64,000 nucleotides of DNA. Source: Rubrivivax sp. (GTDB lineage: Bacteria > Pseudomonadota > Gammaproteobacteria > Burkholderiales > Burkholderiaceae_C). The notes below the pieces were generated by a model. The model made no database searches, was not told the DNA's origin, and saw only the letters and a program-made list of their open reading frames with translations. Shown here piece by piece: positions 1 to 64,000 of the stretch. The position numbers were made by a program, and so were the translations under genes. The stretch's first letter is position 1; each line of letters begins with the position of its first letter. Location of the stretch: assembly GCA_016789955.1 (NCBI GenBank), contig JAEUPB010000036.1, positions 44,588-108,587 on the forward strand, given 5' to 3'.

Positions 1-553
1 CAACAACAACGCCGGCAACGGCGACACGGGCCTGGCCGCACTGCTGGCCAAGGGCCGCGTGCGCAAGATCATCTGCAGCTTCCCGCGCCAGGTCGACTCG
101 TGGCACTTCGATCGGCTCTACCGTGCAGGCAGCCTCGAACTCGAACTGGTGCCGCAGGGCAACCTGGCCGAGCGCATCCGTGCCGCGGGCGCCGGCATCG
201 GCGCGTTCTACACCCCCACCGGCTACGGCACCGAGCTGGCGCGCGGCAAGGAGGTGCGCGAGATCGGCGGCCGCATGCACGTGCTGGAGTTTCCGATCCA
301 CGCCGACCTGGCGCTGATCAAGGCCGAGCGCGGCGACCGCTGGGGCAACCTCACCTACCGCAAGACGGCGCGCAACTTCGGCCCGATCATGGCTGCCGCC
401 GCGCGCTGCACCGTGGCCAGCGTGCACGAGGTGGTGGACCTCGGCGGGCTGGACCCCGAGGCGATCGTCACGCCGGGCCTGTACGTGCAGCGCGTGGTGC
501 CCATCCCGCGACGGGCCACCGGCGCGGCCGGGTTCAAGGGAGCGACGACGTGA
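1..553 (+). CDS. pcaI: 3-oxoacid CoA-transferase subunit A (PcaI-like), 5' partial
   Basis: Alpha subunit of a CoA-transferase that moves CoA from succinyl-CoA to 3-oxoadipate, the penultimate step of the beta-ketoadipate pathway, in the cytoplasm. The frame is already open at base 2 (NNNAGNGDTGLAALL), so the real start lies left of the window; the GTG at 59 is internal. Family signatures visible are the Asn/Gly-rich segment followed by GRVRKIICSF, and the block FYTPTGYGTELARGKEVREI. The stop overlaps the GTG of the next gene (GTGA), the usual arrangement of A and B subunits. An acetoacetate- or generic 3-oxoacid-specific transferase (ScoA/AtoD) is possible, but a PcaF-type thiolase two genes on favours 3-oxoadipate. 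Confidence 0.9.
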   Translation, partial: NNNAGNGDTGLAALLAKGRVRKIICSFPRQVDSWHFDRLYRAGSLELELVPQGNLAERIRAAGAGIGAFYTPTGYGTELARGKEVREIGGRMHVLEFPIHADLALIKAERGDRWGNLTYRKTARNFGPIMAAAARCTVASVHEVVDLGGLDPEAIVTPGLYVQRVVPIPRRATGAAGFKGATT

Positions 554-1188
554 AGGGCTGGACCCGTGAGCAGATGGCCGCGCGCGTGGCGCGAGACATC
601 CCGCACGGCGCGGTGGTGAACCTGGGCATCGGGCTGCCGACGCTGGTGGCCAACCACCTGGAGCCGGCGCGCGAAGTGCTGCTGCACAGCGAGAACGGCA
701 TCATCGGCATGGGCCCGACGCCGCCTGCGGGGCAGGAGGACTACGACCTCATCAACGCCGGCAAGCAGCCGGTGACGATCCTGCCCGGCGGCGCCTACTT
801 CCACCACGCCGACAGCTTCGCGATGATGCGTGGCGGCCACCTGGACATCTGCGTGCTCGGCGCGTTCCAGGTCTCGGCGCGCGGCGACCTCGCCAACTGG
901 CACACCGGCGAGCCGGGCGCCATACCCGCGGTGGGCGGCGCGATGGACCTGGCCATCGGCGCGAAGAAGACCTACGTGATGATGGAACACTGCACCAAGG
1001 CCGGCGCCAGCAAGATCGTGGCCGAGTGCAGCTACCCGCTCACGGGCATGGCCTGCGTGGCGCGCATCTACACCGACCTGGCGGTGCTCGACATCACGCC
1101 ACAGGGCGTGCGCGTGGTCGACACCGCGCCCGGCATCGACTTCGACACGCTGCAGGCCCGCACCGCGGTGCCCTTGATCCGAGACTGA
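550..1188 (+). CDS. pcaJ: 3-oxoacid CoA-transferase subunit B (PcaJ-like)
   Basis: Beta subunit of the same CoA-transferase, 212 residues. The GTG at 550 is chosen because it overlaps the upstream stop by 4 bp and gives the usual N-terminus (KGWTREQMAARVARDIPHG). A GIGLPTLV segment is followed by the SENGIIGMGP motif; its glutamate, about residue 48, is the catalytic residue that forms the enzyme-CoA thioester in this family. The stretch GGAYFHHADSFAMMRGGHLD is also typical. Length matches the family. Translation is coupled to subunit A, and the thiolase gene follows 13 bp later, so the three genes form one catabolic transcription unit. Confidence 0.93.
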   Translation: MKGWTREQMAARVARDIPHGAVVNLGIGLPTLVANHLEPAREVLLHSENGIIGMGPTPPAGQEDYDLINAGKQPVTILPGGAYFHHADSFAMMRGGHLDICVLGAFQVSARGDLANWHTGEPGAIPAVGGAMDLAIGAKKTYVMMEHCTKAGASKIVAECSYPLTGMACVARIYTDLAVLDITPQGVRVVDTAPGIDFDTLQARTAVPLIRD

Positions 1189-1201
1189 CCGGAAGACCCC
1201 C

Positions 1202-2407
<1,206 letters not shown>

Positions 2408-2410
2408 CCG

Positions 2411-2458
2411 GGCCGGGTCCCGCGCCGCCGGCCGCGGCGGCCGCGCACCGGGACCGGC
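2411..2458. terminator. GC-rich hairpin after pcaF
   Basis: Nested inverted repeats follow the pcaF stop: an outer arm near 2412-2420 (GCCGGGTCC) pairs imperfectly with GGACCGGC at 2451-2458 and encloses a second GC-rich palindrome. There is no T-tract, so this is a probable rather than certain terminator. Just beyond it is a short tandem GCGCGATCAAC repeat (about 2458-2479). Confidence 0.4.
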
Positions 2459-2535
2459 GCGATCAACGCGCGATCAACGCCGCGCACGGACCATGCCCTC
2501 CGTGAGCGCCAACGGTGGTGCTCGTGGAGAGAGTG

Positions 2536-3264
2536 ATGCTGAACCGTCTTCCATCCCGCGCCGGGTGTGCCGCTGTCGCGCTGGCCGCGGGCCTGCTGGG
2601 CTCGTCACCGGCCCGGGCCTACGTCGTGCCCGGCTCGGCCAATCCGAACCTCGCCGGCCGAGCGGCCGGCTATGCCTGCTGCCTCGGAGACTCCGCGCCG
2701 GCACAGTCGCCGGTGGCGGCCGCCGCGCTCGCGCTGGTGCCTGGCGAGGCGCTCCAGTTCGCGGTGACCGGCCAGGTCACCTACGGTGGCGGGCCGACCG
2801 GCGGGGACAACCCCGACGGCAACGAGGTCGGGTCGATGAGCACGTACGGCGATGGACTCTCGGCGCCGATCGCGGTGCGCTACAACGCGCTGGTCGGCGT
2901 GTTCCTGACCGATGCCGACCCGACCGGCAGCGTTACGCCCGCGCCGCTGGATTTCGCCGCCGGGCTCGACTTCACGACGCTGTCGCCGGGCATCGGGCAG
3001 ATCTTCTTCATCGGCGACGGCCTCACGTCCGACTCCAACGCGGGCGAGCATGGCGGCGCGCGCCAGTCGTTCGTCGTGCCGGACGGCGCCACGCGGCTGT
3101 TCCTCGGCACCTCCGACGGCTTCGGGTGGTTCAACAACGGGGGCCGATTCATCGTCGACACGATTGTCGGCGAGCCGGCGCCGCTGCCGCTGCCCGCCAG
3201 CCTGCCGTTGCTGGCGGCGGGGCTGGGCGCGCTGCTGCTGCGTGCGCGTCGGTGCGGCCGCTGA
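2536..3264 (+). CDS. Secreted protein with VPLPA/PEP-CTERM-like sorting tail
   Basis: Exported protein of 242 residues with no recognised enzymatic domain. ATG 2536 is preferred over an upstream GTG at 2515 because GGAGAG lies 6-8 bp upstream. The N-terminus (MLNRLPSRAGCAAVALAAGL) is a signal peptide ending near SSPARA. The body is rich in Gly, Asp and aromatic residues and resembles small beta-rich exoproteins. The C-terminus is tripartite: a Pro-Leu motif (PLPLPASLPLL), a short hydrophobic helix (AAGLGALLL) and an Arg-rich end (RARRCGR). That is the layout of exosortase-sorted proteins, close to the VPLPA variant. No exosortase is encoded in the window. It is followed by a hairpin shared with the convergent gene. 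Confidence 0.75.
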   Translation: MLNRLPSRAGCAAVALAAGLLGSSPARAYVVPGSANPNLAGRAAGYACCLGDSAPAQSPVAAAALALVPGEALQFAVTGQVTYGGGPTGGDNPDGNEVGSMSTYGDGLSAPIAVRYNALVGVFLTDADPTGSVTPAPLDFAAGLDFTTLSPGIGQIFFIGDGLTSDSNAGEHGGARQSFVVPDGATRLFLGTSDGFGWFNNGGRFIVDTIVGEPAPLPLPASLPLLAAGLGALLLRARRCGR

Positions 3265-3270
3265 CGACCG

Positions 3271-3287
3271 GGCGGCGCGGCGCCGCC
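3271..3287. terminator. Bidirectional hairpin between convergent genes
   Basis: A 7-bp perfect stem (GGCGGCG at 3271-3277, CGCCGCC at 3281-3287) with a 3-nt loop lies in the 37-bp gap between two convergent genes. The position suits a bidirectional terminator; no T-tract is present. Confidence 0.45.
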
Positions 3288-3301
3288 GCGCTGCTGCGCA
3301 T

Positions 3302-3550
3302 TCAACCGCCCGCTCGCTCCATCTTGAGGCGCCGAGCCTCCTCGACGGCCTGGAGCTTGCGCAGGTCGGCCAGCGTCTTCTGCTGGTCGTTCAACCGCGC
3401 GTCGACCGCCTTCTGGCCCGACGTCGCGTCGGCCGCGGTCTTGCGCACCTCGTCGGTCAGCTTGGCGAGCCGGGACTCGAGGTCGGCGATCTTCTTGTTC
3501 AGCGTGGCCTGCAGCGACTGCAGGTCCTTCATCGTCACGTCACTGGCCAT
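3302..3550 (-). CDS. Small coiled-coil protein
   Basis: Protein of 82 residues, almost wholly charged and alpha-helical. Heptad-like hydrophobic spacing runs from MKDLQSLQATLNKKI through LESRLAKLTDEVRKT to LADLRKLQAVEEARRLKM, with no Trp or membrane segment, so it is probably a soluble two-stranded coiled coil. There is no signal peptide. ATG 3550 follows a purine-rich stretch (GAGAGGACC) about 6 bp upstream. It is the last of three minus-strand genes (large regulator, small 78-residue protein, this one). Function not recognised. Confidence 0.7.
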   Translation of the reverse strand: MASDVTMKDLQSLQATLNKKIADLESRLAKLTDEVRKTAADATSGQKAVDARLNDQQKTLADLRKLQAVEEARRLKMERAGG

Positions 3551-3610
3551 GGGATGGGTCCTCTCGTTGGGGGTGGCAGGCGGGCCGGCGCTCTCGGACG
3601 TTCAACGTGT

Positions 3611-3847
3611 TCAACGGATTCCAGGCCCGCGCGGGGCCGGGGGTGGGGGCGGCGCGTCCAGCCGCTGCAGCCACGCCGACAATGCCGCGAGCGACGCGTG
3701 GTGCTCGGTGCCGGCGGGACCGACGGCCTCGGCGTGCCACGTGCCGCCGCCGGCACCGCCGCGCCAAAGCTCGATGCGCCAGACGACGACAGGTGCGACC
3801 GGTACGTCGGCGGGTGGGCGGCGGCGGGCTGGCGCATGGCGGGGCAT
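3611..3847 (-). CDS. Small uncharacterised protein
   Basis: Predicted protein of about 78 residues. ATG 3847 is preferred because GGGAG lies 6 bp upstream; an in-frame ATG at 3874 would add nine residues. The middle (VVVWRIELWRGG, then WHAEAVGPAG and ASLAALSAWLQRLD) alternates Trp and hydrophobic residues like a small folded beta/alpha domain. The ends are Pro/Arg-rich and probably disordered. It lies 43 bp after the BTAD regulator stop, on the same strand. It is short in a high-GC region, so a chance reading frame is possible, but the central composition is more protein-like than the shadow frames around it. Confidence 0.5.
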   Translation of the reverse strand: MPRHAPARRRPPADVPVAPVVVWRIELWRGGAGGGTWHAEAVGPAGTEHHASLAALSAWLQRLDAPPPPPAPRGPGIR

Positions 3848-3890
3848 CGAGGTCTCCCGCCCGGGGAGGTCCATCGCCCCAGGCAGGCCG

Positions 3891-6800
3891 TCAGGCTAGA
3901 GGCGAGGCGTTGATCGGCCGTTGATCGGCGTCGTTCAGCGTCGCGCGCAGCCGCGCGGCTTCCAGCGCCGGCACCGCACCGGCGGCCAGCAGGGCCTCGG
4001 CGCGGGCGCGCGGCTCGGCGTCGTCGAGGCCGGCGGCACGCGCCACGCGCAGGTGCTGCACCAGCAGCATCGCCAGCAGATCGGTCGCGGCCTCCGTGTG
4101 CGGGGGATGGTCGCGCAGCTCGGCCGCGGCACCGCCGAGGTCGCCTTCGGCCAGCGCCACCGCCGACGCCACCCAGGCGCGCAGCGCGCGTGCGTCGGCG
4201 CGGTCGACGGCCGCCGCCGCGGGCAGGAGTTCGCGCGCGCGCGCGACGTCGCCACGCTCCAGCGCCAGCCAGGCTCGCTTGCAGCCCACGGTGGCCTGCC
4301 AGCCCTGGCCCGCGCCGCCCCGGATGAGCGACTGCGCTTCCGCCAGCAGCGCCTCCGCGTGGTCGTGACGCCCGCTGAGGATCGCCAGGTCGCTGACGAG
4401 GTGCAGCGACCCCAGCAGGATCTGCTGCTCGGCCTCGCGACGGGCCATCGCGACGAGGTGATCCGCGGCGACCTCGGCGAGGCCCGTCTCGCCGCGCAGG
4501 CAATGGATGTAGTAGCGAGCCTGCAGGAACGCCTGCTCGGCGGCGAGGTGCTCGTACCACGGCGCGAGCCCCTCGCCCTCCTCCAGCAGCGCCAGCGCCA
4601 CGTCGCTGCGGCCGGCGTCGGCGTGCAGCTTGACGAGGTTCAGGATGGCCGCTCGCTGCGCCGGCACCAGGCCCCAGCGGCGCGCCAGCGCCCGGGATCG
4701 TTCGAAGCGATCGACCGCCGCGGCCCGGTCGCCCTGCACGTGCAGCGCGCACACGCCGTCCATCACGAGCGCGCCGGCGAGCTCGATCGGCTCGCCGGCC
4801 GCCTCCAGCGTGGCCACGGCGCGTCGCGCATAGGCCTGGGCCTCGGCACTGCGGCCGGACGTGACGAGGGTGCGCGACGCCGAGTCCAGCAGGTCGCCGA
4901 GCGTCACGAGCGCGTCCGGCACGCCCTGCAGCAGGCCGAACGCGGCCTCGTAGTGGCGCATCGCTGCGTCGGCGTTCCCGCCCCAGCCGGCCAGCGTGGC
5001 GCGCAGCGCGTGGGCCTTGGCGCGCTCGCGGGCCGGGGCGGCCGCCAGGTCGCCTTCGATCGCGTCGAGCAGCGCCAGCGCGGCCTCGGCCCGGTGCGCG
5101 CCGACCCACAGCTCGGCACAGGCCAGCCTCGCGCCGCGGCGTGCGTCGGCGGGCGCCTGCGCCGCGGCAGCGAGCGCCGCGTCGATGGACGCCTGCAGCG
5201 CCGGCGCGTCGGCGGCACGTCGGTGCAGCCGTGCCAGCGACAGCCACGCCTGCACCGCCTGTTCAGGCGCCGGGTGGTCGGCCAGCGCCGCGCGCCAGTG
5301 CTCGCCGGCCTGCGCCATCGCGTGCACGCGCCACGCGGCGTCGCCGGCACGCAGGCGGTGCTCGACCGCACGCGACGGCTCGCCGGCGCGCTCGAACTGC
5401 TCGGCCAGCACGGCCGGCGGGGCGCCGCGGGCCTGCAGCGCCGCCGCGAGCTGACGATGCCGCTGCCGGCGCAGCCGTGCGGGCTGCGCATCGGCCAGGC
5501 ACTGGCGCACCAGGTCGTGCGCGTAGTGCCAGGTCCCCCCATGGTCCTCCAGCAGCCGTGCCGCGCCGGCGTGCTCGAGCAGGCCGTGCACCGCGGCCGG
5601 AGCGAGACCGGCGGCCGCGGCCAGCAGGTCGCTGTCCGGCGGGCCGTCCAGCAGGCTGGCGAGCTGCAGCAGGCGCTCGCCGTCGAGGCCCAGCGCACGC
5701 ACGCGCGCCAGCACCGCGTCGCGCACGCTGGCCGGCACCGGCAGCTCGGCATAGTCCTGCGTCGCGTCGTCGAACGGCGTGCTCCAGCGGCCGTGCTCGT
5801 CCACCCGCAGCAGCCCCTGCTGGTGCAGGTGGCGCAGCGTCTCGATCAGGAAGAACGGGTTGCCGCCGGTGGCTCGCTGCAGGCGGCGCGAGAACAGCCG
5901 CCCGCCGGGGGAGTTCGACAGCGCGTGCGTCAGCGCGAGCGTCTCGTCGGCGTCGAAGCCCTGCAGTTCCACCCACGCGGCGTGGCCGCCGTCGACCTCG
6001 CGGCGCATCTGCGCCAGCGCCGGCGGCGGCAGCTGCGCGCTGCGGTGGCAGGTGAGCCGCAGCGTCGCCGGCGGCGCCGCGGCATGCGTGCTCCACGCCT
6101 CGGCGCTGAGGTCGTCGGCCCACTGCCAGTCGTCGAGGACCAGCACGGCGTAGTTGTCGGCGGCCAGCAGGCCCAGCGCGGCGTCGATCGCCGAGCGCAG
6201 CCGCGCCCGGGCCTGCTCCTCGCCGGCCTGCGTCTGCGCCGGCGGCGGGCCCAGCTCGGGCAGCAGCTGGGACAGCTCGCGCTCGACCCAGCCGGGCAGC
6301 GCCACGTCCGGTGCGGCCGCGCGCAGCGCCCGCAGCAGCCGCACCACGGCGTTCCACGGCTGCACGCGGTCCGACGGCGAGCACGCCACCTGCAGCCACG
6401 GGCCCTGCGTCGCTGCGCACTCGGCGGCCAGCCGGGACTTGCCCACGCCCGACACGCCGGCCAGCCACACCGGCCGCCGCTGCGCCCAGGCCTGCAGGAT
6501 CGCCGCGGTGGCCGCGGTGCGCGGCACGAACGGGACGCGCTCGGCGAACAGCCGCTGCGCCTGCGGCGCCGGCGCGCGCAGCGTGTCGGCCATGCGCTGC
6601 AGCGCCGCCGAAGGCTCCACGCCCAGCCGGTCGCGCAGCGCGGCGGCGGACAGCCCGTACCACGCCAGCGCCCGCGCCGGCCGGTTCGTGGCCGCCAGCC
6701 ACTGCATCGCCGCGTCCAGGGCCTGCTCGTCGCAGGGATCGGCATCGAGCATGGCCTCCACCCGCGCCAGCGCCGACTCGACGTCGCCACGCTCGTGCGC

Positions 6801-7238
6801 CTCGCGGGCCTCGGCCAGGCGGTGCCGCTGCTGCCGCGTAGCCAGCAGCGCGCGGCGCTCGCGCAGCCAGCCCGCCAGCGCGTCCTCGCCGGGCTCGGGC
6901 TCGGCCAGCCATGCCAGCGGCGCGCCGGCCGCCGCGGAGGCGGCGTCCGACTCGGCCGGCAACGGGTGCTCGAGCGACAGCCGGCCGCCGCGCTCGGCGT
7001 CGTCGAAGCGCACGCCCAGCTCGCGCAGGCGGAACACCTCGCGGCGCAGGTTGCGGCGCGCGGCGGCGGACTCCAGCGCCGGCCACAGCCACGCCGCCAG
7101 CGCCTCGCGCGGCTGCGGACCATCCACCGCGAGCAGCGCCAGCAGCGCCAGCGCCTTGCGTGCGCGCGGGTGGATCGGCTGCCCGTCGCGCAGCAGCGCG
7201 GCAGGGCCGTACAACCTCAGCTCGAGCGGGGCCTCCAT
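3891..7238 (-). CDS. BTAD-domain transcriptional regulator with ATPase and TPR regions
   Basis: Large cytoplasmic regulator of 1115 residues. ATG 7238 is chosen because the protein-like sequence starts there (MEAPLELRLYGPAALLRDG); the longer upstream frame codes Arg-rich non-protein sequence. Residues 1-245 have the winged-helix plus bacterial transcriptional activation domain layout (RKALALLALLAVDGPQPREA, then RNLRREVFRLRELG). A P-loop (GVSGVGKSRL) is near residues 261-270 and a Walker B (VLVLDDWQWADD) near 365-376, as in STAND-type ATPases. The C-terminal half is Ala/Leu/Arg-rich helical repeats consistent with TPRs. Unlike LuxR/MalT relatives there is no C-terminal HTH; DNA binding must come from the N-terminus. 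The next gene upstream is a heme-oxygenase-like protein on the same strand, 29 bp away. Target genes unknown. Confidence 0.85.
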   Translation of the reverse strand: MEAPLELRLYGPAALLRDGQPIHPRARKALALLALLAVDGPQPREALAAWLWPALESAAARRNLRREVFRLRELGVRFDDAERGGRLSLEHPLPAESDAASAAAGAPLAWLAEPEPGEDALAGWLRERRALLATRQQRHRLAEAREAHERGDVESALARVEAMLDADPCDEQALDAAMQWLAATNRPARALAWYGLSAAALRDRLGVEPSAALQRMADTLRAPAPQAQRLFAERVPFVPRTAATAAILQAWAQRRPVWLAGVSGVGKSRLAAECAATQGPWLQVACSPSDRVQPWNAVVRLLRALRAAAPDVALPGWVERELSQLLPELGPPPAQTQAGEEQARARLRSAIDAALGLLAADNYAVLVLDDWQWADDLSAEAWSTHAAAPPATLRLTCHRSAQLPPPALAQMRREVDGGHAAWVELQGFDADETLALTHALSNSPGGRLFSRRLQRATGGNPFFLIETLRHLHQQGLLRVDEHGRWSTPFDDATQDYAELPVPASVRDAVLARVRALGLDGERLLQLASLLDGPPDSDLLAAAAGLAPAAVHGLLEHAGAARLLEDHGGTWHYAHDLVRQCLADAQPARLRRQRHRQLAAALQARGAPPAVLAEQFERAGEPSRAVEHRLRAGDAAWRVHAMAQAGEHWRAALADHPAPEQAVQAWLSLARLHRRAADAPALQASIDAALAAAAQAPADARRGARLACAELWVGAHRAEAALALLDAIEGDLAAAPARERAKAHALRATLAGWGGNADAAMRHYEAAFGLLQGVPDALVTLGDLLDSASRTLVTSGRSAEAQAYARRAVATLEAAGEPIELAGALVMDGVCALHVQGDRAAAVDRFERSRALARRWGLVPAQRAAILNLVKLHADAGRSDVALALLEEGEGLAPWYEHLAAEQAFLQARYYIHCLRGETGLAEVAADHLVAMARREAEQQILLGSLHLVSDLAILSGRHDHAEALLAEAQSLIRGGAGQGWQATVGCKRAWLALERGDVARARELLPAAAAVDRADARALRAWVASAVALAEGDLGGAAAELRDHPPHTEAATDLLAMLLVQHLRVARAAGLDDAEPRARAEALLAAGAVPALEAARLRATLNDADQRPINASPLA

Positions 7239-7267
7239 GCGGCCGCAGTGTGCCCGCCTCGGGGCGC

Positions 7268-8122
7268 TCAGCCCCCGATCGCGAAGAAGCTCGCGTGGTC
7301 CGCGTCGAAGGCGCGGAAGCCCGCGGCCAGCGCGGCGCGGGCGGCGGCGGGGTCGCCGGTGGTCAGGTAGCGCAGCGCCAGGCGCGCACCGGCGCACGCG
7401 TGGTCGAAGTGGTCGGCCTCGACGCCGCCGCCGTGGCCGCTGTGCACGCCGACCCAGGCGTAGCAGCGGTGCGTGCCGCCGGCCAGCGGCACCGTCGTGC
7501 GTTTCAGGTGCTCGAACAGTGCGGCGCGGCGGCCGCGCAGGTGCTCGTCGAGCAGCGAGAACTCGCGGTCGGCGAGCAGCTCGGAGCCGAGGTGGTAGCC
7601 GATCGCGGCAAAGACCTGCGCCGATGAGCCTGCCGCGCCGGCACGCACCCCGGTGTAGCCGTCGAGCACGCCGTCATTCAGCGCCTGCAGCGCGGGCGGC
7701 TCGGGTTCGTCGAGCAGTTCGGGCGGCAGGCCGAGGTGCTCGCGCATCGCGATCAGGGACGCCTGCGCCATGCAGCGGTGCGAGTCGCGCTCGGGGTTGA
7801 TGTGATCGTCGTACTCGTCGCGCGCGGCATCGAAGAAGAAGCTCGCGATGTAGTTGGCGCGGTCGGACGCGGCGCGCGGATAGCCCGGCTCGCGGAACAG
7901 GTCGCGCTGCCGGCTGACGAGGCTCGTCAGCGCCGCCACGCCGCCGGCGAAGGCGCCGTTCCACGACGCGTACTGCACGAAGAAGCGCAGCAGCGCGGCA
8001 TCGGCGTCGAGCTGCAGCAGCCGCTCGCGCACGCGATGCTCGACCGCGGCGAAGTCGACCAGCGTGCGCAGCCAGTCGGCGTCGATTGACGCGGCCGACG
8101 AGTCGAGCGAGGTGCTGGTCAC
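7268..8122 (-). CDS. Heme-oxygenase-like (TENA/iron-redox fold) protein
   Basis: Helical protein of 284 residues. GTG 8122 is preferred because AAGAAGGAC lies about 10 bp upstream; an ATG at 8167 has no better site. All-helical pattern with conserved-looking His and acidic residues: AAVEHRVRERLLQ, FVQYASWNGAF, DDHINPERDSHRC and VEADHFDHACAGARLALRYL. Paired His/Glu/Asp motifs on helices resemble the heme-oxygenase-like superfamily, which includes diiron oxidases and TenA. Which ligands are used cannot be settled by eye. It is followed closely by the BTAD regulator on the same strand. Substrate unknown; the fold assignment is inference. Confidence 0.6.
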   Translation of the reverse strand: MTSTSLDSSAASIDADWLRTLVDFAAVEHRVRERLLQLDADAALLRFFVQYASWNGAFAGGVAALTSLVSRQRDLFREPGYPRAASDRANYIASFFFDAARDEYDDHINPERDSHRCMAQASLIAMREHLGLPPELLDEPEPPALQALNDGVLDGYTGVRAGAAGSSAQVFAAIGYHLGSELLADREFSLLDEHLRGRRAALFEHLKRTTVPLAGGTHRCYAWVGVHSGHGGGVEADHFDHACAGARLALRYLTTGDPAAARAALAAGFRAFDADHASFFAIGG

Positions 8123-8203
8123 GATGGCTTGTCCTTCTTTCAGTGCGTCACGCCGCCGAATCCGCATGTGGGACGCCCGAAAGGTTGACCGAGCATCGGC
8201 GCG

Positions 8204-8277
8204 GATCCGGCTCCGCCGGTCCGCTGCCGAGCTCCCCCCCTGGGGGGGAAGCGACCGGGAGGGAGCCAGGGGGCTCC
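8204..8277. repeat. REP-like extragenic palindromic element, copy 1
   Basis: The 156-bp gap holds three adjacent inverted repeats: GATCCGGCTCCGCCGG (8204-8219), a C7/G7 palindrome (CTCCCCCCCTGGGGGGGA, about 8232-8249) and GGAGCC...GGCTCC (about 8262-8277). A second element starting with the same GATCCGGC-N-GCCGG hairpin followed by a C/G palindrome lies at 31332-31377. Such paired hairpins are common extragenic elements in Burkholderiales genomes. It may also terminate the PspA operon. Confidence 0.6.
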
Positions 8278-8278
8278 A

Positions 8279-8716
8279 TCACAGTTCCTTGGCCAGCGCC
8301 GCGACCGACTCGGCGTCGGGCAGGTGCGCCAGCGTGCCCAGCAGCGCGTCCTGCACCTGCACGTGCAGCTGAGCGAAGTGCTCGCTGGAGACCCCCAGCG
8401 CCGACGCGATGGTGTGCACGTGCTGGCGCTCGGCGGTGCTGAGCTTGCCGTCGGCATAGCCGGTCACGAGGCACATGCGCACCACCTCCTGCGCGAAGTC
8501 GGGATCGGCCCGAACGGCGTCGATCGGCGCCTGCTCAGGGCCGGGCGCGTTCAGGATCTGCTCGAACGCCGGCAAGTCCGGCTGTTGCTGGGTGGCGTGG
8601 AAGCTGCGCAGCAGCTCGATCTCCTGCGGCTGCAGGCCGTCGACGCGGGCCGTGGCGAGCATGCATTCGATGAGCGCCACCACCTGGGTGGGCGGGAAGA
8701 GTCCGGTGTCGGCCAT
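8279..8716 (-). CDS. TerB-like protein
   Basis: All-helical protein of 145 residues of the TerB/DjlA-like family. TerB-type acidic metal-binding patterns are seen at MLATARVDGLQPQEIELLRS and, symmetrically, at CLVTGYADGKLSTAERQHVH (A-x-A/V-D-G-x-L-x-x-x-E, twice), forming the pseudo-twofold helical domain. No signal peptide or membrane segment. It is the last gene of the PspA/AAA/ABC operon, 34 bp after the AAA+ gene. The name TerB comes from tellurite resistance, but no TerD, TerC or TerZ is nearby; here a role as a membrane-stress partner of PspA and the AAA+ protein is more likely (inference). Confidence 0.8.
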   Translation of the reverse strand: MADTGLFPPTQVVALIECMLATARVDGLQPQEIELLRSFHATQQQPDLPAFEQILNAPGPEQAPIDAVRADPDFAQEVVRMCLVTGYADGKLSTAERQHVHTIASALGVSSEHFAQLHVQVQDALLGTLAHLPDAESVAALAKEL

Positions 8717-8750
8717 GGGTGCTCCTGTGCGGGCGGAGAGGGTGCGGTGG

Positions 8751-10562
8751 TCAGCGGCCGAGCGCGCGCACGCGGGCGTCGCGCAGGCCGTGCTGGATCT
8801 CGTCGATGGACAGTCGGGCGAACCGTTCGGGCAACAGCGATCGGCGCGAGGTCTCCGAAACCGCCAGCAGCTCCATGAAGCGGATCATGTCGCCTTCCTG
8901 CGGCGGCATGAAGTCGTCCTTCGCGCGCTGCAGCGCCTGCACGAGCGTGAGCGCCGGTCCGCGCTGCCGGAACTCCAGGCCCAGCAGCGTCATCGCCTCG
9001 AGGTCGGCGTTCGAATAGCCGTGCAGCGACTCGCAGAGCGACGCCAGCTCGGCGGCGTCCCAGGCGAGCGCGCCGTCGTAGCGGCGCAGCACCGCCGCCA
9101 CCACGGCGGCGCGGTCGGCCGCGTTGTCCGCGTAGAAGAACGGGATCTTGCGGTCCATGCGGCCGGGGCGCTTGATGTCGGTGTCGAGCTTGTCGGGGCG
9201 GTTCGTCAGCATGATGAACAGCACGCGGCCGCGGTTCTCGGTGTCCGACATGAACTCCTTGAGCCGCGCGATGACGCGCGAGCTGGTGCCTTCGTCGCCG
9301 CCTTCGCCGCCCGAGTTGCCGAAGCTTCGGTCGCCTTCGTCGATCAGCACCGCGATCGGGCCCATCGCCTTGACGGTGGCGAGCACGCGCTCGAGGTTGC
9401 GCTCGGTCGAGCCCACCCACTTCGAGCGGAAGTTCTTCAGCGCCACCGCCGACAAGCCGGCCTCCTTCAGGAACGCCTTGATGACGAAGGTCTTGCCGGC
9501 GCCCATCGGGCCGACGGCCAGCAGCCCCATCGGCGTGAGCTTGGTGTCGCCGTCGCGCAGCGCGCGGGCGATCTCGTTCAGCTCGCCGGTGATGTGTTGC
9601 GCGCCGCCCACCGCCGCGAGGCCGTGCTTCGGCTCGACGAACTCGATCAGCCCGGCGCACTCCTTCTCGATCAGCTCGCGCTTGCGGGCGTGGATCAGCG
9701 CCAGCACGTCGGCGTCGGGGTCTGCGGCGGCCGCCGGCAGCGTCTTCGTCGGCTCGACGAGCTTGACGATCTCGTCGGCCGTCATGCCGGCGGTGATGCC
9801 TGCGAACCGGCGCGCGCGCTCGGCGGCGCCCGGCGTGTCGCCGAGCAGCTGCAGGATCAGCTTCTCGCGCTCGGGCTCGCTCATCGCGGCGTCGCCCGAG
9901 GCGCGCATCAGGCTCTCGATCTGCACCGCGCGCAGCCCGGCCATGCGTTCGGCGTAGCGCATCACGCGCTTCTCGTCGAGCTTGGCGTCGAGCGCACGCA
10001 CGACCTCGGCGCGCGTGGCGAGGTCGGGCATCGGGATCTCGATCGCCGCCACCTTCGGGTTGGTCAGCAGCGACTGGTTCAGCGCGCCCAGCGCCTCGAC
10101 GATGATCAGCGTGATGTTGTCCGAGGCGTTCAGCGTGCGGTCCAGCGACCAGCGGTGGAACAGCGTGCCGACCTGCCGGTCCTCGGACGAGACGAACGAG
10201 GCGTCCTCCCCCGGCATGAGCGTATCGGCGTAGGGCACCACGATGGCCGTGCCGGGGGTGGTGCGCAGGTGGCGTTCGAGGCTGTGCAGCTGCTCGAGCA
10301 TCGTGCCGCCGCGGTCGAGCACCACGTCGCCCTTCACCACCTGCACCCCGAACTCGGCCGACACCTCCACCACCGTGGGCTTGGTGCCCGACAGGAAGGC
10401 GCCGGTAAGGAAGGTCTTCAGGTCGACGAAGCTGCCCCCGACGCGGAAGATGTCGAACACGTTGCGGTACAGCACGAACGTCGACGCCTCGCCCGCGAGG
10501 TACTTCTCGCGGACGGTGGCCGCCCAAGCAGGCAGTGCGACGGGGACGGCAGGTGGGTTCAC
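8751..10562 (-). CDS. AAA+ ATPase of the PspA-TerB operon
   Basis: AAA+ ATPase of 603 residues. GTG 10562 overlaps the pspA stop by 4 bp, so translation is coupled. The N-terminal third (RVGGSFVDLKTFLTGAFLSG, then VLDRGGTMLEQLHSLERHLR) is a module without obvious motifs that resembles a nucleotide-hydrolase fold. The AAA+ module starts near residue 345: Walker A GPMGAGKTF, Walker B IAVLIDEGDRSFG near 400, sensor-1 FIMLTNRPDKLD and the arginine-finger region RPGRMDRKIPFF, as in FtsH/Cdc48-type AAA proteins, followed by a C-terminal helical lid. No protease motif. Probably remodels membrane-bound PspA or the transporter encoded upstream (inference). It differs from the sigma54-activator PspF, having no GAFTGA motif. 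Confidence 0.88.
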   Translation of the reverse strand: MNPPAVPVALPAWAATVREKYLAGEASTFVLYRNVFDIFRVGGSFVDLKTFLTGAFLSGTKPTVVEVSAEFGVQVVKGDVVLDRGGTMLEQLHSLERHLRTTPGTAIVVPYADTLMPGEDASFVSSEDRQVGTLFHRWSLDRTLNASDNITLIIVEALGALNQSLLTNPKVAAIEIPMPDLATRAEVVRALDAKLDEKRVMRYAERMAGLRAVQIESLMRASGDAAMSEPEREKLILQLLGDTPGAAERARRFAGITAGMTADEIVKLVEPTKTLPAAAADPDADVLALIHARKRELIEKECAGLIEFVEPKHGLAAVGGAQHITGELNEIARALRDGDTKLTPMGLLAVGPMGAGKTFVIKAFLKEAGLSAVALKNFRSKWVGSTERNLERVLATVKAMGPIAVLIDEGDRSFGNSGGEGGDEGTSSRVIARLKEFMSDTENRGRVLFIMLTNRPDKLDTDIKRPGRMDRKIPFFYADNAADRAAVVAAVLRRYDGALAWDAAELASLCESLHGYSNADLEAMTLLGLEFRQRGPALTLVQALQRAKDDFMPPQEGDMIRFMELLAVSETSRRSLLPERFARLSIDEIQHGLRDARVRALGR

Positions 10563-11275
10563 AGGCTCTTGCCGGAGGTGCCGCCCGCCGCTTCGGCCGC
10601 GCGAGCCTTCTTCATCTGCTCGAGCTGCGCGCGCGCAGTGACGGCGGCACCGCTGCGCGTCAGGCTCTGCAGCCGCACGTCGAGGTCGGAGCGGCGCAGC
10701 TCGGCGCCGAGCTTGGCCTCGGCGACGCGGCCCTTGATGTGGTCGCGCACGCCCGACAGCGCCTTCACGTCGGCGTCGACCGAGAGCCCGTCGAGCGACT
10801 CCTGGATCTTCAGCCGCGCCTCGGCACTCTGGAACTTGGCGATCATGCGGTCCTTCTCGGCCTTGAGGCGGTCGATCTCGCCCTTGATCTCCAGCAGCTG
10901 CGACTTGGCCTCCTCGGCGTCGGTGTCGGCCTCCTGGAAGTCGGCCTCCAGCGCCTTCACGTCCTCGTCGAGCGCGTTCTTCTTCTGGATCAGCACCAGC
11001 GCCAGGTCGTCCTGGTTGGTGCCCAGCGCGGCATTGAGCTGCGTGGCGACCTTCTCCAGCTCGGCGCGGGCGGACTGAAGCCGGTCCTCGATCTCCAGCC
11101 GCCGCGCGATGATGCGGCCCGACGCCTGCTTGAGCTTGGCGTACTTCTCGGTCATCGACGCGATCGAGTTCTGGTACGCGATCTCGGGGTGCTGCTTCTC
11201 GATGTCGGTCACCCACAGGGCGACGAACCCGGTCCACAGATTCCACAGACGACCCATGATGGCGTTGTCGGCCAT
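10559..11275 (-). CDS. pspA: PspA/IM30 family membrane-stress protein
   Basis: PspA/Vipp1-type peripheral membrane protein of 238 residues. The N-terminal amphipathic segment (MGRLWNLWTGFVALWVTDIE) suits membrane insertion, followed by a long antiparallel coiled coil (residues about 40-190, for example LKQASGRIIARRLEIEDRLQ and LLEIKGEIDRLKAEKDRMIA). Length fits the family (220-260). PspA proteins bind stressed inner membrane, oligomerise into ESCRT-III-like scaffolds and block proton leak. It lies in an operon with an AAA+ ATPase, a TerB protein and an ABC transporter; there is no PspF, PspB or PspC, so it is not the enterobacterial psp operon. The membrane-protein gene ends 18 bp upstream. 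Confidence 0.88.
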   Translation of the reverse strand: MADNAIMGRLWNLWTGFVALWVTDIEKQHPEIAYQNSIASMTEKYAKLKQASGRIIARRLEIEDRLQSARAELEKVATQLNAALGTNQDDLALVLIQKKNALDEDVKALEADFQEADTDAEEAKSQLLEIKGEIDRLKAEKDRMIAKFQSAEARLKIQESLDGLSVDADVKALSGVRDHIKGRVAEAKLGAELRRSDLDVRLQSLTRSGAAVTARAQLEQMKKARAAEAAGGTSGKSL

Positions 11276-11293
11276 GTGCTTCCCCTTTTGCAG

Positions 11294-12151
11294 TTAATGA
11301 CGTTCACCGACGGCGCGCCGCTCGCGGGCGGGCGCTGCCGTGCCCTTCACCGGCACCGCGAAGTCGGGCACGGTGGTGGAACGGTCGAGGTCCCTCGCGG
11401 CTTCCTCCGCGAGGCGCAACTTCGAGACCGACTCCTCGAGCATCTGGGAGAGGTTGCCTTCCTGCGGCGAGGTCATCACCATCTGGTAGACCTCCTCCAG
11501 CCGCACCGGCATGGACAGCAGCGTCGCCTCGAGCGCGCTGCGGCGCGAGGCCATGCGCATCTGCCGCGCGATGGCCTCCTCGTACTCGGCCTTGGCCTGG
11601 CGCAGCTGCAGTTCCTCGTCGCGCGAGAGGCCGCCCTTCTCCAGGCGCTTCTCGAGGTCGCGCAGCTTGTACTCCACGGCCGGCGGCAGCGACTGCCCGC
11701 CGCGCTGCACCGCGTCGGACAGCGTGAGCCGCAGGTAGTCGACGGTGAGGTCCTCGAGCTGCTCGATCTCGCGCGGCGTCAGCGAGGTGCTGCGGTCGCC
11801 GGCCATGCGGTAGAGCGACTGCACGCGCGAGGTCATCTTCTCGTAGTGCTGCAGGTGCGGGCTGCCCCCGTGCGAATGGATCTCGGCGAGCAGCCGTTCG
11901 CGGCGGCCGTCGCGAACGCGGGCGCGTTCGCGACGATCCACCCACTGCCGGAACGGCCCCAGCGACGGCACGGTCGCCAGCCCCACCATCTCCACCGCGG
12001 CCAGCGCCACGAGGCCGATGCCCAGTCCGTCGCCGCCCCAGGGCACCGACAGCAGCACCGAGCCGGCCAGCATCGCCAGCACCACCATGCGGTTGGCCGG
12101 GTGCTTGAGGAACTCCAGCCAGTACGACGGGCCGTCGTCGTCGCTGCTCAT
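11294..12151 (-). CDS. Membrane protein with coiled-coil domain in the PspA operon
   Basis: Protein of 285 residues. After a short cytoplasmic start (HPANRMVVLAMLAGSVLLSV) come two hydrophobic segments, roughly residues 20-38 and 43-62 (LGIGLVALAAVEMVGLATV). The remaining 220 residues are charged and helical, with heptad-like segments (YKLRDLEKRLEKGGLSRDEE, SQMLEESVSKLRLAEEAARD), probably cytoplasmic. No family recognised. It sits 10 bp after the ABC ATPase gene and 18 bp before pspA, so it is in the same transcript. An obvious guess, not shown by sequence, is a membrane anchor linking the ABC transporter to the PspA/AAA+ machinery. Confidence 0.8.
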   Translation of the reverse strand: MSSDDDGPSYWLEFLKHPANRMVVLAMLAGSVLLSVPWGGDGLGIGLVALAAVEMVGLATVPSLGPFRQWVDRRERARVRDGRRERLLAEIHSHGGSPHLQHYEKMTSRVQSLYRMAGDRSTSLTPREIEQLEDLTVDYLRLTLSDAVQRGGQSLPPAVEYKLRDLEKRLEKGGLSRDEELQLRQAKAEYEEAIARQMRMASRRSALEATLLSMPVRLEEVYQMVMTSPQEGNLSQMLEESVSKLRLAEEAARDLDRSTTVPDFAVPVKGTAAPARERRAVGERH

Positions 12152-12161
12152 CGCCCGGCTC

Positions 12162-13001
12162 TCACACGCTCACCCGCACGTTGCCGCGCGCGCCCGACGC
12201 TCGCAGGTGCGCCACCACGCGCTCGTGCAGCGAGCGGGCGTGGTCGCCCGACAGCCAGCCTTGCGTGCGCGGCTTGGGCTCGCCGATGGCGAAGTCGTCG
12301 ATGATGCGCGCCGGCTGCGTCGAGAGCACCGTCACGCGGTCGCCGACCAGCAGCGCCTCGGTGACGTCGTGCGTGACGAAGACCACCACGCAGGGGTGCG
12401 CGGCGTGCAGCTTGATCAACAGCGTCTGCATCGCGGTGCGCGTCTGTGCATCGAGCGCGCCGAAGGGTTCGTCCATCAGCAGCACACGCGGCCGCAGCAC
12501 GAGGGAACGCGCGAGCGCCACACGCTGGTTCTGCCCGCCCGAGAGCTGCGACGGGTAGAGGTCGCGCTTGTCCGCCAGGCCCACCTCGTCGAGCATCGCG
12601 TCCACGCGCTGCGCCGCCTCGGCGGCCGGCACGCGGCGGCGCCACTCGGCGAAGCGGAACGGGTACAGCACGTTCTCGCGCACGGTCAGGTCGGGCCTGT
12701 TGGCATAGCTCTGGAACACCATCACGGTGTCGGGGTGCGGGCCGGTGCACGGCTGGCCGTCGATCTGCACCGCGCCCGAAGTCGGTGTGGTCACGTTCCA
12801 CGGCCGCACGCCGCCGAGCATGCGCAGCAGCGTCGACTTGCCGCAGCCCGAAGGCCCCAGCAGCATGTTGATCGACGGCCGCTCGAACGCCAGGCTCACG
12901 CCGTCGAGCACGCGCAGCATCTTGCCGTCGGGCTGCAGGTACTCCTGCACGATGTCGGTGGCCGAGACGAGCGGGGCGGCGGCGGCAGTCGCGGCGCTCA
13001 T
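12162..13001 (-). CDS. ABC transporter ATP-binding protein, NitT/TauT type
   Basis: Nucleotide-binding subunit, 279 residues. Walker A GPSGCGKST (49-57), a Q-loop in MVFQSYANRP, the signature LSGGQNQRVALARS (about 153-166), Walker B VLLMDEPFGALD and the H-loop VTHDVTEA are all intact, so it should hydrolyse ATP. The closest named groups are SsuB/TauB/NrtD importers of nitrate, sulfonates or taurine. The segment between Walker A and Q-loop (GVRPWNVTTPTSG) is a little longer than usual. The ATG overlaps the permease stop by 4 bp. With the permease and the OmpA-fused binding protein it forms a complete importer-like set. Confidence 0.9.
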   Translation of the reverse strand: MSAATAAAAPLVSATDIVQEYLQPDGKMLRVLDGVSLAFERPSINMLLGPSGCGKSTLLRMLGGVRPWNVTTPTSGAVQIDGQPCTGPHPDTVMVFQSYANRPDLTVRENVLYPFRFAEWRRRVPAAEAAQRVDAMLDEVGLADKRDLYPSQLSGGQNQRVALARSLVLRPRVLLMDEPFGALDAQTRTAMQTLLIKLHAAHPCVVVFVTHDVTEALLVGDRVTVLSTQPARIIDDFAIGEPKPRTQGWLSGDHARSLHERVVAHLRASGARGNVRVSV

Positions 13002-13792
13002 GTCTGCGTCTCCCACTTGAAGAAGCGGCGCTTGAGCCACATCAGCGTCTGGTACGTCAGCAGCGCCACCGCGATGATCACGATGATGCCGGCGAAGACC
13101 TGGTCCATCGCCGAAAGGCGCCGTGCGTTGGCGATCAGCTGCCCGAGGCCTTCCTGCGCGTTCACGTACTCCGCCACGGTGATGTAGGTCCAGCTCACCG
13201 AGACGCCGACGATGATCGCGTCCATGATGCGTGGCATCGCCAGCGGCACCAGCACCTTCATGATGCATTCCCACGGCGTGGCGCCGATGTCCTTGGCGGC
13301 GATCAGGTACTGCTCGGGCACGGCGCGCACGGCGTCGCGCACCAGCGGCGTGAGGTAGACGATCGAGCCGACGAACAGGAAGGCGATCTTCATGAACTCG
13401 CCGATGCCGAACCACATCACCATGATCGGCAGCAGCGCGGCCACCGGCGCCGAGCGGAACGGGTCGATCAGCGGCGAGAACACCGCATTGAGCCGCGGCG
13501 AGGCGCCCATCAGCACGCCCAGCGGCACGCCGATCACGATGACCAGCAGCGATGCCGCCGCCACGCGGCCCACCGACCACATCGTGGCCACCGCCAGCGC
13601 GCTCTTGCCTTCGTACCAGCCGAGGTAGATCAGCGCCTCGGCCACCGCCAGCGGCGAGGGCAGCTGGTTCTTCGACAGCAGCCCCGACGCCGACAGCAGC
13701 GCCCACACGACGACGACCGCGCCGACGCTGGCCGCGCCGATCACGCGCTGCTGCGCCGGCGGCAGCGCGCGGTAGGGATTCCAGAAATCCAT
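12998..13792 (-). CDS. ABC transporter permease, SsuC/TauC type
   Basis: Inner-membrane permease of 264 residues with about six transmembrane helices (for example VIGAASVGAVVVVWALLSAS, LLVIVIGVPLGVLMGA, IIVIIAVALLTYQTLMWL). The cytoplasmic EAA-like loop, which docks the ATPase, is at AAKDIGATPWECIMKVLVPL. The type is that of BPD_transp_1 permeases of the NitT/TauT family. It is translationally coupled to the ATPase gene (ATGA) and starts 3 bp after the binding-protein stop. Substrate cannot be read from sequence. Confidence 0.9.
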   Translation of the reverse strand: MDFWNPYRALPPAQQRVIGAASVGAVVVVWALLSASGLLSKNQLPSPLAVAEALIYLGWYEGKSALAVATMWSVGRVAAASLLVIVIGVPLGVLMGASPRLNAVFSPLIDPFRSAPVAALLPIMVMWFGIGEFMKIAFLFVGSIVYLTPLVRDAVRAVPEQYLIAAKDIGATPWECIMKVLVPLAMPRIMDAIIVGVSVSWTYITVAEYVNAQEGLGQLIANARRLSAMDQVFAGIIVIIAVALLTYQTLMWLKRRFFKWETQT

Positions 13793-13795
13793 GCG

Positions 13796-15496
13796 CTATC
13801 TGCCGAACACCGCCAGGCGCGTCGAGCGGTTCAGCGAGCGGCACTCGTCCAGCGTCATGTCGGCCGACTGCGGCGCGTTCTCGTCGCACAGCGGCTTGCC
13901 AGAGCCCTGGCCGCTGACGCGCAGCCGCGCCGCGGGGATCTCCCACTGCTTCTCGAGGTATGCGGCCACGGCCTTGGCGCGGGACAGCGACAGCGCCTGG
14001 TTGGCCGCCGCCGATCCCACCGAGTCGGTGTGGCCCGAGAGTTCGAAGTACGCGCGGCCGTTGTTCTCGATGAACGGCACCATTTCCTTGTCGATGACCT
14101 GCTGCGCGCGCTTGGAGAGTTCCGACGAACCCGACGCGAAGGTCACCGAGACCGGTTTCGTCACCGCCGCGGGTGCGGTCATCGCTTCCTTGCGGCCCTG
14201 CTCGGTGAAGGTCTGCGTCGGCTTGGCGGCGGTCTCCTGCGCGGCGGTGTTGCGCGCCAGCGCGGCCTTCACGAAGCGGTAGTCGTAGCTCTCCTGCGGC
14301 GGGATCACCGGCGACTTCGGATTGGCCAGCGAGCCGGCGCCGCGGTAGATCTCGTCGAAGCGCGCGTAGACGCGCTCGTAGTGGTTGGTGCCGCCCACGA
14401 GGCCGAGGATGCGCGCGTTGTCGGCCAGGTCGGTCCACACCAGGTTGGCGAACAGGCCCTTCACGAACGGCTTGCCTTCCTTGCCGGCCAGCAGCTTGAA
14501 GAACTCCTGCGTGGCCACCAGCGCCTCCACCGCGTTGTCGGGGTTCGCGCGCGCGGCCGTGACGCCTTCCAGCCAGCCGTCGTGGAACTTCTGGAACAGC
14601 GCCTCGTTGTCGGGCTTGGACAGCTCGCGCTGGTCGCAGACCATGACGTCGTAGATCAGGTTGGTGGCGGTCTTGGTGGAATAGATGGCGCGCGACCCTT
14701 TCACGTCGCGCAGCGCCAGCGAGAGGTCGGGGTCCCACAGCACGGCGGCGTCGACGTTGCCGGCGACGAAAGCCGCGCGCACCCCGGCGGTGCCCTCCTC
14801 GGGCTTGATGAAGACCGTCTTCACCTGCTTCTTGGCGCGCGCCGTCATCGACGAGCTCTCGATCGCGTCGATCAGCATGCCGTGCGACGGCGTGTACTGC
14901 AGCAGCGCCACGCTCTTGCCGGTGAGGTCCTCGACCTTCTGGATGGCCGGGTCGCGCGCGATGACCGCGTCGCCGCCCTGCGTGTTGTCGACGATCACCA
15001 CGGCGCGGCCGTCATGGCCGGAATTGCGCAGGTTGGGCTGTTCCTGCGCCCAGAAGTCCGACGTGCGCCACGCGCACTGCGCGGCCTTCGACTCGAACAG
15101 CGTGGTCAGCGTCGGGATGTCGTCGTTGATGACGAACTCGACGTGCACGCCGAGCTTGTCGTAGATCGAGCCGGGCTTGGTCTTCAGGCTGTTGCCGTTG
15201 GCCACCAGCGCCGGCGCGTAGCCGTGGAAGCTGACCAGGCTCACCTTCAGCGGGTTGGTGGGGCTGCCGAGCTTGCCGGTGCCCGCGGGCGCCGCGGCAG
15301 GTGCCTTGCCGGGCGCGGGCGTGGCCGCGGCGGTCTTGCCGGCACCGGCGTCCTTGGCCGGCGCCTCCGCGGCGGCCTTCGGGGCGCCGCCACCGAAGCG
15401 ATCCTTGAGAAAGAAGTTCCAGCCGATCGACGCCAGCGCGCCGAGGCCGATCAGCACCAGCAGCACCTTGGTCAGCGGGCCCATTCCGTATCTCAT
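13796..15496 (-). CDS. ABC substrate-binding protein fused to a C-terminal OmpA domain
   Basis: Protein of 566 residues with three parts. Residues 8-27 (KVLLVLIGLGALASIGWNFF) form one membrane anchor without a cleavage site, followed by an Ala/Pro/Lys linker. About 75-420 is a NitT/TauT-like periplasmic binding domain (VSLVSFHGYAPALVANGN, AAFVAGNVDAAVLWDPDLSL). About 450-566 is an OmpA-like peptidoglycan-binding domain (SGSSELSKRAQQVIDKE, ELSGHTDSVGS, LSLSRAKAVAAYLEKQW). The protein should sit in the inner membrane and grip the cell wall while serving the downstream permease. ATG 15496 is taken; ATG 15484 is an alternative. A binding protein fused to OmpA is unusual, and points to envelope sensing rather than simple nutrient uptake (inference). 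Confidence 0.88.
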   Translation of the reverse strand: MRYGMGPLTKVLLVLIGLGALASIGWNFFLKDRFGGGAPKAAAEAPAKDAGAGKTAAATPAPGKAPAAAPAGTGKLGSPTNPLKVSLVSFHGYAPALVANGNSLKTKPGSIYDKLGVHVEFVINDDIPTLTTLFESKAAQCAWRTSDFWAQEQPNLRNSGHDGRAVVIVDNTQGGDAVIARDPAIQKVEDLTGKSVALLQYTPSHGMLIDAIESSSMTARAKKQVKTVFIKPEEGTAGVRAAFVAGNVDAAVLWDPDLSLALRDVKGSRAIYSTKTATNLIYDVMVCDQRELSKPDNEALFQKFHDGWLEGVTAARANPDNAVEALVATQEFFKLLAGKEGKPFVKGLFANLVWTDLADNARILGLVGGTNHYERVYARFDEIYRGAGSLANPKSPVIPPQESYDYRFVKAALARNTAAQETAAKPTQTFTEQGRKEAMTAPAAVTKPVSVTFASGSSELSKRAQQVIDKEMVPFIENNGRAYFELSGHTDSVGSAAANQALSLSRAKAVAAYLEKQWEIPAARLRVSGQGSGKPLCDENAPQSADMTLDECRSLNRSTRLAVFGR

Positions 15497-15598
15497 GTCG
15501 TGCCTGTCCTCACAGCGGGTGGAGAGATCGTACGCATCCGCGTCGCCGCGGCCGGACCGCCATGGCCCTGCCGTCTGCGCGATCCGCGGGTCTCGCGG

Positions 15599-16279
15599 CT
15601 ATGCCGTCGACGTGCCGGCGAATTGTGCGATGAGTCCGTTCAGCGTCGCGGTGGTGCGCGTGAGCGTCGCGAGTTCCTGGTTCGCGGCCTCGCGCTGCAT
15701 GTGCAGTGCTGCTTCGAGCGACGCATGCTCCTGCGTGCCACGGGCGATCTCGCGTGCCAGCAGCCCTTCGAGGTCGGCGATCTGGCGGCGGATGTCGGCC
15801 AGCGTGCGTTCCTGCTGCTGCGCGAGCTGTTCGCGTCGGGCTTGCGTGTCCTGCTCGGCGCGGGCCAGCGCCGCGCGCACGCCCGACGCATGGCGCTCGA
15901 GTGCCGCCACCTTGGCGGCGGCGTCGCGCCGCGGGTCGTCGATCGACCAGCTGTCGTCGGCGGCGTCAATGGCGCGGATGGTCGTGAGGCGTGTCGCCTC
16001 GTCCATCGCCTTCAGGCCGTCGATCAGGCGCAGCAGCCGCTCGGCAGGGTAGGGGCTGGGCGGCACGCCGGCTGCGGCGTAGATCTGCTCGAGCGTCAGC
16101 CCCGGCGCGGCGGCCTCGACGGGCGCGGCGGCTCCGGCCGGTTCCATCGCCACCTCGGGTTCGGCGGGGGCGTAGGCCTCGGCGGCGGGCTCCTCGGGGA
16201 GCGCGGTGTCGGCGCCGGGGGTCTCCCCCAGGCGGCGGACGAGTCCGGCCTTCTCGAGCAGGTCGAACATGCCCTTCAT
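15599..16279 (-). CDS. Coiled-coil protein, first gene of the PspA/ABC operon
   Basis: Protein of 226 residues, no signal peptide. Residues 1-20 (MKGMFDLLEKAGLVRRLGE) could form an amphipathic helix; about 20-65 is an Ala/Pro/Glu-rich linker; 65-110 is a small helical segment (LTLEQIYAAAGVPPSPYPAE); about 115-215 is a coiled coil (LARAEQDTQARREQLAQQQ, IRRQIADLEGLLAREI). No known family. It is first in the operon, with a promoter-like TTGACA-N18-GATGAT upstream and a 102-bp gap to the binding-protein gene. A cytoplasmic partner of PspA through coiled-coil contacts is plausible but unproven. Confidence 0.75.
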   Translation of the reverse strand: MKGMFDLLEKAGLVRRLGETPGADTALPEEPAAEAYAPAEPEVAMEPAGAAAPVEAAAPGLTLEQIYAAAGVPPSPYPAERLLRLIDGLKAMDEATRLTTIRAIDAADDSWSIDDPRRDAAAKVAALERHASGVRAALARAEQDTQARREQLAQQQERTLADIRRQIADLEGLLAREIARGTQEHASLEAALHMQREAANQELATLTRTTATLNGLIAQFAGTSTA

Positions 16280-16329
16280 CGGAACTCCTTCTGGCGTGGG
16301 CTCGTGGGGCGCATCGGCACGTGCGGGGG

Positions 16330-16359
16330 ATCATCCCCTGCGCGCCGAACGGGTGTCAA
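16330..16359 (-). promoter_or_regulatory. Sigma70-like promoter of the PspA/ABC operon
   Basis: On the minus strand, TTGACA (complement of 16354-16359) is separated by 18 bp from GATGAT (complement of 16330-16335), a full -35 match and a 4/6 -10 match. Transcription would start near 16323, about 44 nt before ATG 16279. It is a strong match for such GC-rich DNA and places the whole eight-gene set under one start. Confidence 0.55.
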
Positions 16360-16414
16360 TCGAAGCGCGATGATGCACGCCCCCTTGTTCGTAGCCTTGC
16401 CCTGAGCTGCACCC

Positions 16415-16972
16415 GTGCTGAAATCCGCCCCTTTTTTCTCGATGATCGGCGTGGCCGCCGCCTGCGTCGCCCCCGCTGTGGCCGCCGAGCCCTGGCCCGC
16501 GATGCCCCCGGGCAGCGTGGTGCTGATCCGCCACGCGCTGGCCCCGGGCGTCGGTGATCCGCCCGGCTTCCGGCTCGGCGACTGCCGCACCCAGCGCAAC
16601 CTTTCCGACGAAGGCCGCGCCGACGCGCGCCGCATCGGCGAGCAGTTCCGCGCGCGCGGCATCGCGGTGGGGGCGGTGTGGGCGTCGCAGTGGTGCCGCA
16701 CCAAGGAGACGGCCGAACTCGCGTTCCCGGGCCGCGTGCAGGAGCGGCCTGCGTTCAACTCGCACTTCGGGCGCGCCGACGAGGCCTCCGGGCAGACGGC
16801 CCAGGCCCGCCGCGAGATCGGCGCGCGGCGGGGCGAAGGCGTGCTGGTGGTGGTGACGCACCAGGTGAACATCACCGCGCTGACGGGACTCTCGGCGGCC
16901 TCGGGCGACGCAGTGCTGCTGCCCGGGCCGAAGCCGCTGGAGGCCCCGTCGGTGCCGTTCACGCCGCGCTGA
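16415..16972 (+). CDS. Exported histidine phosphatase family protein
   Basis: Histidine-phosphatase-fold protein of 185 residues (176 if ATG 16442 is used instead of GTG 16415). The N-terminus (SMIGVAAACVAPAVAAEPW) is a signal peptide cut near AVAA, so it acts in the periplasm. The phospho-accepting histidine is in VVLIRHALAPG, with Arg in LSDEGRADARRIG and the second active-site His in VVVTHQVNITALTG. The family dephosphorylates phosphosugars, phosphoproteins or similar; the substrate is not evident. It is divergent from the PspA operon (135 bp between starts) and convergent with the cytochrome genes, 21 bp apart. Confidence 0.85.
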   Translation: MLKSAPFFSMIGVAAACVAPAVAAEPWPAMPPGSVVLIRHALAPGVGDPPGFRLGDCRTQRNLSDEGRADARRIGEQFRARGIAVGAVWASQWCRTKETAELAFPGRVQERPAFNSHFGRADEASGQTAQARREIGARRGEGVLVVVTHQVNITALTGLSAASGDAVLLPGPKPLEAPSVPFTPR

Positions 16973-16993
16973 GCGGGGCGGGCAACGAACGGC

Positions 16994-18247
16994 TCAGCGC
17001 TGTCGCTGCACCTGCAGCGCCGTGACTTCGCCTGCCCGGTGTCCCCACGACTGGCGGACATGGGTGGCGACGGCGGCGATATCGGCATCCGACAGCCGGT
17101 GCGCGTAGGGCGGCATGCCGTGGGGGCGCGGGTTGCCCGCGGTGGCCGGCGCATAGCCGCCGTGCAGCAGCACCTTGATGACGTTGGCCGGCTCGGCGAG
17201 CGTTACCGCGCGCCTTCCGGCGAGTGCCGGGTACACGCCGCCGACCCCTTCGCCCTGGCGGCCGTGGCAGTCCTGGCAGTGCTGCTCGTAGAGCTGCGCG
17301 CCGCGCTCCAGCACCGCCGGCGCCGCGCGCGGGGCGGGCGGCGGCGCCGTGGGTTGCGACGGCAGGCTCGTCAGGTAGGTGGCCACCGCGCGCGCATCGG
17401 CGTTGTTCCAGTGCTGCGTGCTGCGCGCCACCACCTCGGCCATCGGCCCGATCACCGAGGCCGTGGCCGTGCGGCCGGTCTTCAGCAGTGCCACGACCTC
17501 GTCGAGCGGCCAGGCCGCCACGCCAGCCTCGGCGGCGTCGGCCAGGCTCGGCGCGTACCAGCCCTGCACGGGGATGGTGCCGCCGCCCAGCGCCTCGGCA
17601 TCGCGCGTGGCGCCCAGCGGGTTGCGCTCGGCGTGGCAGGCCGCGCAATGGCCCAGGCCTTGCACCAGGTAGGCGCCGCGGTTCCACTCGGCGGGGCGGC
17701 TGGGCTCGGGCACGAATTCGCCGGGCCGGAAGAACAGCGCCCGCCAAGCGGCGAGCGCGGCCTGCGTGTCGTACGGGAAGCGCAGCGCGTGCGGCCGGTT
17801 CGGGGCCTTCACGGCCGGCCGCGTGCGCAGGTACGCATGCAGCGCATCAGCGTCCTCACGCTTCACCAGCGTGTACTGCGGATACGGGAAGGCGGGGTAC
17901 AGCAGCCGGCCGTCCTTCGAGCGACCGTCGTGCACCGCGTGCCAGAAGTCCTCGGCGCTCCAGCGGCCGAGGCCGGTATCGTCGTCGGGGGTCAGGTTCG
18001 ACGCGTAGACCGTGCCGAATGGCGTGGCGATGCCGCGGCCACCGGCATAGGCCGCGCCGCCGGGCGCCTGGTGGCAGCCGTTGCAATTGCCCACGCGGGC
18101 CAGGTAGGCGCCACGCTCGACGAGCGCCGCATCGAGTTTCGGCGTGGGGTGGCCGCTGACCGACTCCGGCGACAGGATCCGCACGAGCGCACCGCCGGCC
18201 AGCCACAGGCCCGCCCCGGCTACCAGCAGCACCGCCAGGCGCTTCAT
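16994..18247 (-). CDS. Triheme cytochrome c (alcohol dehydrogenase cytochrome-subunit type)
   Basis: Periplasmic or membrane-attached cytochrome of 417 residues. The N-terminus (MKRLAVLLVAGAGLWLAGGA) is an export/anchor helix. Three c-type heme sites are present: CNGCH, CAACH and CQDCH, spaced through three cytochrome domains, with Met-containing segments that could supply axial ligands. This is the AdhB/gluconate-dehydrogenase cytochrome layout, normally the electron acceptor of a membrane dehydrogenase, but no partner dehydrogenase is in the window. The start overlaps the stop of the diheme cytochrome gene by 4 bp. Confidence 0.88.
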   Translation of the reverse strand: MKRLAVLLVAGAGLWLAGGALVRILSPESVSGHPTPKLDAALVERGAYLARVGNCNGCHQAPGGAAYAGGRGIATPFGTVYASNLTPDDDTGLGRWSAEDFWHAVHDGRSKDGRLLYPAFPYPQYTLVKREDADALHAYLRTRPAVKAPNRPHALRFPYDTQAALAAWRALFFRPGEFVPEPSRPAEWNRGAYLVQGLGHCAACHAERNPLGATRDAEALGGGTIPVQGWYAPSLADAAEAGVAAWPLDEVVALLKTGRTATASVIGPMAEVVARSTQHWNNADARAVATYLTSLPSQPTAPPPAPRAAPAVLERGAQLYEQHCQDCHGRQGEGVGGVYPALAGRRAVTLAEPANVIKVLLHGGYAPATAGNPRPHGMPPYAHRLSDADIAAVATHVRQSWGHRAGEVTALQVQRQR

Positions 18248-18960
18248 CGGAACCCGCTCCCGCAGTCGATCGGCGGTGCCGGGCCGCCGGCGGCCTCGGG
18301 CATCGTGCGCACCACCGGCTGGCTGGCGAGCCAGCTCGCGACCGCGCTGGCGTCGTCGGCGGACAGGCGCTGCACCACCTGCGCCATGCAATCGGGCGTG
18401 GCAGCGCGGCGCAGCCCGTTGCCCCAGGCACCGAGCTGGCCGAGCAGGTAGTCGCGAGGCAAGCCCAGCAGGCCCGGTACGGCGGGGAGCCGGCCGTTCA
18501 TCGCGGCGCCGTGGCAGCTCGTGCAGGCGGGCAAGCGCCGGGCCGGATCGCCCTGCCGCACGAGCTGCTCGCCGCGCGCCAGCACGGCCGGCGGCGCAGC
18601 GGGCGGTTCGGGCGGCGGGTAGGGCAGCTCGAGCTGCGCGAAGTGGCCGGCGATCTCGTGCAGGTAGGCGTCGGACAGCGGCGCCAGCAGGTGGGCCATG
18701 CCGGAGTGCTCACGCCCGCCGTCGCGGAAGGCGCGCAGCTGGTTGTCGAGGTAGCCGGCGGGCTTGCCCGCGATGCGCGGCAGGTAGCCGGCCGGCGACG
18801 CCCGCCCTTGCGCGCCGTGGCAGGCCGTGCAGGGCAGCGTGCGCTCGGCCAGGCTGTCGAGCACGCGCGGCGCGGCCGGCGACTGTGCGCGGGCGCCAGC
18901 CAGGGCGAGCAGCAGGACCAGCGCGGCGGCCGTTCGTGCCAGAGCGAACGTGGCGGTCAT
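18244..18960 (-). CDS. Diheme cytochrome c (c4-like)
   Basis: Periplasmic cytochrome of 238 residues. The signal peptide (TAAALVLLLALAGARAQSP) is cut near ARA. Two heme motifs, CTACH (near residue 44) and CTSCH (near 145), lie in two similar halves, each with GLPRDY/AGKPAGY-type and Met-containing segments, as in cytochrome c4. It probably shuttles electrons to a terminal oxidase or to the triheme protein encoded next. The ATG overlaps the aminotransferase stop by 4 bp, so the three genes are translated in series. Confidence 0.88.
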   Translation of the reverse strand: MTATFALARTAAALVLLLALAGARAQSPAAPRVLDSLAERTLPCTACHGAQGRASPAGYLPRIAGKPAGYLDNQLRAFRDGGREHSGMAHLLAPLSDAYLHEIAGHFAQLELPYPPPEPPAAPPAVLARGEQLVRQGDPARRLPACTSCHGAAMNGRLPAVPGLLGLPRDYLLGQLGAWGNGLRRAATPDCMAQVVQRLSADDASAVASWLASQPVVRTMPEAAGGPAPPIDCGSGFR

Positions 18961-20141
18961 CCCGCGAGGATCCGCTCCAGCGCACGTTCCAGCGCGGCGA
19001 GGTCGGCCTCCTCGGTGTAGGCCTGCACCGACACGCGCACGAAGACGCGGCCTTCGTGCACCGTCACCGGCACCTCGATGCGATGGTCGTCGTAGAGCCG
19101 CTCGCGCAGGCCGGCGGCGCGTTCCGCGGCCACCGGCACCGGGATCGGCACCATCTGCGCGAACGACTCGTCGGGCGCGATCGGCGGCAGCTCCCAGCGC
19201 GCGCACTGCCGGTGCATCAGCGTCAGCGCCATCGCGTGGCAGCGCGCTTGCTGCGCTGGCCAGTCGCGCGCCGCCTGCCAGGCGATCGCGTCGGGCACCG
19301 TGAGCGCGGCGGCGATGTCGCGCGTGCCTTGCCACTGCATGCGGCGCTCGAGCGTGGTGCGGCCGAGGTAGGCATCGAAGCCGGTGTGGCCGCCCGAGAC
19401 GCCGCCGGGCGCCATCGCCTCGGCCACGTAGCCCCAGCTCGTGACCGGGGCGTGCAGCCTCGCGTGGTGCTCGGGCCGCGCATGCAGGAACGCCGACGCC
19501 TTGGGCGCCGACAGCCACTTGTGGCAGTTGCCGGTGTAGATGTCGGCGCCCAGCGCATCGAGATCCAGCGGAACCTGACCCGGCGCGTGCGCCCCGTCGA
19601 TCAGCGTGGCCACGCCGCGCGCCCGTGCGCCGGCCACCAGTTCGCGCATCGGCAGCACCAGCGCAGTGACGCTCGTGATGTGGCTGACGAGGATCAGCCG
19701 CGTGCGCGGGCCGATGGCGCCCTGCATCGCCGCCGCGAAGCGCGCCAGATCGAACGGCAGCGGGATGCGCACCGCGCGCAGCGTGGCGCCGGCCGCCTCG
19801 CAGCGGCGCCGGGCGGCGGCCACGCAGGCACCGTACTCGAGGTCGGTGGTCAGCACCTCGTCGCCGGGCTCCAGCGGCCACGAGTTCAGCGCGATGTTCA
19901 CGCCGGTGGTGGCGTTGGGCACGTAGACCAGGTCGTCGGCCCGCGCGCCCACGTAGGCCGCCAGCGCCTCGCGGGAGGCGCGCAGCAGCTCGGCCGAGCG
20001 GCGACCGAGGAACAGCACCGGATTCGCCTCCATCTCTCGCTGCCGGCGCTGGAAGGCGTCGAACACGTCGCGCGGGCAGGCGCCGAACGAGCCGTGGTTG
20101 AGGAACACCGTGGCCGGGTCGAGCAGGTAGTCGTCTTTCAT
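18957..20141 (-). CDS. Class V aminotransferase-fold PLP enzyme (isopenicillin N epimerase-like)
   Basis: PLP enzyme of 394 residues. The N-terminal signature (LDPATVFLNHGSFGACPR) is that of the CefD/isopenicillin-epimerase-like branch of class V aminotransferases. A cofactor-binding segment is at VPNATTGVNIALNS, the Asp/His pair at TLIDGAHAPGQVPLDLD and the Schiff-base lysine in GNCHKWLSAPKASAFL (about residue 207). Chemistry could be epimerisation, lyase or desulfurase action on an amino acid; no Cys-containing desulfurase loop was seen. It is first in an overlapping trio with two cytochromes c, an odd pairing for a cytoplasmic enzyme. Confidence 0.85.
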   Translation of the reverse strand: MKDDYLLDPATVFLNHGSFGACPRDVFDAFQRRQREMEANPVLFLGRRSAELLRASREALAAYVGARADDLVYVPNATTGVNIALNSWPLEPGDEVLTTDLEYGACVAAARRRCEAAGATLRAVRIPLPFDLARFAAAMQGAIGPRTRLILVSHITSVTALVLPMRELVAGARARGVATLIDGAHAPGQVPLDLDALGADIYTGNCHKWLSAPKASAFLHARPEHHARLHAPVTSWGYVAEAMAPGGVSGGHTGFDAYLGRTTLERRMQWQGTRDIAAALTVPDAIAWQAARDWPAQQARCHAMALTLMHRQCARWELPPIAPDESFAQMVPIPVPVAAERAAGLRERLYDDHRIEVPVTVHEGRVFVRVSVQAYTEEADLAALERALERILAG

Positions 20142-20242
20142 CCGGGTTCTGGACGCGTGCAGCGCGCGAAGTGGGCCGTGTTGTCGGGTCTATTGTGGGC
20201 ACGGGCGCGGGGCGGTCTTCCTAGGATGCTCGGTATCCACGC

Positions 20243-22105
20243 ATGGGGAGCCCCATGGCCGCCGTCACTGCCGCCGACACTGCCGCTGTCACCGCCCGAT
20301 CCGCCGCCCGCAAGCCGCACCCGCTCACGCTGGCGCAGGCGATGGAGCGTGCGCAGGCGCTGCAGGCTGGCGGTGACCTCGACGGCGCCATCGCGCTCTA
20401 TGCCGACTGGATCGAGCGCAGCCCCGCGCCGCTGAAGCAGGTGGCCTGCTTCAACTGGGGCACGCTGCTCTCGCTGGCCCACCGCGAGGCCGACGCCGAA
20501 GCCGCGTACCGCCGGGCGCTGGAACTGGACCCGGCCTTCGCCCCGGCAATGCTCAACCTCGGCCACCTGCAGGAGCGCCGCGGCGATGCCGACGGCGCGC
20601 TGGCCACCTGGGCGCAGGCCGTCGAGTGCACGACGCCGCCCACCGACGCGAACATCGAGCATCACCTGCACGCGCTGAACAACGCCGCGCGGCTGCTCGA
20701 GCACCTGAAGCGGCTGCCCGAGGCCGAGAAACTGATGGTGCGGAGCCTCACGGTGAAGGCCGCGCAGTACGACGTCATCCAGCACTACGTGCACATCCGC
20801 CAGAAGCAGTGCGCGTGGCCGTTCTACGCGCCGGTGGGCGAGGTCACGCAGAACCAGATGCTGGTGGGCACCTCGGCGCTCGCGATGATGGGCATCAGCG
20901 ACGATCCCGCGCTGCAGCTGATGGCGGCCCTGCGTTTCGCCAGCGAGCGTGCGCCCAAGCCCCCGGCCGTGCCGCTGCACACGCAGGTGCCCCCGCGTGA
21001 CCGCAGCCGCGACCCGCGCATCCGCATCGGCTACCTGTCCGGCGACCTGCACCACCACGCGGTGGGCCTGCTGATCCCCGAGCTGATCGAACTGCACGAC
21101 CGCAGCCGCTTCGAGGTGTGGGCGTTCTGCTGGACGCCCGAGTCGGCGAGCCCGCAGCGGCAGCGCCTGCTCAAGGCCTTCGACCACCACGTGCGGCTGG
21201 CCGGCGTGGACGACGTCACCGCGGCCAAGCTCATCTCGCAGGCCGGCATCGACGTGCTCGTGGACCTGCAGGCGCTGACCAGCGGCGCGCGCCCCGGCAT
21301 CCTCGGCCAGCGGCCGGCGCCGGTGCAGGTGAGCTACCTCGGGCTGCCGGGCACCAGCGGCCTGCCCGGCGTGGACTGGCTGATCGCCGACGACTACACG
21401 ATGCCGCCGGAGCTCGAGCGCTACTGCACCGAGAAGGCGATCCGACTGCCCGGTTGCTACCAGGTCAGCGACCGCCGCCGCGAGGAGGCGCCGGTGCCGC
21501 CGCGCTCGCGCTACGGCCTGCCCGACGATGCCTTCGTCTACTGCTCGTTCAACAACAACCACAAGTTCACGCCCGAGGTGTACGGCGCGTGGATGCGCAT
21601 CCTGAAGGGCGTGCCGGGCAGCCTGCTGTGGCTGCTGGCCGACAACGCCGCCGCCAAGGCCAACATGCAGCGCGAGGCCGAGGGGGCGGGGGTCGACCCG
21701 GCGCGGCTGGTGTTCGCGCCGCGCGTGTCGCCGGCCGAGTACCTGGCGCGCTTCCGCTGCGCCGACCTGATGCTCGACACCCACCCGTTCAACGCCGGCA
21801 CCACCGCCAGCGACGCGCTGTGGATGGGGCTGCCGATCGTCACCTGGTCGGGCCGCACCTACATCTCGCGCATGGCCGGCAGCCTGCTCACCGCCGTGGG
21901 CCTGCCCGACCTGATCACCGAGTCGCTGCCGGCGTACGAGAAGCTCGCCATCGAACTCGGCCGCCGGCCCGCGCGCGTGGCCTCGTACAGGCGCTACCTC
22001 GCCGAGCAGGGGCGCGCGTCGCCGTTGTTCGACGTGCCGCGCATCGTGCGCGAGATCGAGACCGCGTTCGAGCGGCTGTTCCAGGAGACGCGGCTGCGGC
22101 GCTGA
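20243..22105 (+). CDS. TPR-containing O-GlcNAc-transferase-like (SPINDLY/GT41) glycosyltransferase
   Basis: Protein of 620 residues (616 if ATG 20255, which has GGGGAG 4 bp upstream, is the true start). Residues about 35-190 are TPR-like repeats (AEAAYRRALELDPAFAPAML, LNLGHLQERRGDADGAL). About 250-615 is the GT41 catalytic region: IRIGYLSGDLHHHAVGLL, DVLVDLQALTSGARPGI, QVSYLGLPGTSG, FNNNHKFTPEVYGAWM and LDTHPFNAGTTASDALWMG. The family transfers GlcNAc or other sugars to Ser/Thr of proteins in the cytoplasm. It lies 18 bp before the type I secretion ATPase, so it probably belongs to the same transcript and may glycosylate an exported substrate (inference). Confidence 0.9.
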   Translation: MGSPMAAVTAADTAAVTARSAARKPHPLTLAQAMERAQALQAGGDLDGAIALYADWIERSPAPLKQVACFNWGTLLSLAHREADAEAAYRRALELDPAFAPAMLNLGHLQERRGDADGALATWAQAVECTTPPTDANIEHHLHALNNAARLLEHLKRLPEAEKLMVRSLTVKAAQYDVIQHYVHIRQKQCAWPFYAPVGEVTQNQMLVGTSALAMMGISDDPALQLMAALRFASERAPKPPAVPLHTQVPPRDRSRDPRIRIGYLSGDLHHHAVGLLIPELIELHDRSRFEVWAFCWTPESASPQRQRLLKAFDHHVRLAGVDDVTAAKLISQAGIDVLVDLQALTSGARPGILGQRPAPVQVSYLGLPGTSGLPGVDWLIADDYTMPPELERYCTEKAIRLPGCYQVSDRRREEAPVPPRSRYGLPDDAFVYCSFNNNHKFTPEVYGAWMRILKGVPGSLLWLLADNAAAKANMQREAEGAGVDPARLVFAPRVSPAEYLARFRCADLMLDTHPFNAGTTASDALWMGLPIVTWSGRTYISRMAGSLLTAVGLPDLITESLPAYEKLAIELGRRPARVASYRRYLAEQGRASPLFDVPRIVREIETAFERLFQETRLRR

Positions 22106-22123
22106 CGCGCCGGCCCATCCATC

Positions 22124-24343
22124 GTGCCTGACTCCCCCGCCTGGGACCTCGACAACGACGCGCTGGCGCATGCGCTGTCGTGGCTGACGCGTCACCACGG
22201 CCGCGAGCGCACGCCCGAGTCGCTGCTGGAAGGGCAGCCGGTGCACGGCCGCCTGGCACCCGACCAGGCGCTGCGCGTGCTGCGCGAGGCCGGCTACAAC
22301 GCGCAGCTGGTGCAGCGCGGCGTCGACGAGATGCACCCGATGCTGATGCCCGCGGTGCTGCTGCTGCAGGGCGGCGACGCCTGTGTGCTGGTGCGGCCGC
22401 TGGACGGCGGCCGCTACGACGTCGTGATGCCCGGCCGCGAACACCATGGCCTGGTGGCGACCGCGGCCGAACTGTCCGGCGAATACACCGGCATCGCAAT
22501 CGTCGCCACGCCGCGCGTGGAGCCGCGCGTGGCCCCGCACGACGAGCCGCTGCTGCGCGACCCCTCCACGCACTGGCTGTGGGGCACGCTGCGGCGCTTC
22601 ATCCCGTACTACCGCTCGGCACTGCTGGCGGCGATGCTGTCCAACGTGCTGATGCTGGTGACCGGCCTCGTCACCTCGGTGGTGTTCGACAAGGTCATCC
22701 CGCACCAGGCCTTCGTCACGCTGTGGGCGCTGGCGGCAGCAGGCGGGCTGGCCGTCGTCTTCGACCTCGTGGCACGGCAACTGCGTGCGCACCTGATCGA
22801 CATGGCCGGGCGCAAGACCGACCTGATCGTCGGCGCGCTGTTGTTCCGGCAGACGCTGGCCGTGCGCATGGAACACCGGCCGGCATCGTCGGGCGCCTAC
22901 GCGCACACGCTGGGGCAGATCGAGCTGGTGCGTGACTTCTTCGCGTCGGCCACCCTGTCGGCGATCTCCGACATGCCGTTCATCATCGTCTTCGTCGCGA
23001 TGACCTTCGTGATCGGGGGCCCGCTGGGCTGGGTCCTGGTGTTCGCCATCCCGGCGCTGATCGGGCTGTCGATGCTGATCCAGGGCGCGCTGCGCCGCGC
23101 GATGATGCGCAACCTCAAGCAGCAGGCCGACCTGCACGGCGTGCTGGTCGAGGCGGTGGACGGCATCGAGGACCTGAAGGCCGCAGGCGCGCAGGGCCGC
23201 TTCCTGCGCCACTACGAGGAGTGCACCGCGGCGGCGGCCGAGTCGCAGCTGCGCTCGCGCCGCATCACCGCGTGGACCAACAACATCTCGGCGGTCTCAC
23301 AGCAGTTCGTGACGCTGGTGCTGCTGGTGTTCGGCGTCTACCTGATCGACGACAAGATCATCAGCGGCGGCGCGCTGGTGGGTGCGGTGATGTTCTCAGG
23401 GCGCGCGCTGGCGCCGCTGTCCAGCGTCGTGCAGCTGGCCACGCGCTACCAGGGCGCGCGTGCCGCGATGCGCGCTCTCGACGACGTGATGCGCCGCCCC
23501 GTGGAGCGCGAACCGCGGCGGGCCTACGTGCCGCGCACCGAGCTCACCGGCCGCATCGCGCTGGCCGACGTGGGCTTCGCCTATCCCAGCCATGAGGGCC
23601 AGCCGGCGCCGGCCGTGCTGAAGGGCGTGACGCTCGGTTTCCAGCCCGGCGAACGCGTGGCGATCCTCGGCCGCATCGGATCGGGCAAGAGCACCGTGCT
23701 GCGGCTGCTGGCCGGGCTCTACCAGCCGACCGAGGGCCATGTCGACGTCGACGGCATCGACCTGCGGCAAATCGACCCGGCCGACTTCCGGGCCCGAGTG
23801 GGCTACGTCGGCCAGGACCCTCGGCTCTTCAACGGCACGCTGCGCGAGAACGTGCTGCTCGACCGCGCCGCGGCCGACCCGGGCCGGCTGCCCGAGGTGG
23901 CGCGGCTGACGGGGCTGGACCGCGTCGCCGCGTCGCACCCGCTGGGCTGGGACCTGCCGGTGGGCGAGGCCGGCGCGCTGCTGTCGGGCGGCCAGCGGCA
24001 ACTCGTCGCACTGACGCGCTGCCTGGTGACGCGGCCGCAGATCCTGCTGATGGACGAGCCGACCAGTTCGATGGACGCGCAGAGCGAGGTGGCCTTCCTG
24101 CGCCAGCTCAAGGAAGCCTGCGGCGGCTGCACGCTGGTGATGGTGACGCACCGCCCGGCCGTGCTGGAGCTGGTGCAACGCGTGGTGGTCATCGACGCCG
24201 GGCGCGTGGTGCTCGACGGACCCAAGGAGCAGGTGCTGGCCGCGCTGTCGGGCGCCAAGCCGGCGGGGCCGGCGGGCTCCAACGGCAGCAAGGTGCACAT
24301 GCATCCGTCGGCACGGCCGGTGGAGCGGGAGGCGGCGCTGTGA
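22124..24343 (+). CDS. Type I secretion ABC ATPase/permease, LapB/LssB type
   Basis: Inner-membrane exporter of 739 residues starting at GTG 22124. Residues about 10-130 are a C39-peptidase-like domain (ALSWLTRHHGRERTPESLL, DQALRVLREAGYNAQL) without the catalytic cysteine, so it probably binds substrate but does not cut it. About 155-430 is the membrane domain (for example YRSALLAAMLSNVLMLVTGL). The ATPase has Walker A GRIGSGKST (near 515), signature LSGGQRQLVALTR (near 620), Walker B ILLMDEPTSSMD and VTHRP. This type exports large adhesins and RTX-like proteins with a C-terminal signal. The HlyD gene follows 13 bp later. The giant repeat protein at 58.5 kb is a candidate substrate. Confidence 0.93.
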   Translation: MPDSPAWDLDNDALAHALSWLTRHHGRERTPESLLEGQPVHGRLAPDQALRVLREAGYNAQLVQRGVDEMHPMLMPAVLLLQGGDACVLVRPLDGGRYDVVMPGREHHGLVATAAELSGEYTGIAIVATPRVEPRVAPHDEPLLRDPSTHWLWGTLRRFIPYYRSALLAAMLSNVLMLVTGLVTSVVFDKVIPHQAFVTLWALAAAGGLAVVFDLVARQLRAHLIDMAGRKTDLIVGALLFRQTLAVRMEHRPASSGAYAHTLGQIELVRDFFASATLSAISDMPFIIVFVAMTFVIGGPLGWVLVFAIPALIGLSMLIQGALRRAMMRNLKQQADLHGVLVEAVDGIEDLKAAGAQGRFLRHYEECTAAAAESQLRSRRITAWTNNISAVSQQFVTLVLLVFGVYLIDDKIISGGALVGAVMFSGRALAPLSSVVQLATRYQGARAAMRALDDVMRRPVEREPRRAYVPRTELTGRIALADVGFAYPSHEGQPAPAVLKGVTLGFQPGERVAILGRIGSGKSTVLRLLAGLYQPTEGHVDVDGIDLRQIDPADFRARVGYVGQDPRLFNGTLRENVLLDRAAADPGRLPEVARLTGLDRVAASHPLGWDLPVGEAGALLSGGQRQLVALTRCLVTRPQILLMDEPTSSMDAQSEVAFLRQLKEACGGCTLVMVTHRPAVLELVQRVVVIDAGRVVLDGPKEQVLAALSGAKPAGPAGSNGSKVHMHPSARPVEREAAL

Positions 24344-24356
24344 GCGCTATCGAGCG

Positions 24357-25559
24357 ATGAGGCAACCTGCGCTGAGACAGGGCGACCTCGCCTACCTCGA
24401 CCCGCTGCGCGCCGCACAGGTGGTGGAGGACGCGCGTGCCGCCACCTGGGCGATCTACCTGCTGCTGGCGATGGTGGCGTGCGCCGTGGGCTGGGCCTGG
24501 GTGGCGCAGGTCGACATCATCGCGAAGGCCGATGCGCGCGTGGTGCCCGACGGCAAGGAGCAGGTCATCGCCAGCCTCGAAGGTGGCATCCTGCGCGAGT
24601 TGCACGTGCGCGAAGGCCAGCGCGTGAACGCCGGAGACACGCTGGCGCTGCTGGACCCGACGCGCTTCGAGTCGCAGCAGGCGGAAGGCAAGACCAAGGC
24701 GATCTCGCTGATGGGCGCGGTCGCCCGCCTGGCCGCGGAAGCCACCGGCCAGCCGCCGCGCTTCCCCGACGAGGTGAAGGCGATGCGCGCGGTGATCGAC
24801 GGCGAGACCGAGTCGTACCAGGCCCGGCAGACCGCTTTGCGCGAGGCGGTGGCGATGCAGCGGCGCAGCATCGATCTGCTGCGCGGCGAGCTGAACGTGG
24901 CCGAGGGCATGGCGCTGAAGGGCCTGATGAGCGAGGTCGAGGTGATGCGGCTGCGCCGCCAGCTCAACGAGCTGACGCTGCAGGTGCAGGAACGCGTGAA
25001 CCGCTTCCGGCAGGAGGCCAGCGCCGAGCTGGTGAAGGTGCGCACCGAGCTCTCGATGCTGCAGGAGCAGATGGTCAACCGCGACGACCAGCTGCGCCGC
25101 ACGGTGCTGAAGTCACCGGTGGTGGGCGTGGTCAAGAGCATCAAGAACCACACGCTGGGCGGCGTGGTGTCGCCCGGCGCGCCGCTGATGGAGATCCTGC
25201 CGATCGGCTCGCAGGTGCTGGTGGAGGCGCGCGTGCGGCCCTCTGACATCGGCTTCGTGAAGGTCGGCCAGGATGTGAAGATCAAGCTCTCGGCCTACGA
25301 GTACACCGTGTACGGCGGCCTTGCCGGGCAGGTGCTGTCGATCAGCCCCGACGCGATCAACGACACCGACCGCAGCGGCGACGGCAGCTACTACCGTGCG
25401 CTGGTGCGCGCCAGCACGTCGCTGGAGTCCGCCGGCAAGCCGCTGTCCGTGATGCCCGGCATGACCGGCAGCGCCGAGATCCGCACCGGGCAGCGCTCGG
25501 TGCTGGGCTTCGTGCTGCGGCCGATGCTGAAGAGCCAGGAAGCCTTCAGGGAGCGTTGA
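24357..25559 (+). CDS. HlyD/LapC family type I secretion membrane-fusion protein
   Basis: Periplasmic adaptor of 400 residues. One inner-membrane helix is near residues 25-50 (TWAIYLLLAMVACAVGWAW). A lipoyl half-motif (ASLEGGILRELHVREGQRVN) is followed by a coiled-coil hairpin (about 95-240, for example EVMRLRRQLNELTLQVQE), the second lipoyl half (LKSPVVGVVKSIKNHTLGG) and beta-barrel segments. PGMTGSAEIRTGQRSV near the C-terminus is characteristic of the TolC-contacting HlyD group. It links the preceding ATPase to an outer-membrane TolC protein, likely the gene at 29.3 kb. Its 3' end overlaps the end of the convergent nucleotidyltransferase gene by 14 bp. Confidence 0.92.
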   Translation: MRQPALRQGDLAYLDPLRAAQVVEDARAATWAIYLLLAMVACAVGWAWVAQVDIIAKADARVVPDGKEQVIASLEGGILRELHVREGQRVNAGDTLALLDPTRFESQQAEGKTKAISLMGAVARLAAEATGQPPRFPDEVKAMRAVIDGETESYQARQTALREAVAMQRRSIDLLRGELNVAEGMALKGLMSEVEVMRLRRQLNELTLQVQERVNRFRQEASAELVKVRTELSMLQEQMVNRDDQLRRTVLKSPVVGVVKSIKNHTLGGVVSPGAPLMEILPIGSQVLVEARVRPSDIGFVKVGQDVKIKLSAYEYTVYGGLAGQVLSISPDAINDTDRSGDGSYYRALVRASTSLESAGKPLSVMPGMTGSAEIRTGQRSVLGFVLRPMLKSQEAFRER

Positions 25560-26673
25560 CGCCGGGCGGCACCTCGCTGCGCACGTCCGCGGCGGCGGCC
25601 GACCGCCACTTGCGCCACAGGTGCGGCATCAGCACGGTGAACGGCAGCCGGTGCCAGTGGTAGCGGGCCAGCACCACGGTGGCGGCCCAGCGCTTGGCGA
25701 GCGGATCCATGTGGTCAGGATCGGTGGGCGTGAGCACGCGGGCCATCAGCGGGCGCAGCAGCCGCAGACCGGGGCGGCGCGCGGTCGTCTCGCGCAGCCA
25801 GTCGTGGGTCGACGGCGGTACGCTCGTGCCGAGCCAGTCGATCGCGAAGCCCAGACCCAGCACCAGCGGCTCGGCCAGATCGAGCCGGTCGGCGCGCGAG
25901 GTGAGCATCGACCAGAACGGCGCTTCGTGGCCGTGTACGCGCAGCAGGCCGTCGAGATCGACGAGGTCGCGCACGCGGTCGCGCGGCTCGGCGTCGAAAA
26001 AGAGGTGCGCGGTGCCGTGCAACACCTGGTCCACCGGCGCGAGCACGCTCCAGCCGGGCCAGCCGCTGGGGCGCACGGCCTCCAGCAGTGGCGCCATGTC
26101 GATCATGCGACCGTCGCGCGGCGGCAGGATGTGGTGGTGCACGTCGAGCTCGACGCCGTGTTCCGCGTGCTGCATCGGCGGCAGCTCGTGGCTCCACTGC
26201 ACGTAGTAACGACGGTCGTGCTCGTCCAGCGCAGGTTCCACCCAGCCGATGTCGCGCAGCCTTTGCTGCGCCTCGCCGAGGTGTGTGCGCGGCACGAGGA
26301 TGTCGAGATCCGACGGCAGCCGCCCGGCGGCGATCGGCAGATCCAGCGCCAGGTATGCGCCCCCCTTGAGCAGCACCTTCGGGCCCGGGACACCGGCGAG
26401 GATGGGCGTCAGCCGCTCGGCCGTCCAGCGCACGGCCTGGATTCGGTTGGCCGACAGGCGCATGGCTGCCACCAGGTGCGCACGGGCCGGCGCCGGCACG
26501 GCGTCGTCGAGCCCGGCGCGCTGGACAGCATGGCCGAGACGGGCGAGCAGCCGGTGGCTGCGCAGCAAGCGCACGGCGCGGTCCCAGTCGGCCAGCTGCC
26601 AGCGCTGCACCCGCTGTGGTTCGGCCAGCGCGCGCAGCCAACCCGCCCCCGGCGCGCGGTCGTCGGCGTTCAC
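25546..26673 (-). CDS. Nucleotidyltransferase-family protein of the HPr-rel-A unit
   Basis: Protein of 375 residues. GTG 26673 overlaps the stop of the HprK-related gene by 4 bp; a longer frame to 26706 adds only Arg-rich residues. The core VLLKGGAYLALDLPIAAG is followed by LPSDLDILVPRTHLGEAQQR, i.e. a Gly-Gly helix and a D-x-D pair as in PF14907-type nucleotidyltransferases, then a helical C-terminal region (LAPVDQVLHGTAHLFFDAEP). Such proteins recur beside HprK-related kinase A and PqqD-like chaperones, so it is probably a modifying enzyme or accessory of that system. The reaction is unknown. Confidence 0.8.
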   Translation of the reverse strand: MNADDRAPGAGWLRALAEPQRVQRWQLADWDRAVRLLRSHRLLARLGHAVQRAGLDDAVPAPARAHLVAAMRLSANRIQAVRWTAERLTPILAGVPGPKVLLKGGAYLALDLPIAAGRLPSDLDILVPRTHLGEAQQRLRDIGWVEPALDEHDRRYYVQWSHELPPMQHAEHGVELDVHHHILPPRDGRMIDMAPLLEAVRPSGWPGWSVLAPVDQVLHGTAHLFFDAEPRDRVRDLVDLDGLLRVHGHEAPFWSMLTSRADRLDLAEPLVLGLGFAIDWLGTSVPPSTHDWLRETTARRPGLRLLRPLMARVLTPTDPDHMDPLAKRWAATVVLARYHWHRLPFTVLMPHLWRKWRSAAAADVRSEVPPGVNAP

Positions 26674-27629
26674 GCGGGCCCCTCGACGGCGGGCCGCTCG
26701 TGCCACAGGCCTTCGAGCGTGCGCACCGCATCGTCGAGGTCGGTGTACTCGAGCCGGTAGCCGCGGCTGGCGCGCACGAGCGCAATCACCGCATTGAAGC
26801 CGGTCGCCCCGAGCACAGCGTAGTTGAAGGAGTTGAACGCCAGCGAGCGGAACATCTCGTCGGGCGTCAACGGTTCGATCGTCGTGCCGCCGACCTCACG
26901 CCAGCGTGGCAGCACGACCAGCCCCGGCGCCGCGGTCTCGTGGCGGTGTCGAACGGCCTGCGGCGGCGCCGCCATGTGGGCCACCGTACCCTTGCGCGTC
27001 TTCGGGAACAGCGGGCCGAGCTCGGCCTCGGGTGCGTACTCACGGATCACGTCGATCGAAGTGTTCTTCAGCGCGATCGGCTTGAGCATCGCGATCATCC
27101 GGCCCGACTCCGGCAGGCACACGCCGAACTCGTCAGACAGCAGGCGCCAGCCGCGGTGCGCCAGCGCTGCGCACAACGTGCTCTTGCCCGACCCGGGCAC
27201 CGCGGGCATCAGCAGCGCGCTGCCGTCGCGCTCCAGGCAGGCCGAGTGGAACAGCAGCAGATGGTGCAGGCGCTCGCCGATCAGCCAGTTGGTGCCCCAC
27301 TCCATCAGCGGCAGGCCGCTGTCGGCGTCGAAGCGATGGAAGTGCTGCTGGCCGTCGCAGCGCATCACCAACTGTGGCCTCACCCAGCGCCGCGGCGAGG
27401 TCGGCGGTTCGATGCGCACATGGAGATCGGCAAACGCGGGACGTCCTTCGAGAGGGAAGTGGGCATACACCTGAGCGATCTGCGTCGCCAGCGAGGGTGA
27501 CGGCGACACCACGCGCAGCGTCACCGCCCCGAGCGACAGGCATAGGCCCCTGCCCGACAGGTGTTCGTGCACCGCACTCTCGCCGGCGGCAGCCAACGTG
27601 GGCGCTTCAGGTCCGGGCGCGGGGGGCAT
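26670..27629 (-). CDS. HprK-related kinase A
   Basis: Cytoplasmic P-loop kinase of 319 residues related to HPr kinase/phosphorylase. The Walker A MPAVPGSGKSTLCAALAHRG is at residues 141-160 and is followed by the HprK-like acidic motif LLSDEFGVCLPESGR. The typical HprK C-terminal phosphorylase signature is not obvious. Residues 1-110 (LSLGAVTLRVVSPSPSLA, then YAHFPLEG) match the N-terminal module of the HprK-related kinase A family. No HPr or PTS gene is nearby, so the target is likely a peptide or small protein of the same unit. It overlaps the PqqD-like gene by 23 bp. Confidence 0.87.
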   Translation of the reverse strand: MPPAPGPEAPTLAAAGESAVHEHLSGRGLCLSLGAVTLRVVSPSPSLATQIAQVYAHFPLEGRPAFADLHVRIEPPTSPRRWVRPQLVMRCDGQQHFHRFDADSGLPLMEWGTNWLIGERLHHLLLFHSACLERDGSALLMPAVPGSGKSTLCAALAHRGWRLLSDEFGVCLPESGRMIAMLKPIALKNTSIDVIREYAPEAELGPLFPKTRKGTVAHMAAPPQAVRHRHETAAPGLVVLPRWREVGGTTIEPLTPDEMFRSLAFNSFNYAVLGATGFNAVIALVRASRGYRLEYTDLDDAVRTLEGLWHERPAVEGPA

Positions 27630-27912
27630 CTGCGGGCAGCTGTTCGATCAGGCCCGCCATCTCGAGCAGATGGAACGTGTCGGCGACATGGGCCCGGACC
27701 TCGGCCGCATCGACCTCGATCTCGGCCGCCAGGGCCGTAGCAGCCTCGAGCGCCGGGCGCGGCATTTCCGCGAGCAGTTCCAGGTACGCGGCGGCCTCGT
27801 CGTTCAGGAGGCGGGTCTCGCCGGAAGCGGGGCTGTACACGGCCCACACCTCACCGATCGGCTCGGCGAGCACACCGGGGCGGACGCGGTAGATCGTGGT
27901 GGCGTCAGCCAA
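27607..27912 (-). CDS. HPr-rel-A system PqqD-family peptide chaperone
   Basis: PqqD-fold protein of 101 residues. PqqD domains are winged-helix RiPP-recognition elements that bind leader peptides. The pattern is typical: IYRVRPGVLAEPIGEVWAVY, then TRLLNDEAAAYLELLAE and the C-terminal helix VADTFHLLEMAGLIEQL. Translation appears to start at TTG 27912, within an 8-bp overlap with the stop of the upstream candidate target gene; no ATG or GTG is better placed. Tight coupling to that gene and to the HprK-related kinase suggests it presents the target to the kinase (inference). Confidence 0.85.
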   Translation of the reverse strand: MADATTIYRVRPGVLAEPIGEVWAVYSPASGETRLLNDEAAAYLELLAEMPRPALEAATALAAEIEVDAAEVRAHVADTFHLLEMAGLIEQLPADAPRART

Positions 27913-28435
27913 TCACGAAAGAACTCCAGCAACTCTGGGCCATGACCTTCGGCGTTCCGGTAAGGCCCGAGGACGGCGCCACGCCCTTCACCGCCCACAC
28001 AGGAGCCGACGTCGTGCCGGTGTTGTCGATCCGGATCGCGACCCAGAAGCCCGCGCCGTCCTTGGATGGAGCCGGTGATGCGTCGGGGACGACGGAACTG
28101 CTGTCCGACACCTTCAGCCACGTCTTGCCCGTGAGGAAAGTCTTCACGATGGTGCCAGCGCTCTTGGTGTCGCACAGCGTCACGATCTCCGAGACCTTGA
28201 CGAGCTTCGTGCTCGTGCCGCCAACTTTGCCGGTGTACTGCTCGACGCGCCAGAAGTTGTCCGCAGGGCCGACGGCGACTCCGGTTGGCAGCTTCGCGAA
28301 GCAGGCCAGCGACGACGAGCCGGCCAGAGCCGACCCGGTATGGACCGTGAGCACCGCCGGGACGGCGTAGGCGCCGCGCAACAGGCGTCGGCGAGCCATG
28401 CGCTTGGCGTCGTTCGCTTTGGATGGGTTGCTCAC
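27905..28435 (-). CDS. Exported protein, candidate target of the HPr-rel-A system
   Basis: Protein of 176 residues. GTG 28435 is chosen for the AGGAG 6 bp upstream; the longer frame to 28516 lacks a ribosome-binding site. The N-terminus has an Arg-rich stretch followed by a hydrophobic segment (RMARRRLLRGAYAVPAVLT, then HTGSALAGSS), resembling a Tat or Sec signal that ends near ALA. The mature part is Ser/Thr/Lys-rich, has three Cys, and shows no catalytic motif. It is first in the HPr-rel-A unit and overlaps the PqqD-like gene. It may be the substrate modified by the kinase/nucleotidyltransferase, or a secreted structural protein. Confidence 0.7.
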   Translation of the reverse strand: MSNPSKANDAKRMARRRLLRGAYAVPAVLTVHTGSALAGSSSLACFAKLPTGVAVGPADNFWRVEQYTGKVGGTSTKLVKVSEIVTLCDTKSAGTIVKTFLTGKTWLKVSDSSSVVPDASPAPSKDGAGFWVAIRIDNTGTTSAPVWAVKGVAPSSGLTGTPKVMAQSCWSSFVIG

Positions 28436-28796
28436 CACGGGCTCCTGAGACCTTTCAGAATGCAAAGCAATTATCGCGCCGCTACCGGGTATCGGGTTCG
28501 TCCGGACCCTGGACATTCGTGAACCCGGTCATCCGCTCGCCCGGTTCCGGGCATCGTGTTCCCAGTGAGCAGCCGAGGGCTCGATGGTGAAGATTGTGGG
28601 CGAGGCGCCAGCGCCCGGGGGTTCGGGCCGTGCCCCGCATCCACGGGGGGCGGGGCCGCTGCGGGCATGCTGGCTGCCGGCGCTGTAAAGCCAGCCGACA
28701 GCTCGGCGACCGTTTCGGTCACGTAAAGGCGCCCAGGTCGGGTCATCCTCAGATCGCGTCGATCGTTGTCGGGCGACCATCGCCGGAGTCCGAACC
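28436..28796. other. 361-bp divergent intergenic region
   Basis: No gene is seen here. It separates the HPr-rel-A unit (minus strand) from the lipoprotein gene (plus strand), so it should hold two promoters. On the minus strand GATAAT (complement of 28470-28475) is a plausible -10 element for the HPr-rel-A unit, about 35 bp before GTG 28435; no clear -35 was found. Several GC-rich inverted repeats (for example GGCGCCAGCGCC near 28606) lie in the middle. Confidence 0.4.
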
Positions 28797-29147
28797 ATGC
28801 GAGCCCCCTTCCCGTACCCGCGCGCCCTGCGCCTGCTCCCTGCCGCCGCCTTGCTGACGGCCCTTTCCGCCTGCTACATCGTCCCCGTCGGCCCTCGCGG
28901 CGGCTACGACCCCGGCCCCATGGTCGCCGACGGCCCGCCGCCGGCGCAGTACGAGGTGGTGCCGGCGGCACCCGGACTCGGGTACGTCTGGATCGGCGGC
29001 TACTGGACCTGGCGCCTCGGCCGCCATGCCTGGGTGGGCGGCCGCTGGGCGGCGCCGCCGGCCGGGCACACCTGGGTGCCGCACCGCTGGGATCGCGGCT
29101 CGCGGGGCTGGTCTGAACGGCCCGGCTACTGGCAACGCGGGCGCTGA
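28797..29147 (+). CDS. WXXGXW-repeat lipoprotein
   Basis: Small lipoprotein of 116 residues. A signal peptide (LRLLPAAALLTALSAC) ends in the lipobox LSAC, with Cys about residue 26, followed by a Pro/Gly-rich stretch. Two aromatic repeats of the YxWxxGxW type follow: GYVWIGGYWTWRLGRHAWVG and then GHTWVPHRWDRGSRGW. Such repeat proteins are periplasmic or outer-membrane and common in Burkholderiales; function unknown. It lies between the HPr-rel-A unit and the TolC-type gene, but a hairpin separates it from the latter. Confidence 0.82.
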   Translation: MRAPFPYPRALRLLPAAALLTALSACYIVPVGPRGGYDPGPMVADGPPPAQYEVVPAAPGLGYVWIGGYWTWRLGRHAWVGGRWAAPPAGHTWVPHRWDRGSRGWSERPGYWQRGR

Positions 29148-29156
29148 GCCCGAGCG

Positions 29157-29181
29157 GCCGGGAATGCGCGCCGTTCCCGGC
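29157..29181 (+). terminator. Hairpin terminator after the WXXGXW lipoprotein gene
   Basis: A perfect 8-bp stem (GCCGGGAA at 29157-29164 with TTCCCGGC at 29174-29181) and a 9-nt loop lie 9 bp after the lipoprotein stop. There is no T-tract. It probably separates the lipoprotein from the TolC gene, which starts 84 bp downstream. Confidence 0.5.
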
Positions 29182-29265
29182 TGATCTCGCCCGATCGTTC
29201 GGGGCGGGTGCCGGCCAGACTCCCGATCGGTACGCCTGCCGTGCGTGCCGACTGGAGTCCCCGGC

Positions 29266-30624
29266 ATGCTGTCTTCCAAGCGTCGCCCGCCCTGCGCGGC
29301 GCTCTCCCTGATCCTGCTGGCGCTGTGCGGCGCGATGCCCGCGCACGCCCGCTGCGCCGACGACGATGCGAAGCCCGCGGCCACTGCCGAGTCCCCGGCG
29401 GCCCCACCCGTCGAACCGCGCCTCGTGCTGCAGGGCCTCGTGCGCGAGTCGCTGGCTCGCAGCCAGGCCGTCGGCGCCACGCGGTTGCTGGCCGAAGCGG
29501 CCACGCTCGACGTCGAGGAGGCCCGTGCGCTGCAGAGCCTGCGCGCAGGGCTCAACCTCGAACTCGGCCCGGCCGCGATGCAGTCGGGCAGCGTGACGAC
29601 GCGCTCGCCGATGCTCGCGCGCAGCAGCCTGAACGTCAGCAAGCTGCTCTACGACGGCGGGCGCAGCGACCGCCTCATCGATTGGCGCGGACAGCTCGCG
29701 GAAGCCGCCCGCCTGGGCCACCTCACGCAGCAGGAGCAGGTGGCGCTGAACACCGTGGCGCTGGCGCTCGAGCGCAGCCGCTACCGCCAGCAGGTGCAGG
29801 TCTACGGCCAGTACGTGCGCAAGATGGGCTGCCTGGCCGAGGCACTGGAGACCATCGTGCGGGCCGACCGCGGCCGCGCCAGCGAACTGGTGCAGGCGCG
29901 CAAGTCGATGCAGCAGGCCGAGATCGCGCAGGCGCAGGCGCAGTCCGCGGCGCGCCAGGTGGAAGTGCGGCTGCGTCGCCTCGTGGGCGACGGGTTGCCG
30001 GGCATCGACGGCCTCTCCAGCGTGCTGCTCGCGGTGCCCGAGCTGCCGATCATCGAGGCCGAGGTGGCCCGCTCCAGCGAGATCGCGCAGCTCGCCGCGC
30101 AGGCCGCTGCGATGGGCCAGTACGCCGCGGCCGTGGAAGCCGGCGGCAGGCCGCAGGTGAGCTGGAGCTTCGGCGGCGCCAAGACCATCGGCAACAGCAG
30201 CGGCGGCGTAGACCAGCGCAGCGGTTCGCTCTCGGTGGGCGTCAGCGTGAACATCCCGCTTCTGGACCCGGGCATCGCCCCGTCGGCCGAGGCGGCGCGC
30301 AAGCGCGCGCAGGCCGCCGTGCTGCAGCGCGAGGAAGCGCTGGAGACGCGGCGCTACAAGGTGCGCGAGACCCACGAGCAGACCCTCGCCGCCTTCGACC
30401 GCGCCGGCCGCGTGAGCGCCGTGCTGCGCGACTCGGAGCAGGTGCGCGCCTCCACCCTGCAGCAGTGGCAGCAGCTCGGCCGCCGGTCGCTCTTCGACGT
30501 GATGTCGGCCGAGGCCGACCACTACAACCTGCGCGTGGCCTATATCAATGCATTGTTCGACGGCCAGCAGATGAACGCGTTGCTGCTGTCGCTGGGCCGC
30601 GGGGTCAGCGAATGGTTGCGCTGA
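29266..30624 (+). CDS. TolC-family outer-membrane channel
   Basis: Outer-membrane efflux/secretion protein of 452 residues. ATG 29266 has GGAG 8-9 bp upstream. The signal peptide (ALSLILLALCGAMPAHARC) is cut near AHA. Two repeated OEP-type halves have long helices with alternating Ala, Gln, Glu and Arg (ALNTVALALERSRYRQQVQV, LVQARKSMQQAEIAQAQA) and the second-half motif LSVGVSVNIPLLDPGIA. The late segment QQLGRRSLFDVMSAEADHYN matches the TolC/LapE-type family. It probably completes the type I secretion apparatus with the ABC exporter and HlyD adaptor 4-7 kb upstream, from which the HPr-rel-A unit separates it. Confidence 0.9.
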   Translation: MLSSKRRPPCAALSLILLALCGAMPAHARCADDDAKPAATAESPAAPPVEPRLVLQGLVRESLARSQAVGATRLLAEAATLDVEEARALQSLRAGLNLELGPAAMQSGSVTTRSPMLARSSLNVSKLLYDGGRSDRLIDWRGQLAEAARLGHLTQQEQVALNTVALALERSRYRQQVQVYGQYVRKMGCLAEALETIVRADRGRASELVQARKSMQQAEIAQAQAQSAARQVEVRLRRLVGDGLPGIDGLSSVLLAVPELPIIEAEVARSSEIAQLAAQAAAMGQYAAAVEAGGRPQVSWSFGGAKTIGNSSGGVDQRSGSLSVGVSVNIPLLDPGIAPSAEAARKRAQAAVLQREEALETRRYKVRETHEQTLAAFDRAGRVSAVLRDSEQVRASTLQQWQQLGRRSLFDVMSAEADHYNLRVAYINALFDGQQMNALLLSLGRGVSEWLR

Positions 30625-30646
30625 GAGCGGTCGACGCCATTCCCGT

Positions 30647-31315
30647 TCAATAGGGCAGCCGGAACGACTGCTCGCGCCAGCGCAGCACGGCCGAACGCGG
30701 TCCGATGCTGACGAGCACCAGCTCGGGCGTGATGGCATCGCCTTCGCGCCGCACCTCGCCGGCCAGGATCAGCATGCGCTCGGCCGGGTTGGGCGACCAG
30801 ATCGATCCGCCCAGCGGCAGCGGCGGCAAGGCCTGCCGCACGGCCACCGGAAGATCGTGCAGCGCGGGCATCGGCGCTTCCGCGGCTGACGCGGGACGGG
30901 CCGGAGGGGCAGTTCGTGGAGGCGCCGTGATCGCCTTCCCCGCCAGAGTAGCGGAGGCCGCGGCGGAGGCCCTCGGCGCCGCTGCCGGCGCAGGGGGGAG
31001 CACGACCGGCGCCTGAGGTGCCACGGCGGCCTGCGGATCGGAACGTGTGGCCGATGCCGTGGCCGCAGAGGCTGCTGCAGATGCCGGCAACGCAGCCGCG
31101 GCGGCCACCACCGGCTCGACGCTGGCCGACCCATGCCACCACCATGCCGCGACCGCTGCGGCCACCGCGATCACCCCGATCGCACCCGCCCACCGCGCGC
31201 GGTGGGCCGAGGGTGCCGGCAGAGGCTCGGCCGCCGTCACCTGGTCCAGCGTCGGCACGCGGCCCAAGCTGCGTTCGGCCTCGGCCTTCTTCAGCGCCTG
31301 CAGGATCAGCGACAT
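30647..31315 (-). CDS. gspB: GspB-type secretion pathway protein
   Basis: Protein of 222 residues. The conserved N-terminus (MSLILQALKKAEAERSLGRV) is cytoplasmic, a single helix (IGVIAVAAAVAAWWW) spans the membrane near residues 47-62, and an Ala/Pro linker leads to a periplasmic T2SS-B-like domain (DLPVAVRQALPPLPLGGSIW, then RREGDAITPELVLVSIGPRS). GspB works with GspA to help insert the secretin through the peptidoglycan. It is separated from gspA by 151 bp that hold a REP-like element. No other type II secretion genes are in the window. Confidence 0.85.
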   Translation of the reverse strand: MSLILQALKKAEAERSLGRVPTLDQVTAAEPLPAPSAHRARWAGAIGVIAVAAAVAAWWWHGSASVEPVVAAAAALPASAAASAATASATRSDPQAAVAPQAPVVLPPAPAAAPRASAAASATLAGKAITAPPRTAPPARPASAAEAPMPALHDLPVAVRQALPPLPLGGSIWSPNPAERMLILAGEVRREGDAITPELVLVSIGPRSAVLRWREQSFRLPY

Positions 31316-31331
31316 CGGGTCCTCTCCAGTA

Positions 31332-31377
31332 GATCCGGCTTTGCCGGGCTACTTGAACCCCCGCGGGGGGCGGGACG
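31332..31377. repeat. REP-like extragenic palindromic element, copy 2
   Basis: GATCCGGCTTTGCCGG (31332-31347) is followed by the palindrome CCCCCGCGGGGG, in the same order as the element at 8204-8277. It fills the gap between gspA and gspB; transcription crosses it if both are one operon. Confidence 0.55.
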
Positions 31378-31466
31378 GGCCACCGGCCCGGACCTGGGGG
31401 TGCTCATAAAGCAACCTCCGCGCTGGTCGCGCTCCGGTGTGAGCGCTTTTGAAGGGCCATGCGCAC

Positions 31467-33035
31467 TCACCGGCGTTCCAGGCGCGGCTCGTCGACGCCG
31501 AGCGCGCGGTTGATCTGCATGCGCGTCTGCGCGCCGGCGATGCCGTCGGCCACGAGCCCGTGCGCCCGCTGGAAGGCCTTGAGCTGCGCGGCCAGCGGCA
31601 CGCCCGAGGCGGTGTCACCGGAGCCCGGCAGCGCGGCCAGCTGAACCGCGACCGCGTCGTCGCCCAGCCCTTGCGGCGGCACGCGCCACAGCGTGGCGTA
31701 GTCACCCTGCCACGCCGCACCCCACGCGGCGCGTGAGAGGCGCTGGCGGGCGTCGCCGAGCCACACCGTCACGTCGGCATCACCCACGCCCACCAGCAAC
31801 GCCGCGTGCGACGTGCCCCGCGTGTCGTGCAGCGTGACGAGGCCCGGCCGGTCGAGCTGCGCGATCTCGGCCAGCGTGGCGCTGCGCAGCCGCGCGCATT
31901 GCAGGCCTTGCGCGGCCAGCGATGCGCAGGCCTCACCGTCGCCCAGCGTGGCGCCGTAAGCGACGGCCAGCCGGGCCCACGAGGTCGAGCCATCGTCAGG
32001 CCGATCGGGCCAGCGGGGCGCAGCGGGCGTCGCCAGCGCCGCCGAGGAGGCCGCCGCGGCTTCGGATGCCGACGTGGCCTGCACCGTGGCGGCGGCCACA
32101 CTCGCCGCGGCGTCGCCCGACGCCACCGGCTTCCACACGCGCTGCTGCAACGCCGCCACGGCCACCACCACGACGACGAAGCCGCCGGCGGCCGCGAGCG
32201 ACCAGCGCCAGCGGCGATGTCGCGCACCGGCGTCGTCGAACACCTCGGCTGCAGCCAGGTCGACGAGCCGCCGCTGCACCTGCGGCTGCCCTTGCCCGTA
32301 CGCGCCCAGCAGCGCGCGGTCCGCCAGCAGGTTGATGCGTCGCGGCACCCCGCCCGAGAGCCGCACCAGCCGCGCCAGCGCACGGCGGCTGAACGGCAGA
32401 GCGCCGTTGCGGCCCGCCACCGCGAGCCGGTGCTGCACGTACTTCGCGGCCTGCCCGGGCGACAGCGGCCCGAGGTGGTAGCGCGCGATCACGCGCTGCG
32501 AGAGCTGCTCCAGCTCCGGCCGGGCGAGCATCGTGCGCAGCTCGGGCTGGCCGATCAGCACGATCTGCAGCAGCTTGCGCTCGGCGGTCTCCAGGTTGGT
32601 CAGCAGCCGCAGCTGTTCGAGCAGCTCGGGCGTGAGCGCCTGTGCCTCGTCGATCACGAGCACGCAGTTCTCGCCGGCCGCGTGGGTCTTCAGCAGGAAG
32701 GCGTTCAGCGCGTCGATCGCGGCCTTGATGCCCGGCCCCGCCGGCTGCACGCCGAACTCGTCGCACACCGCCTGCAGCAGTTCCTCGGGGCTGAGCTGCG
32801 GGTTGAACACGTAGGCCGCATGGTGCGTGGCCGGCATCTGCTCCAGGAACGCGCGTGCCAGTGTGGTCTTGCCGGTGCCGATGGCACCGGTCAGCAGCAC
32901 GAAGCCGCCGCCGCCCTGCAGCCCGTACAGCAGGTGCGCCAGCGCCTCGCGGTGATGCTCGCTCAGGTACAGGAAGCGAGGGTCGGGCGCGATCGAGAAC
33001 GGGTCCTGCTGCAGGCCGAAGTGGCGTGCGTACAT
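31467..33035 (-). CDS. gspA: GspA/ExeA-type ATPase with peptidoglycan-binding domain
   Basis: Inner-membrane ATPase of 522 residues. N-terminal hallmark FGLQQDPFSIAPDPRFLYLS, Walker A GAIGTGKTT (50-58), Walker B VLVIDEAQALT (near 125) and an AAA core to about 265. One membrane helix is near 282-305 (VVVVVAVAAL), then an Ala/Thr-rich linker and a periplasmic part with a peptidase-like beta region and a terminal peptidoglycan-binding motif (AQLKAFQRAHGLVADGIAGA, 478-510). Together with GspB it remodels peptidoglycan for the type II secretin or a related machine. Its mRNA begins with a hairpin that touches the start codon. Confidence 0.9.
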   Translation of the reverse strand: MYARHFGLQQDPFSIAPDPRFLYLSEHHREALAHLLYGLQGGGGFVLLTGAIGTGKTTLARAFLEQMPATHHAAYVFNPQLSPEELLQAVCDEFGVQPAGPGIKAAIDALNAFLLKTHAAGENCVLVIDEAQALTPELLEQLRLLTNLETAERKLLQIVLIGQPELRTMLARPELEQLSQRVIARYHLGPLSPGQAAKYVQHRLAVAGRNGALPFSRRALARLVRLSGGVPRRINLLADRALLGAYGQGQPQVQRRLVDLAAAEVFDDAGARHRRWRWSLAAAGGFVVVVVAVAALQQRVWKPVASGDAAASVAAATVQATSASEAAAASSAALATPAAPRWPDRPDDGSTSWARLAVAYGATLGDGEACASLAAQGLQCARLRSATLAEIAQLDRPGLVTLHDTRGTSHAALLVGVGDADVTVWLGDARQRLSRAAWGAAWQGDYATLWRVPPQGLGDDAVAVQLAALPGSGDTASGVPLAAQLKAFQRAHGLVADGIAGAQTRMQINRALGVDEPRLERR

Positions 33036-33056
33036 GGCGGCGGAGCATAGCCGCCA
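33035..33056 (-). promoter_or_regulatory. Hairpin abutting the gspA start codon
   Basis: TGGCGGC (33035-33041) pairs with GCCGCCA (33050-33056) across an 8-nt loop; one arm includes the last base of the start codon. In the gspA message the ribosome-binding region would lie in this stem, so it could reduce translation, or it may only end the upstream operon. Confidence 0.3.
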
Positions 33057-33090
33057 CCTCGTGTGCCGGGCCTGCGCCCGCGTCGCCGGG

Positions 33091-33867
33091 TCAGGTCCGT
33101 GCGCGGGCCACGGCCAGCGCGTTCCAGCAGCGCTCGTCCAGCGGTGCGTCCAGCGAGGGGAAGGCGCTCAGGCTGCACAGGTCGAAGCCGGCCTGCTCCA
33201 GCAGCCAGGCGAACTCCTGCGGGAAGAAGTAGCGCAGCCGGTGCGACTCCTGCGTCTGCTGCGTGCCCCCGCCGGCGCCCGGCGACCACAGCGTGAACGA
33301 CACGTCAGCGGTGTGATTCGCCACGTCGAGCGTGGTCTGCGTGGCGCGGATGACCTGGCCGCGGCCGTCGGGCAGGTCGAGCACGCGCACGCGGTCGGTG
33401 GGGCGCTGCACCAGCACCGAGGGCCCGTACCAGAAGTCGCAGACGAACACGGCGCCGGGCCGCAGGTGGCGCCGGATCGTCGCCAGGCCGGCGGCCACGT
33501 CGCGGTTGGCGGTGAGGTAGCCGACCACCGCGAACATCATGATCGCGGCGTCGTGGGTGGCGCCGGTGTCGAAGTCGCGGGCATCTCCGCGGATCCAGCG
33601 CGGAGCCCGCTCGCCCAGCGGCGCCGCCTTCGCGGCGGCGAGCTCGAGCATCGCCGCCGACAGGTCCACGCCGGTCACCTGCAAGCCGCGCCGCGCCAGC
33701 TCGATCGCATGGCCACCGGTGCCGCAGCCCACGTCGAGCAGCGTGCGCGGCGTGCCGTGGCCGTGCCGCGCCAGCGCCTGCTGCACCAGGTCGCACTCGG
33801 CGGCGTAGTCCTTGCCTGCGTAGAAGCCGTCGTAGTGGCCCGCGTAGAGCGCGTCGAAGACCGCCAT
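33091..33867 (-). CDS. Class I SAM-dependent methyltransferase
   Basis: Methyltransferase of 258 residues. SAM motif I (TLLDVGCGTGGHAIELARRG) is near residue 42-61, motif II region VTGVDLSAAMLELAAAKAA, motif III IRGDARDFDTG and post-motifs FAVVGYLTANRD and FVCDFWYGPSV. The overall form fits small-molecule or sugar N/O-methyltransferases (for example of dTDP-amino sugars), which suits its position 6 bp after the DegT aminotransferase. It is last in the glycan cluster. Confidence 0.85.
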   Translation of the reverse strand: MAVFDALYAGHYDGFYAGKDYAAECDLVQQALARHGHGTPRTLLDVGCGTGGHAIELARRGLQVTGVDLSAAMLELAAAKAAPLGERAPRWIRGDARDFDTGATHDAAIMMFAVVGYLTANRDVAAGLATIRRHLRPGAVFVCDFWYGPSVLVQRPTDRVRVLDLPDGRGQVIRATQTTLDVANHTADVSFTLWSPGAGGGTQQTQESHRLRYFFPQEFAWLLEQAGFDLCSLSAFPSLDAPLDERCWNALAVARART

Positions 33868-33873
33868 GGTCGG

Positions 33874-35001
33874 CTACAGCAGCTCGTCGAGGACGGCGGT
33901 GAACTGCGTGGCCACATGGTCGAGGTCGGCCTCGCCCAGGGCCGGCCCGGTGGGCAGGTAGAAGCTGCTGTAGGCCACCGTGTTGGCCACCGGGCACTCG
34001 TCGGGGTGGGTCCAGCCGCGCTCGATGAAGATGTGCTGCAGGTTGTAGGGGATGAAGCCTTCGCGCGTCTCGATGCCGCGCTCGCGCAGCGCCGTCATCA
34101 CCTCGGTGCGGCGGCCGGCCAGCGCACCTTGCAGGCGCAGGTGGTACATCCAGATCACGTTGTGCGCCCACGGCCGCTCGATCGGCAGACGCAGGTGCTC
34201 GCGGTAGCGCTCCAGCCGCGCCGTGTAGTAGCGCGCGATCTCGCGGCGCTTCTCGACCAGCTGCGCGGCCTGCAGCATCTGCCCGCAGCCGATCGCCGCC
34301 TGCAGGTTCGTCATGCGATGGTTGAAGCCGATGTCGGCATGCATGAACTTGTTGGTGCTGCCGAAGGCCAGCGCCTTGAGGCTGCGCGCGCGCGCAGCCA
34401 GCGCCTCGTCGTCGGTGGTCACCATGCCGCCTTCGCCGGTCGTCAGGATCTTGTTGGCGAAGAAGCTGAAGGCGCCGGCCGTGCCGAGGCCGCCGACCGT
34501 GTGGCCCTTGTAGCGTGCGCCATGCGCCTCGGCGCAGTCCTCGAAGACCTGCAGCCGGTGCTGCCGGGCCAGCTCGTTGACCGGGTCCATGTCGGTGGCG
34601 TGGCCGAACAGGTGCACCACCATCACCGCGCGCGATCGTGGCGTGATCTTGCGCGCGAGGTCGGCCGGGTCCATCGTCAGCGTGTCCGCGTCGATGTCCA
34701 CCGGCACCGGGCGTGCGCCCAGGTACAGCACGGCGAAGAACGACGCCATGTTGGTCAGCGTGCTGACCAGCACCTCGTCGCCCGGGCCGATGCCGGCCGC
34801 GGCCAGCGCCAGGTGCAGCGCCGTCGTGCCGTTGGAGCACGAGACCGCGTGCCGGGTGCCGCAGAACTCGGCGAACTCGCGCTCGAAGCGCTCGATGAAG
34901 CCGCCGTAGAGGCCCGAGATGGCGTTCTGAGCCAACGCCTCGTTGACGAACACCGACTCGGCGGTGCCGAGCTGCGGTTGCGAGACGGGGATGATGTTCA
35001 T
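33874..35001 (-). CDS. DegT/DnrJ/EryC1/StrS-family sugar aminotransferase
   Basis: PLP-dependent nucleotide-sugar aminotransferase of 375 residues, similar to perosamine-synthase-type enzymes. The N-terminus IIPVSQPQLGTAESVFVNEA is typical. The PLP lysine is in FFANKILTTGEGG (about residue 183), the ring-stacking motif is at FEDCAEAHGARYKG and the GFNHRMTNLQAAIG segment matches the family. It adds an amino group to a keto-deoxy nucleotide sugar for a surface glycan. The ATG overlaps the cupin gene stop by 4 bp. Substrate specificity unknown. Confidence 0.92.
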   Translation of the reverse strand: MNIIPVSQPQLGTAESVFVNEALAQNAISGLYGGFIERFEREFAEFCGTRHAVSCSNGTTALHLALAAAGIGPGDEVLVSTLTNMASFFAVLYLGARPVPVDIDADTLTMDPADLARKITPRSRAVMVVHLFGHATDMDPVNELARQHRLQVFEDCAEAHGARYKGHTVGGLGTAGAFSFFANKILTTGEGGMVTTDDEALAARARSLKALAFGSTNKFMHADIGFNHRMTNLQAAIGCGQMLQAAQLVEKRREIARYYTARLERYREHLRLPIERPWAHNVIWMYHLRLQGALAGRRTEVMTALRERGIETREGFIPYNLQHIFIERGWTHPDECPVANTVAYSSFYLPTGPALGEADLDHVATQFTAVLDELL

Positions 35002-35378
35002 GGGGCGATCAGCGGTTCGGCCAGGCGATGGGTGTCGTCCTCGTACTGCGAGCCGGCGCGGGGGCCGCGCGTGAGGATCAGCACCTCGGCGTCGGTGAGG
35101 CCCTTGAGCGCGTGCCGCTCGTGCTCGCGCGTCACGGCCAGGTCGCCCTTGCGCAGCACGCGCTCGATGCGTTCGCCGCCGGGTCTCTGCGTGGCCAGCA
35201 GCACCTCGCCGTGCATCACGTAGTTCCACTGCACGGTGTGCTCGTGGTAATGGTTGGCGCGCACCGCGCCGGCACGGAAGGTCACCACCGTGACGGCGTT
35301 GATGCCCTCGTCGCCGATCAGGTCGGTGATGACGCCGCGGTCGTCGCTGTGCGCGGGATGGAGATCGATGAGTTCCAT
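34998..35378 (-). CDS. Small cupin-domain protein
   Basis: Single cupin domain, 126 residues. Metal-binding motif 1 is at NHYHEHTVQWNYVMHGEVLL (His, His, Glu-like set) and motif 2 at LAVTREHERHALKGLTDAEV. In sugar clusters such cupins are isomerases, epimerases or WxcM-like ketoisomerases acting on keto sugars. Its start lies 61 bp inside the upstream C-methyltransferase gene, in another frame, and its stop overlaps the DegT gene by 4 bp, so translation is tightly coupled. Confidence 0.82.
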   Translation of the reverse strand: MELIDLHPAHSDDRGVITDLIGDEGINAVTVVTFRAGAVRANHYHEHTVQWNYVMHGEVLLATQRPGGERIERVLRKGDLAVTREHERHALKGLTDAEVLILTRGPRAGSQYEDDTHRLAEPLIAP

Positions 35379-36622
35379 GTCGGGCTCGGGGTGGGTCGGG
35401 TGGGGAGGGTGGCGGGATGGGGGTCGACCTGCGGCACGTAGAAGCGCAGCCCCAGGTGGGCGAGCTTGGCCTTCAGGAAGTCGGCGATGTTCCACGGCAG
35501 GATCAGCGCGTGGGTGACGCCGCCGTCGATCTGGTCGTCGGACACGATCGGGATGTGCGAGCCGGGCATGCACTTGCCGATCTTCAGCGGCGACGCGTCG
35601 GTGATGTAGGCGATCAGGTCGGTGTCGAGCCGGCAGTAGTTCAGCAGCGTGTTGCCCTTGGTGGCGGCACCGATGCCGATGATCCTGCCGCCGTCGGCGC
35701 GGATGCGGGCCAGGTGCTCGTTCACCGCCAGCTTGGTCGACAGCACGCGGCGCATGAAGGCGGCCCAGGTCTCGGGCCGGTACAGGCCGAACAGCTCCTC
35801 GGCCCGCACCATCGCGTCGACCACCGGCGCCATGCCCACGCCGCGACGGGCGTAGACGCGGATCGAGCCGCACATGTACTCGAGGCTGTCGATGCGCGTG
35901 ATGCCGAAGCCGTGGCGTGCCAGGCACGCGGCCAGCGGCTTGACGCCGTAGTAGTGCACGTGCTCGTGGTAGATCGTGTCGAACGCCGTGCGCTGCACCA
36001 GCTCCAGCAGGTACGGCACCTCGAAGACGAAGCTGCCGTCGGGCGCCAGCACCTGGTCGGCTGTGCGCAGCACCGCGGGCAGGTCGTCGGCGTGGTTGAC
36101 GACGTTGGCACTCAGCAGCACCTGCACCGGCGCGGTCTCGAGGATGCGCGCCGCCGCCGCGGGGCCGAAGAAGTCGTTGATGGTCGGGATGCCGTCGGCC
36201 TCGGCGATCGCGGCGATGTTGGCCGCCGGTTCGACGCCCATCACGCGCGCATGCCCCTCGTCGCGGAAGTGCGCCAGCAGCGTGCCGACGTTGCTGCCGA
36301 CGTCGACGACCAGCGCGTCGGGCGCCGGGGCCAGCTCGCGCCGCACCGCGTCGCAGAATGTCTTGAAGTGCGCGATCGAGACGCGCGAGTTCGACGAGTC
36401 GTAGCTGTACTCGTGCTTCTGGTAGCGGTCGACCGCCGACACCGAGTACAGCGTGGCGACATGGCCGCAGTCGTCGCACTGGCCGAGCTGCAGCGGATAC
36501 GTGGTCTCCGGCCCGTACTGCAGGTCGGCCGGCAGGAAGGTGTCGGCCAGCGGGTGCCAGCCGAGGTCGACGACCTTCCTCAGTCGAGGCGACTGGCACA
36601 GGCGGCAGCAGGTGATCTTCAT
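35318..36622 (-). CDS. Class I methyltransferase with N-terminal zinc-binding domain (sugar C-methyltransferase type)
   Basis: Protein of 434 residues. Zinc-site cysteines are in CCRLCQSPRLR and GQCDDCGHVATLYS, followed by a SAM domain (ALVVDVGSNVGTLLAHFRDE) and the active-site region FDTIYHEHVHYYGVKPLAA; the C-terminal domain includes GIGAATKGNTLLNYCRLDTD. This is the three-domain layout of TylC3/NovU-type C-methyltransferases acting on keto-deoxy nucleotide sugars. The last about 20 residues (Thr/Pro-rich) read through the cupin start and look dispensable. The ATG lies 35 bp downstream of the glycosyltransferase stop. Confidence 0.9.
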   Translation of the reverse strand: MKITCCRLCQSPRLRKVVDLGWHPLADTFLPADLQYGPETTYPLQLGQCDDCGHVATLYSVSAVDRYQKHEYSYDSSNSRVSIAHFKTFCDAVRRELAPAPDALVVDVGSNVGTLLAHFRDEGHARVMGVEPAANIAAIAEADGIPTINDFFGPAAAARILETAPVQVLLSANVVNHADDLPAVLRTADQVLAPDGSFVFEVPYLLELVQRTAFDTIYHEHVHYYGVKPLAACLARHGFGITRIDSLEYMCGSIRVYARRGVGMAPVVDAMVRAEELFGLYRPETWAAFMRRVLSTKLAVNEHLARIRADGGRIIGIGAATKGNTLLNYCRLDTDLIAYITDASPLKIGKCMPGSHIPIVSDDQIDGGVTHALILPWNIADFLKAKLAHLGLRFYVPQVDPHPATLPTRPTPSPTWNSSISIPRTATTAASSPT

Positions 36623-36657
36623 GCGGTTTCCTTCGGCGATCGAATCGTCACGAGCCT

Positions 36658-37608
36658 TCATGCGGCCAGCGGCACGGCGGCTTGGGCCGGCGCGGCGCTG
36701 CTCTCGGCGGCGGCGGCCTGCGCCGCCCGGCGCTGCGCGGCGTCGGCGCGCAACTGCTCCCGCCAGAACGCGGCGTGGCGGGCGGCGAAGCCATCCCAGT
36801 CGGTGAGCCGGTGGCGCGCGGCGTTGATGGCCTGCATCTCGTTCTCCAGGCGCGTGCCGATGGCCATCAGCTGCTCGTGCGTGGCGAACAGCAGCAACTC
36901 GCCGGCGAGCTCCAGGTGGTAGCCCTGTGCGGTGACGATCGGCGTCACGCCGTGGTTCAGCGCGTCCAGCGTGGACAGTGCGCCTTCGTCGTTGCCGGTG
37001 TAGAGCAGGTGCGTGCTGGCGAGCAGCCACTCGCGGTAGCGCTCGCGATCGAAGCCGTCGTGGTGCTGCACCTCGTAGCCGGCGGCCACCAGCGGGGCCA
37101 GCCATTCCGCCCACCCGGCGCCCATCACGCGCAGCAGCACCTGGCCGGGGCTGAAGCGGCGCATGAAGTCCACCACCCACGACTGGTTCTTGCGGCCGTC
37201 GGGGTACAGCCGGCCCGATACCAGCACCGACACCCGGGCCGGCTCGGCCGGCATCAGCGCCGGCGGCGCGAACGACACGAAGCGCGTGGTGCCGCTGAGC
37301 TCGTTGAGCCGTCGCGCGGTCTCCTCGGAGCAGCAGAAGCCCCAGATGCCGCCTTGCGCCTGCGCGCAGACCAGCTCGAACTTGCGCGGCGTGTCGATGT
37401 GCGTGACCAGCGTGCTGTGCATGCCGGTCGCCTTGACCTCGTGGAACTTGCCGTAGTTGACGTGGAAGGTCACGTCGAACCCCGGGCGCTGCTCGAACGA
37501 CAACTCGACATGCCGCACGTGCGGCGCCAGGTGCGTGGCCAGCCGCTCGGCGTAGTCGTACAGCACCCAGCCGCCGGCCGGCTCGTAGCTGATGACGTTG
37601 ACCTTCAT
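36658..37608 (-). CDS. Glycosyltransferase-like protein (GT4-type fold)
   Basis: Protein of 316 residues that looks like a GT-B glycosyltransferase. The N-terminal part (MKVNVISYEPAGGWVLYDYA) begins like a GT4 protein; the middle VSVLVSGRLYPDGRKNQSWV is the common start of the nucleotide-sugar domain, and NDEGALSTLDALNHGVTPIV carries the E-x7-E-like motif. It is shorter than typical GT4 proteins (350-400), and the C-terminal tail is Ala-rich and disordered. No membrane segment. Probably transfers a sugar in assembly of the surface glycan; donor unknown. Confidence 0.75.
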   Translation of the reverse strand: MKVNVISYEPAGGWVLYDYAERLATHLAPHVRHVELSFEQRPGFDVTFHVNYGKFHEVKATGMHSTLVTHIDTPRKFELVCAQAQGGIWGFCCSEETARRLNELSGTTRFVSFAPPALMPAEPARVSVLVSGRLYPDGRKNQSWVVDFMRRFSPGQVLLRVMGAGWAEWLAPLVAAGYEVQHHDGFDRERYREWLLASTHLLYTGNDEGALSTLDALNHGVTPIVTAQGYHLELAGELLLFATHEQLMAIGTRLENEMQAINAARHRLTDWDGFAARHAAFWREQLRADAAQRRAAQAAAAESSAAPAQAAVPLAA

Positions 37609-37633
37609 GTCGCGCGTCTCTCCGTGCGGCCGA

Positions 37634-38317
37634 TCAGCCCGGCACCCGGCACACCGCGACGGTGAGGAACGGCGCCGCCTGCTGCGTCTGCGCGAAGCTG
37701 GGGATCACGTGCTCCAGCGTGAAGTGCGGCGGCCACTGGTACAGCAGCTCCTGCATCACCAGGCCCTGGTTCACCAGCGTGGCCTCGAACTGCAGGTAGC
37801 GGAACTCGAACGGGTGGTAGCGCGTCAGCAGCCCGTGGCGGTCGCCGCGGTAGACCGGCGTCGAGCAGATGAAGCGGCCGCCCGGGCGCAGTACGCGCTT
37901 GATCTCGGTGAAGTACTTCGGCAATTCGCCGGGCTGGATGTGTTCGATGGTCTCGAACGAGATGTAGGTGTCGATCGACGCGTCGTCCACCGGCAACTCG
38001 AGCACGCTGCCCTGCAGGTAGCGGTGCGCGCCGCCCGGGCCCATGCGCGGCAGGTACTGCTCGTTGGCGAACGCGACCATGTTCGGGTCGATGTCCACGC
38101 CGGTGTAGCTCTTGCAGTTCAGCAGCAGCGACGAGTAGCCGCACCCCATCGCCGCGTCGAGCACGTCGGCGCCGTAGCAGAACCCCTTGGCGAAGGCGTA
38201 GCGGTACAGGTGGTCGAGGTTCAGCGTCTGCAGCGTGCCGTAGGGGCGCGGGATCAGGTGCTCGTTCTCGTCGACGAGGCCGAGGTCGAATCGCTGGGCT
38301 TCCAGGGGGGCGTTCAT
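37634..38317 (-). CDS. SAM-dependent methyltransferase of the glycan cluster
   Basis: Methyltransferase of 227 residues. SAM motif I is at DVLDAAMGCGYSSLLLNCKS, motif II at YTGVDIDPNMVAFANEQYL and the post-I acidic residue lies in VDIDP. The segment FETIEHIQPGELPKYFTEIK followed by LRPGGRFICSTPVY is typical of small-molecule/ubiE-like methyltransferases. The glycine motif reads AMGCGY rather than GCGTG. Genes either side are 25 and 31 bp away on the same strand. Confidence 0.85.
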   Translation of the reverse strand: MNAPLEAQRFDLGLVDENEHLIPRPYGTLQTLNLDHLYRYAFAKGFCYGADVLDAAMGCGYSSLLLNCKSYTGVDIDPNMVAFANEQYLPRMGPGGAHRYLQGSVLELPVDDASIDTYISFETIEHIQPGELPKYFTEIKRVLRPGGRFICSTPVYRGDRHGLLTRYHPFEFRYLQFEATLVNQGLVMQELLYQWPPHFTLEHVIPSFAQTQQAAPFLTVAVCRVPG

Positions 38318-38348
38318 CGGGGTTCTTTCGCGTGTCGGGACGGCGGGA

Positions 38349-39980
38349 TCAGAAGGCCCGGAGGTAGATCTCCGGGATCTGGCGCACGTTGGGCCGGTCC
38401 AGCGGGCCGGGGATCGGTTCGGCCGAATGGCCCGAGAACAGCGCCGCGTCCTTGCGCAGCCAGGTCAGCTCGAGCAGCCGCGGGAACGGGATGCCGCCGA
38501 TCATCACCATGCCGCCGGCGTTGTTGGCGTGCATGTGCACCACGTGGTGCGACAGCGCGAGCTTGGAGAACACCGCGTAGGCCACGTCGAAGTACTCGCG
38601 GTTCACGAGGTTTTGGAAGTCGTGGAACTCGCCGGCCAGCACCTCGAACTTCGCCAGGTCGGCCGTGTCGGCCTGCGACAGGCACTCCCACTCGGCGCCC
38701 TCGGTGTCGAACTTCAGGATCGGGTGGCGCGCCTCGGCCCAGTCGAGCATGCCCATCATCGAGCGAAGCGACAGGAACGGGCCCTGGTCGCGTGCGCCCC
38801 AGCCGACCTTGTGGAAGCGGATCTGCGGGTGGTTGGACGGCGAGGCCGCGATCGTGTGGTCGAACTGCAGCACCTGCGCGCCGAGTGCCGCCATCTGGTT
38901 GTCGAAGCTCACCTCGTCGCCGATGCCGATCGACAGCACGCGGTTGCTCCGCTGCGCCACCGAGGGCATCACGTAGCCGCCGTCGCCGTCGGCGCCCAGC
39001 CGCACCTTGATGTCGCTGCCCATCTGCCACGGGCGGATGAGGTTCAGCAGCGCGAACACCTCGGCGTGGGTCACGGGCCGCGGCTGTGTAGTCGGGGGCG
39101 TTTCGGCAGCGGGCATGGCGGGTCTCGCAGGGAGAGGCTGTTGAAAGACGTCCGCGGCGCGCAGCAGCCGCGCCATCGCGAGGAAGGTCGATCCCGAGGT
39201 CGCGACGAGCTGGGTGCGCGACAGGATCAGCAGGTCGACGAGCCCTTCCACCACCGAGGCACCGGAGCGCTCGATGTTGTAGGGAAAGGCGCGGCCGTCG
39301 TCGTCGGCCGTGAGCTGGTTCCACGAGCCGCCCTTCTCGCGCTTCTCGGGGAAGTGGCCCTTCGGGAACACGGCGCAGTTGGACAGCGCGGCGAAGCGGC
39401 GATTGACCTCGGCGTCGTCGCTGCAGACGAAGTGGCGGCGCTCGCTGCGCTGCACGGCGGCGTGCAGCGCGTCGTCGTCCACCGCGCCGCCGAAGTCGGT
39501 CTTGCGGATGTGGATGCCGATCACGCCGGCATCGATGCGCTGCTGCACGCAGAAGTCCCACGCGCGGCGTTCCACATCGGGGGCGAGCCTCAGCGATCGC
39601 AACACGGCGTGCACGTCGGCGGCATCCACCCACGCCGGGATCAGGTTGTGGAAGTGCACCACGCCGCCGGGGGCGTCGAGCAACTCCTGGTAGTCGCTCC
39701 AGCCGTGCAGCCCCTGGTGCAGCACGATGCGCTCGGCGGGGAAGTCGAGCTGGTTCTCCTGCATCAGCATCGTGCGCGCGTCGTGGTGCCGGTAGTGCGA
39801 GAGCGGCAGCGTGTCGTGCGGCAGCGGCGGCACGAAGAGGCTCTCCAGCGCTGCGCCGCACCAGTTGTTCACGGGCCAGGAGATGCGCCAGTCGTGGCCG
39901 TAGCGCTGCTTGAGGATCAGCGCGAAGACGAGGGCGTTGAGGCGGTTGGCCAGGCCGCCGTCGCAGAGCACGACGTTCAT
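38349..39980 (-). CDS. Fusion of a fucosyltransferase-like domain and an FkbM-like methyltransferase domain
   Basis: Protein of 543 residues starting at ATG 39980. Residues 1-285 resemble O-fucosyltransferase/NodZ-type GT-B enzymes: GGLANRLNALVFALILKQRY at the N-terminus, the donor-binding motif VIGIHIRKTDFGG, and LVDLLILSRTQLVATSGSTF. After an Ala/Pro/Thr linker (around 288-305) residues 305-543 look like an FkbM-type methyltransferase (LGADGDGGYVMPSVAQR, VLSIGIGDEVSFDNQMA, PILKFDTEGAEWE). The linker holds an ATG at 39116, so separate initiation of the second domain is possible. It overlaps the asparagine-synthase fusion gene by 4 bp. Confidence 0.8.
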   Translation of the reverse strand: MNVVLCDGGLANRLNALVFALILKQRYGHDWRISWPVNNWCGAALESLFVPPLPHDTLPLSHYRHHDARTMLMQENQLDFPAERIVLHQGLHGWSDYQELLDAPGGVVHFHNLIPAWVDAADVHAVLRSLRLAPDVERRAWDFCVQQRIDAGVIGIHIRKTDFGGAVDDDALHAAVQRSERRHFVCSDDAEVNRRFAALSNCAVFPKGHFPEKREKGGSWNQLTADDDGRAFPYNIERSGASVVEGLVDLLILSRTQLVATSGSTFLAMARLLRAADVFQQPLPARPAMPAAETPPTTQPRPVTHAEVFALLNLIRPWQMGSDIKVRLGADGDGGYVMPSVAQRSNRVLSIGIGDEVSFDNQMAALGAQVLQFDHTIAASPSNHPQIRFHKVGWGARDQGPFLSLRSMMGMLDWAEARHPILKFDTEGAEWECLSQADTADLAKFEVLAGEFHDFQNLVNREYFDVAYAVFSKLALSHHVVHMHANNAGGMVMIGGIPFPRLLELTWLRKDAALFSGHSAEPIPGPLDRPNVRQIPEIYLRAF

Positions 39981-42900
39981 GCGGCGGCCTCGCGGGCGGT
40001 GGTGGAGGAGGGTGTCATCGGGGTCTTCGAGGCGGCGGTCCAGGACAGGCCGACCACGGTGTTGGGCAGGGCGGCGCGCTGGTCGTCGTGGCGCGAGGCG
40101 TGCAGCGCGGTGGAGACGCTGGCGTCCAGCGAGCCGGTGACCAGCGCCTCGGCGTCGGCTGCGTCGGCCAGCGACACCGGGCTCGTCAGTGCGGCGACGA
40201 GCGCGCCGCGCGACGGGTCCAGCAGCCGCTGCAGCTTGCGCGCGGCTGCGGCGAACTGCTCGCCCGGCAGGCCCAGCAGCAGCACCAGCGCGTAGGGCGC
40301 CTGATCGGTGGTGTAGATGCGGCCGTCGGGCGCGAAGTCGGCGGCGTTCAGGTCGAGCACGGTGCCCGGGCACTGGTGCTTGCCCAGCAGCATCGCCAGT
40401 GCCTGCGTGGCGCGGTCGAGCTCATCGGTGGAGAAGGCGCGTGCCGCGGGGCTGTCCTGCACGCGCACGATCAGCGCACGCTGGCCGGGCTGCAGCGAGC
40501 GGCCGATCAGGTCTTCCAGCGGCTGCGCCATGCCGCGCCGCGGGCTGACCTGGTCACCCAGGCTCGAGCCGGTGCGCCAGCAGGCGTAGGCCATCACCGG
40601 CAGTTCGCGGGCGTAGCGCATGTCGCCGGCGGGTGCGTGCGCCAGGTAGTGGCCGCGCGGGTCGGCCACCGCGTCGGGGTCGTCGCGGTGCAGCCAGGCG
40701 TAGCGCTGGGCGTCGAAGTTGGCCTGCACGCGCTTGCGGCCCAGGCCGCCGTGCCAGTGCACGAGGTCGTTCTTCTCGGTGGTGCCGGGCCACCAGTCGA
40801 TGGTCACGTTCGACTCCAGCCGCGCGTAGTCGAACGAGAGCTGGTCGCGCTTGGAGAAGGCGAGGATGCTCTCCCACCAGAGCTGCCCGAAGCGGCGCAC
40901 GGCGGGGTGGTGGTGCGAGCGCAGTAGCACCGTGGCGGTGGTCAGCGGCGTGATCGACGCCAGCGGCCGCTGCTTCGCGTAGAAGGCCATCTGCGCGGCC
41001 ACGGTGTCCACCGCGTCGTAGGCCAGGCTGGCCACGGCGGCGGCTTCCTCGTCGGGGTTGCGGCGCGAGCCGTGCAGGAAGGCGCGGAACAGATGGTCGG
41101 CACTCGCCGTGTCGTGCTGCAGGTCGGAAGCCTGCGGCAACCGGCGGAAGGTGACGGTGTTGTCGACGTACAGCGAATGCGCGGCGTCGGGGAAGTACTC
41201 GTGCGGCAGCGCCTTGGGCCGGCGCGACAGTTTCTCGGCCGGCAGGTGGCGGTCGCCCATCGGCTGCAGGCGCCAGGTCTTCGACGTCAGCGCCGGGTTG
41301 TCGGTGATGCAGACCCAGTCGATGTCGAGATCGGTGGTGGCACCCGCGGGGAGCGTCTCCAGGGGGTCGTTCAGCTGCTCCTTGGCGCCGACCAGCACGG
41401 TGTAGACGACGAGCCGGCCGGCCTTGGGCTGCGGCTCGGGTTGCGGTTCGACGGTGGTCGCCACGACCGGCGCGGGCTCGACCGCCATCGGCTCCGCCGC
41501 CGGGCGCAGCTGCAGCGTCGGGTACACGTCCACCCACCACAGCAGCAGCACCGCGAGGTTCCACACGCGCAGGAAGTACTTGGGGTTGCCGCCGTAGTAG
41601 TCGGCCAGCACGCCCAGGATCGCGTCGAAGTCCAGCACGTCGGCCAGCGGCGTGCCGCGCAGCTGCTCGATCGCGGCTTCGAGCCGGAGCCGCATCGGCT
41701 CCAGCAGGTAGACCGGCGGCACCGTGAAGCCCATCTTCTGGCGCTCGATCACGGCCCGCGGCAGGCGCGCCTTCATCAGCGCGCGCAGCACGTGCTTCGA
41801 GGATTCCACGCGCGGCAGCTTCATCTCGCGCGGCAGGGCCGACGCGAAACGCCAGACGTCCAGGTCGAGGAAGGGGAAGCGCCCTTCCAGCGAATGGGCC
41901 ATCAGGATCTTGTCGGCCTTCATCATCAGGTTCTCGGGCATCCAGCATGAGAGCTCGAAGGCCTGCATGCCCGCCAGCGGCGAGGGCGCGTCGTCGAAGA
42001 CCGGGCGGTAGCGGGTGTGGTGCAGCGGCCGCTTCTTCTCGCGCATCAGCTCGTTGGCCTTGAGGTCGTTGCTCGACAGCAGGAAGAAGTGCGTGAAGAG
42101 CTTGTCGCGGTCGGCCGCCAGCTCGGGCTTCAATGCGAGCTGGTGCTGGTCGTAGCCGGCGAAGAGCTCGTCGCCGCCTTCGCCGGAGAGCACCACGGTC
42201 ACGTCGTCGGCGATGCGCTGCGCCAGCCGCGACAGCGCGAAGCAGGCCGGGTCGGCGATCGGCTCGTCGAGCTCGGCGATGACGCGGTCCATGCCGGCGC
42301 GCAACTCGGGCTGCGTGATGCACAGCTCCACGTAGTCGAGGTCGAACTGCCGCGCCACGGCGCGCGAGTAGGCGAACTCGTTGACCTCGGGCAAGCCGAT
42401 GCTGTAGGCCTTCAGCCGTGCGCCGGCCTGGTGCACGTAGGACGCTACCGCGCTGGAATCGAGGCCGCCGGAGAGCAGCACGCCGATCGGCACCTCGCCC
42501 ATCAGCTGCGAGCGCACCGAGCGCGCGAGCAGCCCGTCGAGTTCCTCGGCGTAGTCGGCCTCGCTGCGCGTGGCCTGCGGCTCGGAGACGACCACCGACG
42601 CATAGCGCAGCGTCTGCCGCCGGCCGTTGCACCACGTCGTGAAGCAGCCCGCGGGCAGCTTCTCGATGCGCGCGAACATCGTGTGCGGCGCCAGGTTGTA
42701 GCGGTAGGCCAGGTAGTCCTGGAAGCCGATCGGGTTCAGCGCGTGATCCAGCCCTTCCAGGCCCAGCAGCGTGCGCAGTTCCGACGCGAAGGCGATGCAG
42801 TGATCGTCTTCGTAGATGTACAGCGGCTTCTGGCCGAAGCGGTCGCGCACCAGCGTGAAGTCGTCGCTGCCTTCACTGCCTTCAGGGCGGACGTCGAACA

Positions 42901-43270
42901 GGCACGCCGCGAACATGCCGTTCCAGTGCTCGAACGCGCGCGGGCCGTGGGTGGCCCAGGTGGCCAGCAGCACCTCGGTGTCGCTGGTGGTGCGCAGCGG
43001 GTAGCCGGCGGGTCGCAGCGCCTCGTGGTTGTAGACCTCGCCGTTGTAGACGATGCCGTGGCGCCGGTCAGGCGTGTAGATCGGCTGCTGGCCGCCGGCA
43101 CGGTCGACGATCGCCAGCCGCAGGTTGCACAGCAGGCTGCGCGCACTGCGATGCACGCCGTAGTGGTCCGGGCCCCGGTGCGCGAGCGCTCGGCCGAAGT
43201 GGGCCTGCGCGCGATCGAGGACCGCCGGGTCGACCGGGTGCTTGTAGTGGATGCCCGCAATGCCGCACAT
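39977..43270 (-). CDS. Asparagine synthase fused to a DUF616-type glycosyltransferase-like domain
   Basis: Protein of 1097 residues. ATG 43270 is fixed by the MCGIAG N-terminus, whose Cys2 is the glutaminase nucleophile. The class II glutaminase ends near residue 190. The AsnB synthetase domain follows with the PP-loop GVLLSGGLDSSAVAS and SGEGGDELFAGYDQ. After a Val/Pro/Glu linker, residues about 620-825 match DUF616/TOD1-like glycosyltransferases (RLVVYTVLVGAKEQLNDP, DIDWVCITDNPALTSKTW, AHSLYVDNTVTFRR), then an uncharacterised C-terminus. In surface-glycan clusters AsnB-like enzymes amidate uronic acids or amino sugars. First gene of the glycan operon, downstream of a hairpin. Confidence 0.88.
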   Translation of the reverse strand: MCGIAGIHYKHPVDPAVLDRAQAHFGRALAHRGPDHYGVHRSARSLLCNLRLAIVDRAGGQQPIYTPDRRHGIVYNGEVYNHEALRPAGYPLRTTSDTEVLLATWATHGPRAFEHWNGMFAACLFDVRPEGSEGSDDFTLVRDRFGQKPLYIYEDDHCIAFASELRTLLGLEGLDHALNPIGFQDYLAYRYNLAPHTMFARIEKLPAGCFTTWCNGRRQTLRYASVVVSEPQATRSEADYAEELDGLLARSVRSQLMGEVPIGVLLSGGLDSSAVASYVHQAGARLKAYSIGLPEVNEFAYSRAVARQFDLDYVELCITQPELRAGMDRVIAELDEPIADPACFALSRLAQRIADDVTVVLSGEGGDELFAGYDQHQLALKPELAADRDKLFTHFFLLSSNDLKANELMREKKRPLHHTRYRPVFDDAPSPLAGMQAFELSCWMPENLMMKADKILMAHSLEGRFPFLDLDVWRFASALPREMKLPRVESSKHVLRALMKARLPRAVIERQKMGFTVPPVYLLEPMRLRLEAAIEQLRGTPLADVLDFDAILGVLADYYGGNPKYFLRVWNLAVLLLWWVDVYPTLQLRPAAEPMAVEPAPVVATTVEPQPEPQPKAGRLVVYTVLVGAKEQLNDPLETLPAGATTDLDIDWVCITDNPALTSKTWRLQPMGDRHLPAEKLSRRPKALPHEYFPDAAHSLYVDNTVTFRRLPQASDLQHDTASADHLFRAFLHGSRRNPDEEAAAVASLAYDAVDTVAAQMAFYAKQRPLASITPLTTATVLLRSHHHPAVRRFGQLWWESILAFSKRDQLSFDYARLESNVTIDWWPGTTEKNDLVHWHGGLGRKRVQANFDAQRYAWLHRDDPDAVADPRGHYLAHAPAGDMRYARELPVMAYACWRTGSSLGDQVSPRRGMAQPLEDLIGRSLQPGQRALIVRVQDSPAARAFSTDELDRATQALAMLLGKHQCPGTVLDLNAADFAPDGRIYTTDQAPYALVLLLGLPGEQFAAAARKLQRLLDPSRGALVAALTSPVSLADAADAEALVTGSLDASVSTALHASRHDDQRAALPNTVVGLSWTAASKTPMTPSSTTAREAAA

Positions 43271-43347
43271 GCGCAGGCATTCTTCCGGGCAGGCGCCGGA
43301 GCTTGAGCCGGAAAAGGGCCGCAAACACGGCCCATCCCCGCATCTGC

Positions 43348-43371
43348 GGCGCCCGCGGCATCACGGGCGCC
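43348..43371. terminator. Hairpin between the periplasmic protein gene and the glycan cluster
   Basis: A perfect 8-bp stem (GGCGCCCG at 43348-43355, CGGGCGCC at 43364-43371) with an 8-nt loop lies 15 bp past the stop of the minus-strand periplasmic protein gene and about 78 bp before the asparagine-synthase start. It separates the two transcription units. Confidence 0.5.
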
Positions 43372-43385
43372 GGGCGACTACGCCG

Positions 43386-44021
43386 TCAGGGTTGCGGCGT
43401 GCCCGGGGCGGACGCCACGGAGGCCTCGTCGCCGGTGGCCTTCTGCGTGGCCAGCAGTTCCTGCTCGCGCTGCCAGGCGGCGTAGCGGGCCACCGCCTCG
43501 CGGTAGGCCACCCACTGCGCGGTGCGTTCGGCGGTCAGGCGCGCGATGGCGACCGTCTGGCGCTCGTTGTAGGCCTCGCGCGCGGCCAGCACCGTGTCGG
43601 GCTCGGCGGCTTCGCCGTTGCCCAGCAGCATGCCGTGGCGGCGCGCGTCCTGGAACGCCTGTTTCACTTCGGCACGGTCCAGCGGGCCGACCGTGGCTTC
43701 GGCGGGCGGCAGGTCGGAGTCGGCCACCGACGACGAGGGGGCCACCGGAATCTGGGCAGCCGGCGTGCGGGTGCGCGGCGCCGCCGGGGCGGCTGCGACG
43801 GCCGTCGACGGCTCGACGGCCGCCGAATCTGCGGCGGGTGCGGTCGATGCGGTGGTCGTCTCGGCGCCGGGCGGCTCCGTGAGCGGTGCCGTCAGCGGAT
43901 CCTGCACCGTGACGGGTGCCGTTCCCATCGCCTGCTCCTGCGCTTGCGACAGCGACACGACAGCCAGCGGCGTCAGCGCCGCCAGGGCGGCCGCGACGGT
44001 GAGGGTGGTGCGTTTGCTCAT
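43386..44021 (-). CDS. Periplasmic Ala/Pro/Thr-rich protein
   Basis: Exported protein of 211 residues. ATG 44021 has GGAGG about 6 bp upstream. The N-terminus (LTVAAALAALTPLAVVSLSQ) is a signal peptide cut near SQA. Residues 30-105 are low-complexity Ala/Pro/Thr linker. The C-terminal 95 residues are helical (VKQAFQDARRHGMLLGNGE, LAAREAYNERQTVAIARLTA, VAYREAVARYAAWQREQ). This helical part resembles DUF4148-like or periplasmic helical repeats, but no family was recognised. Confidence 0.72.
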   Translation of the reverse strand: MSKRTTLTVAAALAALTPLAVVSLSQAQEQAMGTAPVTVQDPLTAPLTEPPGAETTTASTAPAADSAAVEPSTAVAAAPAAPRTRTPAAQIPVAPSSSVADSDLPPAEATVGPLDRAEVKQAFQDARRHGMLLGNGEAAEPDTVLAAREAYNERQTVAIARLTAERTAQWVAYREAVARYAAWQREQELLATQKATGDEASVASAPGTPQP

Positions 44022-44234
44022 GATGTCCTCCTGTGGGGTGCCTGGCACGACGCCCGGTGGCGCCGCGTGCCTGCATCGTCGGGCGTGGTGGCGGGCCTGC
44101 GTGTAAGCGCGCGTCAACTGCGGATGTCGGCGGCGTCCGACAGCGGAGCGCCGTTCCACGTTGGGCGATACCTGCCATTCCTTGTCATGAACAGGGCCGA
44201 GACTGCACCGGACACATCCACCCCGGAGCCCCCG
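44022..44234. other. 213-bp divergent intergenic region
   Basis: Promoter region between the periplasmic-protein gene (minus) and the DUF1579-like gene (plus). No gene or clear promoter hexamer pair was found. An alternative ATG at 44187 for the plus-strand gene lies within it. Confidence 0.3.
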
Positions 44235-44774
44235 ATGCACGACCCTGCCCGCGACTTCGACTTCTGGATCGGCGACTGGCAGGCCGACAACCGCCGTCTC
44301 GTGCGGCGCCTGGCCGGCTGCGACGACTGGGAGACCTTCACGTCCACCAGCCGCGTGCGCGCGCTGCCGGGTGGCATCGGCAACTTCGACGACTGGGTGG
44401 CCGACACCTGGCGGCCGGGCTACGTCGGGATGTCGCTGCGCGTCTACTGCCCGCGCACGCGCCGCTGGAGCATCTGGTGGCTGGAGAACCAGACCGGCGG
44501 CCTCGATGCCGCCACCGGCCACCTGAACCCGCCGGTGGTCGGCGGCTTCGAAGGCGGCGTGGGCACCTTCGTCAGCCGCGAGAGCTGGGAAGGCCGGCCG
44601 ATCCTGTGCCGATTCGTCTGGAGCGACATCACGCCGGTCTCGGCGCACTGGGAGCAGGCGTTCTCGGTGGACGAGGGCGCGACCTGGGAGGTGAACTGGA
44701 CGATGCGGATGAGCCGCATCACTGCGGCGCCGCAGGCACCTTCAGGCCCCGCTGCACCGCCGGCCGAGCCTTGA
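44235..44774 (+). CDS. DUF1579-like protein, paralogue 1
   Basis: Protein of 179 residues. ATG 44235 is preferred over 44187 because GGAG lies 6 bp upstream. The fold looks like a lipocalin-like beta barrel: FDFWIGDWQADNRRLVRRL, GGIGNFDDWVADTW, GMSLRVYCPRTRRWSIWWL, then RPILCRFVWSDITPVSAHWE and WEVNWTMRMSR. The (D)FDFWIGDW start and the Trp-rich strands are typical of DUF1579. No signal peptide. A second relative is encoded at 48.8 kb. The 3' end overlaps the convergent GST gene by 56 bp. Confidence 0.78.
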   Translation: MHDPARDFDFWIGDWQADNRRLVRRLAGCDDWETFTSTSRVRALPGGIGNFDDWVADTWRPGYVGMSLRVYCPRTRRWSIWWLENQTGGLDAATGHLNPPVVGGFEGGVGTFVSRESWEGRPILCRFVWSDITPVSAHWEQAFSVDEGATWEVNWTMRMSRITAAPQAPSGPAAPPAEP

Positions 44775-45444
44775 AGGCGTCGAGCACGCGCGCCACCTGC
44801 GTGTAGCGGGGCCAGCCGACGAGCTCACCGGCACCGTAGCGGGTGACCAGGTTGTTCACCCACGGCAGGATGGCGATGTCGGCCAGCGTGTAGGCGTCGC
44901 CCATCACCCACGCGCGGCCTTCGAGCCGGGCGTCGAGCACGGCCAGCAGCCGCGCCGCCTCGGCCACGTAGCGGTCGCGCGGGCGCTTGTCCTCGTAGTC
45001 CTTGCCGGCGAAGAAGTGGAAGAAGCCGACCTGGCCGAACATCGGCCCCACGCCGCCCATCTGCCACATCAGCCACTGCACCGTTTCCCAGCGCAGCGCG
45101 GGGTCGGCGGGCAGCAGCTGCCCGGTCTTCTCGGCCAGGTACAGCAGGATGGCGCCCGACTCCCACAGCGCCTGCGGCTTGCCGCCGGGGCCGTCGGGGT
45201 CGAGGATGGCGGGGATCTTGTTGTTCGGGTTCAGCGCCAGGAACTCCGGCGAGAACTGGTCGCGTGCGTCGAAGGACACGCGGTGCACCTCGTAGGGCAG
45301 GCCGGTCTCCTCGAGCGCGATCGAGATCTTCACGCCGTTGGGCGTGGGCAGCGAGTACAGCTGCAGCCGCTCGGGGTGGCGCGGCGGCCACTTGGTCGTG
45401 ACGGGGTAGGCGTCGAGGGCGTCGGTGCGAGGGAATGTGCTCAT
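44719..45444 (-). CDS. Glutathione S-transferase (YghU/Ure2p-like)
   Basis: GST of 241 residues. The thioredoxin-like N-terminal domain is at LQLYSLPTPNGVKISIALEE, with FLALNPNNKIPAILDPDGPG and the glutathione-binding WESGAILLYLAEKTGQLLP. The C-terminal helical domain includes WLMWQMGGVGPMFGQVGFF and DAYTLADIAILPWVNNL. The Thr/Asn-rich start (PTPNGVK) is that of Nu-class YghU-type GSTs, which use disulfide-bond reductase chemistry. ATG 45444 is preferred over an upstream ATG at 45453. It is isolated, and its 3' end overlaps the convergent DUF1579-like gene. Confidence 0.9.
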   Translation of the reverse strand: MSTFPRTDALDAYPVTTKWPPRHPERLQLYSLPTPNGVKISIALEETGLPYEVHRVSFDARDQFSPEFLALNPNNKIPAILDPDGPGGKPQALWESGAILLYLAEKTGQLLPADPALRWETVQWLMWQMGGVGPMFGQVGFFHFFAGKDYEDKRPRDRYVAEAARLLAVLDARLEGRAWVMGDAYTLADIAILPWVNNLVTRYGAGELVGWPRYTQVARVLDAFKARPAVQRGLKVPAAPQ

Positions 45445-45489
45445 GCAGGGCATTCTCGACGCCGCACCGCCGCCGACGCGCCTGCGAGG

Positions 45490-47886
45490 TCACTCGTATC
45501 CCAGCGAGCGGGCCACCGGCACCCGCGACGCGCGCCAGGCCGGCCCTGCGCTGGCCACGAGCGACACCGCGAGCAGCACCACCAGCCAGCGCAGCGCAGC
45601 CGCCGGCTCGGGCAGCCACGGCACCGGCACCGGGAACATCACGCGGCCGAACGCCACCGCCAGGCCCGCCGCGAGCGGCACGCTCAGCGGCAGTGCCGCC
45701 AGCCAGGCCGCCAGCGAGACCACCAGGCCCTCGGCCAGCACCAGCCGCAGCAGCGCGCCGTGCGGCGCGCCGATCGCGCGCATCACCGCCAGTTCGCGCC
45801 GCCGCTCAAGCACCGCCAGCCCCATCGACGACAGCAGCCCGATCGCGCCGACCGCCAGCATCACCCAGCCCATCGCGCCGAGGAAGTCGACGACCATCAG
45901 CAGGTGGTCCTCGGTGACGCGCCGCGCCTCGGCCAGCAGCGTGCTCGTGGCCACCGGCATGCCCGCGTCGGCCAGCGCTGCGCGCAGCCGCTGCACGAGC
46001 TCGAGCTGAGCGGGCAGCGTGGCGGCGTCGGTGGCGATGGTCAGCGTCGCGGCGGGGGCGTCGTCGGGGTCCGCACCGGCCGCAGCGACCCGCGCGGCGC
46101 GCGATGCGTAGGCCACCGGCTGGGGCGGCCCGTCGAGACGGCCGACGACAACGACACGGCGCGGCCTGCCGTCGATCACCAGCGTGAACTCCCGCCCGGT
46201 CGCGTACGCGGCCTCGTTCCGGGCGAGCGTGCCGCCGACGACGACCGGCATCGGCTCGGCCCGAACGCCATCGTCGCGCAGCCAGCGGCCGTCGACCAGG
46301 GCCGGGCGCAGCTGCTGCGTCGATGGCGGCACGCCGACCAGCGTCAGCCGTTCGCCGAGCGCTCCATCGTCGCCGCGCACCACGGCGCGCTGCACGCGCC
46401 AGGCCTCGGCGCGCGTGACGCCGGGTTCGGCCTGCGCGAGCGCCTCGAGTGCGGCCACGGGCTGGGGCGAGGCCAGCCGCAGCGTGATGGCGTGGCGCTG
46501 CCCCGCGTAGAGCGCATCGACCGAACCGCGCACCGCCGTGCGCAGGTTGTCCGCACCGATCTGCACCGCGCCGCCGAGCGCCAGCGCCAGCACGGTGAGC
46601 GCGGTGCGGCGCGGCCGCCGCAGCGGGTTGGTCAGCGCCAGCTGCACGAGGCGCGGCAGCCGCTCGGGCAGCCGCGGCAGGCGCGGCACGGCGTCGGCGG
46701 CACCGAGGCCGGCGTCGCGCAGCAGCGCACCCACCGGTTGCGCACAGGCGCGGCGCACCGGCAGCAGCGCGGCGGCCAGCGGCAGCAGCAGGCCCACCGC
46801 GAGCTGCAGCGCCACCGGCCACGCGGGCAGCGCGAGGGTCTCGATCGGGAAGTTGAGCAGCTCGGCCTTGTAGGCGGCATAGCGACGCCCCAGCGCCCAC
46901 GCCGCCGGCACGGCCAGCGCGGTGGCCGCGGCGCCCAGCAGCAGCGCGAGCGCCGCGTACTGCCGATGCAGAACGGCCACCGACGCCCCGAGCGTCTTCA
47001 GCACGCCGATGCGGCGCGCATGCCCGGCCAGCAGCGCCGCATAGAGGTTCACCACCAGCAGCGCGCACACGGCCAGCGCCAGCAGCGCGAACACCCCTTG
47101 CGCCAGCATCAGCGAGGACATCTGCGCCGCGTGCACGTGCTCGCCGGGGACCGGCACGTCGACGTCGCGCACACGGTGCCCGGCAGCCTCGAGGTCGGCC
47201 TGCACCGCGGCGGCAACGCGCCGCACCTGCTCGCGCGTGGCGGTGTCGTCGGCCACGCGGAACTGCAGCTCGTCGATGCCGGCCGGCAGGCCCAGGCGCT
47301 GCAGCGTGGCCGGCGTCGCGTAGAGCGTCACCACGTGCTCCATCCAGCCCGGCGCCTGCGCCACGTCGCGCAGCACGCCCCCGAGCGGCACGGACGCCGT
47401 CTCGATGTCGCCGGCGCGCAGCCGCACCGCGTCGCCGGGCACGAGGCCCGAGTACTCGCGCGACGAGCGCTCGACGACGAGCGCGCCGTCCGGCGGCGGC
47501 CACGGACCGGTGTCGGGCAGCAGGCGGCCGATCGCATCGGCGGCGAAATCGTCCACCACGATCAGCTGCGCCGCCCGCCATGCCCCGGCGCCCTGCACCG
47601 CGACCGTGCTCACGCGGCGCGTGCGCCAGGCCGCGATCTCGGGCCGTGCCTGCAGGCGCTGCACGGCGCGCGGGTCCAGCTGCGCGGTGCGCTCCAGGCG
47701 CAGCGTCGCCGAGGCCGGCCGGCTGGCGGCGTAGCCTTCGTGCGTGGCGCGCCGTACCAGCGCCCACGTGTCGAGCAGGGTGCCGGCGGCAGCCAGCGCG
47801 AGCGACAGCGCCAGCACCACCAGCGCGCTGCGGGCGCGGTGCTCGGCGATGTCGCGCCAGACCAGCGCAGCCCGGGTGTCACGCAT
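45490..47886 (-). CDS. FtsX-type ABC transporter permease (MacB/LolCE-like)
   Basis: Membrane protein of 798 residues with two FtsX-like permease modules. Helices near the N-terminus (SALVVLALSLALAAAGTLLD), 275-295 (MLAQGVFALLALAVCALLVV), 330-350, 375-395, then a second set (LTVLALALGGAVQIGAD and the C-terminal LLSSMGLAVLERRRELAVM and WLVVLLAVSLVASAGPAW). Large periplasmic domains lie between. This group extrudes lipoproteins, peptides or antibiotics, or drives cell-wall hydrolases. The start overlaps the ATPase stop by 8 bp. Confidence 0.9.
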   Translation of the reverse strand: MRDTRAALVWRDIAEHRARSALVVLALSLALAAAGTLLDTWALVRRATHEGYAASRPASATLRLERTAQLDPRAVQRLQARPEIAAWRTRRVSTVAVQGAGAWRAAQLIVVDDFAADAIGRLLPDTGPWPPPDGALVVERSSREYSGLVPGDAVRLRAGDIETASVPLGGVLRDVAQAPGWMEHVVTLYATPATLQRLGLPAGIDELQFRVADDTATREQVRRVAAAVQADLEAAGHRVRDVDVPVPGEHVHAAQMSSLMLAQGVFALLALAVCALLVVNLYAALLAGHARRIGVLKTLGASVAVLHRQYAALALLLGAAATALAVPAAWALGRRYAAYKAELLNFPIETLALPAWPVALQLAVGLLLPLAAALLPVRRACAQPVGALLRDAGLGAADAVPRLPRLPERLPRLVQLALTNPLRRPRRTALTVLALALGGAVQIGADNLRTAVRGSVDALYAGQRHAITLRLASPQPVAALEALAQAEPGVTRAEAWRVQRAVVRGDDGALGERLTLVGVPPSTQQLRPALVDGRWLRDDGVRAEPMPVVVGGTLARNEAAYATGREFTLVIDGRPRRVVVVGRLDGPPQPVAYASRAARVAAAGADPDDAPAATLTIATDAATLPAQLELVQRLRAALADAGMPVATSTLLAEARRVTEDHLLMVVDFLGAMGWVMLAVGAIGLLSSMGLAVLERRRELAVMRAIGAPHGALLRLVLAEGLVVSLAAWLAALPLSVPLAAGLAVAFGRVMFPVPVPWLPEPAAALRWLVVLLAVSLVASAGPAWRASRVPVARSLGYE

Positions 47887-48688
47887 GGCCGTGGCGCACC
47901 GTCGCCGGCGCTTGCAGCGGCCCGAGCAGCCGGCCGTCGGCCATCCGCAGCGTGCGCGTGGCGCGCTGCACCGCGCCGGCATCGTGCGTGACCATCACGA
48001 GCGTCAGCCCGTCGTCGCGCACCAGCGCAGCCAGCAGGTCCAGCAGTGCCGCGCCGCTGGTGGAGTCGAGATTGCCGGTCGGTTCGTCGGCCAGCAGCAG
48101 CGGCGGATCGTTGGCCAGGGCCCGCGCCACGGCGACGCGCTGCTGCTGTCCGCCGGACATCTGCGCCGGCAGCTTGCCGGCCTGCTCGGCCACGCCCAGC
48201 CGTTCCAGCAGCCGCAGCGCATGCCGCGGCCGATCGAGGCGCGGCCGCGTGCCGGCATAGTCCATCGGCAGCATCACGTTCTCCAGGGCCGTCAGCGTCG
48301 GCGGCAGCTGGAAGAACTGGAACACGACGCCCACGGAGCGGCCGCGCCACGACGACAGCTCGGCTTCGCTGGCTGCGTGCAGCGCGCGCCCGCCGACCTC
48401 CACCTCGCCGTGGCCGGTCCGCTCCAGGCCGGCCAGCACGTGCAGCAGCGTGGACTTGCCGCTGCCCGACGCACCGACCACGGCGACGAACTCGCCGCGC
48501 GCGACGTCCAGGTCGACCCCGTCGAGCACCGGCACGTCGCGCCCGGCGCCGGCGTAGGCGTGGTGCACGCCGCGCAGCCGCAGCGCCAGCGGCGCCGGCT
48601 GCCCGCCGTCGCCAGGGGATGCGGTGGCCGCCGACACGGGCCCGGTGGGGGCGGCGCGGCCGGCCAGGGTGCTCATGGGGGTCGACAT
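47879..48688 (-). CDS. ABC transporter ATP-binding protein (LolD/MacB type)
   Basis: Nucleotide-binding protein of 269 residues. Walker A VVGASGSGKSTLLHVLAG, Q-loop VVFQFFQLPPTLTALEN, signature MSGGQQQRVAVARALAN and Walker B LLLADEPTGNLDS are intact; LDSTSG and VTHDAGAV follow. The LP-x-LTALEN Q-loop is typical of the LolD/MacB/FtsE group that pairs with FtsX permeases. ATG 48688 is taken; ATG 48676 is equally possible. It is divergent from the DUF1579-like paralogue and the LytS/LytR pair. Confidence 0.9.
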   Translation of the reverse strand: MSTPMSTLAGRAAPTGPVSAATASPGDGGQPAPLALRLRGVHHAYAGAGRDVPVLDGVDLDVARGEFVAVVGASGSGKSTLLHVLAGLERTGHGEVEVGGRALHAASEAELSSWRGRSVGVVFQFFQLPPTLTALENVMLPMDYAGTRPRLDRPRHALRLLERLGVAEQAGKLPAQMSGGQQQRVAVARALANDPPLLLADEPTGNLDSTSGAALLDLLAALVRDDGLTLVMVTHDAGAVQRATRTLRMADGRLLGPLQAPATVRHGHA

Positions 48689-48823
48689 GCGACGCAGTCT
48701 AGGAACCGATCGCACCGCCGGCACACCGTTCGACGGTGCGGATCGACCGTTCGCCGAAAGCCCCGCGCGCGCCGGCCCGCGTGCAGGCACGCTGGCGCCC
48801 GATCGTCGACACAAGGAGATCGC

Positions 48824-49420
48824 ATGCTGCGCCGACCGTTTCTGCTCACCGTGGCCGCGGCCCTGCCGGCGCTGCTCGCGCGGCCCGCCCGCGCGCAAGG
48901 AGGCGTGCCGCCCGCGGCCGCCCCGCCACGCGAAGCGTCGCAGTTCGACTTCCTGCTCGGCGCCTGGGAGCTGGAGGTCACGCCGAAGGTCGGCGGGCTG
49001 GCGGCCGCACTGCACGGCACGCCGCGCCTGGTCGGCACCTGGAAGGCCTGGCGGGCCTTCGACGGCCATGGCATCGAGGACGAATTGCGCATCGTCGATG
49101 CATCGGGCAACCCGGTGACGCTGGCGCATGCGCTGCGGCTGTACGACGCCCGCTCGAGGCGCTGGTCGATCGCCGTGGCCGACGCCTACCGCGGCCGCAT
49201 CGGTCAATCGGTCGGGCAGTGGCAGGATGGCGAGATGCGCACCACCGGCAGCGGCCCGTCGGCCGACGGCAAACCCGTCGTCACCCGTACACGCTGGCAC
49301 GACATCGGCCCGGATCGCTTCCGCATGCGACAGGACCGCTCTACCGACGACGGCGCCACCTGGGACGAGGGCGTGCTCGCCATCGCCGCCCGGCGAACCG
49401 CCGCGAAGGCCCCGCGCTGA
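48824..49420 (+). CDS. Exported DUF1579-like protein, paralogue 2
   Basis: Protein of 198 residues. ATG 48824 follows AAGGAGA at a good distance. The N-terminus (RRPFLLTVAAALPALLARPA) is a signal peptide cut near ARA, so this one is periplasmic. The mature part (QFDFLLGAWELEVTPKVGG, then RAFDGHGIEDELRIVDASG and RRWSIAVADAYRGRIG) is a DUF1579-like beta protein similar to the one encoded at 44.2 kb. It is the first gene before the two-component pair, with the kinase starting 6 bp after its stop, so it may be co-transcribed with the sensor. Confidence 0.8.
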   Translation: MLRRPFLLTVAAALPALLARPARAQGGVPPAAAPPREASQFDFLLGAWELEVTPKVGGLAAALHGTPRLVGTWKAWRAFDGHGIEDELRIVDASGNPVTLAHALRLYDARSRRWSIAVADAYRGRIGQSVGQWQDGEMRTTGSGPSADGKPVVTRTRWHDIGPDRFRMRQDRSTDDGATWDEGVLAIAARRTAAKAPR

Positions 49421-49425
49421 GCGCC

Positions 49426-50538
49426 ATGCCGCCCCGCCGCTCCGCCCCGCGGCCGGACCCGGCCGAGGCCGGTCCGTCCGCACGCGCGGGGCGCGCCTGG
49501 GTGTGGGTGCAGCTGCTGATCGGCTGGCTGCCGGCGTGGGCGATCTTCGCGCTGCTGATGCGGGGCGTGCACGACCTCGGCCCCGGCACCGCAGCGCTGG
49601 GCGCGTTGCGGCTGGTGCTGTCGGCGGCGCTGCTCGGCCTGGTGGTGCAGCGGCTCGCGCGGCGCTGGCCCTGGCCGTATCCGTTCCGCTGGCGCTTCAT
49701 GGCGCGCCATGCGCTGGCGGCACCGGCCTACGCGATCGCGTGGATCCTGCTGAACAGCGCCTGGACCAGCCTGCTGGAGGGCCGGTTCGTGGTGATCATC
49801 GGGCCGGGCCTCGTGCCGTTCTTCGTCACCGGCGTGTGGCTGTACGGGATGGTGGCCGGGGTCTCGTACGCCCACGGCGCGGCCGAGCGCATCGCGCGCA
49901 CCGAGGCCGCGCACGCCCGTGCGCAGATGGCGGCGCTGCAGGCGCAGCTGCAGCCGCACTTCCTGTTCAATGCGCTGCACACGGTGATGCAGCTCGTGCG
50001 GCTGGATCCGCCGCAGGCCGAACGCGCGCTGGAGGAGCTGGCGGCGCTGCTGCGGGCCTCGCTGGCCGAGGGGCGCGACGAGGAGCCGCTGGGCGCCCAG
50101 TGGGCGCTGGTGCAGCGCTACCTCGCCATCGAGCAGCGGCGCTTCGCCGAGAGGCTCGTGGTGGCGCAGGCGCTGGACCCCGACACCCTGCTCCAGCCAC
50201 TGCCCTCGTTCGCGCTGCAGACGCTGGTGGAGAACGCCGTCCGCCACGCGGTGGAGCCGGCGCCCCGGCCCGTGACCGTGCGCGTAACCAGCGGCCGCGA
50301 GGGCCCGCGCGCGTGGTGGGTCGAGGTGACCGACGACGGAGCGGCCGCGGCACCTGCAGTTGCCGACGGCACCACGGCGGCGGGCAGCGGCCTGGCGCGG
50401 CTGCGCGAGCGGCTGGCCTGGCGGCACGGCAGCGCCGCCGCGCTGCGGACCGAGCCGCTGGCCGGCGCCGGCTTACGCGCCCGGCTCGTGTTGCCGTGGC
50501 GCGACGTGCAGGCCGACGCGGAGGACGACGGTGACTGA
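49426..50538 (+). CDS. LytS/YehU-type sensor histidine kinase
   Basis: Inner-membrane histidine kinase of 370 residues. Four helices lie in residues about 25-160 (VWVQLLIGWLPAWAIFALLM, LVLSAALLGLVVQRL, AYAIAWILLNSAWTSLL, FFVTGVWLYGMVAG). The phospho-accepting His is in QLQPHFLFNALHTVMQLV, the N box is LQTLVENAVRHAVEP and the G box is GSGLARLRERLAWRHG, as in the HPK8/LytS group. The stop overlaps the regulator start by 8 bp. The signal sensed is unknown; the FtsX exporter across the divergent promoter is a possible target. Confidence 0.92.
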   Translation: MPPRRSAPRPDPAEAGPSARAGRAWVWVQLLIGWLPAWAIFALLMRGVHDLGPGTAALGALRLVLSAALLGLVVQRLARRWPWPYPFRWRFMARHALAAPAYAIAWILLNSAWTSLLEGRFVVIIGPGLVPFFVTGVWLYGMVAGVSYAHGAAERIARTEAAHARAQMAALQAQLQPHFLFNALHTVMQLVRLDPPQAERALEELAALLRASLAEGRDEEPLGAQWALVQRYLAIEQRRFAERLVVAQALDPDTLLQPLPSFALQTLVENAVRHAVEPAPRPVTVRVTSGREGPRAWWVEVTDDGAAAAPAVADGTTAAGSGLARLRERLAWRHGSAAALRTEPLAGAGLRARLVLPWRDVQADAEDDGD

Positions 50539-51310
50539 CGCGGCCGGAGCCACCGGCAGCGCCCCCGACGGCCGCGTGCGCACGCTGCTGGCCGACGACG
50601 AGCCGCTGGCCCGTGCCGGATTGCGCCGCATGCTGGCCGCCCTGCCGTGGGTCGACCTGGTCGGCGAAGCCGCGAGCGGCCCGCAGGCGAGCGAGGCCAT
50701 CGCCGCGCTGCAGCCCGAACTCGTGCTGCTGGACATCCGCATGCCCGGGATGTCGGGGCTCGACGTCTGGCGCGGGCTCGCGCGGCGGCCGTGGGTGGTG
50801 TTCACCACGGCCTACGCCGAGCACGCGGTGGAGGCCTTCGAGCTCGGCGCGCTGGACTACCTGCTCAAGCCTTTCGGCCAGGAGCGGCTGCACGCGGCAC
50901 TGGAGCGCGTGCGGGCACTGGCCGGCGAGCCGGCACCGCCGCCGTGGGAGCGCCTGGCCGAGGCCTGGCCGCAACAGCAGCCGCTGCAGCGCCTGTTCGT
51001 GCGCAGCGGCCGCGCGATCGTGCCGCTGCCGGTCGCGCGCGTCTCGCGCTTCGAGGCGCTGGGCGACTACGTGCTCGCTCATGCCGACGGGGCGGCGTCG
51101 GCGCACGTGCTGCACGTGGCGCTGCAGCGGCTGGCGCTGCGGCTGGACCCGCAGCGCTTCGTGCGCGTGCACCGCGCGCACCTGGTGAACCTCGACCACG
51201 TCGCAGCCTTCCGGCGCCAGGGCACGGCGCTGGCCGCGGAGATGCGCGACGGCAGCCGCGTGCCGGTGAGCCGTTCGATGGCGCAGCAGCTGCGTGGGCT
51301 GGCCCGGTAA
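50531..51310 (+). CDS. LytTR-type response regulator
   Basis: Response regulator of 259 residues from GTG 50531. The receiver domain has the acidic pair (TLLADDEPLARAG), the phospho-accepting Asp in LVLLDIRMPGMSGLD, Thr in VVFTTAYAEHA and Lys in DYLLKPFGQERL. The C-terminal LytTR domain (VSRFEALGDYVLAHADGAAS, then FVRVHRAHLVNLDHVAAFR) binds direct-repeat DNA sites. Coupled to the LytS-type kinase by an 8-bp overlap. No target sites were recognised by eye. Confidence 0.93.
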   Translation: MTDAAGATGSAPDGRVRTLLADDEPLARAGLRRMLAALPWVDLVGEAASGPQASEAIAALQPELVLLDIRMPGMSGLDVWRGLARRPWVVFTTAYAEHAVEAFELGALDYLLKPFGQERLHAALERVRALAGEPAPPPWERLAEAWPQQQPLQRLFVRSGRAIVPLPVARVSRFEALGDYVLAHADGAASAHVLHVALQRLALRLDPQRFVRVHRAHLVNLDHVAAFRRQGTALAAEMRDGSRVPVSRSMAQQLRGLAR

Positions 51311-51407
51311 GGCAGGGCCTTGGCATCCCCCATCCCGCAGTCCGACGCCGACGCGCCACCTTTGGCATCATCGACCGCAAGCGCCTCGCGCGCAGGGAGG
51401 ACCGACG

Positions 51408-52157
51408 ATGCCCGCAGCCACTCCGCCGCCCGCCGGCGCCCTCGACGCCGTGGTCGAGCGCCACCTCGCCGACCTCGTCGCCGCGTGCGTGTCCACGCTG
51501 GGCGACGCGCTGCGCTCGGTAGTGCTGTTCGGCTCGGCCGCCGAAGGCCGGCTGCGCGCCACCTCCGACGTCAACCTGCTGCTGGTGCTGGCGTCGTTCG
51601 ACGCCCCGGCGGCCGACCGCCTGCGCGAGCCGCTGCGGGTGGCCCGCGCGGCGATCGACCTGCACCCGATGTTCCTGCTCGAACCGGAAGTGCCCGCCGC
51701 GATGGAAGCCTTCGCGCTGCGCTTCGCCGACATCGCCGCGCGCCACCGCGTGCTGCACGGCAGCGACCCGTTCGCGGGCGTCACGCTGCCACGCGATGCG
51801 CTGGTGCGCCGGCTGCGCCAGGTGCTGCTGAACCTGCAGATCCGCGCCCGCGAGCGCTACTTGGTCCTCTCGCTGCGCGAGGAACAGCTGGCCCGCCACA
51901 TCGCCGACAGCGCCGGGCCGCTGCGCACGGCGGCGGCGTCGCTGCTGCAGCTCGAGGGCCGCGCGGCACCCAGCCCGAAGGAAGCGCTGGAGACGTTCGT
52001 TGCGGGCCTCGGCGAGGCCGGCCTGCAACAGGCGCTGGCGGCGATGTCGCGGGCACGTGAGGAGCAGCTGCTCGCGCCGGGCGAGGCGCCGGAGGTTGCG
52101 CTGCAGTTGATGACCCTGGGGGCGCGGCTGCGCGAGCGCGCCGCGGCGTTGGTGTGA
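51408..52157 (+). CDS. Nucleotidyltransferase-fold protein with a degenerate active site
   Basis: Protein of 249 residues. ATG 51408 has AGGGAGG about 7 bp upstream. The pol-beta-like motif is at LRSVVLFGSAAEGRLRATSD followed by VNLLLVL: the GS pair is present, but the usual D-x-D is D-x-N. The rest is helical (LRQVLLNLQIRARERYLVLS, REEQLARHIADSAGPLR), similar to HEPN-like or KNTase C-terminal helices. With a missing second aspartate it may be catalytically weak, or an adaptor. It lies 32 bp before the TIGR04222 membrane-protein gene, on the same strand. Confidence 0.7.
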   Translation: MPAATPPPAGALDAVVERHLADLVAACVSTLGDALRSVVLFGSAAEGRLRATSDVNLLLVLASFDAPAADRLREPLRVARAAIDLHPMFLLEPEVPAAMEAFALRFADIAARHRVLHGSDPFAGVTLPRDALVRRLRQVLLNLQIRARERYLVLSLREEQLARHIADSAGPLRTAAASLLQLEGRAAPSPKEALETFVAGLGEAGLQQALAAMSRAREEQLLAPGEAPEVALQLMTLGARLRERAAALV

Positions 52158-52189
52158 GCGCACCGAGGTCAGCGACCGGGAGGCCACGA

Positions 52190-53064
52190 TGACGCTGAAC
52201 CCCTTCACGCTGCACGGCATGCCCTTCGTGGTGTTCTACATCGCGCTGATGCTCGTCACCTTCATGGTGCTGCGGCGCGCGATGATGGCCGCCGAGACCG
52301 ACGGCGTGCCGCCGACGCCGCGCTACGACGACCCGTACCTCATCGCCTGCCTGCGCGGTGGCGCCGAGGAGGCGCTGCGCGTGGCCACCGTCTCGCTGAC
52401 CGACCGCGGCTTGCTGGAAGTCGACGGCGACAAGGTGCAGATGCGCAAGCGGCACGCGGCCGAGCTGGTCAAGCGTCCGATCGAGAAGGCCGTGCTGCGC
52501 TGCTACGCCACGCCCGGCGACGGCACCCGCGTGCTGCGCGACGGCGACTCGCTGAAGGCCTGCGAGGAGTACCGGTCCGCGCTCGAACGGCATGGCCTGG
52601 TGGCCGGCGCCGCGGTGCGCGAGCGACGGCTGCCGAAGGTGGCCATCGCCGCAGCCGTGCTGCTGGGCGTGGCGGCGATGCGCATCGCCGAGGCGCTGTG
52701 GAACGGCCGCCACAACCTGGGCTTCCTGATCGCGCTGTCGCTGCTGTCGGCATTCCTGCTGTGGCGCTTCTGGCGCCGGCGGCTGACCTACGCCGGCGAC
52801 GAGGCGATGACCGACCTGAAGATGCTGTTCAAGCGCCTGCCCGACCGTGCCAAGTCGCTCAAGTCCGGGGGCGAAAGCAACGAGATGGCGATGCTGGCGG
52901 CCGTGTTCGGCCTCACCGCGCTGCCCGCCGCCGCGTTCCCGTTCGTCGAGAAGATCTACCCCAAGCCGCAGAGCGACTCGTCGGGCTCCGGCGGCGACAG
53001 CGGCAGCTCCTGCGGCTCGAGCTGCAGCGGCGGTTGCGGCGGCGGGGGGTGCGGTGGCGTCTGA
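52190..53064 (+). CDS. TIGR04222-type membrane protein with Cys/Gly-rich C-terminal tail
   Basis: Protein of 291 residues. A hydrophobic segment near residues 12-27 (VVFYIALMLVTFMVL), a cytoplasmic helical region (YDDPYLIACLRGGAEEALRV, LTDRGLLEVDGDKVQMRKR) of TIGR04222 type, then two further helices around 148-185. The C-terminus is Ser/Gly-rich and ends in a run with four cysteines (SCGSSCSGGCGGGGCGG). TIGR04222-domain proteins are known to occur near DUF692 genes; here one lies two genes downstream. The tail could be a metal site or the substrate of that oxidative enzyme (inference). It overlaps the kinase gene by 11 bp. Confidence 0.82.
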
Positions 53065-56000
53065 GGAGCGGCCGCGCCCGAAGAAGCTCGGCCAGTACGA
53101 GATCGTCGACCTGATCGGCGAAGGCGCGATGGGCGCCGTCTACCGCGGCTGGGACCCGCTGATCCAGCGCCCGGTGGCGATCAAGACGATCGGCGGGGCG
53201 GTGGTCGACGACGACGACATCGCCGGGGCCAGCGCACTGGCGCGCTTCCGCAACGAGGCCATCGCCGCCGGGCGGCTGCAGCACCCGGGCATCGTGTCGG
53301 TGTTCGAGTTCGACGTGGACGACGGCACCGCCTTCATCGCGATGGAGTACGTCGAAGGCTCGACGCTGGCCGACCGCATCGGCCGCGGCGAGCCCGTCTC
53401 CGACGCGCAGGTGTCCGACTGGATGGCGCAGCTGCTCGACGCGCTGCACCACGCGCACGAGAAGGGCGTGTGGCACCGCGACATCAAGCCCGCCAACGTG
53501 CTGATCACCGCCGAGGGGCGCATCAAGATCGCCGACTTCGGCATCGCGCGCGTCGAGGGCCGGTCGCTCACCGCGGGCGTGCACCTGATCGGCACGCCCG
53601 CCTTCATGGCGCCGGAGCAGTTCATCGGCGGCGAGGTCGACCGCCGTGCCGACCTCTACTCGGCCGGCGCGCTGATGTACGTGATGCTCGCCGGCGTGCC
53701 GCCCTTCAGCGGCAGCCACCAGCAGGTGATGCACCGCTCGGTGCACGAGGCCCCGAAGCCGCTGGCGGAGATCAGCGGCGTGCGCCGCCCGCCGTACTTC
53801 CAGCCCATCCTGACCTGTGCGCTGCAGAAGGATCCCGGCCAGCGCTACGCCACCGCGAAGGAGTTCCGCGAGGCGATCGAGCAGGCCGACTCGGAGCACC
53901 GCACGGTGGTGATCCGGCTGCCGATGCGGCGGCCGTCGACCGATGCGCACCCGACGGTGAAGGATCTCCCGGTGCCGGCGCGCGACGACGTGCAGCGCCA
54001 CCTGCCGGCCGAGGCGAGCCCGTTCATCGGCCGTGCGTCGCTGGTGGCCGAGGTGCTCGAGCGGCTGCGCGCCGCGCGGCTCGTGATGCTGCTCGGCCCC
54101 GGCGGCACCGGCAAGACGCGGCTGGCGGTCCAGGCGGCGCGCCACGTGCGCGGCGTCGGCGCAGTGTGGTTCGCCGATCTCGCCGCGTTGCCGGTGGGCG
54201 CCGACATCGCGCCGGCGGTGGCGCACCTGCTGGGCGTGCCCGAGGCCGGCGGCGACGACCTGTCGAAGGCCCTTGCAGCGCGGCTGGCCGAGCCACCCGC
54301 GCTGCTGGTGCTCGACAACTGCGAGCACGTGCTGACCTCGGCCGCGGAGCTGGCTCGGGCCGTGCTCGACGGCGCGCCGGCCGCGCGGGTGCTGGCCACC
54401 AGCCGGCAGCCGCTGGGCGTGCCCGCCGAGGCTGTGCTGCCGGTGCCGCCGCTGGCGCTGCTGCCGGGTTCGGGGCCGGGCCAGGGCCCGGGCGGTCCCC
54501 CGAGCGAGGCGGCCGCGCTGTTCCTGGCGCGCGCCACGGCGGCGCGGCCCGACTACGCGGCGCAGCCCGGCAGCCGCGAGGTTGCCGAGCGGATCTGCGC
54601 GCGGCTGGACGGCCTGCCGCTGGCCATCGAACTGGCTGCGGCGCGCGTGAAGGTGCTCTCGGGCGCGCAGATCCTGGCCCGCCTGTCCGACATGCTGCGC
54701 CTGCTCACCGGCCCTGCCGATGGCCGGCAGCCGCGCCAGCAGACGCTGCGCGCGCTGTGCGACTGGAGCTGGGAGCTGCTCTCCGAGCGCGAGCGGGTGG
54801 CCTTTGCGCGCTGCGCGGTGTTCCAGGGCGAGTTCGACCTCGAGGCTGCCGAGGCCGCGATCGCTGACGAGGCGGTCGGTGCCGGCGGGAGCCTCGCGCA
54901 GGGCGACGTGATCGACGCGGTGGGCGAACTGGTCGAGCGCTCGCTGGTGGCGGCCATCGAGCGCGATGGCACGATGCGCTACCGGCTGCTGGAGACGCTG
55001 CGCGCCTACGCCGCCGAGCGGCTGGCCTCGGCCGGCGAGACCGCGGCGTTGCGGATGGCGCACGCCGCGCACTACCGGCAGCGCGCTGCCGGCATCGCCG
55101 CGCGGCTGGGCGGCCGCGAACAGCCCGCCGCGCTGGCTGACCTCGGGCGTGAGTCGGCTCAGCTCGCGGCCGCGCTGGATGCCTGCATCGAAACGCGCCG
55201 CCACGACGTCGGCGTGCCGCTGGCGGCCGACCTGTCGGCCTGCTGGCACGCCGCGGCGATCGGCCGCGAAGGCCTGCCGCGCGTCGAGCGGTTGCTGCAG
55301 GCCGCGCCGCCCGCATCGCCCGAGCTGGCGATGCTGCTGGTGCGTGCCGGTGGGCTCGAGGCGCGGCTGTTCAACCGGCTCGATCGCGGGCGCGAGCTGT
55401 GCCTGCGCGGCGTGGCGGTGGCGCAGCAGGTGCGGGCCCCGGCGCTGGTGGCGATGGGGCAGCGCTTCCTCGGCAACGTGGCGTCGCGCCAGCGCGACCC
55501 CGACGCGGCCGTCGCGCACTTCGAGCAGGGCCTCGACGCTGCACGCGCCGCCGGCGACCGCGGGCAGGAAGCGATGCTGCTGGACAACCTGGGCAGCGTG
55601 GCCATCCTGCGCAGTCGCCACGACGATGCGCGCGCCTTGATCGGGCAGGCGCAGGCGCTGTACCGCCAGCTCGGCCGCTGGGTGAACCTGGCCGGGTCGC
55701 TGATGAACCTGGGCGTCATCGAGGGCCGGCTGGGCGACTCGGCACGCGCGCAGGCGCTGCTCGCCGAGAGCCTGGAGGTGTCGCGCGCGCATGGCGACGT
55801 GCACGGCGAGGCCGAGGTGCTGGGGCAGATCGGACTGCAGCACCTCGAGGACGGCCAGGCGGCGCTGGCGGTGCCGGCGCTGCGGCAGGCGATCGTCGCG
55901 GCCGAGGGACTCGACGACGTGACTCTGCAGGCCCAGCACCACGAGCTGCTGGCGCGCGCGCTGGCCGCCAGCGCCGATGCCGCGGCGTCCCGGGCCGCGG

Positions 56001-56341
56001 CGCTGCAGGCGCTGGCCCTGCGCCGCCGGCTCGACACGCCGCGCGACGTGATGCAGGGGCTGCACGTGCTCGCCGGCGTGCTCGTCGACCACGACGCGGT
56101 GTCTGCGGCCCGGCTGCTCGGCCACGCCGCGGCGCTGCGCGAGCGGCATGGCCTGGCCCTCGCGCCCGACGAGCAGGCCGACGTCGAGCGCATGCGCGAG
56201 CGCGCCCGGGCGGGGGCCGGCGAAACGGCACACGACTCCGCGTGGCACGAGGGGCGGCTGGCCCGGCTGGATGCGCTGCTGCAGCAGCCGCTGCAGTCGC
56301 CGACGCGGCAGCCCGGCGCGGCCACGGAGCCGGCACGATGA
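53054..56341 (+). CDS. Ser/Thr protein kinase with AfsR-like ATPase and TPR domains
   Basis: Cytoplasmic protein of 1095 residues starting at GTG 53054. Residues about 12-275 are a Hanks-type kinase: glycine loop GEGAMGAVYRG, VAIK lysine, catalytic WHRDIKPANV (about 139-148), DFGIARVEG and GTPAFMAPEQF, all intact. About 330-560 is a STAND-type ATPase (MLLGPGGTGKTRLAVQAARH near 346, LLVLDNCEHVL). From about 700 to the end are TPR-like repeats (LLDNLGSVAILRSRHDDARA, GSLMNLGVIEGRLGDSARA). It resembles predicted ATPase-type regulators (COG3903) with a kinase added at the N-terminus. Coupled to the TIGR04222 gene upstream and the DUF692 gene downstream. Confidence 0.9.
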   Translation: MASEERPRPKKLGQYEIVDLIGEGAMGAVYRGWDPLIQRPVAIKTIGGAVVDDDDIAGASALARFRNEAIAAGRLQHPGIVSVFEFDVDDGTAFIAMEYVEGSTLADRIGRGEPVSDAQVSDWMAQLLDALHHAHEKGVWHRDIKPANVLITAEGRIKIADFGIARVEGRSLTAGVHLIGTPAFMAPEQFIGGEVDRRADLYSAGALMYVMLAGVPPFSGSHQQVMHRSVHEAPKPLAEISGVRRPPYFQPILTCALQKDPGQRYATAKEFREAIEQADSEHRTVVIRLPMRRPSTDAHPTVKDLPVPARDDVQRHLPAEASPFIGRASLVAEVLERLRAARLVMLLGPGGTGKTRLAVQAARHVRGVGAVWFADLAALPVGADIAPAVAHLLGVPEAGGDDLSKALAARLAEPPALLVLDNCEHVLTSAAELARAVLDGAPAARVLATSRQPLGVPAEAVLPVPPLALLPGSGPGQGPGGPPSEAAALFLARATAARPDYAAQPGSREVAERICARLDGLPLAIELAAARVKVLSGAQILARLSDMLRLLTGPADGRQPRQQTLRALCDWSWELLSERERVAFARCAVFQGEFDLEAAEAAIADEAVGAGGSLAQGDVIDAVGELVERSLVAAIERDGTMRYRLLETLRAYAAERLASAGETAALRMAHAAHYRQRAAGIAARLGGREQPAALADLGRESAQLAAALDACIETRRHDVGVPLAADLSACWHAAAIGREGLPRVERLLQAAPPASPELAMLLVRAGGLEARLFNRLDRGRELCLRGVAVAQQVRAPALVAMGQRFLGNVASRQRDPDAAVAHFEQGLDAARAAGDRGQEAMLLDNLGSVAILRSRHDDARALIGQAQALYRQLGRWVNLAGSLMNLGVIEGRLGDSARAQALLAESLEVSRAHGDVHGEAEVLGQIGLQHLEDGQAALAVPALRQAIVAAEGLDDVTLQAQHHELLARALAASADAAASRAAALQALALRRRLDTPRDVMQGLHVLAGVLVDHDAVSAARLLGHAAALRERHGLALAPDEQADVERMRERARAGAGETAHDSAWHEGRLARLDALLQQPLQSPTRQPGAATEPAR

Positions 56342-57513
56342 GCGGTCTCGCCGATCCGCGCCGCCCCGACCGCGTGGGCCTGGGCTGGCGCGGCGAACTC
56401 GCCGCCGGCATCTTCGCGCACCTCGATCGCATCGACCTCGTCGAGCTGATCGCCGACGACCACCTGCGCGCCACGCCGCGCGAGCTGCGCCCGCTGCAGC
56501 TGCTGGCGGCGCAGCGCCCGCTGACGCTGCATGGCGTGGCGCTGGGGCTGGCGGGCAGCGAACCGGTGCCTGCGCAGCGGCTGGACGCGCTGGCGCGCCT
56601 GGTGGGGCGACTCGAGCCGGTGGCATGGTCCGAGCACCTCGCATTCGTGCGCGCCGGCGGCCACGAGATCGGCCACCTCGCGGCCCCTCCGCGCACCGCG
56701 TGCAACGTCGAGGCGGCGGCGCGGCACGTCGAGCAGGCCGCGCGCGTGGTCGGCCGCGCACCGCTGCTCGAGAACATCGCCACTCTGGTCGAGCCGCCCG
56801 GCTCGGCGCTCACCGAAGCCGCGTGGACCGGCGCGATCCTGCGCACCGCCGGCGCACCGATGCTGCTGGACCTGCACAACCTGTACGCCAACGCCGTCAA
56901 CACCGGGCAGGAGCCGGCGGCGATGCTCGACGCGATGCTCGACGCGGTGACGCCCGGCTGCGTGCAGGCGGTGCACCTCTCGGGCGGGCACTGGATCGAC
57001 GAGCCGGTGCTGGGCTCCACGGCGCCCGAGTCGCCGGCTCGATCAACCGGCCAGCGCCTGCTCGACGACCACGTGCACGACGTGCCGCCGCCCGTGTACG
57101 CGCTGCTCGAGCAGCTCGCCGCACGCGTGCCCGGCCCGCTGGACGTGGTGATCGAGCGCGATGGCCGCTACCCCGCATTCGATGTGCTGCTCGGCCAGAT
57201 CGACGCCGCGCGTGCGGCGCTGGTGCGCGGGCGGGCGCGTGCGCATGCCGCCGCCGTGCTCGACCCGATGCCGGCGGAGATCGCCGATGCGGAGGCCACT
57301 GCGGCCGTGTCGCGCCTCGAACCCTGCCTCGCCCGCCTGTACGCCGACCCCGCCGCGCTCGACGGCTGGCTCGCCGACCCCGACCGGGCCAGCGCGTCCC
57401 TCGGGCTCGACGCCCACGACGCCGCAGCGCTGCACGCCGCCGACCGCACCGGCCTGGTGATGGCGGCGCGCAGCTACGCCCGCAAACGCGCGGAACACCA
57501 GGGCGCGCGATGA
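56338..57513 (+). CDS. DUF692 (MNIO) family protein with C-terminal extension
   Basis: Protein of 391 residues. DUF692/MNIO enzymes are TIM-barrel proteins that use two or three iron ions to oxidise cysteines in peptides (MbnB, TglH). Signature elements: GLGWRGELAAGIF, VELIADDHLRA, LTLHGVALGLAGS, WSEHLAFVRAGGHEIGHLA, PLLENIATLVEPPGS, MLLDLHNLYANAVN, VQAVHLSGGH and DDHVHDVPPPVYALL; the His/Asp/Glu ligand set looks complete. Residues after about 300 form a helical extension (YADPAALDGWLADPDRA, LGLDAHDAAALHAADR) not needed for the barrel. It overlaps the kinase gene by 4 bp. The Cys-rich TIGR04222 tail is a candidate substrate. Confidence 0.88.
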   Translation: MSGLADPRRPDRVGLGWRGELAAGIFAHLDRIDLVELIADDHLRATPRELRPLQLLAAQRPLTLHGVALGLAGSEPVPAQRLDALARLVGRLEPVAWSEHLAFVRAGGHEIGHLAAPPRTACNVEAAARHVEQAARVVGRAPLLENIATLVEPPGSALTEAAWTGAILRTAGAPMLLDLHNLYANAVNTGQEPAAMLDAMLDAVTPGCVQAVHLSGGHWIDEPVLGSTAPESPARSTGQRLLDDHVHDVPPPVYALLEQLAARVPGPLDVVIERDGRYPAFDVLLGQIDAARAALVRGRARAHAAAVLDPMPAEIADAEATAAVSRLEPCLARLYADPAALDGWLADPDRASASLGLDAHDAAALHAADRTGLVMAARSYARKRAEHQGAR

Positions 57514-57569
57514 TCGGCAACCACCGCGCGCGATGATGCGCGGCTGCGCAGGCCACCTCGCCCCACCCC

Positions 57570-58424
57570 ATGAACCCTCTGACCGATTTCGATCCTGCCG
57601 TCGTGCCGCCCGGCGCCGCCACCGAGTCCGCCTGGTGCCTCGCTTTCGTCGAAGGCCAGTTGTTGTGGCCTGAGGACGAAGGCCGGCGGCTCGAACCGCA
57701 GGTGCCGGCCTCGTTCGAGGCGCTGGCCGCGGCGCGGCATTTCCTCGGGCAGCTCGGGGGCCTGGACTGCTGGGCGATGCAACTCCCCGAGGCACCGCCC
57801 GGCTGGCGGCGCCTGCCGCTGCGCGCCGCGATGATGCAGCTGGGCGAGCCCTTGATGGGGCTGGCCAGCCGTGCCGCGCAGGTGCTGGAGTGGGACCGCA
57901 CGCACGCCCATTGCGGCGTGTGCGGCACGCCGACCGAGCGCCTGGAGGGCGAACGCGCCCGCCGCTGCCCGGCCTGCGGCCACACCGCGTACCCGCGGCT
58001 GAGCCCGGCCATGATGGCGCTGGTGTGGCGCGAGGGCGAGGTGCTGCTGGCACGCTCGCCCCACTACGCGCCGGGCGTCTACAGCGCGCTGGCCGGCTTC
58101 GTCGAGCCCGGCGAGTCGCTGGAGGACTGCGTGCACCGCGAGGTGGCCGAGGAGGTCGGCATCCGCGTGGCCGACCTGCGCTACTACGGCAGCCAGAGCT
58201 GGCCGTTCCCGCACAGCCTGATGGTGGCCTACAGCGCGCGCTGGACCGGCGGCGAGATCGTGCGCCAGGAAGCCGAGATCGAGGATGCGCGCTGGTTCCC
58301 GCTGGACGCGCTGCCCAAGGTGCCGCCGCGCTTCTCGATCGCCGGCCACCTGATCGCCGACACCGTGCAGGCGCTGGGCGGGCCGGCGCCGTCGCTGGTC
58401 GCGTCGGTGATCGCGGCGCGGTGA
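57570..58424 (+). CDS. nudC: NAD(+) diphosphatase / RNA-decapping Nudix hydrolase
   Basis: NudC of 284 residues; hydrolyses NADH to NMNH and AMP and can remove NAD caps from RNA. The zinc site is at HCGVCGTPTERLEGERARRC followed by PACGHTAYPRLSPA, with four cysteines. The Nudix box GFVEPGESLEDCVHREVAEE (G-x5-E-x7-R-E-x2-E-E) is intact and is followed by SQSWPFPHSLMVAY, close to the NudC-specific SQPWPFPxS. ATG 57570 gives the normal length. It is independent of its neighbours: a 56-bp gap after the DUF692 gene and a hairpin follows. Confidence 0.95.
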   Translation: MNPLTDFDPAVVPPGAATESAWCLAFVEGQLLWPEDEGRRLEPQVPASFEALAAARHFLGQLGGLDCWAMQLPEAPPGWRRLPLRAAMMQLGEPLMGLASRAAQVLEWDRTHAHCGVCGTPTERLEGERARRCPACGHTAYPRLSPAMMALVWREGEVLLARSPHYAPGVYSALAGFVEPGESLEDCVHREVAEEVGIRVADLRYYGSQSWPFPHSLMVAYSARWTGGEIVRQEAEIEDARWFPLDALPKVPPRFSIAGHLIADTVQALGGPAPSLVASVIAAR

Positions 58425-58440
58425 TCCGCCGCTGAAGGCA

Positions 58441-58479
58441 CGACGCCGCCGGCGTCCTCGCGGACGGGCGGCGGCGTCG
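58441..58479. terminator. Bidirectional terminator between nudC and the giant repeat gene
   Basis: Perfect 10-bp inverted repeat, CGACGCCGCC (58441-58450) and GGCGGCGTCG (58470-58479), enclosing 19 nt with a further small hairpin. It lies in the 98-bp gap between two convergent genes, so it could end both transcripts. No T-tract. Confidence 0.55.
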
Positions 58480-58522
58480 GGGCGGCCCCGGCCCCGGGCT
58501 CACTTGGTACCGGGGTCGTCCA

Positions 58523-61500
58523 TCAGATCAGCGGCGTCTGTCGGTTCAGCTCGTCGTCCAGCCACGAGCGCTGGGCCGGTGTCGCGGCCACCATCGTCGG
58601 GGGTGCCGCCGCCGTGGCCGGCGCTCCGCCGAGCAGGTCGCCGGCCGGCGGGGCCAGCACGTCGCCCAGGCTCACCGGCGCCTGCAGATCCTGCTTGGCG
58701 AACCACACGTCGGCCACATCGTGCTGCTGGCCCGCGGTGTCGGTCCAGCTGCCCACCATGCCGTGCACGTTGCCGTTCTCGGACTTGTCCGAGAGCACGT
58801 GGCTCAGGTCGATCTCGGCCACGCCCAGGTCCATCAGACCCTTCAGTTCGCCGAGTGCGGTCCTGCCGTCCTGGTCGGCGTCGACCCACACCTTCAGCTC
58901 GCCCCACTTCGCATCCAGCGCGCTGAGCTTGCCGTCGTGGTTGCTGTCGAGATCGGCCATCGCGTTGTAGCCGTTGCCCGCACGCTGGCCCGCGGCCGGC
59001 CCGTTCTCGAGCACCGTGGCCAGGCCGAACAGCTCGCGGCCGTCGTTGATCACGCCGTCGTGGTTGACGTCCCGCACCAGCAGGCCGTCACCCGCGCCGA
59101 CCCAGCCGACCTTGGCGCTGGTGTCGCCGGTGCCGGTGAGGTCGAAGTTGACGCCCTGCGCCGCCGACAGCGTGTGGATGCCGTCGCCGTTGAGGTCCAG
59201 CACCACCGGCGTCACCGCCATCAGCGCGCTGATCTGGGCGGAGCTCATCGCCGCGATGTCGTCGGTCTGCCAGGCGGCGTACTGCGCCGTGGTCATCGCG
59301 CGCAGGTCGGCCGTCTCCAGGCCGGCGATCTGCTCGGTGCCGAACGCGATGATCTGGTCGGTCGTCAGCGCCCGCGCCTGGGCCGTGGTGAAGGCCGCGA
59401 TCTGCTCGGTGCCGAGGGTCGCGAAGTCGGCCGTGGCGATCGAGGCGATCTGCGCCGTCGTCAGCGCGGCGATCTGGCGCGTCGTGATCGCGTCCCATTG
59501 CGCCGTGTCCAGCGCATCGAGCGCGGCCGTCGACAGAGTGCGGATCGCCGCCGTGGAGATGGCCGCCAGGTCGTCGGTGCCGATCGCGTCCATCTGCGTG
59601 GCCGTGATCGATGCCGTCTGCGCCGAGGTCAGCGCCGCGAACTGCGCGGTCGTCAGCGCATTGAAGTCATCGGTGGCCAGGGTGCTGAGCTGCGTCGTCG
59701 ACAGCGCCGCCGTCTGCGTGTTGCTGAGTGCGCCGATCTGCGCCGAGTCGAAGGCGGCGAGCGCCTCGGTGGTCAGTGCGCGGATCGCCGCGGTGCTCAT
59801 CGCCGCCAGTCGGTCGGTGGCCAGCACGTCGGTCTGCGCCGACGTGATCGCCCCGGCCTGCGTGGCCGTGAAGGCACCGAGCTGGGCCGTCGTCAGCGCG
59901 CTGAACTGCGCCGTGTCGAGCACCGCGATGTTGGCCGTGGCCAGCGAGCGCAGGGCCGTGGCGTTGATCGCCGCCAGGTCGTCGGTGGCGATGGTGTCGA
60001 ACTGCGCCGTCGTGAACGCCGCCACCTGCGCCGAGGTCAGCGCGGCCATCTGCGCCGTGCTCAGCGCGCCGAGGTCGGCCGCGTCGAGGCTGGCGATCTG
60101 GCGCGTCGTCAGTGCTGCCACCTGGGCATTGGTGAACGCCGGGATCTGCGTCGAGTCCAGCGCCGCCAGCGCGTCGGTGGTCAATGCACGCAGCGCCGCC
60201 GTGGAGATGGCCGCCAGGTCGTCGGTGCCGATCACGTCCATCTGCGTGGCCGTGATCGATGCCGTCTGGCCCGAGGTCAGCACCGCGAACTGCGCGGTGG
60301 TCAGCGCGTCGAAGTCGTCGGTGGCCAGGTTGGCGACCTGCGTGGTCGACAGCGCCGCCACCTGCGCGTTGGTGAGCGCGCCGAGCTGCGCCGAGTCGAG
60401 CGCGGCCAGCGCGTCGGTGGTCAGCGCGCGGATCGCCGCGGTCGACAGCGCCCGCAGGTCGTCGCTGCCGATCACGTCGAGCTGCGCCGAGGTCAGGCCC
60501 AGGGCCTGCGCCGAGGTCAGCGCGGCCAGCTGCGTCGTGGTCAGCGCGTCGAACTGCGCCGTGTCGAGCAGGCCGATGTCGTCGCTGCCCAGGCCCTTGA
60601 AGGCCGTGGCGCCGATCGCCGCGAGGTCATCGGTGGCGATGGTGTCGAACTGCGCGGTGGTCAGCGCGATCGTCTGCGCCGAGGTCAGCGCGGCGAACTG
60701 CGACGTCGTCAGCGCACCCAGGTCGGTGGCGTCCAGCGATGCGATCTGGCGCGACGTGAACGCGGCCACCTGCGCAGTGGTCAGCACCCCGATCTGCGCC
60801 GAGTCCAGCGCCGCCAGCGCGTCGGTGGTCATCGCCTTCAGCGAGTTCGGGCTGATCGCCGCGAGGTCGTCGGTGTTCATCGCGTCGGTCTGCACCGCCG
60901 TGATGGCTGCCACCTGCGTCGAGGTCAGCGCCGCGAACTGGGCCGTCGTCAGCGCGTTGAAGTCGTCCGTGGACAGCGAGCCGATCTGGCCGGTGCCCAA
61001 CCCGGCGATCTGGCCGGTGCCCAGCACCGCGAGCTGCGCGGAGTCGAGCGCGGCCAGCGCGTCGCTGGTCAGGGCCTTCATCGCCGCCGTCGACAGCGCA
61101 GCGAGGTCTTCGGTGCTCATCGCGTCGGCCTGCGTGGCCGTGATCGACGCCGCCTGTGCCGACGTGAACGCGGCGAACTGCGCCGTGGTCATCCCGTCGA
61201 ACTGTGCGGTGTCCAGCGCCGCGATGCTGGCGCCGGTGAGGCCCTTGATGGCCGCCGGCTGGATCGCCGCGAGGTCATCGGTGGCCAGCACGTCGGCCTG
61301 CGCCGTGGTGAAGGCCGCCACCTGCGCGGAGGTCAGGGCCGCGTACTGCGCGGTGGTCAGCGCGTTCAGGTCGGCCTGGTCGAGCGACGAGAGCTGGCGG
61401 CTCGTCAGCGCGGCCACCTGCTGCGACGTGAACGCAGGCAGTTGCGCCGAGTCGAGCGCCGCCAGTGCATCGGTGGACAGCGCGCGCACCGATGCCGTGG

Positions 61501-64000
61501 TCAGCGCGGCCAGGTCGTCGGTGGCCATCGCATCGGCCTGCGTCGCGGTGATCGCGGCCACCTGGGCCGAGGTCAGCGCGGCGAACTGCGCCGTGGTCAG
61601 CGCATTGAGGTCGTCGGAGGACAGGCTCGCCACCTGCGACGTGGCCAGGGCCGCCACCTGCGCGTTGGTGAGCGCACCGATCTGCGCCGAGTCGAGCGCG
61701 GCCAGCGCGTCGCTGGTCAGCGCGCGGATCGCCGCGCTGGTCAGCGCGCGCAGGTCGTCGCTGCCGATCACGTCGGTCTGCGCCGAGGTCAGGCCGGCGG
61801 CCTGCCCGGACGTGAGTGCCGTGAACTGCGCCGTGGTGAGGGCGTCGAACTGGGCCGTGTCCAGCGTGGCCAGGTTGGCCGTGGACAGGCCGCGCATCGC
61901 GCTGACGCTGATCGCCGCGAGGTCATCGGTGGCCAGCACGTCGGCCTGCGCGGTGGTGAAGGCCGCCACCTGCGCGGAGGTGAGCGCGGCGTACTGCGCC
62001 GTGGTGAGCGCGTTCAGGTCGGCCTGGTCGAGCGAGGCGATCTGGCGGCTGGTGAGCGCCGCCACCTGGGCGTTGGTGAGGTTGGGCAGCTGGGTCGAGT
62101 CCAGCGCGGCCAGCGCGTCGGTGGACAGCGCGCGGATCGAGCCGCTGGAGATCGCCGCCAGGTCGTCGGTGGCCATCGCGTCGGCCTGGTCCGCCGTGAT
62201 CGCGGCCACCTGGGCCGAGGTCAGCGCGGCGAACTGCGCCGTGGTCAGCGCGTTCAGGTCGTCGGTGGACATCGCCGCGATCTGCGTCGTGCCGAGCGTG
62301 CCGATCTGCGTCGGCGACAGCACCGCGATCTGGGCCGAGTCGAGCGCCGCCAGCGCATCGCTGGTCAGCGCACGCACGGCGGCCGTGCTCATCGCGGCAA
62401 GGTCGTCGGTGGCGATGGCATCGAGCTGCGCCGACGTGATGCCGACCGCCTGTGCCGACGTGAGCGCGGCGAACTGCGCCGTGGTCATCGCGTTGAACTG
62501 CGCGGTGTCCAGCGTCGACAGATTGGCCGTCGACAGGCCACGCAGCGCCGTGGCGCCGATGGCGGCCAGGTCGTCGGTGGCCAGCACGTCGGCCTGAGCG
62601 GTCGTGAGGGCGGCCACCTGGGCCGAGGTCAGCGCGGCGTACTGGGCGGTGGTGAGCGCGTTCAGGTCGGCCTGGTCCAGCGAGGAGATCTGGCGGCTGG
62701 TGAGCGCGGCCACCTGGGCGTTGGTCAGCGCCGGCAGCTGCGTCGAATCGAGCGCGGCCAGTGCATCGGTGCTCAGCCCGCGGATGGCCGCGGTGGAGAT
62801 GGCGGCGAGGTCGTCGGTGGCCAGCGCGTCGGCCTGCGTGGCCGTGATGGCGGCCACCTGGGCCGAGGTCATCGCGGCGAACTGTGCCGTGCCCAGCGAG
62901 TTGATGTCTTCGCTGGCCAGCGCCGCCAGCTGCGCGCTGGTGAGCGCGGCCACCTGGGCGTTGGTGAGGCTGCCGATCTGCGCGGAGTCGAGCGCGGCCA
63001 GCGCGTCGCTGGTCAGCGCGCGGATCGCGGCCGTGGAGAGGGCACGCAGGTCATCGGTGCCGATCACGTCGAGCTGCGCCGAGGTGATGGCTGCGGCCTG
63101 CGCCGAGGTCAGCGCGGCGAGCTGCGCCGAGGTCAGCGCGTCGAACTGCGCCGTGTCGAGCACTTCCACGTTGGCCGTGACCAGGCCGCGCAACGCTCCG
63201 CCGCTGATGGCCGCCAGGTCGTCGGTGGCGAGCACGTCGCCCTGCGCCGTGGTGAAGGCCGCCACCTGCGCCGACGTGAGCGCGGCGTACTGGGCGGTGG
63301 TGAGCGCGTTGAGGTCAGCCTGGTCGAGCGACGCGATCTGGCGGCTGGTGAGCGCCGCCACCTGGACCGACGTGAGGCTCGGCAACTGGGCCGAATCGAG
63401 CGCCGCGAGCGCGTCGGTCGAGAGCGCGCGGATCGAGCCGCTGGACAGCGCCGCGAGGTCCTCGGTGCCGATCGCATCGGTCTGGGCCGAGGTGATGGCG
63501 GCCGCCTGGGCCGAGGTCAACGCCCGGACCTGGGCCGTCGTCAGCGCGTTGAAGTCGTCGGTGGCGAGGCTGGCGACCTGGCCGGTGGTCAGCGCGGCGA
63601 CCTGGGCATTGGTCAGCACGCCGATCTGCGCCGAGTCGAGCGCGGCCAGCGCGTCGCTGGTCAGCGCACGGACCGCGGCCGTGCCCAGCGCCACCAGGTC
63701 ATCGGTGGCGATGACGTCGGTCTGCGTGGCCGACAGGCCGGCAGCTTGCGCGGAGGTCAGCGCGGCGAACTGACCGGTGGTCAGTGCGTCGAACTGGGCG
63801 GTGTCCAGCGCGGCGAGGTTGGCCGTCGAGAGACCGCGGATCGCCGTGACGCTGATCGCCGCGAGGTCATCGGTGGCGATGACGTCGGCCTGCGCCGTGG
63901 TGAGGGCGGCCACCTGGGCCGAGGTCAGCGCGGCGTACTGGGCGGTGGTGAGCGCGTTCAGGTCGGCCTGGTCGAGCGAGGAGATCTGGCGGCTGGTGAG
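58523..64000 (-). CDS. Giant octapeptide-repeat secreted protein, C-terminal 1825 residues (5' truncated by window edge)
   Basis: Open from the right edge of the window, so the N-terminus is missing. About 1600 residues consist of 8-residue units of the type A-L-T-T-A-Q-hydrophobic-A, with recurring variants ATDDLAA, LDSAQ and SDALAA. These are ordered in a 27-unit (216-residue, 648-bp) macrorepeat that occurs about seven times. After a short connection (TPVVLDLNGDGIHTL) come calcium-binding loops DLNGDG, DVNHDGVINDGRE, DSNHDGKLSALD and DADQDGRTALGE, a beta region and a Pro/Ala-rich end. No membrane helix. The layout is that of type I secreted adhesins with uncleaved C-terminal signals; the LapB-type exporter at 22-25 kb is a candidate. 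Thr/Ser in each octad could be O-glycosylated. Confidence 0.88.
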   Translation of the reverse strand, partial: LTSRQISSLDQADLNALTTAQYAALTSAQVAALTTAQADVIATDDLAAISVTAIRGLSTANLAALDTAQFDALTTGQFAALTSAQAAGLSATQTDVIATDDLVALGTAAVRALTSDALAALDSAQIGVLTNAQVAALTTGQVASLATDDFNALTTAQVRALTSAQAAAITSAQTDAIGTEDLAALSSGSIRALSTDALAALDSAQLPSLTSVQVAALTSRQIASLDQADLNALTTAQYAALTSAQVAAFTTAQGDVLATDDLAAISGGALRGLVTANVEVLDTAQFDALTSAQLAALTSAQAAAITSAQLDVIGTDDLRALSTAAIRALTSDALAALDSAQIGSLTNAQVAALTSAQLAALASEDINSLGTAQFAAMTSAQVAAITATQADALATDDLAAISTAAIRGLSTDALAALDSTQLPALTNAQVAALTSRQISSLDQADLNALTTAQYAALTSAQVAALTTAQADVLATDDLAAIGATALRGLSTANLSTLDTAQFNAMTTAQFAALTSAQAVGITSAQLDAIATDDLAAMSTAAVRALTSDALAALDSAQIAVLSPTQIGTLGTTQIAAMSTDDLNALTTAQFAALTSAQVAAITADQADAMATDDLAAISSGSIRALSTDALAALDSTQLPNLTNAQVAALTSRQIASLDQADLNALTTAQYAALTSAQVAAFTTAQADVLATDDLAAISVSAMRGLSTANLATLDTAQFDALTTAQFTALTSGQAAGLTSAQTDVIGSDDLRALTSAAIRALTSDALAALDSAQIGALTNAQVAALATSQVASLSSDDLNALTTAQFAALTSAQVAAITATQADAMATDDLAALTTASVRALSTDALAALDSAQLPAFTSQQVAALTSRQLSSLDQADLNALTTAQYAALTSAQVAAFTTAQADVLATDDLAAIQPAAIKGLTGASIAALDTAQFDGMTTAQFAAFTSAQAASITATQADAMSTEDLAALSTAAMKALTSDALAALDSAQLAVLGTGQIAGLGTGQIGSLSTDDFNALTTAQFAALTSTQVAAITAVQTDAMNTDDLAAISPNSLKAMTTDALAALDSAQIGVLTTAQVAAFTSRQIASLDATDLGALTTSQFAALTSAQTIALTTAQFDTIATDDLAAIGATAFKGLGSDDIGLLDTAQFDALTTTQLAALTSAQALGLTSAQLDVIGSDDLRALSTAAIRALTTDALAALDSAQLGALTNAQVAALSTTQVANLATDDFDALTTAQFAVLTSGQTASITATQMDVIGTDDLAAISTAALRALTTDALAALDSTQIPAFTNAQVAALTTRQIASLDAADLGALSTAQMAALTSAQVAAFTTAQFDTIATDDLAAINATALRSLATANIAVLDTAQFSALTTAQLGAFTATQAGAITSAQTDVLATDRLAAMSTAAIRALTTEALAAFDSAQIGALSNTQTAALSTTQLSTLATDDFNALTTAQFAALTSAQTASITATQMDAIGTDDLAAISTAAIRTLSTAALDALDTAQWDAITTRQIAALTTAQIASIATADFATLGTEQIAAFTTAQARALTTDQIIAFGTEQIAGLETADLRAMTTAQYAAWQTDDIAAMSSAQISALMAVTPVVLDLNGDGIHTLSAAQGVNFDLTGTGDTSAKVGWVGAGDGLLVRDVNHDGVINDGRELFGLATVLENGPAAGQRAGNGYNAMADLDSNHDGKLSALDAKWGELKVWVDADQDGRTALGELKGLMDLGVAEIDLSHVLSDKSENGNVHGMVGSWTDTAGQQHDVADVWFAKQDLQAPVSLGDVLAPPAGDLLGGAPATAAAPPTMVAATPAQRSWLDDELNRQTPLI
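59425..63960. repeat. Seven tandem 648-bp macrorepeats
   Basis: Sequences related to GGTCGGCCTGGTCGAGCG recur at 61369, 62017, 62665, 63313 and 63961, exactly 648 bp apart, and more diverged at 60721, 60073 and 59425. Each macrorepeat encodes 27 octapeptides in the same order of variants. The three at low coordinates have diverged (for example LDQADLN to LDATDLG to LDAADLG), while the rightmost four are close to one another, as expected from recent tandem duplication or gene conversion. Confidence 0.85.

Follow-up and report, generated by a model that had tools for sequence, protein, structure and literature searches.

A 64,000-nucleotide stretch of a Rubrivivax sp. contig (the window) encodes a module of four conserved genes in a variant form. 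The module consists of a nucleotidyltransferase-fold protein (U), a TIGR04222 membrane protein with a cysteine-containing tail (A), an MNIO/DUF692 enzyme (C) and a small helical domain (P), which in the window is fused to C. A kinase gene (B) lies between A and C (Table 1). We put at about even the chances that C, helped by the fused P, oxidises the cysteines in the tail of A.

Table 1. Positions in the window of the module components and the inserted kinase gene.
Feature	Position	Strand	Evidence
U: nucleotidyltransferase-fold protein, 249 aa	51408..52157	+	homologue upstream of A in 60/76 loci
A: TIGR04222 membrane protein, 291 aa	52189..53064	+	NCBIfam E 4e-27, hydropathy/charge, AlphaFold2
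Low-complexity tail of A, residues 256-291, Cys 275, 279, 283, 288	52954..53061	+	alignment conservation
B: Hanks-type kinase-STAND ATPase-TPR protein, GTG start, 1095 aa	53054..56341	+	Pfam
C: MNIO/DUF692 enzyme, 391 aa (whole protein)	56338..57513	+	PF05114
C, MNIO domain, residues 1-294	56338..57219	+	PF05114 4.9e-56, nine ligands, Foldseek
P domain fused to C, residues about 325-391	57310..57510	+	small separate gene in most relatives

A, B and C had been described in the original prediction as three overlapping genes, and they are: all three lie head to tail on the same strand, A and B overlapping by 11 nt and B and C by 4 nt, with the earlier coordinates accurate to within 1 nt. That description did not include U, which lies outside its coordinates, or the further domain with which C ends. 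C is the sole MNIO match in the window's genome assembly (79.6% complete).

A conserved four-gene unit around the enzyme

The 76 relative loci were gathered by the enzyme alone, using MNIO patterns only, and A nevertheless lies directly upstream of the enzyme in 72 of them, so the pairing of A and C is not due to chance. P is found downstream of the MNIO in 73/76 loci, and the order U-A-C-P holds in all 58 loci where the four parts were detected. The conserved unit is these four genes. In L123 the enzyme is present and A was not found within 9 kb, and L041 retains U and A with both C and P missing, no MNIO being found in its genome. A single-protein search of the genome contigs with A gave no match, and the seven A proteins that we aligned were too diverged for building patterns; the second scan therefore started from the enzyme alignment (A2). 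Our alignments A4-A7 leave out most Janthinobacterium loci as well as partial, split, broken or masked genes.

Leaving out the module itself and the frames antisense to it, with antisense families removed by eye, no neighbour family (ORFs of at least 110 aa) occurs in more than 6 of 64 loci. A search for a missed precursor covered 4384 small ORFs of 40-140 aa lying up to 4.5 kb from the enzyme. Outside Janthinobacterium, where 14 closely related loci share flanking DNA, it found no family in more than two loci; 18 low-complexity ORFs were not amenable to comparison. The tail of A is therefore the only conserved Cys-rich candidate seen, in agreement with its earlier description as the only obvious Cys-rich peptide nearby. 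The record titles of the genomes and metagenome bins that contain the module name many phyla, and the module's function is therefore likely to be general.

C is an MNIO enzyme with intact iron ligands

C belongs to the MNIO (MbnB/TglH/ChrH, DUF692) domain family, with a PF05114 score of 190.3 bits against a gathering cut-off of 25, and its Foldseek matches include 3bww (1.8e-16), TglHI (5.7e-15) and MbnABC (3.5e-12). Nine residues (H65, H100, E145, D178, N181, H213, D243, H245 and E273) match the TglH iron ligands listed in PMC10880893 by motif and spacing, and are invariant in all 56 aligned enzymes (the window and 55 of the 76 relatives, with broken, partial, masked and most Janthinobacterium sequences left out). 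The closest curated MNIO model is the bufferin maturase BufB (NF050167), at 158.9 bits, which is below its cut-off of 310, so C is not classed as an equivalog of BufB.

The cysteine tail of the membrane protein

A scores 95.3 bits against the NCBIfam model TIGR04222 (near_uncomplex; cut-off 43) and has a low-complexity C-terminus, placing it in that family. It has three predicted membrane helices, a predicted cytosolic domain and the Gly/Ser/Cys tail. Its AlphaFold2 model has a pLDDT of 90.7; in Foldseek no PDB entry matched this model at better than E 0.7, so we leave the fold of the cytosolic domain unassigned. Indications of the side of the membrane conflict: the loop that follows membrane helix 3 is cytosolic by charge, but segment 226-258 has enough hydrophobicity to cross the membrane in 57% of homologues, and Antoine et al. 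(PMC12452194) predicted the periplasm.

Conservation of the tail cysteines next to DUF692 genes had been proposed as a check, and the cysteines are indeed conserved. In the 56 aligned A proteins (the window's and 55 from the 72 relatives that carry A), C288 and G289 are invariant, no lysine or arginine follows the first tail cysteine, and glycine and serine make up 64% of the tail on average. The last 60 residues contain 3-8 cysteines in 71/72 relatives and 2 in L071, a fragment. MNIO-linked TIGR04222 proteins carry more cysteines per tail than unlinked ones (median 5, n=71, vs 3, n=25; Mann-Whitney p 1e-8, phylogeny uncorrected), L071 having fallen under the E cut-off of the linked count.

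Four genomes that yielded no MNIO also have cysteine tails on their TIGR04222 proteins (G107, with 3 cysteines, and G598, G923 and G833, with 2 each). The CGGCGG end can thus be kept without need of an MNIO, and its conservation is no proof of modification. Of the proposed RiPP-like modification of a membrane-bound tail, the conservation next to DUF692 stands, while these four genomes weigh against reading it as modification. A doubtful but credible alternative is that the tail cysteines stay unmodified and give A a metal- or redox-binding site, with the MNIO modifying another residue of A, U or a remote peptide. The persistence of tails in those four genomes is consistent with this, as are reports that MNIO enzymes also modify Asp, Asn and Phe residues (PMC12452194; Asp also PMC12636437). 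Against it stand the tight association of MNIO enzymes of this clade with the tailed protein, the extra cysteines in the linked tails, and the failure of any other conserved Cys-rich ORF to appear near the enzyme.

P resembles RiPP leaders and is sometimes fused to the enzyme

P shares the open frame of the enzyme in 8 of the 76 loci, as it does in the window. Judged by its sequence profile, this small helical domain appears to be a relative of the NHLP/LigA RiPP leaders. The Os1348/NHLP leader model NF038399 is matched at E 0.01 or better by 43 of 49 P members, and not by the window's own domain; among the five P sequences scanned for bit scores, L034 reached 52.6 (cut-off 40), L040 and L044 reached 27.7, and L064 and the window had no match. 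A PDB profile search with P returned LigA-domain/SonA chains at 3-4e-6. The predicted structure has five helices, but in the comparison with PME-type 2 MNIO partners of the NGO1945/TglI kind the sequence profile of P matches LigA/NHLP proteins rather than TglI or 3dee. Neither the window's domain nor any of four P proteins matched DUF2063.

Beyond the domain, at least 11 residues follow in 48 of 71 P proteins and at most 9 in 23 of 73, the window's included. The 35 extensions left after keeping one Janthinobacterium have a median net charge of +5, and 34 contain W or F. They vary in length and sequence and share no conserved core. They are also no more amphipathic than shuffled sequences, so a membrane anchor of that type at the end of P is not shown.

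We think it unlikely that P is itself a RiPP precursor, in which C would modify a short C-terminal core, basic and aromatic, that follows an NHLP-type leader, while A would serve in the membrane as a sensor, a receptor or part of an exporter. The leader-family matches and the charged, aromatic extensions would fit such a role, as would the NHLP-leader precursors PflA and PosA, whose clusters encode an MNIO fusion (PMC12636437). However, the domain is followed by at most 9 residues in the window and 22 other P proteins, P lies within the enzyme's own frame in the window and eight other loci, and the extensions are variable and show no amphipathic pattern beyond that of shuffles.

The kinase is a probable local insertion

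B has Pfam matches over the gathering scores to Pkinase (1.5e-47; 162.6 bits, cut-off 31.7) and TPR_12 (1e-10), and its AAA/nSTAND matches are below them. Its sequence contains the kinase catalytic motifs GEGAMG, VAIK, HRDIKPAN, DFG and APE and the P-loop GPGGTGKT; domain and motifs together place B among the Hanks-type Ser/Thr kinases. Homology between the window and L064, a locus of the same genus, stops at 53059 and restarts at 56356, and the DNA flanking B is contiguous in close relatives, showing that B is an insertion. The insertion looks local and was seen only in this window. We saw no foreign composition in B (GC3 0.945 vs 0.918-0.959 in six neighbours).

The kinase had been proposed as a sensor or switch of the system, and the comparison does not support this. 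We consider a dedicated switch improbable: the gene overlaps suggest co-translation, the kinase motifs look intact, and GC and third-position GC equal those of the neighbours, but the 72 relatives that have A as well as C all lack a kinase between the two, the same-genus L064 and L066 (on one contig) among them. Proteins matching B, mostly by the kinase or STAND part alone, are present in 80 of the genus's 81 genomes, that of the window among them, and in the three B-homologue loci that we examined none of U, A, C or P was found.

Proposed mechanism and relation to known systems

We infer that the iron enzyme C would oxidise cysteines in the Gly/Ser/Cys tail of A, assisted by the leader-like helical P. 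The product would be a membrane-tethered, RiPP-like tail, its most plausible purpose being metal binding of the kind seen with bufferin thiooxazoles. B, inserted in the window's lineage and overlapping both neighbours, may tune expression or state locally, outside the core machine. A doubtful further reading is a split RiPP system whose leader has become separated from the substrate: a leader-type P would travel with the MNIO or be fused to it, the core would be the Cys tail of a multi-span membrane protein, giving a tethered metal-binding RiPP without a precursor peptide, and U, whose DxN motif is fixed, would add one more component not described before.

The link between TIGR04222 proteins and MNIO enzymes is already published: Antoine et al. 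(2025; PMC12452194) proposed subsets of TIGR04222 tails as possible MNIO substrates, in clusters where, as in the module described here, a Ser/Gly/Cys-tailed membrane protein is encoded next to the MNIO gene. The words 'kinase', 'nucleotidyl', 'NHLP' and 'Janthinobacterium' do not occur in their main text, whereas the window has a kinase, U and P; the passages considered do not describe U, a leader-like P, its fusion or a kinase insertion. They mention, without a function, very small proteins after MNIO genes (adjamnio-V), and P may be among those in their supplement. Bufferin loci likewise encode a Cys-rich target just upstream of the MNIO; their precursors, however, have Sec signals and DUF2063-type partners (PMC12452194), while the candidate target here is a multi-span membrane protein.

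The pairing of a TIM-barrel MNIO with a partner protein recalls the TglHI and MbnBC holoenzymes, but TglI ends in an RRE domain and MbnC makes its contact through a hairpin (PMC10880893), whereas P comprises about 65 residues and is here fused to the enzyme. P resembles the leaders of PosA and PflA and the LigA-like domain of the borosin SonA, but differs in being sometimes attached to the enzyme rather than the substrate. According to Antoine et al. (PMC12452194), many TIGR04222-MNIO clusters appear to have no partner protein, and P is a candidate for that role; the natural MNIO-P fusion offers a simple two-protein test. If C modifies the tail, MNIO chemistry reaches from small peptides to membrane proteins.

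U carries an altered metal motif

U is a conserved component of the module. Most of the 46 aligned U proteins (the window and 45 of 60 relatives) have weak Pfam matches to Polbeta (42/46) or NTP_transf_2 (30/46), and the best PDB match of U is an AadA-type ANT(3'')(9) (E 1.7e-7). In the motif GSAAEGRLRATSDVN, an invariant Asn stands where the closest solved relatives carry Asp: U has GS...SDxN in place of the GS...DxD metal motif of the ANT(3'')(9) type, Asn replacing the second Asp in 46/46. G43, S54, D55 and N57 (alignment numbering) are invariant across all 46 proteins.

Gene content of the window locus

The original prediction described three overlapping genes for a membrane protein (A), a multidomain kinase (B) and an MNIO enzyme (C), and all three are present with their overlaps. 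A is a TIGR04222 protein (E 4e-27) with a Gly/Ser tail carrying four cysteines (Cys 275, 279, 283 and 288), B (1095 aa) has the predicted kinase-STAND-TPR architecture, with a protein kinase domain (1.5e-47), TPR repeats and weak AAA/STAND matches, and C (391 aa) is a DUF692 enzyme matching PF05114 over residues 13-294 (4.9e-56). The TIGR04222-MNIO pairing itself is already published: the part of Antoine et al. 2025 (PMC12452194) drawn on here reports the link, describes the tail and proposes subsets as substrates. Among the matches listed from the open-licence literature, no title concerned the pair together with the kinase, the upstream protein U or the small leader-like domain P. Within the open-licence papers searched, TIGR04222 is otherwise named in a single one, on a Pseudonocardia genome.

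Positions of features in the window and in two related loci
Feature	Sequence	Positions	Strand	Remarks
Histidine kinase and LytTR response regulator	window	49405-51310	+	His_kinase, PF06580; 5' of U
U, nucleotidyltransferase-fold protein	window	51408-52157	+	
A, TIGR04222 membrane protein	window	52189-53064	+	
B, kinase-STAND-TPR protein	window	53054-56341	+	
C, MNIO/DUF692 enzyme	window	56338-57513	+	P fused
ALTTAQ-repeat frame	window	58523-63913	-	1796 aa
MNIO of this clade	L123	8998-9876		Ramlibacter aurantiacus; TIGR04222 gene not detected up to 9 kb away
MNIO-P frame	L137	2953-5079		no stop before hydrolase-like protein

A conserved four-part module

TIGR04222 is rare near the window's genome, with matches at E 1e-8 in 3/81 genomes at genus level, 11/399 at order level, 7/369 at class level and 14/398 at phylum level (window's genome included; some genomes fall in more than one set). 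The six A proteins closest to the window's (L064, L034, L040, L041, L042, L044) share 31-55% identity with it, and an MNIO frame directly follows A in five; none does in L041. Scanning genome contigs with two patterns from the MNIO alignment, WSEHLAFV and EIGHLAAP, yielded 76 loci (L065-L140), five of which duplicate earlier ones (L066=L064, L092=L034, L103=L040, L118=L042, L139=L044). L066 is labelled Rubrivivax sp., the genus of the window, and 14 of the 76 are from Janthinobacterium. Other labels include Betaproteobacteria, Alpha- and Gammaproteobacteria, Acidobacteria, Myxococcales, Planctomycetes, Verrucomicrobia, Chloroflexi, Armatimonadetes, Bdellovibrionales, Leptospirales and others; since most loci come from metagenome bins, these labels may err.

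With one profile per part, C was detected in 76/76 loci, A in 72, U in 60 and P in 74, and all 58 loci with four detected parts carry them co-directionally as U-A-C-P. Downstream of C, P is present in 73/76 loci; L123 has its P homologue 3 kb upstream of the MNIO. The A frame and the match to the C profile are -9 to +132 nt apart, end to start (72 loci). No A was detected in L072, L138 and L140, whose C begins within about 200 nt of a contig end, nor in L123, which has room for it; L067 (contig end) and L132 lack P. U is missing in 16 loci, several of which end just upstream, and despite room in L088, L099, L119, L121, L123, L126, L127 and L128. When ORFs of 110 aa or more were clustered across 64 loci (the window and a single Janthinobacterium representative among them), no neighbour family besides C, A, U and their antisense frames occurred in more than six. 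L098 and L120 carry a tandem pair of TIGR04222 genes ahead of a single MNIO. In the metagenome bins L118/L042 and L139/L044, the MNIO frame is apparently interrupted or shortened, with A and P open.

U is a nucleotidyltransferase-fold protein, with a weak Polbeta match in 42/46 members and a match to AadA-type structures at 1.7e-7. The second Asp of its metal motif is replaced by Asn in 46/46, making U conserved but atypical.

Nine residues of C matching the TglH iron ligands by motif and spacing (ligand list from part of PMC10880893) are invariant in all 56 aligned enzymes, and the AlphaFold2 model (pLDDT 90.4) structurally matches DUF692 3bww, TglHI and MbnABC. The C-terminal extension, which has no match of its own in Pfam or NCBIfam, is modeled as five helices (residues 327-390). 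Searched against the PDB, the P profile hits nitrile hydratase (1.4e-4) as well as RiPP precursors with a LigA domain, SonA among them (3-4e-6); 43/49 P members match the Os1348 NHLP family, the window's own P domain being without a match. According to the portion of PMC12636437 used here, PflA and PosA have NHLP-type leaders and their clusters encode an MNIO-nitroreductase fusion. P shares the MNIO's open frame in the window and in 8/76 loci (L069, L075, L083, L099, L105, L121, L131, L137), less surely in L137, because its frame reads through into a hydrolase-like protein, and in L105, because the P match is split in two pieces. Beyond the P domain, 48/71 P proteins have 11 or more residues, mostly basic, with W or F; the amphipathicity of these extensions is not above that of shuffled sequences.

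The kinase gene as a probable insertion

Window positions 51412-53059 align with L064 8198-9810, and 56356-57490 with L064 9836-10928, so that only B and a few bases are set between these flanks in the window. L065, L067, L068, L103 and L107 have the same order as L064, and no kinase or STAND match resembling B was found between A and C in relatives. Judged from these alignments, B is a putative insertion between A and C. Its position may instead be the product of an assembly join, against which both gene overlaps of B speak. B starts with a GTG overlapping the end of A, and the enzyme in L064 appears to start likewise. B shares the composition of its neighbours and so does not stand out as a foreign gene of recent arrival. 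B-like matches occur elsewhere in 4/76 loci (L066, L083, L137, L139) and in 80/81 genomes of the genus, there mostly to the kinase or STAND part alone; the best long match is in G1177 (37% identity). The loci of three B homologues (L157, L158, L159) contain no U, A, C or P.

The cysteine tail as candidate substrate

The original prediction, that C modifies the Cys-rich tail of A, called for conservation of tail cysteines beside DUF692 genes, and this is what we found: C288, together with G289 and G241, is invariant across 56 aligned A proteins, and the last 60 residues hold 3-8 Cys in 71/72 relatives with A (two in the fragment L071). The 56 aligned tails likewise have 3-8 Cys each, spaced 3-6 residues apart in 211/247 cases, with no K/R beyond the first tail Cys. 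The control argues the opposite way: among 25 TIGR04222 proteins whose locus lacks an MNIO, 21 also carry Cys within the final 60 residues (the median for the 25 is 3), and of the four Cys-less ones, L043 and L058 are truncated by contig ends. Of 19 genomes searched, four (G107, G598, G923, G833) gave no PF05114 match, and at least three of these four are far more complete than the window's; in G107, L041 has U and a Cys-tailed A and lacks both MNIO and P. Because Cys tails occur in TIGR04222 proteins without MNIO, the CGGCGG at the tail end belongs to the family in general; what accompanies MNIO is the extra CGSSCGSSC-like part.

A has three clear membrane helices, with charges placing the N-terminus on the outer side and the loops that follow helices 1 and 3 on the inner side. 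Segment 226-258 could span the membrane in about half of homologues (57% at KD 1.6 or more) and is broken in the model into short helices (230-240, 251-256). Given the inside loop after helix 3 and this break, the tail may be cytosolic and directly reachable there by the MNIO; Antoine et al. 2025 (PMC12452194, in part) predict the periplasmic side instead.

Flanking genes

The His_kinase and LytTR families did not recur near the module among relatives in the ORF clustering. On the other side of the module, the ALTTAQ frame consists of PF20080 repeats (47 stretches), with DNA periods of 24 and 240 bases.
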